From: Crambe crambe
Lineage: Eukaryota; Porifera; Demospongiae; Poecilosclerida; Crambeidae
DNA length: 64,000 nt
Reading direction: 5' to 3'
Assembly: GCA_963924555.1 (NCBI GenBank)
Contig: OZ004589.1
Span: forward strand, 6,510,001 to 6,574,000
The stretch's first letter is position 1, and the number at the start of each line of letters is the position of its first letter. The translations under genes were made by a program, and so were the position numbers. The notes under the pieces were generated by a model, which did no database searches, was not told where the DNA came from, and saw only the letters and a list, made by a program, of their open reading frames with translations. Shown piece after piece: positions 1-64,000 of the stretch.

Positions 1-205
1 CACGTAAAAGGTAACTAAGTTTTGCAGCTGGCTATTTAAATGCAAGGCATAATCATGTGAGATTCAGTTATAGAATCGATGGCAACGTGCAAACTTTATA
101 AGTGAAATTTATTGTACAAACATTTTAATTTTAACTTATATCCTTCACAAAAGACATGGCTAGTTAGCTACTCCACTGAATTCTTGGAACTGACTCTACA
201 AGGTC

Positions 206-640
206 CTCGTTAGGCCCATCCTTGAGTACTGTTCTTGCATCTGGGACCCTACTAACGTTACCAGTATGACCAAGTTAGAGAAGGTGTAGGAATTTGCTGC
301 TAAAAGGCCTCTGGTAAATGGAAGGAGACTGGAGCTGTTCTAGTCTCAGAATTAGGCTGGCCGCTGCTGTCCCAAAGACGTACTTTTCAAAAGCTCTGTC
401 TGTGCAGGAAAATCCTCGAAGAGGGTTCAATTATTCCATCAAGTGTCTTTGAATCTGCACCCAGCACGAGTGCCCGCCACCAAAACAGTGTGCAACTGTT
501 CAGACCATTCGTGAGAACGGAACACCATCAGAGCTCCTTTTTTATTAGTGTTATCACCCTCTGGAACTCCCTACCAGACCATGTCATCTCACCTCCAAAC
601 TACAAGACTTTCAAGCGCACCCTGAAAACCTTTTGTTCTT
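206..640 (+). pseudogene. Decayed non-LTR retrotransposon (LINE) reverse-transcriptase C-terminal fragment
   Basis: From 206 the plus strand reads LVRPILEYCSCIWDPTN followed by a KLEKV motif, which matches the stretch after the reverse transcriptase domain of CR1/jockey-type LINEs. An in-frame stop follows the KLEKV motif. After frame changes, the sequence near 545-620 gives the family's closing pattern (TLWNSLPDHV, then a Phe-Lys-rich segment). The piece has stops and frameshifts and no 5' part, so it is a dead 5'-truncated copy. The family assignment rests on motif recognition only. Confidence 0.7.
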
Positions 641-1956
641 GTCTTTGTTTTAGTCTCTTAGTCTTGTGTCTTTTGTTCTGTTTTTTTTGTTTGTTTGTTT
701 GTTTGTTGTTTTTTTTTTGTTGTTTTTTCTTTTTCTTTTTTTTCTTTTCGTCCTTCTTATCTCTCTTCTTACTCCTACATCTACTCCCTTTAAGGGGGCC
801 TTAATAATAGCTTACTGTAGCTAGTTGGCCCACCTCATTGCTTGCAATGAAATTTATTAGGAAAAAAAAAACAAAACCATGCATGAATTCTGAAGACTTC
901 TAGGAAGGTAAAGGGTCGGCAACGCCAGACTAACTATTATTAGCTAGATTAGCTAGCTAACTAGCTATCTAGCTAGCTAGATATATGCTTGTTGTTGTTG
1001 TTTTGTAGTTTTGTATGACCCTACCAACTTGTATTATATGGAAGCTGATATGCATGGCTACTTTATAATTATACAGACAAAAAAAAAATATGGTTGCCAT
1101 ACATATTTTGTCCAACTGGACAATATGATAATTTGGTCCCCTCCAGACATTATAGCTAGAGCACAGATGATAAAAACCAGAGTTGTTATGGAAGGGTTTG
1201 ACTTCAGTGGAGTAGGAAGTGGGGGGGCCGGGGGGGGGGGGGGGGGGGCAGTGCCCCCCCCCCCCAATAAAACAGAAGAAATAACCACTAGCTACAACAA
1301 TGAATGTACACATTCCATGCATCTTGTGTCTTATTAACACACTAAGTGAGTTGTAGCTAGCTACAGTCTATTTGTCAACATGGCCAAGAGAAAGACATCC
1401 TCTATTTTTAAAAAAGCTTTCTTTCCTCTCTAAGAAATAGCTGGAGAATTTATTCTGAGGAATGACAGGAGGAGGAAATTTTTTAAACAGTTTAAGTCTT
1501 AGCTTGAATACAATTTTTTTTTTGGTTTTTTTTGTTTTTTTATTATTGTTTTTTTTTGTTTGTTTTTTTGATAATGAATATGAACATTAGCTAGTAGTTG
1601 CTTCCTACTCCACTGGACTTGTTTGAACAAACTGTTGTGATAGCTGACTGTGTTACCCAGACTGAGACTGCATGCAGTGATCAATAGCTAGTAGCTATAT
1701 AGCTAATGCATGCAAAGAGGTCAATCAGGGAAAAGATAGCATGCAGAGGACAATTTATGGCAGCGTCAGACAAAAAATGCAAATTTTCGTCCGCCCCGGA
1801 CAAAATATTCCCCCGGATCAATATTTCGTGACAGCAACTTGAAACTCTTGTTCTGAACTAGCTCTTGTGCAAAGAGCGTGGAGATAGTGCCTCTCTATCA
1901 CGAGCCACGCCCCACGGATATATTCACGGCGGAAGTTCCGAAATCAACAGTATTAG
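641..1956. other. Intergenic, low complexity, no gene seen
   Basis: This stretch holds T-rich runs (about 676-760 and 1510-1570), a TAGC-rich run near 940-985 and the G/C tract listed separately. Reading frames here are created by homopolymers and show no protein family. Confidence 0.6.
1221..1265. repeat. G-tract followed by C-tract
   Basis: Seven G, two C, then 19 G, a short spacer and about 12 C. The complementary runs could fold as a hairpin, and the G run could form a quadruplex. Homopolymers of this kind are also assembly-fragile, so the exact lengths are uncertain. Confidence 0.8.
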
Positions 1957-2211
1957 TACAGCGGTTTTCCAAAATCTTGCAACTGCAGAAAGCGAGTCAC
2001 ATGATCGATATGAGCAATCTGACCAACCAGTTCGCTCCAATCACTTCCGCTTTCCGCTTTCCTGTTGCAAGGTTTTGGAAAACCGCTGTTCCAAAACCTT
2101 GCAACAGGAAAGTGGAAAGCGGAAGTGATTGGAGCGAACTGGTTGGTCAGATTGCTCATATCGATCATGTGACTGGCTTCTGCAGTTGCAAGATTTTGGA
2201 AAACCGCTGTA
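1957..2211. repeat. Near-perfect 124-bp-arm inverted repeat (palindrome) upstream of TRAF
   Basis: Left arm 1957-2080 and right arm 2089-2211 are reverse complements with very few differences, around an 8-bp centre (2081-2088). The outer right end (about 2185-2210) also repeats the centre (about 2064-2089) in direct orientation, so the palindrome has an internal sub-repeat. It could be a foldback MITE. It ends about 50 bp before the TATA-like box of the TRAF gene. Confidence 0.9.
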
Positions 2212-2323
2212 TGACGTGACACCGGCTAACCGGTCCGACCGGTTTGAAGTCATCGCCTTATAAATAGCTACACGGTATAAATTAAATATAAAGTAGAGTA
2301 TACAATCCTGCCGGGATCTAACC
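2211..2323 (+). promoter_or_regulatory. Putative TRAF core promoter and 5' leader
   Basis: A CRE-like ATGACGTGA (about 2211-2219) is followed by a dyad of ACCGG/CCGGT motifs (2221-2242) and a good TATA box, TATAAATA, at 2259-2266. The TRAF ATG lies 58 bp beyond the box, allowing a short leader. This is inferred from motifs and spacing only. Confidence 0.5.
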
Positions 2324-5300
2324 ATGCCGGGCTATCGCCTTTCCCCTAGTCAGATTAAAGACAGTGGCGTATCTAGAGTTTGAGCTAGAAGGGTGCTTGC
2401 TAGCTAGATAATGCGCGCGTAAGCGCGCGCGAAATTTTTGCGAACCACGCCCACTTTTGATTAACCATACCCTCTTTATTATACCCAGATGATGGCCTAA
2501 GTATTAGCTACCCTACTTTACCAGCGTACAGGATCAAAAGTGAGAAGACACTGGTGCAGACTGAATAAAGAAGCACAGAAATTTTAGATCGAGATGTGCA
2601 TTATTTAGGGTAAAAACGTGCCGGGCGCATGCGCCTCGCCGATGTGATTATTGAACTCTGACCCAATGCTGCTCTTTCTGTAAGTGTAATATTAAACTCT
2701 TGCTAGATGATCAGCTTTAAATAATTGGATAGATAACTATAGAAGCGAGCCTACTGAAAAAGCTAGCTAGCAGCTGAGGGGGGTGCTCGAGCACCCTGAG
2801 CACCTCGCTAGATACGCCACTGAAAGACTCTGGGTCTCAGTTTGACAAGTACAAGTGCCACTACTGTCAACTGCTTTTAAAAGACGCAGTTCAGCCTCCC
2901 TGCGGTCATTGGTTGTGTGAATCTTGTGCGGACGAGTTGTCGCAAAGGTAGGCGCCTCCATCCAGGGACTCCTTAGTCTGGCGCAGGCACTTCTGGAACT
3001 CCAGCGTAAGGGTCTGGTAACACACAATACTTCGACTTGTTCCCGACCTAAATTATGTTTGTTATAGCTACTTTTAAAATTTAATCAATTCAATTTATCA
3101 CAAAGGCTAGACTAGCTAGCAATAGAATAAGTATTGGATGAAAAGTCAGCTACCACGCATCATTAAACGTCTGTAGTCTAGTCTCGCGAGCCAGCCTGAA
3201 TATTCCATATACAGTCTGGTCAGACTCGCCAGAATTTTGTGAACAAAAGGAATGCAATTAATTTTAGTCGCGCGGTCAAGTCACACTGAAATCACATGAC
3301 TATGAATTTGGCGCATAGATATAGCGTCTGTTATACGTTAGTCAAATAGAGTTGGCAAAATGCAGTTACAAAAAGTGATTTGCCACTGCCAGTAGGCATG
3401 CTAGCGAAGACATCACTTCGGCCACTTGCAAAAACTGGCTATGATGCGCCTTTGGTTTTCTCTAAAGCTAGACTACTCAAGCCTTTTGATTGCCTCGTCC
3501 ATAGCTAGCTGCCCCTACCTCCTCTTCACTGTGGCTTCTCTTCTCTAGCTACTGCTTCGGTTCATTTTCACGCGCGAGCTAGAAAAAGTAGCAATACGTC
3601 ATCGTGTCACATGATTTATTGAACATCACATGACTACTTTGATCTGATTGGCTCCGCCAAGATTCTGGCGGAGTTCACAAAAACCTGGCCAGTCTGACCA
3701 GACGTATTTTTCTTCCTTTCCCCCTCCCCTTTTCACGCGTGAAAAATACGGCTGGCTTGCGAGACTAATGCGTCGGTTAATATATTCATCGTTTTAGCAC
3801 TAAACGGGAACAAGTCGAAGTATTGTGTGTTACCAGACCCTTGTGCTGAAGTTGCAGTGTCATAGGGTGTAATGTCCCCCTCTTAGAATGACCCAGGGGT
3901 CATTTTACCCTAAGGTGAAGTGACCTGGGGTCACTCTAACCTAGGCTGAAATGACCCCCCTGGGTCACTCAGCCCTAGGCCCCCTGGGTCACTTTGACCT
4001 AGGACCTAGGGTATAATGACCCCTCCCTCCCCTCCCTGTCCCTATACATAGGATGTGGAATTAGGCAATCAAATTATCAATTACTTTCAAAACCACTCGA
4101 TATTTTTTTTCCTTCCATTTGATGGCACAACAGACAGGGTTTCATCTAGGAATTTAGGCCACAGCGAGGGTGCGGATGTGCCCCCTCCCGCACAAAGCCC
4201 GATGCCAATAATGCTTGCTACTCTGAAGTATCCCAAATTGGTCCTTAATTACTCCCTTTGGTGACATGTAACAATTAACCTGTGGTCACCAATGGGAGTA
4301 GCCTTGGGGGGGGGGGGGGGGGGGGGGAAGTTGGTTAGTTTGTGGGGGAAGCTTCCCCCCTGCACCCCCAGTAGATGAAACCCTGACAGAGTGACGTTGC
4401 GTATATAGCTCACAATCACTGCCATTAGCTACCCTGAATTTGCACATTGACGAAACTGATAGCAGCATACTCTTTTTCTCCAGCAGCCACAGCTAGCTAA
4501 AATGTAGTCTCGCGGGCCAACCCTTTACCAAAACATACCTCCCGCTGCACTGATATCGGAAACTGTTGATAATAAATTAGCCAGAGGCTGCTAAAAAACT
4601 GTAAAGGAATATTATTCTGTGATCACAAAAGACGTGCCAAATAATTATAAGAGTCACACGTAGCTACACTTTACTATATGCATGGGGTCACTTGACCCTG
4701 AGGGGGGTCATTTAACCCTAGATTAGAGTGACCCCCGGGTCACTAGAATGACCGGGGGTCACTATACCCTGGGGGTCACTATACCCTCCAACACCGGAAG
4801 TGCCTGGGGTTGGCTACGCCAGACTAGGGACTCCTCGGCTCTAAACTGCATGAGTAATCTTCGAAACCTAGTTGCTACCTTTCACATGTTACATCATAGC
4901 TGTGGCTATCTTTAATATTTTTAACAATGCAGCTTGCCTTTTTGTCCAAATGAGAGTTGTGATGAATCTTTCAAAGATCGAGAAAGCTTGGTAAGTTTTA
5001 TTCATATCAGCTGATTCACCATTGATTTTGATATTGAAGTGATTTATACATAGCACATACAGTTCTTTCCTGACAGATATGTTCAGAGAGAGATCAAGCA
5101 TCTTCATGTTTCTTGCCAGTGGGCACAAGAAGGATGTTACTGGGAAGGAAAACTAGAGGACTATGAAGTTAGTTTATAGGCTAATGAATCATAATCTTTA
5201 GTGCCCTATAGCGATAGCCCTAGTTAAGGTTGTCTAATTAATTAGCTATATATTGCATGTTTCACTGAATACATGCAGAAGCATCTCGAGGAATGTGTCT

Positions 5301-6440
5301 TTGTCATCCGTAAGTGTCCACAGTGCGGTGATGTATTGCCATTTGGCTCTCTCAGTCATCAGTGTTTAGAAAGTATTGGATATCCATTCGTAAGCTCTAC
5401 AGTATATAGGCATGGAACTTCTTATTATAAGGAGAGCTATACTATAGGCATAGTGTTGTGTAGGGTGCATGCTTTAAGTGTAATTCTATATACCCTAGAT
5501 GGAGCTAAAGAAGTCAAATGAGGGAACAGGTAGCCATGTATATGCTTCCATTTCACCAGACATGAATGTGGATTCAGTGAGCATGAGAAAGTCTCCTTTT
5601 CCCAAAATGGCAGACCCAAATCCGAATGAAAAACTGCCATATGCAAGTGATATAAAGGCTAGCATGATCGAAGAGCTGAAAATAAAAGATAAAGAAATTG
5701 CAGCTCTGAAGTTGGTGGTGGAAAAGCTTGAGAAGTCTGTTCGATTGAAGACAGCTGAGTTTGAAGATCGAGATTTTCGATTGTCCCTCATTGAAAGTAG
5801 CAACCATGATGGCACAATGGTGTGGAAAATCCCACAATTTAGTCAGAGGATGAGTGATGCACAGAGTGGAAAATACAGCTCCATCTTTAACTCACCATTT
5901 TACACCTCTCCAGCACACAATGATAGCCAGTTGTCTCTTCACAGTGGCAGAGTGGTTTGGAAAATTCCCCAGTTTCGCCAACGTATGAAAGATACTCAAA
6001 GTGGCAAATACAGCTCCATCTTTAGCCTACCATTTTACACGGGTCGTTATGGCTACAAAATGTGTCTACGTCTGTACATCTTGGGAGATGGAATTGGTAA
6101 AGGCACACACATGTCCTTATTCTTTATAATCATGAAAGGAGAATTTGATAATGTTTTGCATTGGCCTTTCACCCACAAGGTCACTTTAAAGCTGCTCAAT
6201 CAAGGTAGTGGTTGTGACATAGTTGCCTTTTTTCAACCTGATCCTATGACTATGAACAGCTCGTTCCGAAAGCCTAAATCCGAAATGAATGTTGCATCCG
6301 GATGTCCAAAGTTTGCGCCTCATGCTGAGTTGAACAATAATGGATTCATTGCCAATGATACAATATTCATCAAGTGTATAGTTGAAACTGAAATCATCAG
6401 TGATACTGAAATGTTTGAAAGTCCTCTTAGGTGCCTATAA
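2324..6440 (+). CDS. TRAF-type adaptor/E3 ligase (RING, TRAF zinc fingers, coiled coil, MATH domain)
   Basis: Exons read as 2324-2363, 2827-2947, 4933-4990, 5087-5167, 5279-5389 and 5499-6440, about 450 codons, with all joins in frame. The order is a RING finger (KCHYC, then PPCGHWLCESC, completed by CPNESC across the next exon), TRAF-type zinc finger (HVSCQWAQEGCYW and CVFVIRKCPQC), a coiled coil (about 5655-5800) and a C-terminal MATH/TRAF-C domain with the family signature GKGTHMSLFFIIMKG. TRAFs link TNF/IL-1/Toll-type receptors to kinase cascades in the cytoplasm and many are ubiquitin ligases. Two oddities: a transposon interrupts the first exon, and the start of the MATH domain is partly duplicated in tandem. 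The start is chosen for its position after the TATA box and its typical MPGY beginning. The subfamily is not assigned. Confidence 0.85.
2362..2822. mobile_element. hAT5-like nonautonomous element inside TRAF exon 1 (candidate transposon-derived intron)
   Basis: The element has terminal inverted repeats of CAGTGGCGTATCTAG type and a 5-bp target duplication, AAAGA (2357-2361 and 2823-2827). It has no coding capacity. Removing it with one duplication restores an open TRAF frame. Splicing from GT at 2364 (inside the TIR) to AG at 2825-2826 (inside the duplication) also keeps the frame. A related copy lies at 55650-56068 and shares the internal segment around ACCACGCCCACTTTT. The hAT5 label rests on TIR form and 5-bp duplication. 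Confidence 0.8.
2987..3860. repeat. Inverted repeat pair flanking a nested MITE in the TRAF intron
   Basis: About 50 bp ending at 3042 reappears inverted starting at about 3807; the core GGGTCTGGTAACACACAATA and following bases are near identical. The arms may be termini of a transposon or a foldback duplication. The nested element at 3179-3767 lies between them. Confidence 0.65.
3179..3767. mobile_element. MITE of the TAGTCTCGCGAGCCAGCC family
   Basis: Terminal inverted repeats of 18 bp, TAGTCTCGCGAGCCAGCC at 3179-3196 and its complement at 3750-3767 with one mismatch. A second imperfect inner repeat involves a GTCTGGTCAGACT-type motif. No coding capacity. Relatives with similar ends are at 4505-4826 and 41153-41236. 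Confidence 0.75.
3863..4795. repeat. Paired arrays of GGGTCAC/GTGACCC motifs (possible transposon termini)
   Basis: About 3863-4030 and about 4683-4795 are each built of short, imperfect units containing GGGTCACT or its complement. The second array read backwards resembles the first, as with subterminal repeats of a DNA transposon. A MITE (4135-4385) and another element lie between. The boundaries are approximate. Confidence 0.5.
4135..4385. mobile_element. MITE with CAGGGTTTCATCTA ends and 5-bp target duplication (copy 1)
   Basis: TIRs CAGGGTTTCATCTA at 4135-4148 and the complement at 4372-4385 are flanked by the direct repeat ACAGA (4130-4134 and 4386-4390). The interior contains a long G run (about 4306-4327). 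A second copy with its own duplication is at 51804-52073. Confidence 0.9.
4505..4826. mobile_element. Degenerate MITE, TAGTCTCGC family
   Basis: The left end TAGTCTCGCGGGCCAACCC at 4505 matches, with changes, the complement of the right end ending at 4826. It has no coding capacity. A target duplication is not evident. Confidence 0.5.
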
Positions 6441-6624
6441 TTGATGGATGACACAATTTTCATCAGTAATTACATGATATCAGAAAAATTAGTTGATCCA
6501 AGTCCCTCCCCCCTTCGATATCTGTGGTTCCCCGCGCGCGCCAAAAAAGAATGTGGCCCGCGCGGCGCGCGGCGCCAAACTGATAACCCATACCACTTTT
6601 ATTTAATCTAAACTAAGCACATGA

Positions 6625-7632
<1,008 letters not shown>

Positions 7633-7776
7633 TACAAACAATCACAGCATTCACTGTTTATGATCAAATACCAGTAATACCCTCCAAGCTCAGTTGCACA
7701 AATAGCTGTGGTCATCTGGTAGTCATTAGCCTGGGGCTAGGGTGGCAGATTTCATGTCTTGGTTGCAGTTCTATGT

Positions 7777-7894
7777 ACATTGACATGGTTACAACTGCAG
7801 CTAAGACGCGAATGCCAACCAACTTGCAAAGCACTACATTGACATGGTTACAACTGCAGCTAAGACGCGAATGCCAACCAACTTGCAAAGCACT
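7777..7894. repeat. Two-copy tandem repeat, 59-bp unit
   Basis: Copies at 7777-7835 and 7836-7894 are essentially identical. They lie in the 3' intergenic space between the convergent FDX2 and SREK1 genes. No coding meaning is seen. Confidence 0.85.
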
Positions 7895-8214
7895 GTATTC
7901 AGCATGACACATTGAGGTCAGAAAATTGAAGCACTACGCACTACACATAATAATTATGCACATTATGAGGGTATACCCTTCCTCCTCACAAGCAACCAAT
8001 AGAAAATTAACGCCCCTACCAATCCCACAGTCTTAATTATATTCACATGCACAGCTAGAATAATACAAGTTGAGTCTCCTAAACATGCTTTTACTGTAGA
8101 GTGGGGGATTTTCATAGGGCAATTTTTTTTTTGTGGATTTTGGACACTAAAAAGGAATTGACCCCATAAAAATTTAGAGTATTGTTCAAATTTTGAATTC
8201 CCTGCCTTTTTCTC

Positions 8215-11200
8215 TCAATCGTAACTAGAGTCAGAATCCATCTCGTTCCTAGTTGGACTAGGACTCCCACTAGATCTGGATCCTGCCAGCTTCTCCTCTT
8301 CTTCCATCTCCGAGTCTTCACGCCCACTATACCGCTGCGGAGATCCTTTAGAGGACTGCTCAGACTTCACTGACTCCTTGGAAGTGACAGAGCTGTTATC
8401 ATCATCATCATCATCATTTTTAGCTCTCCTGGTCGTTGGAGGAGGAGAAGGTGAGGGGGAGGCTATGGGGGATGGAGAAGGAGAGTGCTTTTTGTGGCGA
8501 TGGTGACGCTTCTTCTTCTTTGTTCTTGATGAAGAGACACGTTCTGGGGATCCTGCTTCTCTGCCTGGACTACCACTCCCACTCCTCCTGCGACGGTCCT
8601 TCTTATGAGAGCTCCTACAGAAAAACAAAACTCTCAAATAATAGTTCTTACTAACTCGAGCATTGTAGGGCAAGCATGCTCAGTATACCCAAGGTCATCA
8701 CAAAAAGAAACTGCAATGTTACAGCCTTCCCTCCCTAATTAGTGTCGACCTCTCATCTCCTGACCTTTCACCTTGACTATTTATTTCCTGGAACTGATAC
8801 CAACAGAGAGAGAATGACTACTTGTGCCCTCAAAGAAGCTATCACGGAATTGAAAGCTATCAAGGTGAAAAGCTATAAGGTGAAAGGTGAACACAAGTTT
8901 TGCTGGTGAGAGTCATAAATTCTCCAAAATCACTAACTAAATCGTGAATCTATCTTACTTTTTGCTTGAACTTGGAGAGCGAGATCTCTTGGTACGTTTG
9001 TGACTCGCTCCTTTCTCTCTGGAACTCCCTCGCTTCCTCTTCCTCTCTTCTCTAGAGGAGGGCGGGGACCTGGATCGGGAGTGGGACCGTTCCCTTCGGC
9101 GACGAGGAGGAGTACGTGATCGGTAACGTCTGGGACTGCGTGACCGCCTCCTGGGACTACGGGAACGTCTCCGCATGGGACTACGAGACCGACGTCGTAC
9201 AGGACTCCGTGAGAACCTTCGAGGACTGCGGGAGTACCTTCGTGGGGAACGCGAGTACCTTCGTGGAGAACGGGAACGTCTACGAGGACTGCGGGAGCGC
9301 GAGTAACGCCGTCTACGAGGGGGAGAGGGAGAGTAATAATCACGTCTGTTACCTCTATAACCCCTGGAGTAGAATGGAGATCTGGAACGGGACCTTCTAC
9401 GGTAACGATCTTTGGAACGAGAACGGGACCGATGCCTGCGATAGTCATGAGACCTAAAAGAGTAGAACAAGAAAGAGAGACTCTAAATAGGAATGATAGG
9501 TCAAAGGTCATAAGACTGTACATATGTATACATACAATGTCATTCATACATTGAACTTACCTGGAACGACTCCTGCTTCTGGAAGGAGGAGATCTTTTTG
9601 ATTTGGGTGTATCAGGAATGATGCTGGCTGAGATGGCCAACGTAGCCTCCTTCACCTTCTTCATGGCCTCGTCCACTTCCCTCTGAGTCTCCTGGGCACT
9701 CGGCCCCTGGGGCTTCACAATAGCATTCTTACTGTGGTTCACTCTGGAACCAAATAACCAAAAAAGTGGAATGGAATGGAAAATGATATACCAGAGTACC
9801 AAACATGAAAACAACATACTTGATTGGCCGATCACCAAACATGGCTCCATTGTACTGCAAGGCTATTGGTACCGATTCTGGACGAGCAAACTCCACAAAT
9901 ACAAACCTTTTCCCAGGAGGAAAGCACACAATGACTGGTGACTAGCCTACTCATCAAAAACTACAGACTGGTGCATGCACCCACTCTCTGTTAAGACTAC
10001 ATTCAATATCCCTTCACGACACATCAAAAACCACTCTCTATTAAGACTACATTCAATATCCCTTCACAACATATCAAAAACTACTCTCTGTTAAGACTAC
10101 ATTCAATATCCCTTCATGACACATCATCATACATTGGAATCTCCAATATGAGACACTCTGAAGGAGGACAAGTATACCTTTGCTTTACACATAATAACCT
10201 CCAAAAGAGTGACTACCTCTCTACAAAGGATGAAATGTGTCCACTATTCGGAGATTCCACAGTAAGTACAAGTGTTGTCAGTTATACTGTATGTAAATGA
10301 AAGTCCATAAAATATCGACATGGTTATTAAGTCATTACCAAGATCCACAACCTCTTTCTAACAGTCTGGTCCAGCAATCAAGATACAGTACTCTTATTTC
10401 AAAGAATTTGGGCTTTTTGTTGTTGCTGTTGTTGCACCATGACACCGCATGATATTGACAACTATCGAAATTGGCAGTTACTTATTTGCTATCAGTATCT
10501 CTTTTCCACATGCAAAAAAAGTAGAGTTTAAAAGCATCCCCCAAAAATGACATCCCTGGATGACTTGCTGGTACAAGAGATTTTTTACCTGGTGGGTTGG
10601 GTCTCGTCACCGGCCATACGCACATATTTAATCTCACCACAAGGAAGGAAAAAATTGAGGACCTGATCAGCCGTTATCTGCTATGTACATGGCAAAATTC
10701 ATTAAAGATACAATCTTTAATCATAAAGTGTCTGACGATTTAAAAAACCCGTAATCCAATCAGATCCCAATAATTGATGCACTGACCCCAATATGCTACC
10801 CACTGCATCCTATTCTCAGCAGGCCAATTGTAGATGACCTGATACTTGACTGATTTCAAAACACCATATCAGACTGCCCCTACCTGTAAGTGCATCCCAT
10901 AATGTGCATTATTTAGAGTCTGTTGCATCCCACTCTTAATTAAGCAATCTCTAATTAGTGCACCCTGGTGTTCACTATTTAGAGTCTGTTATACCCTATT
11001 CTAATGTATACTATGGTGTGCATTATTTAGAGGTTCTATACACTCACAGAGCTGTTGAGATTTCCAACATAGACTGTTCGCCGAATCTCCTCAATTTTGG
11101 ATGGATCCACATTCCCTGTCAAAGGAGGAGCTGGGGGGACAACTGTACCCATCATGGAGATTAGAGGGCTTTGAGTGGGCAGTGTGGGTGGAGTCATGTG

Positions 11201-12051
11201 CATCTGAGAAGAAAAAGCATGAGAATGAGATACTTATTAAAATATGGAATGAGATTACAGTCGTCAGGGATTCTACACTATAACCAGATTAACACACAAT
11301 AAATAATATCATACATGGGAATGAGACTAAAGTGTGAAACATGCCATTGGAATGAGACTGAAATGCTGGCAGAAAATGCAAACGTGAGACTAGTGAGTTA
11401 ATATGGAAGATGGAGCACAAGTACTCACACTGGTTGAAACAGCTGGAGCAGGTCCAGCTAGTCCTAACCCTGCATTATTTGGGGCTACAGCAAGTGGGGC
11501 TGGGGTTGGTGTCGGCAGGAGTGGTGCCGTGTGACCAAGCGACATTGTTTGATTGGCTGCTATGGCTACAGCTGGAGCTGCAAGTGACATTGCATCTTCC
11601 TCCACTGGAATGGAAGCTAGAAAAGAAAAGGGGAAAAAATGAGTATGGTGCACCTAAGAATGTGCTTTATTTAGAATCACATGCAGAATCCCAGGTGTGC
11701 TTTATTTAGATTCTCACCATATCTTGAGCGGGAGATTACTAAAGCTCTATCAATGAAGATGGTATTGGTGAGGTGTAGAGCAGTGCCTGCACTGTTTTCA
11801 TCCTTGAAATCCACAAAACACACTTTTGAAGGCACAGATTTTGAATCACTGAGGGGAGGGGAGAGGAGGAGGAGGAGGGGGGAACACTCAAGTTAGACAG
11901 CTAACTATACACACGTGCACATGTGCCCTTACTCTTCTGGGAACAACTTTAGGCTACTGATATCGCCCAGATAGCTGAATAGTTCGGTCATCTGTTGCGA
12001 GGAAGCTTGGGGAGAAATGTTGGTCACTTGGACCATAGTAGGACAACTCAT
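8215..12051 (-). CDS. SREK1: Splicing regulatory SR protein with two RRMs and a C-terminal RS region
   Basis: Nine exons (plus-strand coordinates, 5' to 3'): 11933-12051, 11718-11848, 11429-11616, 11048-11203, 10589-10677, 9820-9906, 9561-9743, 8959-9453 and 8215-8614; 615 codons, all phases consistent. RRM1 begins MVQVTNISPQASSQQMTELF. An Ala/Pro-rich linker follows, then RRM2 beginning RRTVYVGNLNSS and including FVFVEFARPES. Next is the VNHSKNAIVKP segment typical of SREK1/SRSF11, then long RS/RRRSRSRSP runs and an acidic, Ser-rich tail ending DSDSSYD. SREK1 (SRrp86) is a nuclear regulator of alternative splicing that modulates other SR proteins. It shares a divergent promoter with the VWA/Cache gene. 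Its sixth intron (9907-10588) holds a tandem repeat and a MITE-like sequence. Confidence 0.92.
9981..10130. repeat. Three-copy tandem repeat, 50-bp unit, in a SREK1 intron
   Basis: Units at 9981-10030, 10031-10080 and 10081-10130 share the core CTCTCTGTTAAGACTACATT with a few substitutions. The repeat lies between the RRM2 exons. Confidence 0.85.
10135..10259. mobile_element. Small MITE-like inverted repeat element in a SREK1 intron
   Basis: The ends TGGAATCTCC and GGAGATTCCA are inverted. The interior carries phrases such as AGGACAAGTATACC and ACCTCTCTACAAAGGA shared with the CAGTGGAACC-type elements at 23203 and 31009. It is likely a diverged mariner-type MITE. Confidence 0.5.
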
Positions 12052-12262
12052 TTTGTTAGAGTAGTAGTGTAGAGTCTACACCTAATAGCTTCAGATCCTG
12101 CTTGCAATCTTATACCAATGGGTGGAGCATGGGTCCGCCCATCGCGCGCCCGGGTGCGGCCGGCTGCATTTGGTAATTGCAGCTGCATGTAAATTCTGAC
12201 TAGCCAAGCTGCACTGGTAGCTACTTTATTGCTGAAGGGAAGGAGTAAAGTAACACGGGGAA
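12052..12262. promoter_or_regulatory. Divergent promoter region, SREK1 / VWA-Cache gene
   Basis: Only 211 bp separate the two start codons, which point away from each other. The interval has an inverted CCAAT-like motif (ACCAATGGG near 12114) and a CG-rich patch (about 12141-12165). There is no clear TATA box. A shared bidirectional promoter is inferred from arrangement. Confidence 0.5.
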
Positions 12263-15200
12263 ATGCTGGTGATTTCAAAACGGCTATTGCTGTTAGCAGC
12301 TACTCTCTCTCTCTGCCGCGGGCAATTAGAGCTTGATACCGAAGGCATGCAGCGTGCGGTGGACTCCATTGCGTGGAGCTTTACAGCCATAAGGAATGAA
12401 GGATTAGGCATTGACTCTCTCGAGGTAAGTTTACTTTAGCCAGAACTAGAAGAACATAAGTTACGATAGCAGCTATAATGTATTGCCCCAGGCCAGCTGG
12501 TTCATGAAAGCATGCAGTGAATAAACTTAACTAGCTAGCTGTTTATGGCTAGTGTTATTATGTATACATATAGCCATGTACTACATATCTGCAAAATTTT
12601 CTGTATCATTAGAACTTCAAAGCAAGTATTGATGTGGTAGGACCTTTAGTTTTAATAACACAGCACAGATGTAACTGAAGCCAAAGATTTGCTGCTTGTA
12701 AAATTCAACCCCTGAATTAAAGATATCACTGTGGCATCTAATAGTACACCACTAAAGGTACCCTTGTCTTGTTTGGCATTTATATCATAATGGTCTGGAA
12801 TAATTCAAATATGATCTAAACAAGGTGCCAAAAGATAGTGATTCACATCTTGCCAGAGCCCCGCTTTGATCATGTCAACACCTGTTCTTCCAAAGTCATG
12901 TTAGTTGAGCATTGTTAGTTGAGCATTATTTGAATATTTGTGAAGGTGAAGCAATAGCATAAAGCATAATTTTTTTCCCGATTTCTAATAATAAATAGCC
13001 TTTCAATTATTATAATGATTGGGGATTTACTCATTCAGTGGGTGACGATTCTACCAGCTAATGATTATGGCTTTTGTCTGGATCATCTTGTCTTGATATT
13101 AAACCCAAGGTGGATGCTTATTTTTGTCAGCCAGATACCTAATATGGCTTCTGTCTAGACAGCCAGCCAGCATAGTCAGAACCTATTAATTAGTTGATTT
13201 AAAATGTAAAGTTAAGTGCACACTGTCAACAAGTGAAAGGAAAGTGCAATTACTAATCTGACATTTGATGGCATACTGTGATTTTTGAACACATACTATA
13301 GTTCTTTCTATGAATAGTGCCCAACCAGTAGGAAAATGGCCACAGTTTTATATCGTCAGTGCTATAATAGTATGCTTAGGGTACAATGTATACCTTGGAT
13401 GTTATAGACAAGATTCCACAGTTTATTTATTTTAATTCGATTATTATTAATCCAATATTGCTAGAGGAGTATTTGTGCATAGCAGACATTGCCAACAGAT
13501 ATTGCTGACATGCATAACCTAAGTCTAGGATCGTGGTTATTGTGAGCCAAATTTGAAGAGCTGTCCACCTGGGTTTGCCACCTGATACAGGATTCATGGT
13601 TTTTAATTGAAGCCTTTTGTTTTTTTGTACTGGGGCATAGGAGTCCCCAATTCATTTCGCTTTATAGAGCTTCACACCCTCTACTTAAAGTGTTGTGTGC
13701 TACACTGAATGGGATACGACTGGATGGGATGGATATATTATGCCAATACATAATACACTTAATTATGAAGATAATGAATGCTACCTAGCTTGCTTGGTGG
13801 GGGAATGAACCCTGGTAGTGTTGGAATAGAGTTGAGGTGGTCCCATCAGAATATGTTATATAAAGTTCATCATGTCTGGAGTATAAGCTTTTATAGAAGA
13901 AACACCAGCTAAAGTGCAGAATCCTTAAAACTTCAATCTTGCAGCAATCAAAATAAGATTGAATATTTTACTCCATAAAAATTTCACGGGTTGTATCATT
14001 TTGGGAGGCATCCCCTACTCTTCTTCTTATTCCAATGTGAAAATGATAACAAAGGAAACAGATTCACCACATTAGAAGGAGTAGTGGGCATGTAGGACAG
14101 TCTTCAAAGAAGTGTGCTTCAGTTTCCGCATTTTTGAAGTTGCCTTTGGTAAGGCCTTACTTAATCATCAAGTGTGAAGATGCTCTATGGCGCTAAGATT
14201 GCTTGTTATCAAATAACTTTTGTGAAAGTTCTTCAATGGTATTTGCTATATTTAGCAATTGAGATATGCAAATTAGAATGTGATTTGTGTTTGGAAATTA
14301 GCCCAGTAACCAAGGATATGCAATCTCAAATGAGACAACTCTATTATTAATGCAAATTAGAGTTTTATAATAGTCTCATAAACACGGGGGCCAGCTCGTG
14401 TGATTAAATTTATCTCCATCCAAACCTTCTATTGTCTCAGGACATTAAGCCATGACCACACATCGAAGTTTTTGGCAACCTCTCTTTGGCAGAGAGGAGA
14501 GGAATGAACGAGACACTTAGTCTGCCTCTTTGAGGATTGGCAGGCAGTTCATGTAGTTCGTGTTAGTTAGGACCCAGTTGCAATGATGTGCAGTTCAGCT
14601 GCTTTTGGATGTGTGTATTCGTGATGAGGGATTCAACTGTATATATACCTGAGGGGAAATATTGAATGCTCAAATCAAAAAAAAAAGAAGGTGGACGATG
14701 AAAACAAGACAGATCTCCAGCAGCAACACCCCCCCCCCCCCCCCCCCTCCTTGAGATTTAATAACCTGTTGCCTAGTTTGATTCCCATCAATATTGTTGG
14801 TTTGATTTCCATCAATATTGTTGATGAAAATAAGACAGAGTTCCATATTCTGTATAGACATGGTGGAGTTCTGAGTACAACCAGTACACACATCAGCCCC
14901 CCCCCCCCCCCCCCCCCCCAAACAATATTGATGCAAAATCTTATAATTGACACTCTCCCACAGCAATGATACAATTAAGGCACATCACATCTAGCAGACA
15001 TGAGGACACCCACAGATATGGACTTGAGGTCATGGATGTTTGGTTTTTTGAAACCATTATAAGTGCCTGTGGTTGATAGGGTTTAAAGATTCCGACCAAA
15101 CATAAATCTGCAGATGTTACCTTCCTTTCTGCTGATGCAGCTGCAGTGCTAGTACATCATGTGCTCCATCAGCAAGCATCAACCATTATATCAGATACCT

Positions 15201-17419
15201 AATAATTATGCCAGATACCTAATATAACATTTATGATCTCATCTGGTGACCTCAAAATGAGAAATGGAGTTTACCATGCTGTTTGATGTTACTACAGCTA
15301 CCTTTTATCAATTAACACGTTGCTATCTGGCTGCCCTTAAAGTGTGGAATCACACGTGATACTGTCTAGAAGCTAATCAAATGGTCCACTTTGTGATAGG
15401 AATTTCTGTCTCGTTTTGAATAATTAGGTACTCACTAGAGCTGAATTGATACAAATAAGTCATTTTTAAGCTATTGTCTTGAGGCAAGGTTTTTGTGGAG
15501 GGCCAATGGTAAAGAACGATTATCTAATCTATATATAAAGTATAGAGGCTTCCACTCTTTAGAGGTTCAATAATGTATTAGCAGTATGGTTTGGTTCCTT
15601 GGAAAATGTCTCTAGCTAATAGGAAGTTGTTTTTTTGTGTGTGTGTGTGTTTGTTTTTTTATATTATGTCCTATACTTTATACTTGAATTAATGTCTGAG
15701 ATATTTAAGGCCTGTATATGTATGTACAGCTATTGCATTGCTATTAACAACATGACTCAATCCATTAAGGAGAACTCGCCTAACTCAATTATGAGAGAGA
15801 TTTGGTAACTTTGTGTACTGTTGTCCTGTGTATAAGGCTTGGGCCTTAATAGATTAGGTAGCATGGTATGCAAGTTACAGACCTCTCCTGCCAAGTGGAA
15901 TTTTAATGGAGTGCTTGTTAAGGTTCTGTCTGTGAAAACATCCATATAATATTGATAATAATACATACAGGGGGAAGGGGGGGAGGCTAGTTTTGGGATG
16001 TTGATTTTTTTTTTTTTTCAACATCACCAAATGTATTTAATGTCATTTCAAAGCTTCCAAGAGCTCCCATTAGCAGTCATGGGGGTGTCGCTATGTGAGC
16101 TTCCATTAGGAAATTAAAGTCATGGGGATGTCACTATGTTGGGATTGGTGTGGGTAAGAGAGAGAGAGAGAGAGAGATTCCTATGCCATCATTAACATCA
16201 CACGTTTCTCTGCCCATACTTTAGAGTGTCTGATGAAGTGTATAATGTATCACTAAGGGAGTAACATGATCTATAGGACCAATTTGACGCCACACCACTC
16301 CAGACTGAATGTTCAAGAGCAAGCTGTTTGAAGCCGTTGAGCATTTATGAACATTTGTTGCTCAATATGGTGACCAAGTACAGAGTGTATTTACAATTCA
16401 ATTGCCTCGTACCTAAATCTATACTAATGATGCATTAAATCAACAAATCTTAGAGGTCTGCACTGAATTTGCAAACATCTGCATGGAAAATGGCCGGTTT
16501 TGCCTGGACATTACTGTTATAATATAATACCCCCTGGAACTGTGTCACTATTAACACAGGGAACTGGTTATCTTCTGTGTTGCACTAAAAGTGTACTGTT
16601 TGTAAGCTAGCTACACCAGATTTGGTCTGCTTATTTCATAGACTGATAATTTTAGGGTACTGACTGCATGATTGAATTATTGCTTGGTGGATGTCACATG
16701 TTGTTAACAGAATAGTTTGTGGTGTGTTTGGTGTTAGTGAAGCATCATTGGGATGCAGCTGGCTCATGGATAAGTGCACTCACTCCAGTCCTTATATCAC
16801 TATGTACCTCTGAAATTAACCACCTGTGATAATAAGAATGGAATGCTACCCTCTAATTAATCCAATAATGACTGCCCCGCCCCCTTCTACCTGTGTGTGT
16901 GTCACATATCAAAGCATGTGATCACACTATGGAGTTAAAAGCATGCTGCATAACTAATTCTGTTTGAGTCTAGATTTCTGCTGTTGGAAATTGAAACCGT
17001 GTAATAATAGCACAGTACTGATACAGCCTTCTTAGAAAAACATTATTTCAACCCCAGGCCTTCTTCCATAAATCCTTGGAAACCACCTTTGAAGCACGTT
17101 CAAGAGAGCTAACCCGCTCTGGTGCATTTCAGTACAGAATCGTTTCAGCAAAGCATGGCATTAGTTGCCTTATATGGTCGCTAGTGACTATTGTTCTCTC
17201 TAGTGTTTACATGATCTGCACATCATATTAACGTGGGCAGATGTGGTGAGGGCTACATGATGAACTACATGATATGATCAAAAACACTATTGGATGGCTG
17301 AGGATTTATTTTGAGGGCCAATGAGGGCTATATCCTATTGTTCTCCAGTCATGCATGAGTGCTGAGTGGGTAATCTTGGTGTTTTGGAGCAATATTTTGT
17401 ACTGACCACTGTATAGTAA

Positions 17420-17486
<67 letters not shown>

Positions 17487-18181
17487 GGAAACTCTTCGTG
17501 AAGCTACCTACACATCACAAACTAACAATGCATCCATAAATGCCCTTGTAAGCATATGTATTGTATTGTATGTATGTATGTATGTATGTATTGTATGTAT
17601 GTATGTATGTATGTATGTATGTATGCATGAAATTGAATGTATTTTCTTTCAGAAGAAAATTCCTGCTGAACATAAATTGGGGTTAGCTCAGGGGGGCAAA
17701 ATACCTCCCCCCTTGTCCCCACCTTAAAAAAAATCGTAACCCTGTATGTATGTATGTATGTATGTATGTATGTATGTATGTATGTATGTATGAAGGGAAG
17801 ATGGGTGTATTATGAAATATTTACTTGGAATCCATTGCTTACATTTGTAACTAGGTGGGAAAGTGTAATCCCAAGCATTGTACCTCACAGCTTCATAATA
17901 TCCTTATCTAACCCAAGTGTGATGTGTATGTAGCAATATGTTTCACTATTGGGAGAAATTAGCATAACAAATAATTATTGTCCACAGTATTAATGCTGAA
18001 TTCACCTTGCCTCCATGTTTTAGCTGTTATCTGATAGTCTGCAAACTTATGTCAATGATGTGTCGAGTCTCTTTGATAACATATCTACCGTCATCTCGTC
18101 CCCACCTAACAGTCCCAGCACATCATCTGTCACAGACTGCTGTGACTCAAATGCAGGGTGAGGGAGGGAGGGAGGGAGAGA

Positions 18182-18213
<32 letters not shown>

Positions 18214-21200
18214 TTCAATGAACAAGTGTTATGTGTGTATTGATGATTGCAGCTCCCAACCAGTCTGTGCCTACACACCTGCCAGTAGTTCTGCCAATGC
18301 AGATGTCGCAGAGGTCTTGTCTCGCTTCTCTTCGCTCCAAGGGGGAGAGGTCAGGTTTGGAGGTGTGGATGGGTCCATCATACGCACCCCTTCAGCTGCC
18401 CCTCCCATCAATTGTTCTACTTTGGACTCCCGCCTACAGTGAGTTAAGCCATAGTGTTGATGATCGAGTAGTCCTTGAAATGCACAACCTGTGGTTGCAC
18501 TTGCCCCAGGAGTGTAGGTTTGCTGAACTATGTCTAGTCATGACTTGAAATTTGCTTATGTTCTTGACTTCAGATCAGCAGATAGCTGCTTATGTGTGTA
18601 TGTTAATGTAGGTTGCCGTAAATGATCAAAATTAAAATTTTAGTCCCACAACAATTTCGCACTATGCAGTACATACACAGCCATCAATTTTCTTGTTATT
18701 TTTTAATTCGTTCATAACTCTTCCTGCTGCACATAGGATCACCCCTGACAATTACATCAGGCAAAATTCTATCTTCTCTGCAGGCAGTGGTTTGCTCGTG
18801 AGCTGCGACAGAATTCGAATCCTTTGGAAGTGGTTATTCTCATGGACACATATATATCACCCCTTGTTGCAGACATGCCACGATTTGCAGACAAGTCCAG
18901 AATTAGGAAAGCAGCCTCATTGGTTGTCAACTCACTGACAACAGCAGATAAGGTACACCATGTGAATATAATTGCAAGAAGTTTTGTTCCCTTACCTTAT
19001 TCTACGTTCACACTACAAGGCCAAAAAAATGATGGTACATTACTCTTTTCGCTAGGTAGAGTGGCTCCATGCTTTCCCTTTTCAGTTAGAATCAGTATAA
19101 AAAGGAATACGCTGAACAGAAAGTAATGAATTAATGGTAGCCTGTAACCTTCTTCTCAAACAACTTCAGAATAGGTGAAAAACAGCCTACCTGCTGGAAT
19201 AGACTTAGGAAACTATCAAAGCAGCTATGAAAATAATAGGAACCTCCAGCTTGGCCTAGAACTATTGTTCACACCTCATGATAAATGATAATTTTAACAT
19301 GTCACTCTGTGCATGTTTTCCAGATTGGAGTTGTAGGTATTGACAGCAGAAATATCAGCAGGATCCCTACAGTTGTGAGTCAGAACAGAGCAGAGCCAAA
19401 AGTGATCCCTGTATGCACTGATTCTCTGCCTCAAGTTGAATCCTTTGTCACTTCATTCAGTCCCCAAGAAGGAAGCACAGATTTCAGCTATCCCAGAGCT
19501 TTTCGAGCAGCCTTGTCAATGTTCACAAATTCCACTAGCGTCGGTAAGGACTCTGTCAGTTCAGTTATACTATCAGAGCATAAAAATGTGTATTGATGCT
19601 ACATAGCAGGAATTTTTTGAACACAAAAACAATTAATTTTTGTGAGACCACAAAATTTTTGTAGTATAAAAAAAAAAACTGACCACTAACGTAATTACTC
19701 TTGCCCTCTAGATAAAATTCTTTTGTATTTTGCTATTGGTGATCCAAGTGGACTGGCTGCGAGACAGGATGCTGTAAAAGAAGCTATCATTCAGTTAGGT
19801 ATTGAAATCAACATTGGAGTGTATGTGAATGCCATTGGCATACCTGGAGTATATGAAAACATAGCAACGGTGAGGAAATTGCGTAATGGAATAACAACAA
19901 ATAAGCCAAACAACTACTGCTTCACAGGATGGTAGAACTGGAGTGGTACAGCTGAGCACTAGTATGCTACCAACCTCTGTGGCAGGTTTCTATTCCATTC
20001 CCACTAACCAGACACCATCCAATCGTATCAGCTTGGGCCGTGCTAACACTGGATCCGGTAAGTGGTAGGAAGATTTAAAGTCCCAGTCATAAGGCAGGAG
20101 GGGATGGAGGAAGCTGGCTAATCAAAATTAGTATTACAAGAATACAGCATTTCTAGCCCAGGAGAGTGCTAGCTCTCAAACTTATTATTGACTGCATGTC
20201 CAGGTAACTTATTGACGCTCACACGCCCTGTTTTCAATGGAACAAAGTTATATGGAGTTCTGTATGCCACCCTTCCCTTTACCCGCCTACTAAGTCAACT
20301 TTCTGAAGCAACAAGAGGGAGGGACTTTTCTTATGTCTTTGTGTTGGACGAGAATCATACTCCACTCTTCCATCCAAGCTTACCGGGGGATTTGATCGAT
20401 GAAGTGCTGATTACTGACCTGGAGTCGGAAGGAGTCATTTCAGGAGTGTTGAACAGGTATGCATGCAATTATGAAAAAATGGGATACCACATTGAGATTT
20501 TTCGTGGTTTTGAAGAATTTATACAGGAATCGAAATTCGTAATAATATAATTCGTAATAATATTACACTTTTCCATGTCCCGACTCTGGTCACATACCTC
20601 TCCAATCAATTGTCCTAGAGGTGTCTACATGCATACATACATACATTAGCATTGGTTGGTGTTTATTATAAGCACGTACTATATCTTGTTTGAAATATTT
20701 CATGAGGTGAAAATTTTTGTGAATTTACATAATGGTTTTTTTATTATTATTATGTAATTTTTGCAAAACCACTAAAATCCCACTATAGAGTTACAGTATG
20801 ATATATAATAATACACAGCAATACAAGAGACCCAATGCCTGTGATGAAGGAGCACTTGATCTATGCTGGAACCGCTAGTAACTATTCGTATGTGCATCGT
20901 CTTGTTCCTTCCACCTACCAGTGTCAGCAAGTCAACATTGCAAGCACTTTCGTCACTATCTGTTTTGTGCTGGCAGATGAAGAGCGTTTTGTTAGAACTC
21001 TGAACTTTGCCTCCATCAATATTCAGAGTGAGTGAGAGAAAGAGAGAGACCTATATAATTGTAACATCACTTGCACTCTTTCTGCAGATCGTTATACATC
21101 TCAGTTGACCCCTGTGTACCACAATGTCAAAATCAGCATCCCCGAGAATTTGTGCAATTATTATTGCAAGCAGTCCACCAAATGTAAGCATCAAAGGATT

Positions 21201-24200
21201 TAGTGTGAAATTTACATTAAGAAATTGAGTTTCATTGGCAATCTTTCAATGATGAAGTGATTTTTATGGCTGAATACTTCATCTCATTCTGCAGCTCGTA
21301 TATCCTTCCAACTGACTGGACCCAGTCGACCTACAGGAAATGATTCCCAGCAACTTGTTGAAACTCTGAGGCAGTACATGGAGGGTACTGGCAATCGTCC
21401 CAGTTATGTCCAGGAGGGAGTGGCCGAGGAAGCAGCCATTGGATTGGCAGTATCCAATGCTTGGCTCAATGAAAACTCGACTTCCAGTGATTACATCACA
21501 AGAAGGTATGTTCATATGTACAAGGAATGTGCATGGTGGAACCTTTCTCCTTGAAATAATTAAGCAGGTCATTTTCCATTTCCCCTTGCTATTACAAACA
21601 TGTACCTCACAAAATTTTTGTGGGATAAAAATTTCGTGATAATCTTTTGTCATGTGTACAAACCATAAAATCTATGATGAAAATTTTATCATCCATTTCC
21701 CCTTCCTCCTCCTCCCCCTAGGCACTTGGCCACTCCTAGCGGTCTCTATCTGACCTATCCTCCCGCCCACCTGGTTCCAGAGTTCCAGCCGACTGTCACT
21801 GAGTGGTATCGTTCCCCTTCCGCCCACCCCTCCCTTCTCACTATCTCACCTCCTCGCAACGATCCCCTTAGGGAGGGAACCAATCTGACTGTGTCAGTGG
21901 GATTTGCTCTTCGACCTCCTTCTTCTTCAAAGTAGGACAATTAAAATTCAAGCTCTTAATAGGCAACTCTATTCCATCAAGTAGACTTAACGTAGAAATG
22001 TGGTATCTTTGAATAGAAGTGATAATTCTTTGAATAAGAGGTATTTCTATTACTCTGTGTGCACTCCTTAATTAACCAGTAAGAGTTTTGTCGTCCATAA
22101 TTAACCACTTGTTCTACCAGTCCTGATAGGAGTTAATACCCACCATGATATCATCATCATTTTTTTCTTCTCAATAGTGACCGAAATCCAGGAGGTCCAC
22201 CCCTAGCTGTGGTATCAGCTGACATCACCCTGACCTCCTTGCGAGTGTTTGTAGAAAAGGCCCTCCCACTTTGCAGCGGGCGGGAAGACTCGTCCATACA
22301 ATGCATCATCATTGATGACATAGGGAATTTGATCTATGAGAGAGAGATAGGTTTTGATGGGTCGTCTGCTGCTTTCTTTGGTCGGCAACGTAACAGCTGG
22401 TTGCATATAGTCCTGAGTGACCTTTCAGCTGACTTGATCACCAAGAGGCAATGTGCTGATCGATTTGTCTTGCTCTCTGATACCAAACGTTTCCACAGTG
22501 TGAGTCAATCAGTGCTAGGTTATCACTTGGGGCTTGGATGCATATAGGTACTTATGATATTACCTCAGACTCTGTCATATCATAGAACAAAAATTGAATA
22601 TGGTAATTGAGGATCGTTACAGTCTGCCATAGGCCATTTGCCAGGTCAAAAGGTCAAATGTCTGATCAAAATTTGTGTTGGTGTGTTCCTTCTTAGTTCA
22701 CTATTCTATTAATTGCACTCATGTCATCAGCTCTTGCCATGGTCTGACATTTTTGTCAAAAGACATCCTCACTGGCTGAGTCATTGAATTTTGTGAACAT
22801 TAATTTGCAGTTAAATACTTCATTTGATGGAGTGATTGTGAATCCCAGAGGCCACTGTACAGAATATATGGTGAGTTCCCATATCCATAGAGCATGTTGC
22901 CAAGGGGCTGAAATGTGGTCAGGTATTGAAAACGAACATGAATCCCCCTCCCCCCTCCTTCTCCTACCTATATTATATATTATATCTCCTCTGTTGCCAT
23001 GACTAACAGCTTGTTCAGTACCGGTGGTCGGAAACCTTAACCTCTTTTTTCTTACCTTTATACATATGCACAGATTCAGCGCATTTCTGGCACCAACACC
23101 TTTCTGGTTGTATTCAGGGAGGAAGAGCAGTGTACCTCACAATCAATCTGTAACTGTGGATCAGCAGTGAGTTTAGTACCCTATAGTGCCACTGAGTATG
23201 TCCAGTGGAGCCTCTATGAAAGGACACTTCAAACAAGGACAAAACTCAACAAAAAGTGCAAAATAACCTCCAAAAAAAGAGGGTAACCTCTCTGCTGGGT
23301 CCCAAGGTTCCACTGTAATCTGTTCTAGATGTGTTTATTCTCATAAACTGTAAACTGCACATTTCTGTAGTGTCGAAACTGCCGTGACTTCAGTCCAGTA
23401 TTTTGCGAATGCCCATGCAATTGTGTAGGAACAGGATGCCAGCGTTTAGACAGGCGAGTTATTTATCATGTGATTATCATATGCATAGCAGCAATCTTCA
23501 ATGTGGGATGGACAGTCTGACAGGTTTAAATATTTGATCCACATGTAAAATGCTTCGTTGTCCTCACTTTGATTGAGGGGGTGGCAAAACTGGCTCACAA
23601 TAACAGGCCATTTCTGTATTTCGTCTTGTCACTCTCTGTCTTTATTGGTAACAAACTATATTCTCATTTGCTTGTTTAGTATTCCAACCTGCCCCATGAT
23701 CAGTTTCCAAAACCCCAACTACAACCGAGTGAATAGTGAAGCCATAGAGATCCATGATAACCCTGAGGAATATTGCTTCAATCAGCGATGCAGTTGCCGA
23801 ACAGAATTCAAGTAAGTCATGTCACTGGTCATTGTGTAAATTGATAGTATAAGGTAACCTCCAAAGAATGGGCATTAGCCTTTTTACCTTTGTAGCTCTT
23901 TTGGTGGTTATTTTGTATATACAAAGGTGCCTTTATTTATAAGTTTGTCCTCTTTTGGAACATCTTTTATCGGCGTTTCTACTGTATTATTCCTCTCTAG
24001 TTCATGTTATGGAGTGCGTGACTGCTATTGGTGTGAAGCTGAGCAGAAGTGTGTGGAGCACACTGAGTGCTGCAGTTTGATCGATGGTCCCCAGTCCTGT
24101 TGTGGTGATCCCATACAAGTTGACAGGTTTCTATTATTCGCATCCACCTGCTTAAGATTCAGCACAGAATGCATGCGCTGTAAGATTTTAATTTTAATTG

Positions 24201-24639
24201 TGTTATGGTTGTGTATGTATGGATATCACTCTTTGCAGCTCCTACTGGAATTTTCAATGTAACGTATTGTCCCACGTTGCCACCAACCAATGCTACAACT
24301 ATTCCCACTGCTACACCCGAGAGCAACACTTCCACCATCGTGGCAGCAGTAGTTGGTGGATTGATTGGAATCCTTTTAATCGTTTTCATAGTACTTTTGA
24401 TTGTTTACTATCAAGTGTGTCGCAAGGCTGACCCTGCAGATGAGGCAAGTAAGGAAAGTGCTTTTGATTTTTCTAACAAGACTGCCCTGTCGGCGACTGG
24501 AGGCTCTGATCCGGAAGCTGTGAGAAGGAAGAACTCGAAAGGTGTTGCTAATTCAAATGGAGCAAAGGAGAAAGGAATTGTAGAGGCTGAGGAAGAGAAA
24601 GATAAGACGCCGCCGAAGGAAAAAGATTCAACATTATAG
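12263..24639 (+). CDS. Type I membrane protein with VWA and Cache domains (alpha2-delta / CACHD1-like)
   Basis: Exons: 12263-12424, 17058-about 17183, 17488-17547, 18024-18157, 18253-18438, 18784-18952, 19324-19543, 19712-19869, 19928-20057, 20204-20456, 20828-21027, 21088-21183, 21295-21505, 21722-21931, 22178-22499, 22811-22870, 23074-23166, 23371-23453, 23680-23811, 24001-24179 and 24239-24639, close to 1195 codons. Only the end of exon 2 is uncertain. Order: signal peptide (LLLLAATLSLCRG), helical N-terminal region, VWA domain (from WFARELRQNSNPLEVVILMD), Cache domains (from NLLTLTRPVFNGTKLYGVLY), a cysteine-rich PSI-like segment (DCYWCEAEQKC), one transmembrane helix (about 24347-24411) and a Lys/Glu-rich tail. 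Alpha2-delta and CACHD1 proteins are accessory subunits that set surface level and gating of voltage-gated calcium channels. The MIDAS motif is degenerate (DTYIS). The intron after exon 18 uses a GC donor. Confidence 0.85.
12425..17057. other. Long first intron of the VWA/Cache gene
   Basis: This 4.6-kb intron is far longer than the gene's other introns. It contains a small repeat with C runs (about 14690-14925), a GA microsatellite (about 16159-16180), a T-rich hairpin near 16000-16025 and a partly duplicated segment near 16050-16140. No second gene is seen on either strand. Confidence 0.6.
14690..14925. repeat. Composite repeat bounded by two C runs
   Basis: C runs at 14729-14747 and 14897-14919 flank a 22-bp tandem pair (TTGATTCCCATCAATATTG and a near copy, about 14778-14823). 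A phrase like GATGAAAACAAGACAGA also occurs twice. It looks like a transposon relic. The frames across it are homopolymer artefacts. Confidence 0.55.
17423..17483. repeat. (CT)n microsatellite forming the pyrimidine tract of a 3' splice site
   Basis: About 30 CT units end directly at the acceptor CACAG (17483-17487) of exon 3 of the VWA/Cache gene. The whole polypyrimidine tract is therefore a microsatellite whose length can vary. Confidence 0.85.
17567..17792. repeat. Two TGTA microsatellites separated by an insert
   Basis: TGTA/GTAT runs at about 17567-17626 and 17742-17792 flank about 115 bp that include GGGGTTAGCTCAGGGGGG and inverted GGGGGG/CCCCCC motifs. The spacing suggests insertion of a short element into one longer microsatellite. 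Confidence 0.65.
18158..18213. repeat. GGGA/GA microsatellite at a splice donor
   Basis: Purine repeats (GGGA units, then GA units) start immediately at the donor GTGAGG of exon 4 of the VWA/Cache gene. Confidence 0.75.
23203..23318. mobile_element. Mariner-type MITE with CAGTGGA...TCCACTG ends (in VWA/Cache intron)
   Basis: The left end CAGTGGAGCCTC and right end GGTTCCACTG are inverted, and a TA follows the right end. A fragment of the same family is at about 24955-25010, and two more copies lie at 31009-31166 and 31191-31299. No coding capacity. Confidence 0.6.
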
Positions 24640-25399
24640 AAACTTTATCATCTCTAGAAAAGGCAAAGTATTATAAAAAAATATACTCCTAACTGTATTA
24701 TAACTGTATTATAACCTCATGCAAGTACATTAGTTGTTTTTTTTTGTTGTTGTTGTTGTTGTTCTCAGAATCTTCTTGTTATTGTTTTGTTTTGTTTTTC
24801 TTCTTCTTGGTTCTTGGTTTTCACTACATGTAAAACATACCATCATCTTTTGCTGTCCCTTCTGTTAGTATTAACACTTCAACGGTTATAATAATAAATT
24901 AATCTACCTTCTATTTTAGCAAAATTGGGAACAGAGAAAGGCTGTAATGGTTCTACAGTGGAACCTTCAAATGATGGACACTTCTTAGGACCCAGCACTG
25001 AGATTTCCAGAAACTTGACCAAATTTTTTTTTTTTTTTTTTTTTTTGTGGGATGCAGAAGGGCGCAGCATATTTTGAATAGGAAGCATGGAAGCTTGTCT
25101 GTGTATCCAAGTTTTCTACAGGTTTCAGGCTTGGCTATCTGCTATTTTTCATAGTGTAGCCTTTTGATGTGATGTATCCTCTTAATACAATAATAAGTGG
25201 CACATGTTTGTAGTTATGATCTTCTGTCTATTGTAGGTTAACATTAGGTGAAAAAAATTACACTATAACTCCAACAAGAAAGCAAGCTTTTACTGTTTTC
25301 CAAAGAAAATCGTTTCAATGCTTCATATGTGTCTCGCAGTAAGGAATCTGTAGTATCAGAGCTAAATGCTTTCATCTCTTGTTTTATCATCTGTGCAAC
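24640..25399. other. 3' flank of the VWA/Cache gene, no gene seen
   Basis: T-rich and TTG-rich sequence (24737-24810), a fragment of the CAGTGGAACC family near 24955 and a T run of about 22 bp (25025-25046). No protein frame is convincing. Confidence 0.55.
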
Positions 25400-26149
25400 T
25401 AGGCCTCGATAAATTATGCTAGCTTTTCTCCCTATTATGCTATTCTCAAATTCCCATGCACAGTGCCTATTATGCTTTGAAATCTACCTATTATGCTAAA
25501 AAATTGAACCCATTATGCTCATTATTCCCATTCACATTGTGAAAAAAATGAGACACATTATACCCATTCACTGTTACAAAACTGTTGGTCTAATTTTCTG
25601 TAGTTGTACTGTAGCATGATAGATGTTTCAATGTAGTCTTCCATAGAAGAAATTTGCTGAGAATTAAAATTATTTGATAACAGTGAAAAAACGTGCTCCA
25701 CTGAGTAGTTGTAAAGCAATTTCTTTAGACCAGTGTGGCAGTTCACTTTCATGGTTCATCCACCAGGTTAGCTTATCAGCATCCTGTGAAACTCCATCGG
25801 CTTGAGTCATATATATTGGCAGCTTGCTCTTTAAGTTGTCAATCTGATCATCAGAGCTGAGGTAAGGAAATACTTTTAGCTGGTCAATATCATTACTGCA
25901 TGGTCGTAATTCACAAATCTTGGCTGGATAAAAAATCTAGCATACTTGAAAGCCTTAAGAGTGTTCTAGCACTATAAGCACACTATAATGTGTATAGTGT
26001 TGCTGTGCATGCAGACTCTATGGCTACAGGCATAAAAATTAATAAGCAAAAATCACCTAAAATTCTCAAAATGATGCCTATTATGCTAGCATTATTCTCT
26101 TATGCTTTGACATACCTAAAAATGTGCTAGCATGATTTATCGAGGCCTA
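25400..26149. mobile_element. Nonautonomous hAT element with 8-bp target duplication
   Basis: TIRs begin TAGGCCTCGATAAATTATG (25400 onward) and match the complement of the right end with one difference over 24 bp. The 8-bp direct repeat TGTGCAAC occurs at 25392-25399 and 26150-26157. The interior has repeated phrases CCTATTATGC and, on the minus strand (about 25558-25800), a decayed hAT C-terminal dimerisation segment: LPHWSK, then in another frame VFSLLSNNF and MLQYN. Both terminal structure and protein relic agree on hAT. Confidence 0.9.
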
Positions 26150-26913
26150 TGTGCAACTTGCACAAGAATGTTTCCCCTGGTTACATCACTGATGAAGCGA
26201 GGGTTGTATAATTATAATTAATTGCGTGTATTTAGAGATGACCAAATACATTCCTACACTGATGTCACTTCTGGCATTTATTAAAGGCTATTTCGAACAG
26301 CAGGGCTATTCTGTAGGGTCAAAATATTTTCAAAACTCCACGAGCTTATGAGCTCTATGCTATTTTGAAAGACTATTGTAGTAGATAATATCCTCCAACA
26401 TTAACATTGAGCTCAGAAGTCCCAGTAGTTTCGAACCTACGGAATAGCCCCGCTTTACCTTATGGTGGCAGCACAGCTGTTGAAGTCAAGACATCAAAGG
26501 ATGAGTCTTGTACAAAGGGCTATTTCGATCATGCTACACGGAAGTGGCACCATAAAACAGGTATAGCAATAGCTACCAAGAATCATAATAATTATGGCTA
26601 ATGAATTGTTTTTCAAAAGGTGTATATGAACTTGCAAAGACTGAACATTTGTCTTTCTCATTCTGGAGTGCTCAAAGTCATTAATAAAGTCACAGAGGAT
26701 CATGATAGCTATTGAAGTACAATTTTGGAAGGATGAATTGGAACACAAACTCAAGGTCTGTTTATACAGGAGCCTACTATTAGCTAACATCATAATAACT
26801 TTTGTGTGCACATGGGAGGCCAAGAGTTGTGCTGTACATATACATTGCAGTAGCATTACATTAAATCTATTTCATGAAAAAAATCTCACTGTAAATAATA
26901 ATTAATAGGTATC
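26150..26913. other. Intergenic region with a weak possible exon
   Basis: A plus-strand frame at about 26407-26560 (reading LPYGGSTAVEVKTSK) is followed by AACAG/GTATAG, a plausible donor. It has no recognisable family and no partner exons. An imperfect inverted pair of GGGCTATTC/GAATAGCCC motifs lies at about 26305 and 26440. Confidence 0.25.
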
Positions 26914-28455
26914 TCAGTTGTTGATGCCGTAATATTTACGTAGTCCATCCACATAAATCCACTCAGTGGCTCGGGCAGGGGAAAGCAGTTTGCAATAGTG
27001 CATCCCAGCTGCCGCTTTGATTGGATAATCGATGGGGGTACGCATCATCACTGATTGTACAACACGAGTCTGTCGTCCACTTGCATCTTTGCCATCCGTG
27101 TACGAGAGTGGCTTCCAAATCCAGACAGGCCCTTCGTTGTAAGGACCTTCGTCCTCTCCCATTATCATTTGCACTCCGTATTTTTGGAACCTTGCGAGAG
27201 TTGCACTATCAGCATTCTTTAAAGCCCAATCAAACGAAGCCTGGTTGATGATCTTGCATAAGGAAGACCCATCAGATGTATTGAAGTCTACATTCTTGTA
27301 ACCAGCTGCTAACATTACCGCTTGTCTCGATTTGAGCTTCACTCGCATTTCGTTAGCTGAAGTGGAGATGAATCCTGTATCTAGGCTATCCAATGTTTCG
27401 TACACATTCTGAGTCACTGTGTTCGTCTGGATGACACATGATGAAGTAGGTGCAGTACAGTTTGAGTTCACATGAGGAAGATGGACCGGATTAATCTGAT
27501 ACACTGGATGGAAGGCATCTGTGTCCTTCAAGCTAGCTGTCTTTAAACCTCCCATGATGTTCTGGGCATTCTCAGACCATGGATTTCCAATAGTACAGGC
27601 AGGACTTGGAGGATTGCTATTGCATGGCGGCTTGAAGGAGTAGAAGCCTTCCATCTTGTAGGCGGCAATGATGGGATTGAAGAATACTGAAGTGGCATGA
27701 GAAGCATCAACTATTGACATCATACCAATCCTAGTATCTCCCATATGAACAGCTACGAAAGAAGAGATGAAACCAGCTAGAATTTCATGCGCATCATCAA
27801 TTGATATTTCCGGCTTGAGATCACGCTGATTCACTAATGGTGGTGGGGGACCTGCAGCAAATTGAATGTGAGATAACCCCTTGATTAGAAGCACAGGGAA
27901 GTTCATCAGTGCTGTATCAGCATCTTTGGCATTCAAGATTCTGAAGTAGTATTCTTCCATAATGCGAGTGACTCGACAGAGACCATCCAATTCTCCTCCA
28001 AGAGTCATGGTTGGCACTGGATATGTCACATTTCTGTACTTAGAAGACAAAAATGAACCCATGAGGACTTGCCCTGCTGCAATTGAGGGATTTGAAGCAA
28101 GATAGTCTTGAAGAATGATCCCACCCAACGAGTGAGCTAGGAAGAAGATTTTGGCAGTCTTTGGCATTCCACTGTTATTCATAGATGTAAGAATATTATT
28201 CACACTTCTAGAAATAGCAAGGGGTTCAGGGGTATCCAACAGAAATTCAGGAATTCCAACCCAGATAGAGTACTTGGAGATGTTTTGCAGCTGCTGGATA
28301 AGAGGGATGTACTTGTTGGGGGTGATGCTTGCACCTTGAATGACCACCACACCGATTTCTTGTATCCCTTCTTTGGAAGGCTTCATGATGATATCTCCCG
28401 ATGTATGTGGAAGGAGTATCACCATTGCTGCAGCTACGAACTTCAATAATTCCAT
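26914..28455 (-). CDS. Intronless secreted alpha/beta-hydrolase
   Basis: A single open frame of 513 codons with no intron, in a region where the other protein genes except histone H4 are split. An N-terminal hydrophobic stretch (FVAAAMVILLPHTSG, about residues 6-20) looks like a signal peptide. The nucleophile elbow FLAHSLGG places the catalytic Ser at about residue 109. Candidate acid and base are the Asp in GGELDG (about 157) and the His in KGLSHIQF (about 196). The C-terminal part (about 230-513) is not assigned. The substrate cannot be told from sequence; lipase/esterase-like activity is the family expectation. It diverges from histone H4 across a 360-bp interval. Lack of introns fits retroposition or lateral transfer, but is not proof of either. 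Confidence 0.85.
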   Translation of the reverse strand: MELLKFVAAAMVILLPHTSGDIIMKPSKEGIQEIGVVVIQGASITPNKYIPLIQQLQNISKYSIWVGIPEFLLDTPEPLAISRSVNNILTSMNNSGMPKTAKIFFLAHSLGGIILQDYLASNPSIAAGQVLMGSFLSSKYRNVTYPVPTMTLGGELDGLCRVTRIMEEYYFRILNAKDADTALMNFPVLLIKGLSHIQFAAGPPPPLVNQRDLKPEISIDDAHEILAGFISSFVAVHMGDTRIGMMSIVDASHATSVFFNPIIAAYKMEGFYSFKPPCNSNPPSPACTIGNPWSENAQNIMGGLKTASLKDTDAFHPVYQINPVHLPHVNSNCTAPTSSCVIQTNTVTQNVYETLDSLDTGFISTSANEMRVKLKSRQAVMLAAGYKNVDFNTSDGSSLCKIINQASFDWALKNADSATLARFQKYGVQMIMGEDEGPYNEGPVWIWKPLSYTDGKDASGRQTRVVQSVMMRTPIDYPIKAAAGMHYCKLLSPARATEWIYVDGLRKYYGINN

Positions 28456-29127
<672 letters not shown>

Positions 29128-29152
29128 GCCACTTAACTTTTTCAAAAAAACT

Positions 29153-29168
29153 GGCTCTTTTCAGAGCC
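29153..29168 (+). terminator. Histone mRNA 3' stem-loop
   Basis: GGCTCTTTTCAGAGCC is the canonical six-base-pair stem with TTTC loop bound by SLBP. A purine-rich AAAGGAG (about 29179-29185) at the expected distance downstream fits the U7 snRNP anchoring element. Cleavage would fall between them. Confidence 0.97.
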
Positions 29169-29270
29169 ACCACCTCTCCAAAGGAGTTCACCACTTTATG
29201 ACTTTATGTTCTGTTTGTTCATCAAATTTTTATCATCTGCCATTACTACCTTTATTGAATTAAAAATATT

Positions 29271-32265
29271 CTAGTTGGAGGCAGTATTATTTGCCAATGC
29301 TAAAGAGTCTACTCTTTTTGCAAGTTCTGACAGGACATAGCTGAGCTGGGCAGGATTAGTGAAGAAATACACAAAGAGCTTTCTTTCTGTTTCCAGCAGA
29401 GGGTTCACTTTTAATATCTGAAAGGTTGAAAATAAAAAGTTGACCTTTGGATCTGATAACAAGGATTAGGTATTTGGTGATGCATGCATCTTGACCTTTT
29501 TCTTTCCATCATAATCTTTCAAAAGTTTCTTGATACTTTGTTCAAGTGATGTTACCACCAAACTCAGCTTAGAACACTGCTCTGCATAGTCTTCCACTGT
29601 CAAAAGAGGTTGGCCAACCTGTTGTCCATTGTGGCCAAATAACTCTCGTTCAAATTCAGCAACTATGGATTCCCTATCAGAATGATGAATGTCCCAGTAC
29701 TAAGTGGGCTCTATTTAGAATAGAGGGTAGTGGGCTCTATTAAGAATCTTACTTACTGTTTTTGACAAATTTTCTTTATTTCAGTATCATTAGCCAAAAG
29801 GAGACCCTGAAGTGTGGATACTTGATGTGCCAACTGTTCCACTGCCTTCTGGAGACTGGCATGTGTGAGTAGAGGTACATCAGAGCTTGGTTGGACCCCT
29901 AAAATAGTCAAGTAAAAATGCTTATCTGACCACCAGATACCTAAACTGTATAGGACTTGGACATTCCCTGAAATGGACATATATCTAAACTCTATAACAT
30001 TTGGACATTCCCTTGAAATGGATGGAAATGAAGCAATTATTATTACCTAACATAGCACACAATCTGTGAGCAAACGAATCATTTGAATCTATCGAGAGCC
30101 TGGGAGTTTCAACCCGTTTCAAGGCTGGATTCTGCATGGCCTTATTCCTTCTCTCTCTCTCTTCCTTTAGTTCTGTCAGTTCCTTTTCTGTTGTCGTTAG
30201 CAGTCTGTGAGTGTCTCTGTGCTTACGCAATTCTACTTCATAAAGCATGGAGAGTAATTCGTGTCTAGACCTTTGGGATTGGAGATGAGAGATCACCTGA
30301 GAGTCATGTGACAAGCAGAGAAAAATGATCAAGTACTGCATAGTATTGGACTTAAATACCTTATCTTGCTTAGAAGTGAAATAATCTTGGCGTGCAATCT
30401 TTAGGTCATAGTCACCATGAAGTACTCGTGTGACCTGAAGTGCAGCCATGTCCTGAAGCAAGCCAGTTAGCTGGGTCCGTCCTAATTCCTGTAATTTCTC
30501 TCTCAATTCATTCACTCTTTGTTGCCTCTCAGTGAAATGGTGCCTCAAGGTATCACAGTTGATTTTTTCTGTGGAGAGAATCTCCATCTCTTGCTCTGCT
30601 CTGACTGTAGCAGCATGCGCATATCTTTCTGAGAGCTGTGCATTAATGCAATTCACCTCAGTCAATGGATACCTATACACAGTAAAAAGGACAGTAATCC
30701 TCTCCTTGACAAAAACACTCAAATAAAAAGATACCTCTTTAAAATTGATCACAAAATAAATCTCTTACAATGCTTGTAATCTTGAGAGTTCTTTGCGATG
30801 GCTCTGATGCTGCTCCTCTGTCATGCCCCTCAGAATCACCTGAGCGGAGTCGTCTAGATCCACTTGAGTGAACTTAGTGTCCACCTCACCAGGAGCCTGT
30901 GAGTGAGCCAGATCAGCCAACCCCTGTGCAATGGTTCAAAATAGGTAAAGGGTTTCTAAGACAAGTGAAATAGATAAAGGGTTGAAAGGGTTAAGAATAT
31001 GACGGTAAAGTGGAACCTCTGAGTAAAGGACACTTTGGGATCAGCCACTTTGTCCTTTGTAGAGAGGTTGTCCTTTTCTTGGAGGTTAAAAATGCTATGG
31101 GAAAGGGGCCCAAAAGAGCATCCTTTATTGGGAGGTTGTTGTCCTTTTGGTCCTTGGTTCCACTGTATATAAACCTAAAAGATTTCTACACTTTGTCCTT
31201 TATAGAGAGTTTGCCCTTTTGTTGAAGGTTAAAAATGCTGGGGCCTGAAAGAGCGTCCTTTATTGGGAGGTTGTCCTTTTGGTCCTTGGTTCCACTGTAT
31301 ACCTTAAAGAATTGTTTTTTGGTATAGGCTATGAGCTCTGAGAGGTAATGGTCTTCAGTCTGGTGGTAGTTGTCCTGAGATACATCTGATAGGAATCTTG
31401 GAGGTGAGGTCTCCTTTAGCCCCACCCCTTCTTGTTGATGGAAATCACAGAGGTCTCTCACACCAGCTGCAAGATCCTCCAATGCTGCATCAATCTGCAA
31501 ATAGCCACAAGTCAATGTATTTTTGCACCACAAGATACTGATATAAAGCAGGAAGATTTTCATGCGATTATGCTAGTGTGCACCTGCTTGCTGCCCTCTT
31601 GAGCTTTCTTCTGAGAGGTATGCTGCTGCTTCTGCACATCCAACTTCTGACAAGTCAGTTCATCCCTTTCATGAAGGAGATCACCATAGTGTTCACTATA
31701 ATCGATATGATGACCCATTACCTATTCTTATATGATGACCCTTTACCTATTCTTAGTACGTACTGGAGTGATTTTTGGACCGAACTGAGTGTTTGCAGCT
31801 GCTTTTTGAGGCAGGACATTTCTGCTTCCATATCTGCCACCTCTTTCTCAATGTCCTTTGATTTTTGGGTCCCCTGTCCCATCTTTTTCAGTGCATCCTC
31901 CAATGCATGGCCCTAAATGTACTGTAGAGCATTGATGACCCTTGCATAGAATACCTACCTCAAGGTTTTCTCCAGCTGATTTCAAAGCTTCATACCTGGA
32001 TTAAAATATAATGAAATAAAGAAGTGTGAATACCTGTTAGAGACTATTCTTAAGGCTGATATAGCTAGAGTAAACCCACTTGCCTCTTGGTTTCCTCTGG
32101 AGTGAGAGCATTGTCAGGGTGAATTTGGCCCACAGCCCATTCCACAAACTCAACCAGCTTCCTGTTCTGTTGCAAGGAAGCTGGGAGCGCTCCAACTTCT
32201 TTCTTGTATCCCACTGAATCCAGGCAGGCAGAGAAACGACTTTGAAGGGGTTCTTGAGATGCCAT
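29271..32265 (-). CDS. HAUS3: HAUS augmin-like complex subunit 3
   Basis: Eleven exons (5' to 3'): 32084-32265, 31959-31995, 31764-31912, 31584-31695, 31303-31494, 30769-30923, 30360-30672, 30047-30296, 29757-29898, 29496-29673 and 29271-29417; 618 codons, close to the usual length of about 600. The protein is mostly coiled coil. Recognisable HAUS3 segments are YTKKQFFK, DYDLKIARQDYFTSKQ, LYEVELRKHRDTHRLL and the C-terminal ETERKLFVYFF. Augmin recruits gamma-tubulin ring complex to existing spindle microtubules to branch new ones. The first intron has a GC donor (AAGAG/GCAAGT); the nearby GT alternative runs into a stop. The start codon is 110 bp from that of the divergent KLHL gene. Confidence 0.9.
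31009..31166. mobile_element. Mariner-type MITE in a HAUS3 intron (copy 1)
   Basis: GTGGAACCTCTGAGTAAAGG at the left and GGTTCCACTGTA at the right are inverted ends. The interior phrases TTGTCCTTTT and CATCCTTTATTGGGAGG recur in the neighbouring copy. Confidence 0.65.
31191..31299. mobile_element. Truncated mariner-type MITE abutting a HAUS3 splice donor (copy 2)
   Basis: This shares most of copy 1 but lacks its left end. Its right terminus GGTTCCACTG is followed by TATAC, so on the minus strand the HAUS3 donor GTATA is followed directly by the MITE end CAGTGGAACC. Confidence 0.65.
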
Positions 32266-32375
32266 CTTTTTAAAGTGCCAAAAATTGGAATTTCGCGGTA
32301 ATTTCATGAACTTTGAACTTCAGATTTTGACGGGATTCATACCTTGGCGAACTAGGAACGGTCTTTAGCTCTGCA
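32266..32375. promoter_or_regulatory. 110-bp divergent promoter, HAUS3 / KLHL
   Basis: The two ATGs point outward from a 110-bp interval that must hold both leaders and promoters. A TTTCGCGG motif (about 32291-32298) resembles an E2F-type site, which would fit a mitotic gene. There is no TATA box. The function is inferred from geometry. Confidence 0.5.
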
Positions 32376-35300
32376 ATGAATAATAGATCTGCTAGAAGTC
32401 ATAATGGATCGGTAAGTTCGTAAAGTAAGCAGATTTAGTAACTATCTCTTAGCTGGATATTAATGATGGAGTAAGACAAAAAAATTGACATGTTTTTATT
32501 AAGGGTCGCCCTGATTCCCGACCTTCATCTCGTTCTCGTATGAGGGTGGACCATGTAGCTCCTCAGGATGATCCACCTGTCCCCCTTCCTCCTGGGCCTC
32601 CGAGTGCTGGACCACACCCCATTTCACACTCCATGCATCCACCAGTTGTGATCGAAGCCCCACCCCCTTCAGTCCATTTCACAGGCAGCGGCCACAGTAA
32701 CAGGATACTTGCAACCCTCAACGACTTGAGACTAAATGACGAACTCTGTGATGTCACGCTAAAAGTAGGATCAGAACAAATTTCAGCTCATAAAGTCATT
32801 CTGAGTGCAAATAGCCTGTACTTCAGAGCAATGTTCACCAGTAACTATGCCGAATCAAATAAAGCTGTAATAGAAATCCAGCAAATATCGTTCCCTGCTT
32901 TAGAGTCACTAGTGCTATATTTCTACACTTCAAGGACACATATTTCCACAGCTAACGTGCAAGAGCTTTTAGCTGCATCTTCTATGTTGCAAGTGAGCAG
33001 CATTAGCGATGTTTGTTGTGAGTTCATGAGGAGACACCTTGGGGCTTCAAACTGTCTTGGGGTACGGACGTTTGCTGATATGCATTCTTGTTCTGAACTT
33101 ATGAATGTAGCAGATAACTTTGCCAAGCAGAATTTCTCAACAGTGGTTGAGTCTGAGGACTTCTTGAAGTTGGAAGTCGATCAATTACTGGAACTCTTTA
33201 GAGCTGACAATTTGTGTGTGGAGTCTGAAGAGAAGGTTTTTGAAGCGTCTATAAAGTGGATAAAATATGACCCAGCCGAGAGGGAGAGATTTATTGTCAA
33301 TCTGCTAGAAAAGGTAAGGAAGTGATTAGTCATCTCAGTGAATTGCATTGAAGCATTGGAGAAGATTCTCTAATACTATGGAATCTCTAATACTCATGTA
33401 TAGATGTAAAAAAATTTTTTAGTAAAAAATCCCCCCAGGTTTATCACAATGTCTTTGAACTTACTGAAGACAGAGTTCAGGGTACACAGCGTTTGCTGTG
33501 TGTTCTCACACAATCTGTGCAGAGTCATGCACCGTTTAGCAAACATGCCCCCCTTTAATCAAGATTTTTTCAATCTACCCATGCATGCTGAACAAAATTA
33601 ATGTTGATTTTTACTGCTTGGGCAGCTGCATTCTCTTAATTGGATTAGTAATGGACAGGCTGAACTTGAGAGGAGTATTTCAACAGTCAGGACACTTGCT
33701 ATAGGCATGAATTGATGTTGATCCAGCCAGAACTATAGCTTGGTCAACAATTTCGTCCTAGCAAAAACAAACATGGACTGCCTTATATCCTTTCTCAGAC
33801 TAATAATTAACTCTGCTGGCAGCTATGGTCGTATAACCATGGTAAACTCTGTAAGATTGTGACTGCATGTTATAGCTAATTGGATGAGTATGAGGATGTT
33901 CACTTCTGATAACCAAGTGCATACCAAAGAATGCCTCGTTAGCAACCGTTTACTTAGGGGGGGTTCATTCTTGAAATCTAATGAAGGGGGAAGCCCACTT
34001 GACCAATAATAACATGTAAACAATATGATACACAACAATCTTGTAAACAAAGCCTTGTAGTAAGACATAGTCACTTGTGCTGATGAATACTGTGACAGAT
34101 TTGCTTGGAGTATTTTAATTAGATTAAGTAATTATTACTGAGTTTTGTGGCTCTGTTCAGAGTGACTGCACTTGAAATTCTACACCTGAAGCCTTCCTAA
34201 TTATTGAGAGAAGATTCTATTTAAGTGGCGGATGGAAGGATGTGTAGCACTTTGGTGAATCTAGTCACCTTATATGCATGAGTCTCCTGAATCCTTGATT
34301 TTCTTCCTGTATGTTGGGGCCACAAATTAGGATTTACCAAAATTAACTTAGGAGAGCAGAGTTATGATAGTACCAGGTAGCATTTCATTTCTGAAAATGG
34401 TTTGATGTCTGTACATACGACCTCAGGTTAGACTGCCATTGCTGACACCCGCTTATATATTTGATCATGTGATGAAAATGGGTGTGGTCAAGGGTAACCT
34501 GCATGCTGTAACACTTGTGATGGAAGCCATGGAGTGTCACATACTACCGGAACGAGCAGCGACAAAGCAGTCATGTGATTGGACAAAACCTAGAAAATGC
34601 AAGAACAATACCCAGGCAAGTCAAAGTTTTAGTGATGCATATGTTTGTTTTTGTTTTTTATTTTCCTAGAGGAGGTGATTAAAGAGGGTGGTATAATCTT
34701 TTTTTAATCTTCAGTGATGAAGATGTACTTTTTCCCCTTAATTTTTGCAGATGATTTTGGCGGTGGGGGGCATGGGACGGAGAGAACCAGCTGGAACCCC
34801 ATCTATAGAATTATATGATCCCTCAACCAAGCAGTGGAGAATACTCTCTCAGATGGCATCAGGCCGATGGGGGGCAGGGCTTATTGCCATGGGTTCTAAA
34901 GAGAGGGGAGAAGTGGTATATTTAGTAGGAGGCAGCAATGAATCATCTCGTCTAAGCAGCGTCCAGTGTTACAACGTGGCTAGTGACCAATGGAGCTCGG
35001 CCGCTGATATGGCGTCTGCTCGAAATGGAGTGGGTGTGGTCACCTATCAAGGTATGAGTACTTAGGTGTGCATTTTAGCCCATCCCTCTAATAAAGATAC
35101 TCTCTGCCACCCTATAATGACTGCCTCTTTCCCTAAAGAGACCCAGTAATACTAGACAAATGCAATGCATTATGGGGCGAGCCTGAGCTGAATGTGATGC
35201 ATGTTCCTTTAGCAAGGGTGAAACAGTGAGAATGTAGTATTTATATGTAAAAGCTGGAATATTAGAACCCAAGGATGCATGCTATTGTGGACCAAGAACA

Positions 35301-37260
35301 CAACTGACAACTAGAAAGTGACATGAAACCACAATTATGCCTGTATGCTCTAATTAGTGCTAACAAATTCCAAGTCAGTTATCTCACACCTTTCTAATAG
35401 CAAGTTGTCTCTATGGGTGGCCTGAATAGAGCCTTTACTTGCGGTATACATAATTGGGGCAAAGTGAAGTGAGCCTCACACTAATAATGATGACCTTTCA
35501 CCCTCATATACAGATTTATAATATATATCTCTCATACATCCTAGTTTATTTCCGTGATGACCTTAGGTAAACTGAGCATGTGCGCTCAATTGTCCCACAG
35601 TGCTTTGTATTTCCCTAGTGTTAGATATAAAGTGTTCTAACGGAGAGGGGGTCTTGTTAGAGAAGACAATTTGATGGTGTTGGGTATGAAGTGACATTGT
35701 GGGCCACTGCATAACAGACCAAAGTACCTTAATAATTCAATTTTCATTTTTGCAGCTTTCCCTTTACACTGTCATGTGATTAATTTTCATTGTTGAACAT
35801 GACCACAAAACTAAATCACCATCCCAATAGAATATTAGGGGCTTTGAGCCACCACCAACCTCCTGCTTACACAAACTATTCCCTTCAATCAAAAAGATGC
35901 ATTCAAATCATTGTTGGATGCTTCAGGGAAAATTGCCATCTCCACCTCCCCAGTGTATTTTTATGGCTAGGAGAGAAGTAGTTTAGAATGCCTCTCAACC
36001 CCTCCTTAATCTTACTTGTTAATTTCATTAACTTTGGTACTAGAATTCGTTAATTTTAGCCCTTGCCGAGACCATTCCTCAAACAATGGAACCTTGTCGC
36101 CCTAGGGTCACATTATCATTATCTTGTACATGTACATTCACTTCTAAGAAGTTGGTTTACCCCCCCCCCCCCCGTTGCCAGGGAAATAATGTAGTCATCT
36201 GCTGATAGACTCCCCTCAGTCTGGGACCAGGTAATGGTGACTGATGTGGCAGTTAGTGATGAGGACATGACAGTTGGCATCACAAAATCTATTCCCAACA
36301 GCTAGCTTATGATGAGAACATGAAAAATTCATTTGCTTGGATGAATTTATTCCAAATAGTTAGACCATCTCCACACCAATTCCCAGACCATGGCCTCTAG
36401 TAGGGTGAGCCAAGTTTAAAAGGTAGTCAAAATAAATGTCTGGTTTCTACTTGGACATCCCATGGTGTTAGAAAGTACAGTGCACTTATTCAATTTAGGT
36501 ATGCTGTATGCGATTGGAGGGTTTGATGGCGTGTCTCCTCTGAAAAGTGTGGAGAGATACGACCCAGTGACCAATCAGTGGACATCGCTGCCGGAAATGT
36601 CATCAAAGAGATTTGGTCTTGGAGCATGTGCTTGTGGAGGCAAGTTAGCCTAGAGCTAGTTTATTGTGGTGATGACCTTTGGGTAAACTTAACATGCATG
36701 CAACAATACAACAGCAATAACATCAATAATAATAATTGGTAATTGCAGGTATGATCTATGCCATTGGTGGACAGGATAACTCCATCCTGAACACAGCTGA
36801 ATGCTACAACATTACCACCAAAACATGGACCTCAATCTCCGCAATGAGTGTGAGCAGAAAGTTCCCAGGGGCTGAATGCATCTCCAAGAAAATCTATGCC
36901 ATAGGAGGTGCCGATGCAAGCAGCTGTCGACTCAGCTCTGTTGAAGAGTACATCCCTAGCCTCAATCAGTGGGTGGGGGTTTCCCCTATGCTGAGTCCGA
37001 GAAGTGGACTGGGTACAGCCGTGCTTGGAGGTCATGTTTATGTAGTTGGGGGACATGATGGAACTGCTCCCCTGCCTTCCATGGAAAGATACGACCCTCT
37101 GACTGATGAGTGGACTGTACAACCTCATATGAATGTGGGAAGAGACTGTGTTGGCATAGCTGTCGTGAATGTGTCATGGCAGGCCTCTTCAGGAGGTGGG
37201 ACTTCACATAATAGCCCTCTGGGGGGAGTAACAAGATCAGATTCACCTCATGCATTCTAA
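32376..37260 (+). CDS. Kelch-like BTB-BACK-Kelch protein (CUL3 adaptor type)
   Basis: Exons: 32376-32411, 32504-33313, 34427-34615, 34751-35051, 36499-36639 and 36749-37260; 662 codons. After a Pro-rich N-terminus comes a BTB domain (LNDELCDVTLKVG, ISAHKVILSANS, YFRAMFTSNYAES), then BACK, then six Kelch repeats: two in exon 4, one in exon 5 (GMLYAIGGFDGVSPLKSVERY) and three in exon 6. Such proteins usually bring substrates, held by the Kelch propeller, to CUL3 ubiquitin ligases. Two introns use GC donors: after exon 3 (CCCAG/GCAAGT) and after exon 5 (GGAG/GCAAGT); in both, the GT alternatives break the frame. The particular KLHL orthologue is not assigned. A decayed copy of its last exon is at 41262-41440. 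Confidence 0.93.
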
Positions 37261-37271
37261 TCTCAATTATG

Positions 37272-37313
37272 TGCATGCGCACTATTAATATTTGTTCAGC
37301 TCTGCTTAGTGCG
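37272..37313. repeat. Short inverted repeat 3' of KLHL
   Basis: GCATGCGCACT and AGTGCGCATGC face each other around a 20-bp spacer (about 37274-37316). It may be a hairpin in the 3' end or a pair of NRF1-like palindromes. Confidence 0.6.
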
Positions 37314-37367
37314 CATGCTCAATATTCGCGCGCGCGTGGTTCAGATGCAACATAAGCATGGTTACAT

Positions 37368-38482
37368 CATAGATAATAGAGCACTCCGCGTATCCGTGGA
37401 TATGAAACGCTCCCGGATATTCATTTTCTCGAGGTTTAATCATTGCAGCGCCCATTTACGGAAAACTAATTAAGATTACGTTAAAAATACGGACTTTCAT
37501 AGCTGCATCCAGGAAGAAACTTTAGAAGTAAGTTGCAACAGCAGGATGGTCATCAATGATTATATAATACTGTAGCTAGGTTATAGATACATAGCAGTGT
37601 GATATTATTCAAACAAATTGTTAAAAAGGACAGATATTCAAGAATTTATAAAAATGCTATTCTAAGAGATTTGCAAGAATAATGCTCCAGGTGAATGGGC
37701 AGATGTCCAACAGCAGACCACCACAGTCTTGTGTTCAATAGGAGACAGCAATATCATCATCAGGTGCACTTCCAGAAGGTGTTTGAAAATCTTTTATCAA
37801 ATAAAAATTGCTGTACCACACACATACATTAATGAACAAGTACATTCATCATATAATCTTTTGAACAGCTTGAGATTGTTGGTGCACCTGTGGTTAATAC
37901 CTGCTGATATTCATCGGGTAAAGTGGTAGTGCACAGATGATCAGTCGTAGATGGAAGAGTGCTTATGAAGTTGTGCATGTTATGCCAACAAGATCACCAC
38001 ATTCTCCAAGCACACTGACCTGTGTACTACAATAATACACACAGTTTAAGTGCATCATTCAATAACTTTCTGAAATAATCTAACACAAAATGGAGGACCT
38101 CAATTTTGGAAAAGGTGCCAATACTCTTTTTCCATAGCTTATCATACTAGATTCTCCAAGTATTTGATAAAGAATTGAAGCTCCATGCAAACTAGATTCT
38201 TCTACAATAGATATCCAGTGTAAGAAAATCTAACACAAAGTTGTTACTAGGGAAATCATTCATTTCATTCTGGCCCTCTGCTTGGTCTAAGCAAAAACAA
38301 CAAATTATATTTTTGCTACTAGTCACCTTGTGTATTGTCCACAGTTTCACACTGAAATGACCTGAATCAAGCCCCATGAGAAGTTCCAGCAGCCCAAACT
38401 TAGCTGCAGCCTTGGGAGGGTTGCCTGGTTACATCTCGCGATTTCTTAGTTACACGTTAACAGGAGTGCTCTATTATCTATG
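37368..38482. mobile_element. 1.1-kb nonautonomous TIR element, 7-bp target duplication (copy 1)
   Basis: Identical 20-bp TIRs, CATAGATAATAGAGCACTCC at 37368-37387 and its complement at 38463-38482, are flanked by GTTACAT (37361-37367 and 38483-38489). No protein family is seen inside. A diverged, inverted copy lies at about 52965-53706. The ends and duplication length resemble the element at 41459-42567. It ends 24 bp before the start codon of IgR-A, so it likely contributes promoter sequence. Confidence 0.88.
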
Positions 38483-38506
38483 GTTACATAATTTTAAACT
38501 TCGACG

Positions 38507-41042
38507 ATGTACCGGCAGCTTCTCTCTGTGTCATTTTTAGTGGTGCTAAATATCACTCTCACATGTGGTAAGTATTATTTGTATAGCTAAAAACTAAACG
38601 CGCGAAAGGTGTGCGCGCAAAGTGTGCTTCATAAAAATTATTAAATCTTCCTCTCCTCATAACTTTGCAGCTGCTTTGTCCATTTATCACCAACGAATTG
38701 CAGGCCAAAATCCAACTTTAACAATCAAACAGGTAGAAGGTGTGGCTGTTTTGGATCTGGGTGGGACTGGTGCAATGGTAAATCATTCTTTTGACTGTAA
38801 TACAACAACTGGGAGTGTTGATGACCTACACTGGGAGAGAGAGGATGGAAATCAATCGAGATTTCCACAGTACAACTTTATGAATAGATGGAGGCTGGAT
38901 ATGGCACCAGGATCAGATTCTCCTGTAGATAATGCGGATACTGGTATTTACATCTGCAGAGATAATGTAACAGGAGATAGTGTATCCATTAACATCACTG
39001 GAGGTAATATATAGCTGCTGTTCAAAGCAATTACTGTGAGGGTAACTAGCTATGTTAAGAGGTGCATAGATAGCTATATGAGTAATTAATTGTAACTGTA
39101 CATTCTTACTAATTGCTTCCTCTCCACATCCCTCCCTTTCCAGGTGCATATGCAATAAGCCCAGAAATGCCAGTTTATGAAATTGCTCCAGGAGGTAATG
39201 TTGTTCTTAGAATATTTGCAGCTGCGAATCCTCCTTTGCGTTCTAATGAGGTCAAGTGGTATGCCAATAGCACTGAAAGGGAGATTGTCACTGGAGAAAG
39301 ATTTCAGCTCCTGGATGGCAACAGGCGTTTATCCATAATGAATGTGCAGCTGGCAGATAATGGAATATATCGTGTTGACATCTGTCGAGTGATTATTCCT
39401 CTTAGCTCATGTGTTCAAGCAAGAACATTCATCGAAGTAAATGTTTTTGGTAAGTCCTAACTTGGTAATCTAAATGTGTACACTGCAATATTCTTTCTAA
39501 TTGAGCCAAATCAGATGTTCTGGCTATATAGCTATGCATATAAAATCGTTCATATTGTAAGGTAAGGTAGCGTATTTCTGGTTACTATTCAGCACTTACA
39601 TTAACATAGTATGCTACTCCTAAACTACAATAACAAGTGACTACCAAAGAATATTTTTTATTTGTAGCCTGCATCCATTGTACTATGCAGCCATGAAAAA
39701 TTACATCTGTCAAATTATTTCATTGAAGCGTCTAATTTCGGTCACCCTCAAACTTCATCTGGAAATAAAAATTTCTCACATATAGGTAGATAGCACTAAT
39801 TCCTTGTCTAACACACTCTGTGTTTTGTGTGCTTCTGCTATTAAAACAGTTGCACTATCTTGGGGCAACATGGTGCTATACACCCATTTACTGACCTTTG
39901 ACCACACTCTTTATTTGTACCACCATAACTGTACATCTGCCCCGTTACAGGAATTCCGATGGCAGTGATAACCTATGAGGACACCTCCATCAGCAGACAG
40001 GTGCAACTAGAACATGGGGACCCTCCCCCCAGTTTCTTCTGTGCTGCCAGAAACTCCTCTACATACACTGTCATGTGGATGGGGCCATTTGAAGACGGGA
40101 CATTCCCCAACGGAGTGACTCAGAATAACTCGATGATGCGGCAGGTCCTGATGTGGAGCAGGGCAGTTGAGTACTCTGACTCTGGACAATACAGATGTAT
40201 TGCCAGCAACTCTAATGGAGATACTACAGCTGTTCTGAGCCTACTGGTCAGACGTAAGTGGTCTAATTATGATAAGCAGATAGCTAGGTCGGTCAGATCC
40301 AATTACCCAATATCATTACCTTCACCTTAAAGTGAATGATACATGTAGTGATCATAAAGGTGGTGATCATAATACTTTGTTAAATATGTAGTGAATGATA
40401 CGTGTAGTGATCATAAGATGAATGATACATGTAGTGATCATGATTACTTTGTGATCATAATATTTTGTTTACACAGAACGTCCAAGTATCAAATCCATTT
40501 CTGCCCATCTTCCTGTTTCTGCTTCTTCTTCTTTCCAGTTTGTCATCCCCCTTGGTTACTCAGGGCCTGTTCTTAATTGCACTGCCCATGCTTGGCCAAA
40601 CCCCTCTATTCAGTGGCTGAAAAATGGGCAGAGACTCACTGGACAGATAGTATCAGAATCTTCCATCATGCAAAATCAAGCTATAGCATTATTGAGATGG
40701 ACATCAGGATTTTTGGAGTCAGACGGAGGGAATTACAGCTGTTTTATCCAAGCAGATGGAATGAATTCAGTCAACAATACGTATACCATCACACTGACAG
40801 CTAATATTTCAACGATTGCTCCCCCTCCACTTAACTGCACAGATGGATCAGCAGAGTGTACAAATACTAGTCTTAATGCTGTCCCTCATGGTGCCATAAT
40901 TGGAGGCTCCGTGGGTGTCTTTGCACTACTCTTCCTCATAGGTTTTGGACTTCTCATCATTATCCTCTCTGTTTGGTACAATCATAGCAAGAAAAAAAAC
41001 AAGGTCAAGGTCACTCAAATGACTGTTGGTCGTGGCTATTGA
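38507..41042 (+). CDS. IgR-A: four-Ig-domain type I receptor, short tail
   Basis: Five exons: 38507-38567, 38671-39003, 39144-39449, 39951-40253 and 40477-41042; 522 codons. Exon 1 encodes a signal peptide (LLSVSFLVVLNITLTC). Each of exons 2 to 5 begins with one Ig domain, and every intron is phase 1, so domains are exchangeable modules. Ig signatures: DTGIYIC in domain 1, DNGIYRVDIC in 2, DSGQYRC in 3, and GGNYSC with C-x(n)-W in 4. Asn-rich glycosylation sites are frequent. After a Thr/Pro stalk comes a transmembrane helix (GVFALLFLIGFGLLIIILSV) and a short basic tail. No kinase or other intracellular domain is seen. Closest relative is IgR-B. A role in adhesion or self-recognition is possible but not shown. 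Confidence 0.88.
40330..40470. repeat. Imperfect tandem repeat in IgR-A intron 4
   Basis: Units of about 20-25 bp built on GAATGATACATGTAGTGATC recur four times. The corresponding intron of IgR-B has only one or two units. Confidence 0.7.
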
Positions 41043-41152
41043 AATTAGATAATCTAGTGTGTAGCAGCTATTAGGTGTGCAGATCTGGTGATGTTGTTAA
41101 AAGAAATTAAGCTAAGTCTTCTAAAGTGGTCCTATTACTCTATTGATGCAAT

Positions 41153-41236
41153 TAGACTCACTAGTCCAGCCCACTTATTTTTTTTCATGGGGTGGCCCTG
41201 CAAAAAAAAAAAAAGTGGGCTGGAGTAGCGAGACTA
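41153..41236. mobile_element. 84-bp hairpin MITE, TAGTCTCGC family
   Basis: The ends TAGACTCACTAGTCCAGCC and GGCTGGAGTAGCGAGACTA are inverted. The inner CCAGCCCACTT/AAGTGGGCTGG stem is perfect around a T/A-rich loop. Confidence 0.75.
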
Positions 41237-41261
41237 TGGTGCAACTTACTAATATGTCAGT

Positions 41262-41440
41262 AGCTATGTGGACATGATGGAACTGCTGCCTTCTATGAAA
41301 AGAGCACTGAGCATAACTTCATATAGCTAGCTAACATAGGAAGCAACTGTGGGCATAGAATGCTTCATGGTTGGTAGGCCCCTTCAGGAGGTGGGGCTTC
41401 ACATGATAGCCCCCTGGGCTGGTACATGCGCACAATATTA
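41262..41440 (+). pseudogene. Decayed copy of the KLHL last-exon 3' end
   Basis: The run from GGACATGATGGAACTGCT through TTCAGGAGGTGGGGCTTCAC to TAGCCCCCTGGG closely follows KLHL exon 6 from about 37045 to 37240, with deletions and substitutions. It continues into a degraded version of the flanking TGCATGCGCACTATTAATAT. It has no open frame. It marks that KLHL's 3' end was part of the duplicated segment that gave the second Ig receptor. Confidence 0.85.
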
Positions 41441-41458
41441 CATGTAGCTAGCTACGAT

Positions 41459-42567
41459 CATAGATATAAGAGGTTTTACGGGATTGGAAACGCCCAATGA
41501 ACTGCACAACCGAGGCGCGTTGACAGATGCGCACGCGCATGCAGCATTAATTATATTAATGGCCGTGAAAGGAGATCAATATTCACTCCTTTCAAGGCAG
41601 TTAAAGTGATGTTCTGCCCCTACAGCTCACAGAATAGTACAAGTAAGCTAAGGGGAAGGTATTGAAGAAGTGAAGAGTCAGAGAGTTGAAGTTGGAGAGT
41701 CTGAGGAAGGAAGTTATTAATTATTCATAACTTTTTTCCTTGTAATTATAACTATGAGTACCTATCATTGCTCATTATACATTAATTTTATGTGATTGAT
41801 TTGAAAGAAAGGCCAGAATGACTTTTGGTATTAAAATTAGACATAAATTCATCATTATTATAGCTAGATAATTTTGCCCCAAAGTTATCCGCCAGTTTCT
41901 GCTCAGTTCTCCCTCATCAGCATTATTGCAATACTTCCAGCTTTTGGCTGTTGGATTTTGACACCATCCACCTCAAGAATTCGGCTCAGTCAGCTGTCCT
42001 GTGGACCCTATGGATATTAGGGGGGAAATATAGTAAGCTTGCCATCTCCATAGGATGACTATTGTATAGAAAACGAATGCACCAATTCCATTTACTGTTC
42101 TATCCTTTCCCTGAAATAACTAATACAGTTGCAATATTGTTAATCTATTTCTTGGGAGAGGGATTACAGTTTTAACACCACTTGCAAATGCTAGAGACAA
42201 TATATGTCAGCTAATACAAAAACTAACATTACTATTCCATGTAGCTAAAGTTTACATGCCTTTTGATCAGAAAATGGGCAACAGCAATTGATTCTATCAA
42301 GCGTGAGAGGGATTATAGTCCCATTAACCACTACAGTAGTATTTGTAGGATTAAACTTGAAAATCTGAGCTAAAATTTATTTCATACAGTAAATCTATGC
42401 CCTAGTGTATTATAGTATCATTGGCATAAGTCGTACCTCATGGATCTTGTCAGAACAGCAACTTTGACAAAAGTGCTATGTCATTCAGCTGTCAACGCGC
42501 CTCGGTTGTTAGTTGCTAACGAGAGCACGTGATCCGTTTCCAATCCCGTAAACCTCTTATATCTATG
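41459..42567. mobile_element. 1.1-kb nonautonomous TIR element, 7-bp target duplication
   Basis: The TIR begins CATAGATATAAGAGGTTTAC-like sequence (41459 onward; it continues through GGGATTGGAAACG) and is matched by the complement ending at 42567. CTACGAT flanks both sides (41452-41458 and 42568-42574). A second inner inverted pair (CGAGGCGCGTTGACA) lies further in. No coding capacity is seen. Confidence 0.87.
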
Positions 42568-43029
42568 CTACGATTAAAGTGTTAAGCTACTACCATAGCT
42601 GGCTGACAAAGTAGACTAGATTATGGTGGCTTTTTAGGGCCACTTCCTTCAATTCCAGTTCCACTCTACTGCCACTCTACTTCCACTCTGTCATAGCAAT
42701 TTCCACTCTACTTCCACTCTGTCATGCCGATTTACACTCTACTTCCACTCCAATTCCACTCTATTTCCACTCTGCTTCCACTCTATTGTGCATGCGCAAA
42801 AACTCGTATACGTGGACATTTCTTGATGGCTGAAGTCTTGATGGCTGAAGAGAGAGGGACCAAAACTACTTCTAAACGAGAAGAAGGTTGTAGTCCTCTT
42901 CTTTCTTTTTTACTGCTAGCTCTATTTTAGCCTTAGCTAATTATATGCGGATTGCAAGGCAGAAAAAGAAATTACCCAACTGCAGCAATGAACCTGACCC
43001 ATTACAGGGACAAATGCTTGTAAGTTAAA

Positions 43030-45979
43030 ATGGAGCTGCTTAAGCCAAATAGCTACCCATCTATGCAGATCAGTATTGGAAGGATGGAGTATGATTTTGA
43101 GAAGATGAGAGGTATTATGGATAGATCATTTGCATCCATCAAAATTGCCTTCCACAAAGATAGTGCTTCTTTGGACGTGCTCAACAAGTGCTGTGAAACT
43201 GTTTGGGGCAGTAAAAAAAAACTATGAGTATTTTTTAGCCGATGGATCTGGCATAGCAATTGATTCCTGCTCATTTGACCTCAATTTGCCAGATGGTTCT
43301 AAGGAAACCTTGCCTTGGACTTTGAGTAACTACCTCAGAGTTTCAAATGTGAAATATCCCTCTCGTGTACGTTTGTATTGTGTGAGGAAGCTTCGTACTG
43401 GTATGTCAGTTTTAAACAAGTAATACATTTTAGCTATATATTTATAATAATAAACAGGGAAAGGATCAGATCAACAAAAAAATCATCGAAAAAAAAGTTG
43501 CTGATGCAGGTAATATTAAATACATACAATGAGTCATGGCTGATAATTATAATCACAATAGTACAAAGGAAGAGGTCGGCTGAAGAAGTAAATGAACCAG
43601 GTTAGAATATAGCTAGCAACTATTATTGACATAGTTTTAGTAGTGTACATAAATAGCACAAAAAAGATGTTCTACGAACTCTCAACAGACCCCACCTGGT
43701 TATTTTGAAGTAACTTTTGTGACCAAAAAGAAGAGTCTGTATCGTGATGTCTATGTATTTTCATGTGGAATGACACAACAAACTGTTTTGTCCAATCATT
43801 ATGATGATGACATTGAAAGGATGATGGAGGTTCGTGATTATATTGAGGAGTCACCTGATAATCTGCATCTCTTTGAAGATAATCCTCTAGAAAGTGACTC
43901 TTTCTTGTATGAAATAGACACTGGTGAAAGTAAGTGGCCTCATGATCATTCCCATCCAGCTGTATTATGTAAACTCCTGTATACAGAAGTATTTTCATTC
44001 ATTGATGATATGGACTCTAACAGTGGTGAAGTGAAATATGTTACTCCTAATGCAGGTAACTAAGTATACCATTTTTGTGATAAAGTGCATGATAGAATAA
44101 TTATTCCTACTAGAATCAGAATTTGATGTATGGAGTGGATGCTATGCTATATCCAGAGTAGCACTCCTGGCCTGCATTGCTTTGAATGGCTATCACGGGA
44201 TAGCTACCTATGGTTGGCAATGCAATAGTTCACCATTATCGAATGTTACACCCCTTCAGTACTGTTCTGCTGCTGGTACATATACGTGCACTGTGTCATG
44301 TGCAGAATTCATAACTGCTCGTCAATTTATAGTTGAAGGTAATGGGCCTAGAGCAAGCTTGATAGTATAATGCAATTCTTACACTGTACTATTGTTTTCA
44401 CAGGTGCAGAACATAAATTTACAGCAAAGCTTAATGAAGGTGAACATATCCTGTTACCTGTATTGTAGCATTCTATTCCCTATAGAAACATTATAATAAA
44501 TTGCAATGCCACACCCTCTTTCCCTTCCTGTTTCTGTGATTCCAAGCTGTGAGCAAACGACTAACAAATGAACTAACAAAAACAACTTCAAGCCTTTTTT
44601 CCCCCTAATAATCATGCTTTCTCTATAGAGATGTTATAGTGTACCACTTCCTCCAACTACCCAGACCAGTAGTTATCACTACACAGTATTGAACTCTTTT
44701 TGAAGTCTTAACTGCCAAACCACAGTTATAATTAGTTATTACAACATTGCTGGTAATGGGAAAAATTATGTGCCTGTCACAATTATTATTATCATCATTG
44801 ACAACAGACTGTACAACCCGAAATGAGCCAGATGGCGTGCAATCTGAAGTGGAGGTCATAGGAGATGATATATTGACAAAGTCTGCATCTGCCACCAAAG
44901 ATAGCAAGTATGTGGCAGCAGAGGATTTTGCTCACATTATTGAGTCTTGTAAGAGTGAGTTATAGTATTCTTTTATGGCAATATTAATACCCATTTATAA
45001 ACAGATCCAATGGGTATAAAGTTAATAGAATTGGTAGGAGGAGGAGCATTTGGGCAGGTATATAAGGCAGTTTGGAGGGGAAGTGTTGTTGCTGCTAAGG
45101 TTCTTCATGGAAACATGAAAGTTATTGAGAATGAATTGAATGTGTACAGGTAAATCTCATGTTTTCCACAAAATGAATGAATCATAATGAATGTGTAACT
45201 ATAATAATGAATGATTTATAGAACATTACACCATCCAAATGTATTGACATTTATGGGGATGGTTGAAGAGCCAGGAAAAGTCATACTGATTACAAACTTT
45301 ATAGCAGGACTGAATTTATTTGACTTAATGCATTCAGATAAGAAGGTGAACAAAATTTTCAGCTAGCTAGCTATAGCTAGCACTTATGGTAATCACACTG
45401 ACAAAATTATTTTGCTTCAGATTGTACTTGACTTCAAAGAAAAGATATTTATTGTTCAGCAAATTGCCCAAGCTTTGGTATTTATGCACACATATGATCC
45501 ACCTATTGTTCATCTTGACCTCAAGCCGGAGAATATACTTGTAGGTTGCTAGATTATTTTACATACTTACCATCATTATGATCTTTAATTAACAGGTTGA
45601 ATTAGTTACGTATCGTGTATCTGTTGCTGATTTTGGACTAAGCAAAATCATTCCCACACTAGGAGCTGGCCGTACCACAATGCAGGCTGGAACACCTGCA
45701 TTTCAGCCTCCAGAGCAGTTGAGAGGAGAACTCTGTGGTGTCGGAAGCGATGTATATGCTTTGGGATGCATAATTACAGAAGTATTCGGAGAGAAGGAAA
45801 TTTGGAATGGTTTAGCACCACATACGATCATTTTGAAAGTTGCAGGGGGCTCGTATCCTGACATATCTCATCTTTCTCCTGGAGTGAAGGAAGTAGTGCA
45901 GATATGCTTTGTTCCAGTAGAGCAAAGGGCATCTGCTGCAGATGTGTTGGGTGCAATCTGCAATAGCCTTCTAGATTAA
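43030..45979 (+). CDS. Protein kinase with Ig-like module, cargo of the TIR transposon
   Basis: Coding exons: (43030) 43069-43400, 43458-43509, 43562-43600, 43657-44055, 44114-44338, 44404-44439, 44808-44954, 45005-45149, 45222-45345, 45421-45540 and 45596-45979. An upstream exon (about 42963-43019) and an ATG at 42826 may add an N-terminus. Exons 44114-44338 encode an Ig-like fold (LLACIALNGY, W, then YCSAAGTYTCTVSC). The kinase domain follows: GGGAFGQVYKAVW glycine loop, VVAAKVL lysine, VHLDLKPENIL catalytic loop, ADFGLSK and a PPE motif, so catalytic residues are present; His-Leu-Asp replaces HRD. The type resembles tyrosine-kinase-like Ser/Thr kinases. No signal peptide or transmembrane helix was found. 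Two A runs (43213-43221 and the 8-A run at about 43489-43496) each hold one base too many for the best frame. Confidence 0.8.
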
Positions 45980-46094
45980 CTATTATTCATTTCATACCTG
46001 TGGTTCATCATACTAGCTAGCTATAGCTATTGAATTGATCTCAGATTCATTGTTCATTCTTATCTCAGATTCATACATGTTTGTTACTTATGGT

Positions 46095-47755
46095 TCATTG
46101 TACCATGGAATTAATGTTATTCAGCAAATCAAAATACAATTCTAATGCTTCTGTTGGAGTTTCCGGCAGATGAAGGTCTTCTTCTTCCATAATAATGTGT
46201 GCCAAATTAGTAAATTCTCTACTAGTAGGTGGTAGCTTTTCACAGGCATATTGCCAACACAACTGTAAGTCACCATCAGTACATTCACAAGAATGGTCTT
46301 CATGACCTATTATACATAAAAATATTTAGTGAATTACATTATTATTGTGTTAGCTAACCTCTAATTTCAGGCAGATAAAAAAGCTCATCTGGGATTCCAT
46401 CAACACAAGTACTGGTGTTATGCCTAATTCGGTGCATGTTCCAAGCAGTCACCATTTTGTCCAGATCAGCCTGGATTAGATTGGTGAAGGCAAATTTCAG
46501 GCAATCCCTACATGAAGTTGATGCATCATAGTCACTTCATGTTTTAGCAAAATATCCTTACCTCTGGGTGGAGTCTGAATCATCATAGTAACCTTCATCT
46601 CGAAGCATCTACAATATTCTTACTATTGTCATTTATAACAGTACTTTATTACTAAGTTTCACCTTAAAGAAGCGAATCCAGAATCCAGTACACCACTGAT
46701 AAAGATGCCCCCACCAACGTTCAATTCTCTGATAAGAAATGCGATTAGCTAGTTAGTCTAAACTTCTCTGATAATTCTCACTTGATTACTGACTGATCTC
46801 CCATAGCGAAATGAATTTCGAGCGAAGTCATCACTACACTGATGCCTCAAGAAAGGTTGCATAAATGCAATTTTTGCATTTTCTGTGCCCCTGTCTGCAC
46901 GAACAACTTTAGGACAACCTATTTGCATGTGATTAATTATTGATTATAAACTATAGATATTGAGTAGCTAAGAGTATTCTTACCATACTTCTTGACAGCA
47001 TCCAGATAGTAGCCAGCAATGACTTTTGAATCTTTGTTTGTAGGGCATACTTCCAACCATAAAATTTTGCGGGAATATCTATTATGAAACACAAAATTAA
47101 TGTACATACATGCATCCATGTAATTAATTACCCATCAATTCCTCCATGAATAGCAAAGTCAAAAGGTAGCAACTTGTCGTTGCCATCTATGTGCCAGCAA
47201 TAGTTAGGGCCCTATCAACACCATAATAATATTATTATCAAGCTGTACACTAAGTTAGGGGTTATCCACCTTGGATGAGTAAACTCTCCTTTTTAATCTA
47301 TTTTTCTTTCTAGAATTTACACCTTCGGGATCAATATAAGAAAGCATTATTCGAACTTCTTCTCTACAAGAGGAGTTGATATTGAACCAATAGAGCTTAG
47401 TTATTGCAGAGTTAACCTTGATATACTCAGTTTGTATCTCTGCTGTAGTCGAAAGTGCATGGCACGATATCCTAATGATGAGCCAGACTGGGAGAGTTCA
47501 AACTACAGAAATAGCTAAATAGGTGACTGTCCAACTAGCTAAAACTTTGATATAATGTACCTGTACGTTTTGAAAGGCCCTTGCAATATCTGTTTGTACA
47601 CCTCTCCTTCTGAGACCCATTTTATGCAAAGTACGTTTTAAAGTTCTCAGTGATACAACAATCCCATGAAGACTAGCCAGAAAGCATAATATCAAGTTAT
47701 AAGAGTACCCTGCTTCAAAATACAGCCTAACTAAACTTCTTGCATCATCATCCAT
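46095..47755 (-). CDS. DDE (rve-type) integrase/transposase, intact, ten exons
   Basis: Exons 5' to 3': 47561-47755, 47417-47502, 47270-47363, 47132-47211, 46984-47078, 46782-46918, 46663-46728, 46562-46608, 46359-46507 and 46095-46306; 386 codons with every phase consistent. An N-terminal helix-turn-helix-like part (GIVVSLRTLKRTLHKMGL) precedes the catalytic core: Asp in WHIDGNDK (about residue 134), Asp in VRADRGTEN (about 192) and Glu in RIERWW (about 232), a D-D-39-E spacing. SRKILWLEV is a family landmark. It resembles the integrase-core proteins found as multi-copy genes in cnidarians and fish. It should act on the flanking 160-bp TIRs. The exon 2-3 intron (47364-47416) is only 53 bp. 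Confidence 0.92.
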
Positions 47756-48272
47756 TCTTCAACTCTTAAATTAGCTAATCAGGAACAAAGTGGAAGCAGA
47801 GTGGAAATAGAGTGGAATTGGAGTGGAAGTAGAGTGTAAATCGGCATGACAGAGTGGAAGTAGAGTGGAAATTGCTATGACAGAGTGGAAGTAGAGTGGC
47901 AGTAGAGTGGAACTGGAATTGAAGGAAGTGGCCCTAAAAAGCCACCATACTAGATTCCTTGATTCCACTACTGACAGTAGTACCAAAGCGACGTGTGTTG
48001 TTTTTAATAATACTACTTGTAAACCTCCTCTGTCGTTGACATAGCTATTAGCTAGCTATCTGAGATCATGGCGATCAAGAAAGATATCACCTTTATGAAC
48101 CAAGGAAGATCTAGAAGATCTTGCGTGCATGCGCATATCGCGGTCTAGCGCGTAGCTAACGCCATCGCGTTTGTTTTTTTTTCTTGCATTTTTATTTATA
48201 GAAACGCTGGCGGCTTGACTGCTTTTCTGTGTCATAGCTATTAGTAATGTTTAACTTAGCACTGATACGACG

Positions 48273-50590
48273 ATGGTATTGTTGAACCGGCAGCTTCTCT
48301 CTGTGTCATTTTTAATGATACTTAATGTCACTCTCACATATGGTAAAATATTCACAGCTAGCGTTGTAGCTAATTAAACCAAGCGTGAATATTAAAATTA
48401 ATGTAACTAGCTAGCCTAGCTGCACATAGACAACCATAATTATAGCTATAGATAGTAAACGCGAATCTATGGTGCATGCAGCCCTTAACTGTGAGAATAA
48501 GAGTTGCATGACCACTTGTTATCAATCTACTACATGTGCATATTATAGCTATTAAATCTTCCTCTTCTAACTTTGCAGCTGCTCTGTCTATATATCACCA
48601 ACGAGTGATGATAATTGCAGGCCAAAATCCAACTTTAATAATCAAACAGGTAGAAGGTGTGGCTGTTTTGGATCTGGGTGGGACTGGTGCAATGGTAAAT
48701 CATTCTTTTGACTGTAATACAACAACAACTGGGAGTGTTGATGACCTACACTGGGAGAGAGAGGATGGAAATCAATTGAGATTTCCACAGTACAACTTTA
48801 TGAATAGATGGAGGCTGGATATGGCACCAGCATCAGATTCTCCTGTAAATTATGAGGATACTGGTATTTACATCTGCAGAGACAATGTAACAGGAGATAG
48901 TGTATCTATTGACATCACTGGAGGTATGTGTTCGTATAGATAGCTATGAGAGAAATTGTAACTTGCTAATATAATTCACACAGGTGCATATGCAATAAGC
49001 CCAGAAATGCCAGATTATGAAATTGGTTCAGGAGGTAGTGTTGTTCTTGGAGTATTTGCAGCTGGGTATCCTCCTTTGCGTACTAATGAGGTCAAGTGGT
49101 ATGACCCCAGTAGCAGTGAGAGGGAGATTGTCACTGGAGAGAGATTTCGGCTCCTTGATGGTAACAGGCATTTATCCATAATGAATGTACAGTTGGAAGA
49201 TAATGGAACGTATCGTGTTGACATCTGTCGAGTGATTCTTCCTTTAAGACCATGTGTTCAAGCAACAACAACCATTGAACTAAATGTTTTAGGTAAATCC
49301 TATAGCTTGGTAATTTAAAAGTGTGCACTCACTGCAGCTTTGAGCAGTGATAAGCTGATAAATAATAAAGGTGTGCATCTATGTGACTCAGTTCTAACTA
49401 GAGGGGCTCTGCTTGGATCTGACCTCTTAAAAGTGAACTCATCTTTGTCAGTCCTCAAGTGTCAATTGTACACCACTGAACTCTGACCTCTTATGTTCCC
49501 GGACCTGAATAGAGGGGTGATATGACACTATACATGTACACTCACCTCCTACCTTTCTCTAGCGAGGTCTTCTTTGGCCACACTCTTTTTTGTACCACAA
49601 TAACTGTACATTTGTCTCGTTACAGAAATTCCGATGGCAGTGATAACCTATGAGGACACCTCTATCAACAGGCTACATGTGCAACTACATAGAGACCCTC
49701 CCCCCAGTTTCTTTTGTGCCGCCAACAGCTCCTCCACATATACTGTCATGTGGATGGGGCCATTTGAAGACGGGACATTCCCCAACGGAGTGACTCAGAA
49801 TAACTCAATGATGCGGCAGGTCCTGATGTGGAGCAGGGCAGTTGAGTACACTGACTCTGGACAATATAGATGTATCGCCAGCAACTCTAATGGAAATACT
49901 ACAGCTGTTCTGGACCTACTGGTCAGACGTAAGTGGTCTAATTATGATAAGCTGATAGCTAGGTCGGTCAGATCATATGTTATTACCTTCACCTTAAAGT
50001 GAATGATACTTGTGTAGTGATCATATATACATGTAGTGTCATAATACTTTGTTTACACAGAACGTCCAAGTATCAAATCCATTTCTGCCTATCCTCCTGT
50101 TTCTGCTTCTTCTTCTTCCAAATTCATCGTCCCCCTCGGTTACTCAGGGCCTGTTCTTAATTGCACTGCCCTTGCTTGGCCAAACCCCTCCATTCAGTGG
50201 CTGAAAAATGGGCAGAGACTCACTGGACATATAGTATCAGAATCTTCCATTATGCTAAATCAAGCTATGGCATTATTGAGATGGACATCAGGATTTATGG
50301 AGTCAGACAGAGGGTTTTACAGCTGTTTTATCCAAGCAGGTGGAATGAATGCAGCCATCAGTATCACCACACTGACAGCTAATATTTCGACTACTACTCC
50401 CCCTCCACTTAATTGCAGAGATGGATCAGGAGAGTGTACTACTCCAACTAACACTAGTTTTAATGTTGTCCTTCAATCAGCCGTAATTGGGGGTTCCGTG
50501 GGAGGCGTCCTTGGAATCATCATCGTCATAGGTCTCGGAGTTCTCATTATTGTCCTCTTTGTTTCGTACAACCGAAGCAAGAAATACTAG
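48273..50590 (+). CDS. IgR-B: four-Ig-domain type I receptor, very short tail
   Basis: Five exons: 48273-48342, 48579-48923, 48984-49292, 49626-49928 and 50061-50590; 518 codons. It has the same architecture and intron phases as IgR-A and long stretches of near-identical DNA, including introns, so the duplication is recent. Signal peptide QLLSVSFLMILNVTLTY; Ig domains 1-4 with DTGIYIC, DNGTYRVDIC, DSGQYRC and RGFYSC; stalk rich in Thr/Pro; transmembrane helix (GVLGIIIVIGLGVLIIVLFV); tail of about eight residues ending SKKY. With no signalling motif it would need a partner or act as a decoy or adhesion molecule. It begins about 320 bp after the right end of the kinase transposon. Confidence 0.88.
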
Positions 50591-51430
50591 GACTGGTGAC
50601 CATGGCTATATTGAAATTAGATAGATGATATGTATATGTAATAGCTGAAGGTATGTTACTTATGAGTGAGCACAGCGATCTCTAACTTGCTGCTTGCACA
50701 ATAAAAAGGTAGCTAGATTTTACTTCTCATTTGCCTTACAGAGCAGTGCAATTAAACAAAATTAGCTACCTCTGTATTGTAGTATGCAATGTCCAGCTCA
50801 GTGAGTATACAATGCAGTAAATTATAATAAATTTAGGGGAATAATTATTTTTTGTGCCACTTGGTTGGAATAGTACTTGCAGCATTAATTTATATACAAT
50901 GTCATACTGATCATACAATAATACCTGCATCCTAAAAGGATTAGCTAACAATCCTAAAAAGAGGCAGAACTGGAAGGAAAGGTGTATAGGTATCCCTAAT
51001 GTATTTTTAAAGCCACGCATGTTTGTTTAGAATGGCAAGAGGAAGCGAGTAGCAGAGATTAGACATGGCTTGTAGCATCATAACTCATCATATTATAATG
51101 ATAATGTTGAGAAGTCCAAAATGTATACATTATATATGGCCTGGGAACAAAGCTTTTTTGCTACCTCTTATCAATCGATGTGTTGAGGAAGTTGCAACAA
51201 CCTCCATTCTGGATTATATAATGCATGCATGTGTGTATACCTAGCTATAACGTTAAACGAAATAGCCTCAATGCTAACACACTTCAGCAGTGACTGTAAG
51301 CTTCAGTGAAGAGAAGTCATCACAATTCCTTAGCTACGTTTGCTTAGTCATTATTTGGCACATGCACACACTTTTTGTGTGACAGACATTATGAATAATT
51401 GGAAATATCCTAGCTTGAATCCTGTATACT

Positions 51431-51535
51431 AGGAAACCTAATAAAGAAGATACACAAGGGTGAATTTCCTTAATTGTTTCCTATTCAAAATACAAGAAAT
51501 TATGCTGTGCCCTTGTGTATCTTAATTATTTCCTT
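51431..51535. repeat. Imperfect hairpin with AGATACACAAGGG arms
   Basis: AGATACACAAGGG (51448-51460) faces CCCTTGTGTATCT (51509-51521), and the pairing extends outward through AGGAAA/TTTCCT. This is a small MITE-like foldback. Confidence 0.7.
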
Positions 51536-51557
51536 ACAAAAAATACACCAAGGAATC

Positions 51558-51586
51558 GGGGGGGGGGGGGGGGGGGGGGGGGGGGG
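51558..51586. repeat. 29-base G run
   Basis: An uninterrupted G homopolymer. It could form quadruplex DNA; the exact length may be an assembly estimate. Confidence 0.8.
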
Positions 51587-51803
51587 ATTACTACAGTAAC
51601 AGGATCCATATTTTTGAAATTGGATACAAGCCATACCACACCAATTAACCACACACATTAGTATAGATTATCATCACCAATTTTAGGTAGCTTGCATTCT
51701 GTCAGGTGTGTAGCCTTGAAAATTTTAGTGATCCGGTTGAAATGCCAGGCCATGCCAGCTTAACATGTGTCCTCAGCTGAAATGAAATCATTGCCTACAA
51801 GTT

Positions 51804-52073
51804 CAGGGTTTCATCTAGGAATTTTACCTTGGAGGGGAAGCTCATGGAACTGTGGTCGTAAGGCCAAACAGTCCCAAGGTAAGGGGGAGGGTGCAGGAGG
51901 GGGATGTGTCCCCTCCTGCACAGAGTGCAAAGCCAAAAATGCTTAGTCCCAAAATAATACTTAGAAATATTTTTTGTCCTAAAGTTCTTTCTTTTGGCAA
52001 TATCTTGGGGGGGGGGGGGGGGGGGGGGAAGTTGAGCAGTTTGGAGGGGCCCCCCTCCTTAGATGAAACCCTG
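51804..52073. mobile_element. MITE with CAGGGTTTCATCTA ends and 5-bp target duplication (copy 2)
   Basis: C51804 starts CAGGGTTTCATCTAGGAATT; the complement ends at 52073. The direct repeat AAGTT lies at 51799-51803 and 52074-52078. The interior G run and GATGTGTCCCCTCCTGCAC-like segment match the copy at 4135-4385. Confidence 0.9.
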
Positions 52074-52964
52074 AAGTTTTAAGTCTATGCTATATCAGTT
52101 TGAAGCATCATAAGGTGATTTAAGTAGGCTTGGCATAGCTGCCAACTGTCAAGGGTTTCCCTGAATTATCCAGGGATTTGGCCATTATGTCTAGGTGTCC
52201 AGGGATTTAGTCTATTCGTCCAGGGATTTTGCTCATTTTATGGCTGAGTTATTATTGTGGTCAGTGGTCATAATAGACATAGCTTTATTAAGTCTACAGC
52301 ATTATATAAATTCCAATAAAATCCATCATCTGGGATTTTTAACTTCTGGTAGCTATGTGGCACATACCTAAACAGTATTCATGAAAAGTGGTACAGTTCC
52401 CTGACTAGGGTCCTTACTGCGTACATTATGCATGGTGGCACTCTGATTGCAATGTACTAGTATCAGCTTTTTTACTTGAGATTTCGAGTTTATGAAGGTT
52501 TCATGACAGTGAAATTTAACTGCTTAGAGAGGTTGGGTTAGACAGTGCATGGTGTAGCCTAGCTCAGTATACGGTTGATATGGTTCATAAATCAGTACCC
52601 CTTTGGGAACCTAGTACCTGGGGACAAAGCTGCAATTTTGGGGACTGTGCAAGAATGTGAAAAACGACAAATACAGCAGATTTTATTTGGCATGGCATGC
52701 ACTTAACGTATCACAAAATGGAATAGCTTAGCTCTAGCTCTCAACCTCGAATTAACGTACTCACTAACCATGCACATGGCGCTCTATCACTACCATCCCA
52801 TATCATGTTGTTGTCTCCAGCTTGCCGGCCAGCTTCTGTCCAACTGTGCTTCCAGGTGGTGTTTATCTATAGAGTTGAGAAATAATATTTAAAAATGTGA
52901 ACAAAAAAATGTTCACAAAAATATGATGTATCATTCTCAAATCAGAGAGCAATTGTCTCATGAG

Positions 52965-53706
52965 CCTTGATTCAGGTCATTTTAGTGTCAGGTTAATTAA
53001 ATTTTGTTGACTTTGCTTAGACCAAACAGAGGGCCAGAATGAAATGAATGATTTCCCTAGTAACAACTTTGTGTTCAATTTTCTTACACTGGATATCTAT
53101 CGTAGTTTGCATGGAGCTTCAACTCTTTATCAGATACCAGGAGAATCTATATAATAAACTATGGAGAAAGAGTATTGGCACCTTCTCCAAAATTTGAGGT
53201 CCTCCAGTTTGTGTTAGATTAGTCATTGAATGACGCACCTACATAAACTGTGTTTATTATTGTAGCTGGGAGAATGTGGTGATCTTATTGGCATAACATG
53301 TACAACTTCATAAGCACTCTTCCATCTACGACTGATCATCTGTGCACTGACCAGTTTACCCAACGAACATCAGCAGGTATTAACCACAGGTGCACCAACA
53401 ATCTCAAGCTGTTCAAAAGGTACTTGTTGTTCATCAATGTAGCTTGATTTTCAAACACCTTCTGGAATTGCATCTGATGATGCTGTCTCCCATTGAACAC
53501 AAGACTGTGGTGGTCTGCTGCTCTTTCACCTGGATCTTTATTCTTGCAAACCTCTTAGAGTAATATCTGCATCTGCAATAATATCACAATCACTGATGAC
53601 CATCCTTGCAACTTACTTCTTCCATGAAAGTCCGTAATTTTCCGTAAACGGGCGCTGCAATGATTAAACCGGGAGCGTTTCATATCCACAGAGTGCTCTG
53701 CTATTA
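52965..53706. mobile_element. Inverted, diverged copy of the 37368-38482 element
   Basis: Read on the minus strand, 53706 down to about 52965 follows the other copy: GAGCACTC end, GTGGATATGAAACGCTCCCG, TTTAATCATTGCAGCGCCC, then after a gap the ATCTAACACAA and CTGGCCCTCTG segments. Several hundred bases of the interior are deleted. It lies directly before the IgR-C start codon, as its relative lies before IgR-A, but in the opposite orientation. Confidence 0.8.
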
Positions 53707-53717
53707 ATGGTGATACG

Positions 53718-56700
53718 ATGGTGTGGTTTCAGAACCTCTTCACATTATTTTTAGTGGTGCTTAATGGCACTCTTACCCGCTGTAAGTGTTTTGCATAGCT
53801 AGCTAAAGTGTTTTGCATAGCTAGCTAAAAGCAGTAGTTCTAGCTACCAGCTATAGTGGCTACTTATCATTTATGGGAATTGCATGGCCTGATTGACTTC
53901 CTCTCCTTTCTATTTCAAGCCATTTATAATTAACTTTGCAGCAACTCTGTCCATTTATCATGGACGAATCGTATTTGTTCAAGGCCAACATCAAGGTGCA
54001 ACGATTAATCGGGTAGAAGGTGTGGCTGTTCTGGACCTGGGTGGGACTGGTGTGATAGTGAATCATTTTTTTCAATGCAACACATCAACTGGGAGTGTTA
54101 ACAACCTACGTTGGGAGAGAGAGAATGGAAATCTGCCCCGATTCCCACAAACCATTATAGTGAATAGTCAGAGGCTAGATATGGCACCACCAGGTGGTTC
54201 TCCTGTGGGTTATTCGGATGCTGGTGTTTATGTCTGCAGAGACACTGTCACAGGAGCTAGTGCATCTATTAACATCACTGGAGGTAGATACTATGTACAA
54301 TTAAGTGCTACGAGGTATAGAGAATATATATCAGGTTACTCTGTGATAGCTACGAGGGTTGGCTTTGTTTACATGTGAAATTATTACAGTAAATTCTTGC
54401 TAATTGTTTCCTCTTCACTCCCCTCTCCTTCCAGGTTCATATGCAATCTGCCCAGATATGCCTGATTACGACATTGCTTTAGGAGGTAGCATTGATCTCC
54501 GAGTGTTTGCAGCTGGGAATCCTCCCTTGAATACCAATGAGGTCAGGTGGTATGGTCCCGGTAGCAATAGGAGGGAGGTCGTTACTGGAGGGAGAATTCA
54601 GCTCCGTGACAGCAATAGACGTTTGATCATAATGAATGTGGAGTTGGCAGATGGTGGAACATATCGTATTGAAATCTGTCGAAATATTGCTGGGCCCCTT
54701 AGTCCTTGTGTTCAAGCAACAACAACCATCGAACTAAATGTGTTAGGTAAGTCTAAGCTTGGCATTGTTGCAAGCAACCGAGGGAGGGAGGAGGGAGGGA
54801 GGGGAGGAGGGAGGGAGGAGGGAGGAGGTAGGAGGGAGGGAGGGAGGAAGGGAGGAGGGAGGGAGGGGAGGGAGGAGGGAGGGAGTGTGAGATATACAAT
54901 ACCCTTTATTGTCATCCAATATCATTACACAATCTGGCAATTAAAACAACAGCTAATAATTTCACAGTCTGCCTGCAAGGAGCTCAGATTTCATTATTTC
55001 AGCAGTAATTATTACATTTGCTTAATTTTTATGTGATTATATTATTATGGGTTTTTTTCAATCCTTTGAATTGACTACCTCCAAGCTCCGTGTAATGAAG
55101 AAGCCATGCAGAAATCAGTACCAGCTACTAAGTTGCCTTAAGAGTGATCAAACCTCAATTGAAACTGTAGTGACATTTTTATAACTTAGCTGGCAAGGAC
55201 TCTGGAATTTCTGTTTTTTTTTTTTGTTTTTGTTTTTTTTGTTGTTGTCGTTGTGTTTTTGTCCCTCCACAATTTTTGACTTTAGGGCATGAAAATTTGG
55301 AGCTAGCTATTAGCTCTGTTGTATATCAATCTGTTGGGTTACTGTCCATGTTATGTTTCTCCTCTCAGTGGGTCCAGCCCTAGTGTCCAGTCCTTCCTCG
55401 GTGGTGGTTGCGGAGCACAATGCTACTATACTCACATGCGAGTTCACTGGCAATCCTCAACCTTCAATCATATGGGAGAAAGAAGGAGGGAACTTACCCC
55501 CAATGACACGGCGAGATATAGACTTTATACCTTCACCAAATGCCACAAGTATATTGGGCAGAGTAAGTGCACATTATATTTGCTTCATAGTCACAAACAC
55601 TTCAAGGAAAAACAATTCCTCCATGAAGATTTTACTGAACAATGTAATACAGGGGCGGATCCAGGATTTTGAAAGGGGTATTTTTTATTATCCGCATGCT
55701 TGTGCGCGGAAAATTTTGCCAAGCCACGCCCACTTTTCTTAACCACACCCTTTTGTGCCCACTTGATGTTTTGCAAAAAATAAAAACATTACAAGACACT
55801 TAGTATCCAGCAATTTTTATTATTGGTAATGCAGCCGATCTGTGGCATGCTGTTAGATATAAAAACATACCCAAGCCATGCTAATACAAACCACATTGGC
55901 AAACCATTGTGGCATGCTGTTAAATATACAAACATGTGCACTAATACTATTAAGTGTGCTGGCTGTAGCTTAGCATTGTGCCTGAGGGCCAATGCTGCAA
56001 TAACAAAGTCTATAGACAACCAGCTAGTAGGGGTAGTTCGTTGGAATACAATCCTAGATCCGCCACTGTAGTAGCTAGAGCCATCATGATCATGAAAAGT
56101 AGCTTGCCTTTTTTCAATAAGTTAGTCTTTTAAAACTTAAAGACTAGGAATGCCTTGGCATGACTTCAGTGCAACCTTTATTAACAAACTTTCTAAATAA
56201 TGTGCACTGAGCAACATAGCTTATTGTAGTAAGGTTGGTATTTACACAGCTAGTATTCTTGCTGTTCAATGCTTTCAAACTGCCGTTTTGAATGATTTTC
56301 ATGCAGCTTGATTGAAGTATGTGTACTGGATTCTTTCATTAGATTCTCCTTCAACATGAACGATCACCTAGTTTGTGTACTCTCGTCAGTTCTCTGCATG
56401 GGCTTGATTTGTTGGCAAAGACGGCCAAGAAGCATCAGCACTCTCTTCATGGTGTAGCATTACTGCGTAGTGACTGCGAGCCTGAGCCTGAGCCTGTCTG
56501 TTTATCTTTAGTACTGTAGTAGAGCTTGAAGTTGTGTTGGCTAGCTAGCTAGTAGCTAGAGAGCTTGCTAATGCACGTGCTCGATACGCATAACCACGCA
56601 TCATTGCACGCATGTGCAGGGATTAATACAGAGGTCGTGAAAACCTGGGATTCCCCCCCCCCAAACCTAGAGTGTCCCCACCCCCCTAACCATTCCCATT

Positions 56701-57887
56701 CCATTGAAAACATAAAATACAGTTCATGCGTCTATTTTGTATTTTAAAAATGTCACTAAAGTTTAAAATTAAGCTCCTAACACAGATCTGACATTCAGCA
56801 TACATGTCATGTCGTCCATACAATTTTCTCTCTCTCCCCCCCCCCCCCCCCCCCCCCCCACTCCCCCCCAAGCAATATCAATCCCTGACGTACCATCATA
56901 GTTGCCTTCGGCACTCTGGTGCCGAGGCAAAAAATTATGATTGACTTTTCTTATTTCCAGGTAATTGGTCGGTTTTCTATCAGCAGTGTTCTGTATGAGG
57001 ATCGTGGAAGATATAGGTGTGTTGCATCTAACGGGAATCCTGTGGAAACAGTGAGGTCTGCATATGGAGAGCTGATCGTACAACGTGAGCAATTTCATTT
57101 AATTAACGTGTATTCGTAATCACTACTCCTCATCTTTGACTTGCAGCCAGACTCATGTTGACTGCTGTGGATAACAGTGGAGCCCATGCCATCAACCGAA
57201 TCAGATTATATTTCGTCACAGAAGGCTCAAGACTTGAAATTCGGTGTAATGGGTCTGGTTCTCTCTTCTGGAACTCATCTTCCCAAGCTCTCATTCCAGT
57301 GGAGACAGTGATCAATCCATCCGTTAATGTGTATCAAAGGCATGATCTGACAAACAACAGGCAAACCCTGACAATTCAGAATTTCACTCGTACAAACACA
57401 GCCACTTACACATGCTCAACTAACCTCACCTCAAATGGCAACTCCATAAGTGAATCAGTCTTCCTTACTAGCTGTAAGTGAGATTAAAGCTGAGTCAGTT
57501 TCCCCACATCAAATATTCCTCAAAGCTCCAAGAAAGCTCTTCCTTTAACTATCTATATCTTTCTCCTTAGCTGATCCTGCTGTGTATATTCCAGAGGATG
57601 TCAAATACATAACTCGAGGAGAAACTGTTTCAATAACAGCTTCTGTCTACAGCTCCCCTCAAAATACTCTTGTAGTCGAGTGGTACCACAATGATATCCT
57701 CATTGATGCTGCAAACCGTCCTCGTTACTCTCTCAGTATGAGTGCAGATGGGGTAATGCGTACTCTGAATGTCCTGAATGCAGACACTGATGTTCTGGGG
57801 GAGTATGCAGCAGTTGTTAGATCACAGGGAAGGAATGAAACTGAAAGAATCCGGCTTGAATTGCCCAGTATGTTGCTGCATAGTTTT

Positions 57888-57938
<51 letters not shown>

Positions 57939-59949
57939 CATTATCATGTCACTATCTTCTTCCTTTCAGCCCCTCCCACTTCTACTGTGATTCCTACATC
58001 TCGTTCTGTATCTGAAGGAGAGGAAGTCCAGTTCCAGTGCCAGGTGAATGGAACTGAGCCTAGCATAGTGTGGACTATGGAAGGAAGCCAACCCCTTCCC
58101 ATTGGTGTTCAACAAGTGGGTAACAATCTTGTAATCCAGTCTGCCACTCGGCTTCATGCTGGCCATTACCAGTGCACTGTGACAAATATAGCAGCTGATG
58201 TCGCCACAAGTTTTGCAATGCTGACAATATTCTGTAAGTACTGTAACAGTTTATTAGGAGTCAATTCAGGATCTCCCGCAATAATGACACTTTAATCAGT
58301 AAAAATGAACGCTATCTTCTGTCCCCAAGTGTCAACAGTATCATTACTGAACTCTGACCTCTATATCCTCTTTTCTGACCACATCTTCTTTGGCCACAAT
58401 CTTTATTTGTACCCGCCATTCCCATTGCAGATATTCCCACGGCAGTGATAACCTATGAGGACACCTCTGCAACTTCCATCAACCAGCTATTACAGGTGCA
58501 ACTGGAACACGGGGACCCTGCCCCTCATTTCTCTTGTGCCGCCAATGGCTTCCCCTCACCCACTGTCGTGTGGGTGGGGCCATTTGGAGATGGGGCTTTC
58601 CCCAATGGAGTAACTCAGGCTGACTTGACAACACGGCAAGTTCTGGTATGGAGCAGGGCAGCCGAGTCCTCCGACTCTGGACGATACAGATGTATTGCCC
58701 GCAACTCTCAGGGAAATAGTACAGCTATCATGGACTTGCTGGTCAGACGTAAGTGGTGTAGTTATAATCAGCACTGCAATCTGATTGGTCGGACAGATAT
58801 CAATGTGTTGACAGCATTAATTACCTTCATCTTAAAGTGAATGATGATGATCAAAAATATATTTTTGTTTACACAGAACGTCCAAGTATCATATCCATTT
58901 CTGCCAATCCTCCTGCTTTTACTTCTTCCTCTTCCCAATTTATTGTCCCCCTTGGTCACTCAGGGCCTGTTCTTACTTGCACTGCCCTTGCTTGGCCAAA
59001 CCCCTCCATTCAGTGGCTGAAAAATGGGCAGAGACTCACTGGACATATAGTATCAGAATCTTCCATCACATTAAATCAAGCTGTGGCACGATTGAGATGG
59101 ACATCAGGATTTTTAGAGCCAGACAGAGGGAATTATACCTGTTTCGTCAAAGCAGATGGAATGAATTCAGCCAGCAGTACCATCACACTGGAAGCTGGCA
59201 CTTCAACTACTGCCACACCCTCTCCCCCTCAAGTGGACTGCACAGTCAGATCAGCCACAGTTTCATTTCAGATTCGTGTTCTAGACACAGACTGTTCAGA
59301 GTGGGGGGATACTTTGAAGCAGCACATTGCCAACACTTTCTCTGATGACCTTATGAACATCATCAGTATTGAATGTCAAAACTGCAGCATCTCAGCTGCT
59401 AACTTGCAAATCATTGATATACCAAGATGCAGTCAACTGATTGATAGAGGAGCCGTTTTCAGGGGAGAGATCACTTCAAACGAAATCAGTCAAACTGAGA
59501 AAATATTCTGTGCCTTAAACAGATGGCAAATTCATGGACCTTTAGTCCTGATCAATAACCAGACGCATCGTGTGGATCAAACCTGCAGCCTAAAATCCAC
59601 AGGTTCAGAGTGTTCTTCAACTAATCCCAACACTGTCCCCCTGAATCTCATAATTGGGGCCTCCATAGGAGGTGGCCTTGGGCTCATAGGTCTCCAGTTT
59701 CTTTTCGTCCTCTTCTGTTGTTGCTTCTGTCATTATGCAAACAGAGAGAGCAGGAATCATGAGTTTACAGTCACCAAGTGTGCAGCTTATGGTACTGCCA
59801 CTAATGAAAGCAGGAGTCATCATGAGTTTACAGTCACTGAGTGTGCAGCTTATGATACTGCCACTAATGTAACTCATATCAATCAAGCTATGGAAAGTGA
59901 GAGAGAGCCACCAGACGAAAATGAGAGGCTATATGAAGATGTTTTTTAG
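53718..59949 (+). CDS. IgR-C: eight-Ig-domain receptor with extra membrane-proximal domain and tyrosine tail
   Basis: Ten exons: 53718-53781, 53942-54283, 54435-54746, 55369-55562, 56961-57084, 57147-57473, 57571-57867, 57970-58233, 58431-58748 and 58877-59949; 1104 codons. After a signal peptide, exons 2 and 3 match domains 1-2 of IgR-A/B; exons 4-5 encode one split Ig (LTCEF, DRGRYRC); exons 6, 7 and 8 each one more (exon 7 lacks the cysteine pair); exons 9 and 10 match domains 3-4 of A/B. Exon 10 continues into a cysteine-containing region of about 130 residues not seen in A/B (about 59230-59590), a transmembrane helix (LIIGASIGGGLGLIGLQFLF) and a tail of about 75 residues with a duplicated HEFTVT-CAAY-TATN unit and a terminal NERLYEDVF. 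It may signal through tyrosine phosphorylation; the ligand is unknown. Confidence 0.88.
54781..54885. repeat. GGGA/GGAGGA polypurine tract in IgR-C intron 3
   Basis: About 105 bp of almost pure GGGA and GGA units on the plus strand, immediately after domain 2. It can form triplex or quadruplex DNA. Confidence 0.85.
55650..56068. mobile_element. hAT5-like nonautonomous element in an IgR-C intron
   Basis: The ends CAGGGGCGGATCCAGGATTT and, inverted, CAGTGGCGGATCTAGGATT flank 419 bp. The 5-bp flanks TAATA and TAGTA differ at one base. It shares the AAAATTTTGCCAAGCCACGCCC segment type with the element inside TRAF exon 1. Confidence 0.75.
56836..56859. repeat. C run of about 24 bases
   Basis: A long C homopolymer followed by a shorter C run in IgR-C intron 4. 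The length is uncertain. Confidence 0.75.
57889..57938. repeat. (TTG)n microsatellite in IgR-C intron 7
   Basis: About 16 TTG units lie within a 102-bp intron, so the repeat makes up half of it. Confidence 0.85.
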
Positions 59950-61208
59950 TGTACTTTCTATAATCAGTCTACACTAAGACCACGGTATTGTAGTGATTGT
60001 GGAATGTACTATTAACAGCAATCAACAAGCATGAATATCATTACTAATAATTCACACGTTAGATTATTGTATCACATATGCGAACAAGCCAAAGCACAGC
60101 AGAGATGTCTGAAGCCTCTGAGGGTTCCAGCTATCTTCATATTCTGAATCATCCTGCTCCTGAAGTTCTGTGGTATCATTAGGTCATTGCAATCGAACCA
60201 TTATTCATGTTTGCGGTCGCCAAAATATTGCCCAACACCCACGCAACTTGACCAAAGTTCACCTAATGTTTCATCATAGACTATAGAGGTTCCAGAATGG
60301 ACTGGAAATGATTAATTACATCCGCCTTGCGGTGTTCCGTATATTTATGGTAATACTTACCGGATATTGTATTCTGGGCCGGCTGTTTCCATCAATTAAT
60401 TAACTGTCTAGTGAATTTCTACAACCAAATATGTACCCCAAATGGATAAAAACAATACCATGCAACACTGCAAACTTTATATGAACTGCTTATATTACAG
60501 TATGAGCTGGATAGGTTAAACTTGGTCCTAGAAAATTACACAAAGCAGGTATACTATTTGACAAAGAAAGGTGTAGTAGAGTAAGCAATCGATTTCCGGC
60601 CACTATGGATATTCGGACGCCTCCCTGAAAAACAGGGTACAGGCAGGCTTCAAAATTTTTATATGAGCATGGGCCTCTATCCAAGTTGTACTTCACCCTG
60701 CACTGTTGTAGCCGTGCTCCTTGAAACGGGGACGCTACAGCACAAAGAACGGTGCCGCCTGACAATACGTTTTAACGGACTTTTCGATCTACTCCCGTAC
60801 AAGAAGAGAGAAAAGCTATGAAATGATGGACAATCCAACCCTCGCTGCACACGTAGGTAGCTTTGTCTTACAACTGCTAAATGCCAAATACTTACATTCT
60901 ACACTGTCATAGTTTTTGCGTGGCAGCTTGACAACCATCTGCAAGCTCAGTCAATCATTAATCGGCCACACTCCAGGCAATCTAACCTCTTGTAATACAA
61001 CCGGTAGCCTGTATTAAGCTATAAAATAGCACAACAAGATGCATTGTAGTTCATAGCAGCATAGCAGCTGCACACAAACCACGCCCCCTAAAGTTTGCGC
61101 ATGTGCATTATTATTGAAAGCCACGTGACGTGCAGCTAATTACTTGAATCATAGAATCTATCATCTATGCCTGAATTCCTCGAAGCTTTGATAAGGTAAA
61201 GCCTCTAT
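59950..61208. other. Intergenic region after IgR-C, no gene seen
   Basis: The longest frame (minus, 60490-60765, 91 codons) has no recognisable family and sits in sequence that looks like repeat remnants. No RNA gene was recognised. Confidence 0.5.
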
Positions 61209-61640
61209 TTAGATGTTTCTCTCATCCTTTTAACTTGTGTTCACTCTTACAGATACTAAAAACTCCGCCAACACTTCATGGCATCCAGAGTGAGCAGTCA
61301 TCATCATAAGGCATGTTGAAGTTGAAATTAATTATGCTGCAGATCATTTTTAGTTAATTCACCCTAGCACATGTTACAAATTTGGTTGTTGGGAAGAGTC
61401 GCCTAATTATGGCTGGACACAGAATCTGTGGCCAATGAGCACACAGGATGTGACTCTTTCTTGATAGAGCATTGCCATCTAGATGTTTCTCTCATCGTTT
61501 TAACTTGTGTTCACTCTTACAGATACTAAAAACTCCGCCAACATTTTGCTTTTTGGTCATGGCATCCAGAGTGAGCAGTCATCATAAGGTATGTTGAAGT
61601 TGAAATTAATTATGCTGCAGATCAGTTAATCACCCTAGCA
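61209..61640. repeat. Direct duplication of about 270-bp period
   Basis: The block from TAGATGTTTCTCTCATCCTT through GAAATTAATTATGCTGCAGATCA (61209-61345) recurs at 61478-61624 with small insertions. TTGATAGAGCATTGCCATC also occurs at both copies. Each copy contains a TCTTACAG acceptor-like motif. No coding meaning was established. Confidence 0.8.
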
Positions 61641-62166
61641 CATGTTTGTTAAGGGTGCATGTGACTCGATCTTCCTTGATAGAGCATTGCCATCATTAAC
61701 TTTACCCTTCCCTTGTTGCAGTTACCCCCACTTCATGAGCGAATAATAGGACATGGAATAGCAGCCAAGTAATGGAGTAGAAGAAATGGAAGCATCGATG
61801 ACACTAGATAGTGACAACACCACTTCCCCTTTGAGTGCCCATCTATCAACAGAAGCAAAGGGGCATGAACCAAGAAATGTCGGGTGTACTAGGTACTGAA
61901 AAGTTCTGTCCACCATGCAATTGTATTCTCCCATGTATCCAATTCCTCATTCATTGAAGTTATTCATCTCATGCACTCAATACCAAATCTATGTCAAAGA
62001 CCTGTCAAGTTCTGATAACTTCTAGAAAGAGTTAAGCTTGTTACAGATTGATAGAAAGGTTAACTGTGGCTTTGGAGTTGGGCTACTTGAAAGGAGGCTA
62101 TGTAAATTTTGGTTAGTTCAATATAATTGTTTTAATTATTAAACTTGAATTCTACATATATAATTA
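61641..62166. other. Intergenic, 3' of the PHD-finger gene
   Basis: A/T-rich sequence with no frame of interest. It probably contains the minus-strand 3' UTR of the neighbouring gene; AATAAT/ATTATT motifs are present, but a polyadenylation signal could not be fixed. Confidence 0.4.
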
Positions 62167-64000
62167 TTAAACTTTGCAATATTCACATAAAAAGGAATTG
62201 TCAATTTCTTTCATGCCAATACAAAATGTATGGAACCACCGACCACAATCACACCCTATCCACAAACGGGACACTTCACTGGACTTGTGAATTTTGCAGG
62301 ATTTCACATCACAATTTTTATCCTTCTCGATTTCTGGACAAGCAACTTAGTGCTTAATTTTTCACAGCTAATTGTAGACACTCACCATCATCCATAGTAC
62401 TGGCTTTCTTGTGACAACTGGGTTTCTGTGTGACTGAAAAATTCGTTGTAACACTGCTATGAATGCATATATATTCCATTTAAAGACCACTCACCATCAT
62501 CTGATTTCCTGGCTTGATTAGATTTCTGTGTATCTGAATACAAAATAATAGACAACTCTGTAATAGAATCCACCACTAGCTGCTATAAGATGTTATATAC
62601 ACTAAACATCACTCACCATCTGATTTCTTGGATCTGGTGGGTTTCCGTGTATCTGAATGCGTATTAAAATAGAACATTCCATTACTGCTATAAGATGTTG
62701 AATCACTAAAGATCACTCACCATATGCTGATTTCTTGGACTTGGTGGGTTTCCGTGTGTCTGAATGAAAAAAAAAAAAGCATTCCATTAGCATAGACAAC
62801 TCATTAAGATCACTCGCTGTAATCTGTACGGCCACTGCGTTTACTACATATTCACTCACCATCATCCATAGTACTCGATTTCTTGGTCCTCACAGTTCTG
62901 GTTGCCAACTTTTTGCCTGAAAGAATAAAATTAAAATAACATAACTTGAGCATTTAATTTAGCAGTTTGGTGGTTGCTACTGTTGCATGCATGTGTGAAA
63001 GGGTGATTATATTGGCAGCTGATGACTTCTTACAACATGAGTCCCATCAACTCACCACTATCAGTATCTTGGTCACCTCTAACAGCACACTTCCTACCTA
63101 TGCCAACACAGCACATAATATTCATTAACTGGCTAGCTGTGCTCGCCCCGATTAACAGTTAACCTCACTAATAAGAACCTTCACATATCCATGAGGTGTG
63201 TTAAGTGGAAACTAGAAAGTGCATCTATTCACTAATCAAATCTTTAACTAATCCAAATGGCTCTGGTCCCAAGCTAGGGAGGGTCCACTGTACACACATA
63301 TTAGCTGCAGTGGCATAAGAATAACCCTATGAACAAATAACACTCACGATCCATTGTGAAAGAATCTTTCTGGCGCAGCCATAGATTATATCGCTCATCG
63401 TGCTTCAGATCATACCCATTATCAAAGCGTTTCTTGAAGAGAGATAACTCCTCCTCTGAGAACTGCACTACTCACATATAACATATAAATGTTAGCATTC
63501 AACAAATCCTTATTCCTCTTACCAGAACTGTTGCTACCAGTCCTCTTATGTAATTTCCGGAGTCTCATCACTTCTTTTTCGTGCCTTTTCTGCTGTGCTT
63601 TCTGCTCTCTCAACAGCTTCCGTTCTTCCTTTTCCCTCTTCTCACGCTCTTTCTTCATTTGAAGCTCCTTCATCTGAGCTAGATTCTCAGAACTTGTCAA
63701 AACTCTTCCAGATAGTTTTGGGTCCCTTGACTTTACCTTGTTTGGACTTGGTAATGTTAAAAACTTGCTAAGACAATGGGCACTTAAAATTAAACAATCT
63801 GCTTCAGCTTCATTACTGCTATTGAGTGCAGGAGATGAATAACTTCGATTCAATGAATGAGAACTCTGAATGCGAGAATCATGACAAAAAGTACTTCTTA
63901 ATGGAGTAGAAGAAGAAACAGGAGAATCTTGTGTGGTGACACTTGACTTCAATCGTACTGGATGTGGACTGTAAAAAGGAATGTATGCTAAACCAGACTT
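62167..64000 (-). CDS. PHD-finger protein with duplicated Lys-rich mini-exons (5' end outside window)
   Basis: Exons 5' to 3': 63523-64000 (continues beyond the window), 63348-63467, 63056-63097, 62860-62916, 62721-62759, 62617-62652, 62495-62533, 62386-62433 and 62167-62333. All listed junctions are phase 1. The first visible exon is Ser-rich and then a charged coiled coil (KKEREKREKEERKLLREQ). The next reads FSEEELSLFKKRF and LKHDERYNLWL. Five to six mini-exons (36-57 bp) encode variants of a TRKPTKSKKS unit, several ending DDG. The last exon has a PHD-type zinc finger: CDVKSC, LWIGCDCGRWFHTFC and FLCEYC. PHD fingers usually read histone H3 tails, so a chromatin role is inferred. The orthologue is not recognised. 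Confidence 0.75.

What the first reader, a model, noticed from the sequence alone, without database searches (positions are those of the whole stretch)
42615..47956. A recently inserted DNA transposon carrying its own protein kinase
Perfect 160-bp TIRs and ACTAGATT duplications bound one unit that holds an intact DDE integrase and a complete-looking kinase with catalytic residues. Kinase cargo in a cut-and-paste element is, as far as I know, not a described arrangement. The kinase could phosphorylate the transposase or host factors, act in host defence, or be a captured host gene. It also landed inside an immune-like receptor cluster.
Basis: partly seen in the sequence, partly recalled or inferred. 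Interest (0 to 1): 0.92.

Follow-up and report, generated by a model that had tools for sequence, protein, structure and literature searches.

The report
Jumping gene with its own kinase
A recently active cut-and-paste jumping gene, in what is probably a sponge genome, carries besides the enzyme that moves it a protein kinase that related elements also keep and that selection appears to maintain, so such elements may use a signalling enzyme to help themselves spread.

Summary
Observation largely holds. The element is 5,328 bp, with 161 bp of perfect terminal inverted repeats (TIRs), a 6-bp (not 8-bp) target duplication CTAGAT, an intact 386-aa rva_4 (PF24764) DDE transposase and, tail-to-tail, an 11-exon gene ending in a TKL-like kinase domain. 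The window's kinase gene is 2 bp short in exon 2; two other copies are open for 675 aa. Diverged relatives (kinases 35-58% identical) share the layout; four are TIR-bounded. The 11 kinases form one clade apart from 15 sampled host kinases, and the gene shows purifying selection: an old component, not a fresh capture. Ends and duplications fit IS3EU/GingerRoot. In this genome 23 of 88 related transposase loci have a HECT ubiquitin-ligase match tail-to-tail, 12 have this kinase, none both; TIRs were not found around the three non-kinase loci examined. Precedent: fungal IS3EU families with alpha-kinase genes (PMC12730594). I found no report of a conventional kinase in one, but Repbase was not available. 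The function, promoting transposition by phosphorylating transposase or host factors, is inferred.

The parts
42616..42621 (.). left 6-bp target site duplication CTAGAT
42622..42787 (+). left terminal inverted repeat, outer 161 bp perfect; holds nine CCACTC sub-repeats, several 11 bp apart
42945..45979 (+). kinase gene, 11 exons (42945-43019, 43069-43400, 43562-43600, 43657-44055, 44114-44338, 44404-44439, 44808-44954, 45005-45149, 45222-45345, 45421-45540, 45596-45979); 675 aa where the frame is open
   Evidence: this exon set gives one uninterrupted 675-aa frame in L025 and L028; no transcript data
43219..43219 (+). place where the window copy is 2 bp shorter than the five other copies (frameshift in exon 2)
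45005..45979 (+). last four exons, encoding the TKL-like kinase domain (GGGAFG, VAAK, HLDLKPEN, DFG); stop codon at the end
   Evidence: Pfam PF00069 E 6e-40; best solved structures CTR1, TNNI3K, B-Raf
46095..47755 (-). transposase gene, 10 exons, 386 aa, rva_4 integrase core with D134, D192, E232
   Evidence: (PF24764 E 4.6e-43)
47784..47949 (-). right terminal inverted repeat
47950..47955 (.). right 6-bp target site duplication CTAGAT

Best explanation
This is a cut-and-paste transposon of the IS3EU/GingerRoot kind with two genes that run towards each other: an rva_4 DDE transposase, and a multi-domain protein ending in a TKL-like protein kinase. Shown here: the unit has moved, the kinase moves with it, the association predates the subfamilies found, and the kinase gene is under purifying selection. 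Inferred: both proteins are made, the kinase acts in the nucleus (a basic RKR...KR stretch resembles a nuclear import signal, by eye only), and it raises transposition by phosphorylating either a host factor in silencing, repair or cell-cycle control, or the transposase. That related transposase loci have a HECT ubiquitin ligase in the same place points to an accessory protein-modifying enzyme with host targets. I give about 50% to a host target, 25% to the transposase itself, and the rest to other roles.
For: Both genes lie inside matching TIRs in 9 elements: window, L025, L026, L027, L028, L033, L034, L055, L056; 6-bp TSDs flank 7 of these 9. The kinase gene is open for 675 aa in 2 of 6 family copies, the transposase for 386 aa in 4 of 6. 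Among six copies the kinase gene has 17 nonsynonymous and 16 synonymous changes against 9.0 synonymous expected (P 0.007). Over the last kinase exon (62-125 codons), window against L032, L033, L034, L054, L055 gives dN 0.31-0.43 and against L056 0.71, with dS about 1.8 or more, or saturated. Indel events are 2.0 per kb in kinase exons and 15.2 per kb outside exons. The 11 element kinases are one clade (97/93) against 15 host and 5 external kinases. H[LF]DxKPxN is seen in 9 of 11 and DFG in 9 of 11 stitched sequences. The metagenome kinase P0157 falls inside the clade (98/95 with four element rows). Of 88 transposase loci, 12 have the kinase and 23 a HECT match tail-to-tail; chance 0.02 and 0.07.
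Against: No expression, kinase activity or transposition was or could be tested. In 4 of 6 family copies the kinase gene is broken (window, L026, L027, L029). For the kinase domain alone the within-family signal is not significant (6 nonsynonymous, 5 synonymous, P 0.17), nor for the transposase (P 0.10). The 15 host kinases are chosen single-exon hits out of a longer list, so a nearer intron-rich host relative could be missed. When more external kinases were added and three rows dropped, the whole clade had only 81/79 support. Identities and trees of relatives rest on stitched tblastn pieces. Two of the 11 clade members (L058, L059) show no transposase in the 4.5 kb fetched.
Confidence: 0.8

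Rival explanations
1. The kinase is a recently captured host gene, carried as neutral passenger cargo and decaying.
For: Four of 6 family copies have an interrupted kinase gene. The genome holds many other kinases.
Against: Kinases of related elements are 35-58% identical to the window's yet one clade; the non-element hits listed in the genome are about 27-34% identical. Selection and the shared layout in 9 TIR-bounded elements argue for use.
Confidence: 0.07
2. The kinase modifies the transposase alone, as an autoregulator of transposition, and has no host target.
For: Both genes are kept together in the same elements and converge.
Against: HECT matches in the same place at related transposase loci fit a host-directed role at least as well. 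No phosphosite can be tested here.
Confidence: 0.25
3. The element is a vehicle for a defence or immune gene useful to the host, and its place in a receptor cluster reflects that.
For: It lies between two receptor-like genes, one of them with Ig-family matches.
Against: Only one of six copies is known to lie there; the flanks of the others differ, and their neighbours were not examined. Another high-copy repeat ends about 50 bp to the left, so the spot has taken more than one insertion.
Confidence: 0.04
4. TIRs and gene pair are an assembly artefact.
For: None found.
Against: Further copies on C15, C12, C9 and C3, 97-99.7% identical in aligned parts, three of the four with their own TSD.
Confidence: 0.01

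Closest known systems
IS3EU / GingerRoot DNA transposons (PMC10045372, passages seen)
   Same: TA..TA termini, 6-bp TSDs, integrase-like DDE transposase
   Different: The word kinase does not occur in that paper's text; this element adds a TKL-like kinase gene
Fungal TET-bearing IS3EU families with an alpha-kinase gene (PMC12730594, passages seen)
   Same: TAYGG..CCRTA ends, 6-bp TSDs, a kinase gene in opposite orientation to the transposase
   Different: There an alpha-kinase (a separate kinase superfamily, from recall) plus a TET/JBP gene, in fungi; here a PF00069 kinase, no TET/JBP gene seen, in an animal-like genome
rva_4 transposase loci with a HECT gene in the same genome (L076 and others)
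   Same: rva_4 transposase and a tail-to-tail accessory gene in the same position
   Different: HECT ubiquitin ligase instead of kinase; L076's transposase lies in a separate clade; no TIRs found in the stretch fetched
Ginger1 transposons with OTU or Ulp1 protease domains (PMC2836005, passages seen)
   Same: Integrase-like transposon that carries a protein-modifying domain, for which the authors suggest a part in transposition
   Different: Domain is a C-terminal part of the transposase and acts on ubiquitin/SUMO; different superfamily
TKL kinases CTR1, TNNI3K, RAF
   Same: Best-scoring solved kinase domains by sequence
   Different: HLD in place of HRD, own N-terminal domains without a Pfam family, mobile

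Membership tests
IS3EU/GingerRoot DNA transposon | 6-bp target site duplication | tested here: met
   7 of 9 TIR-bounded kinase elements and one MITE-like copy, L031; L027 and L055 have none
IS3EU/GingerRoot DNA transposon | TA..TA termini (TAYGG..CCRTA in rust-fungus families) | tested here: met
   TATGG..CCATA in the window; TACGG at one end of L025 and TACGG..CCGTA in L056 also fit
IS3EU/GingerRoot DNA transposon | integrase-like DDE transposase without an HHCC zinc domain | tested here: met
   PF24764 rva_4, D134/D192/E232; no zinc-binding family among Pfam matches up to E 1; judged by Pfam only
IS3EU/GingerRoot DNA transposon | transposase groups with Repbase IS3EU or GingerRoot sequences in a tree | not testable with these tools
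   Repbase sequences not held
eukaryotic protein kinase (PF00069) | Pkinase family match and catalytic K, HxD, DFG | tested here: met
   PF00069 E 6e-40, PF07714 E 1e-28; motifs
TKL group of kinases | closest relatives are TKL kinases | tested here: inconclusive
   CTR1 (E 7e-36), TNNI3K, B-Raf and KSR2 lead among solved structures, but named hits in the large protein search include plant kinases and vertebrate myosin light chain kinases, and no full kinome tree was made
eukaryotic protein kinase (PF00069) | kinase activity | not testable with these tools
   needs an assay
alpha-kinase (as in fungal IS3EU) | alpha-kinase domain | tested here: not met
   Pfam matches of the kinase domain up to E 0.001 are Pkinase, PK_Tyr_Ser-Thr and ABC1 only

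The most novel reading that the evidence does not exclude
IS3EU-type elements have a fixed place, tail-to-tail with the transposase, for an accessory protein-modifying enzyme, which different lineages fill with a conventional kinase, a HECT ubiquitin ligase or (in fungi) an alpha-kinase, because each disarms the same host response to transposition. This would be a transposon counterpart of viral kinases and ligases, and the first conventional protein kinase known as a selected core gene of a cut-and-paste transposon.
Probability: 0.3. Interest if true: 0.88.

Novelty: new variant of a known kind. Interest (0 to 1): 0.74.

Why it matters
Cut-and-paste transposons are usually thought to need little beyond a transposase. 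A lineage that has kept a signalling kinase through subfamilies whose kinases are down to about 35-40% identical, in a genome where related transposases have a ubiquitin ligase in the same place, suggests that these elements actively manipulate the cell, as viruses do. Open copies make this testable: does the kinase raise transposition, and what does it phosphorylate?

Tried and rejected
Superfamilies with 8-bp TSDs (hAT, P, KDZ, from recall) were dropped once other copies showed 6-bp TSDs. A poly-A-rich stretch at 43458-43509 was first read as an exon; leaving it out gives open frames in L025 and L028, so it is taken as intron. Pfam gave no family below E 0.1 for the four upstream pieces of the kinase protein tested (best hits E 0.13 and 0.2). 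Structure predictions of two upstream exons were poor (mean pLDDT 38 and 67) and no fold search was made; an Ig-like look of the second is by eye only. A search for an empty paralogous site within the window found none, and the left flank is itself a repeat. The protein search with 675 aa gave 36 hits, generic kinases; the one with the C-terminal 392 aa gave P0157 (43% identity), whose contig could not be inspected. Ten paper searches were made. Searches listed nothing and one search was too loose to use. One search listed 11 papers with both IS3EU and kinase; only PMC12730594 was opened, the other ten were judged by title. Passages were also seen of PMC10045372, PMC2836005 and PMC9587614. The GingerRoot paper (recalled) is not held. 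Whether the N-terminal domains of kinase and HECT proteins are related was looked at by eye and not tested. TIRs were sought and not found in L076, L077, L078 and L054, nor in L032, L037, L057-L060; in L036 only an unrelated 16-bp repeat turned up.
Full report
Observation. The inverted repeats at 42622-42787 and 47784-47949 match over 166 bp at 99%, the outer 161 bp perfectly; 20 random chunks of equal length from window 1-41300 gave at most 61 bp. The window lies at G000:C12:6510001-6574000, an assembly of 143.1 Mb in 119 contigs that is not named. Of the transposase homologues that bear a species name, the best is from the sponge Halichondria panicea, 54% identical over 87%, so a sponge host is likely but inferred.

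Other copies. A TIR search of the genome gave 24 matches. I fetched 13 regions around them. Four hold full-length copies of this family, L025, L026, L027 and L028 (97-99.7% identical in aligned parts; L028 carries a 1.2-kb insertion in the transposase gene and a longer left TIR), and L029 holds a copy cut after about 4.5 kb. All six, window included, carry kinase sequence and at least part of the transposase (exon matches). The window and L025 copies are 99.66% identical, so insertion is recent. L031 is a 186-bp TIR-only derivative with a 6-bp TSD.

Target duplication. Of seven TIR-bounded kinase elements examined (window, L025, L026, L027, L028, L033, L034) six have exact 6-bp duplications outside TATGG..CCATA ends (L025 has TACGG on one side); L027 has none. 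L056 adds GGATCC, and L055 has none. This fits IS3EU, whose complete families have TA..TA termini and usually 6-bp TSDs (PMC10045372, passages) and, in rust fungi, TAYGG..CCRTA ends (PMC12730594, passages).

Genes. The transposase has 10 exons and 386 aa, matches PF24764 rva_4 (E 4.6e-43) and has D134, D192 and E232 with 39 residues between the last two. It is open in 4 of 6 copies: window, L025, L026, L027. The kinase gene has 11 exons; the model yields an uninterrupted 675-aa protein in L025 and L028, which supports the splice sites, while the window is 2 bp short in exon 2, L026 has an in-frame stop, L027 two nonsense codons, and L029 is frameshifted. The kinase domain matches PF00069 (E 6e-40) and is nearest CTR1, TNNI3K and RAF among solved structures. 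No Pfam family came below E 0.1 for four upstream pieces.

Relatives. Regions around seven of the remaining kinase and transposase hits were fetched, besides those. L033, L034, L055 and L056 are TIR-bounded elements with kinase and transposase converging. L032 (right end only), L054 and L036 show the same layout without both ends found. L057 has a kinase with transposase scraps and L037 fragments of both. L058 and L059 have a kinase with stops and no transposase in 4.5 kb; L060 has a transposase and no kinase in 4.5 kb. Identities to the window, over stitched tblastn pieces, are 35-58% for kinases and 45-67% for transposases. L056's kinase, 39% identical, keeps GQGSFG, HLDVKPAN and DFG.

Selection and origin. 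Among the six copies the kinase gene has more synonymous changes than neutral placement of the same changes would give (16 against 9.0, P 0.007); the kinase domain alone (5 against 3.1, P 0.17) and the transposase of five copies (7 against 4.3, P 0.10) lean the same way without reaching significance. Between subfamilies dN/dS over the last kinase exon is 0.13-0.24 for four relatives; for L055 and L056 dS is saturated. In a tree of 31 kinase domains (11 element, 15 host chosen from the hits, 5 external) the element kinases are one clade at 97/93. With eight further external proteins added and three long-branched rows dropped (P0003, P0009, L062), the metagenome protein P0157 groups with L056, L036, L057 and L059 at 98/95, so the lineage seems not confined to this genome; support for the whole set was lower there (81/79). 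The transposase tree also groups L032-L034 together and L036 with L056, and separates the nine kinase-type rows from L076, L077 and L078 (100/100).

A second filling of the slot. HECT domains were sought in the genome. I compared 88 transposase loci, compiled from the printed rows with exon hits merged, with 25 of the 160 kinase matches and 71 of the 120 HECT rows (one or so per locus). On the opposite strand within 3 kb of the transposase 3' end, 23 of 88 have a HECT match, 12 of 88 a kinase, none both, 53 neither; chance expectations are 0.07 and 0.02. Six of the 12 are the window's own family. The 'neither' class is inflated: L036 has a kinase that one search did not print. Three kinase-less loci were read. 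L076 has a HECT gene (E 2.4e-10); L077 has only a sub-threshold HECT match (E 0.0013, 18.9 bits against a cut-off of 23.9); in L078 no accessory domain was identified. No TIRs were found around these three, so they are IS3EU-like by transposase only.

Precedent. PMC12730594 (passages) states that all TET-bearing fungal IS3EU families have the TET/JBP gene between transposase and alpha-kinase genes in opposite orientation. Ginger1 transposases carry OTU or Ulp1 domains (PMC2836005, passages). I found no report of a conventional kinase or of HECT genes in IS3EU in the ten searches listed under Tried and rejected; Repbase and the GingerRoot paper could not be consulted, so this is not proof of absence.

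Mechanism. Shown: past mobility, co-mobility, age of the association, selection on the kinase gene. Inferred: expression, nuclear action, and phosphorylation of a host factor or the transposase that raises transposition. The parallel with HECT ligases makes a host-directed role my first choice.

Noticed in passing
L076:1175-2281 and 2590-3783 (G000:C9:3774001-3780500); 23 loci: rva_4 transposases with a tail-to-tail HECT ubiquitin-ligase match; six loci (C9, C8, C1 twice, C5, C16) have equal lengths and near-equal scores, as a recent family would.
   Followed up: partly
window 42022-42567: The left flank of the element is part of another repeat with at least 39 other copies at 99-100% identity in the genome: a very recent burst of a different element.
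   Followed up: no
window 38508-40994, 48283-50584, 53722-59255: Tandem repeats of receptor-like genes, two ORFs with Ig-family matches; the kinase element lies between the first two.
   Followed up: partly
window 37858-38312 and 52995-53419: Inverted repeat of about 450 bp (85-96%) that bounds a 15-kb stretch with two receptor genes and the element; possibly another mobile element or a local duplication.
   Followed up: no
G000:C7:17313, 57269, 97221: Three TIR-like ends 40 kb apart on a 115-kb contig, suggesting a 40-kb tandem repeat.
   Followed up: no
G000:C14:4116074-4665979 and similar groups on C12, C13, C6: Many clustered host kinase hits, like tandem arrays, among the weaker rows.
   Followed up: no
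P0157 (jgi metagenome, 1,263-bp contig): Kinase from an unassigned metagenome that groups within the element clade; its genomic context is unknown.
   Followed up: partly
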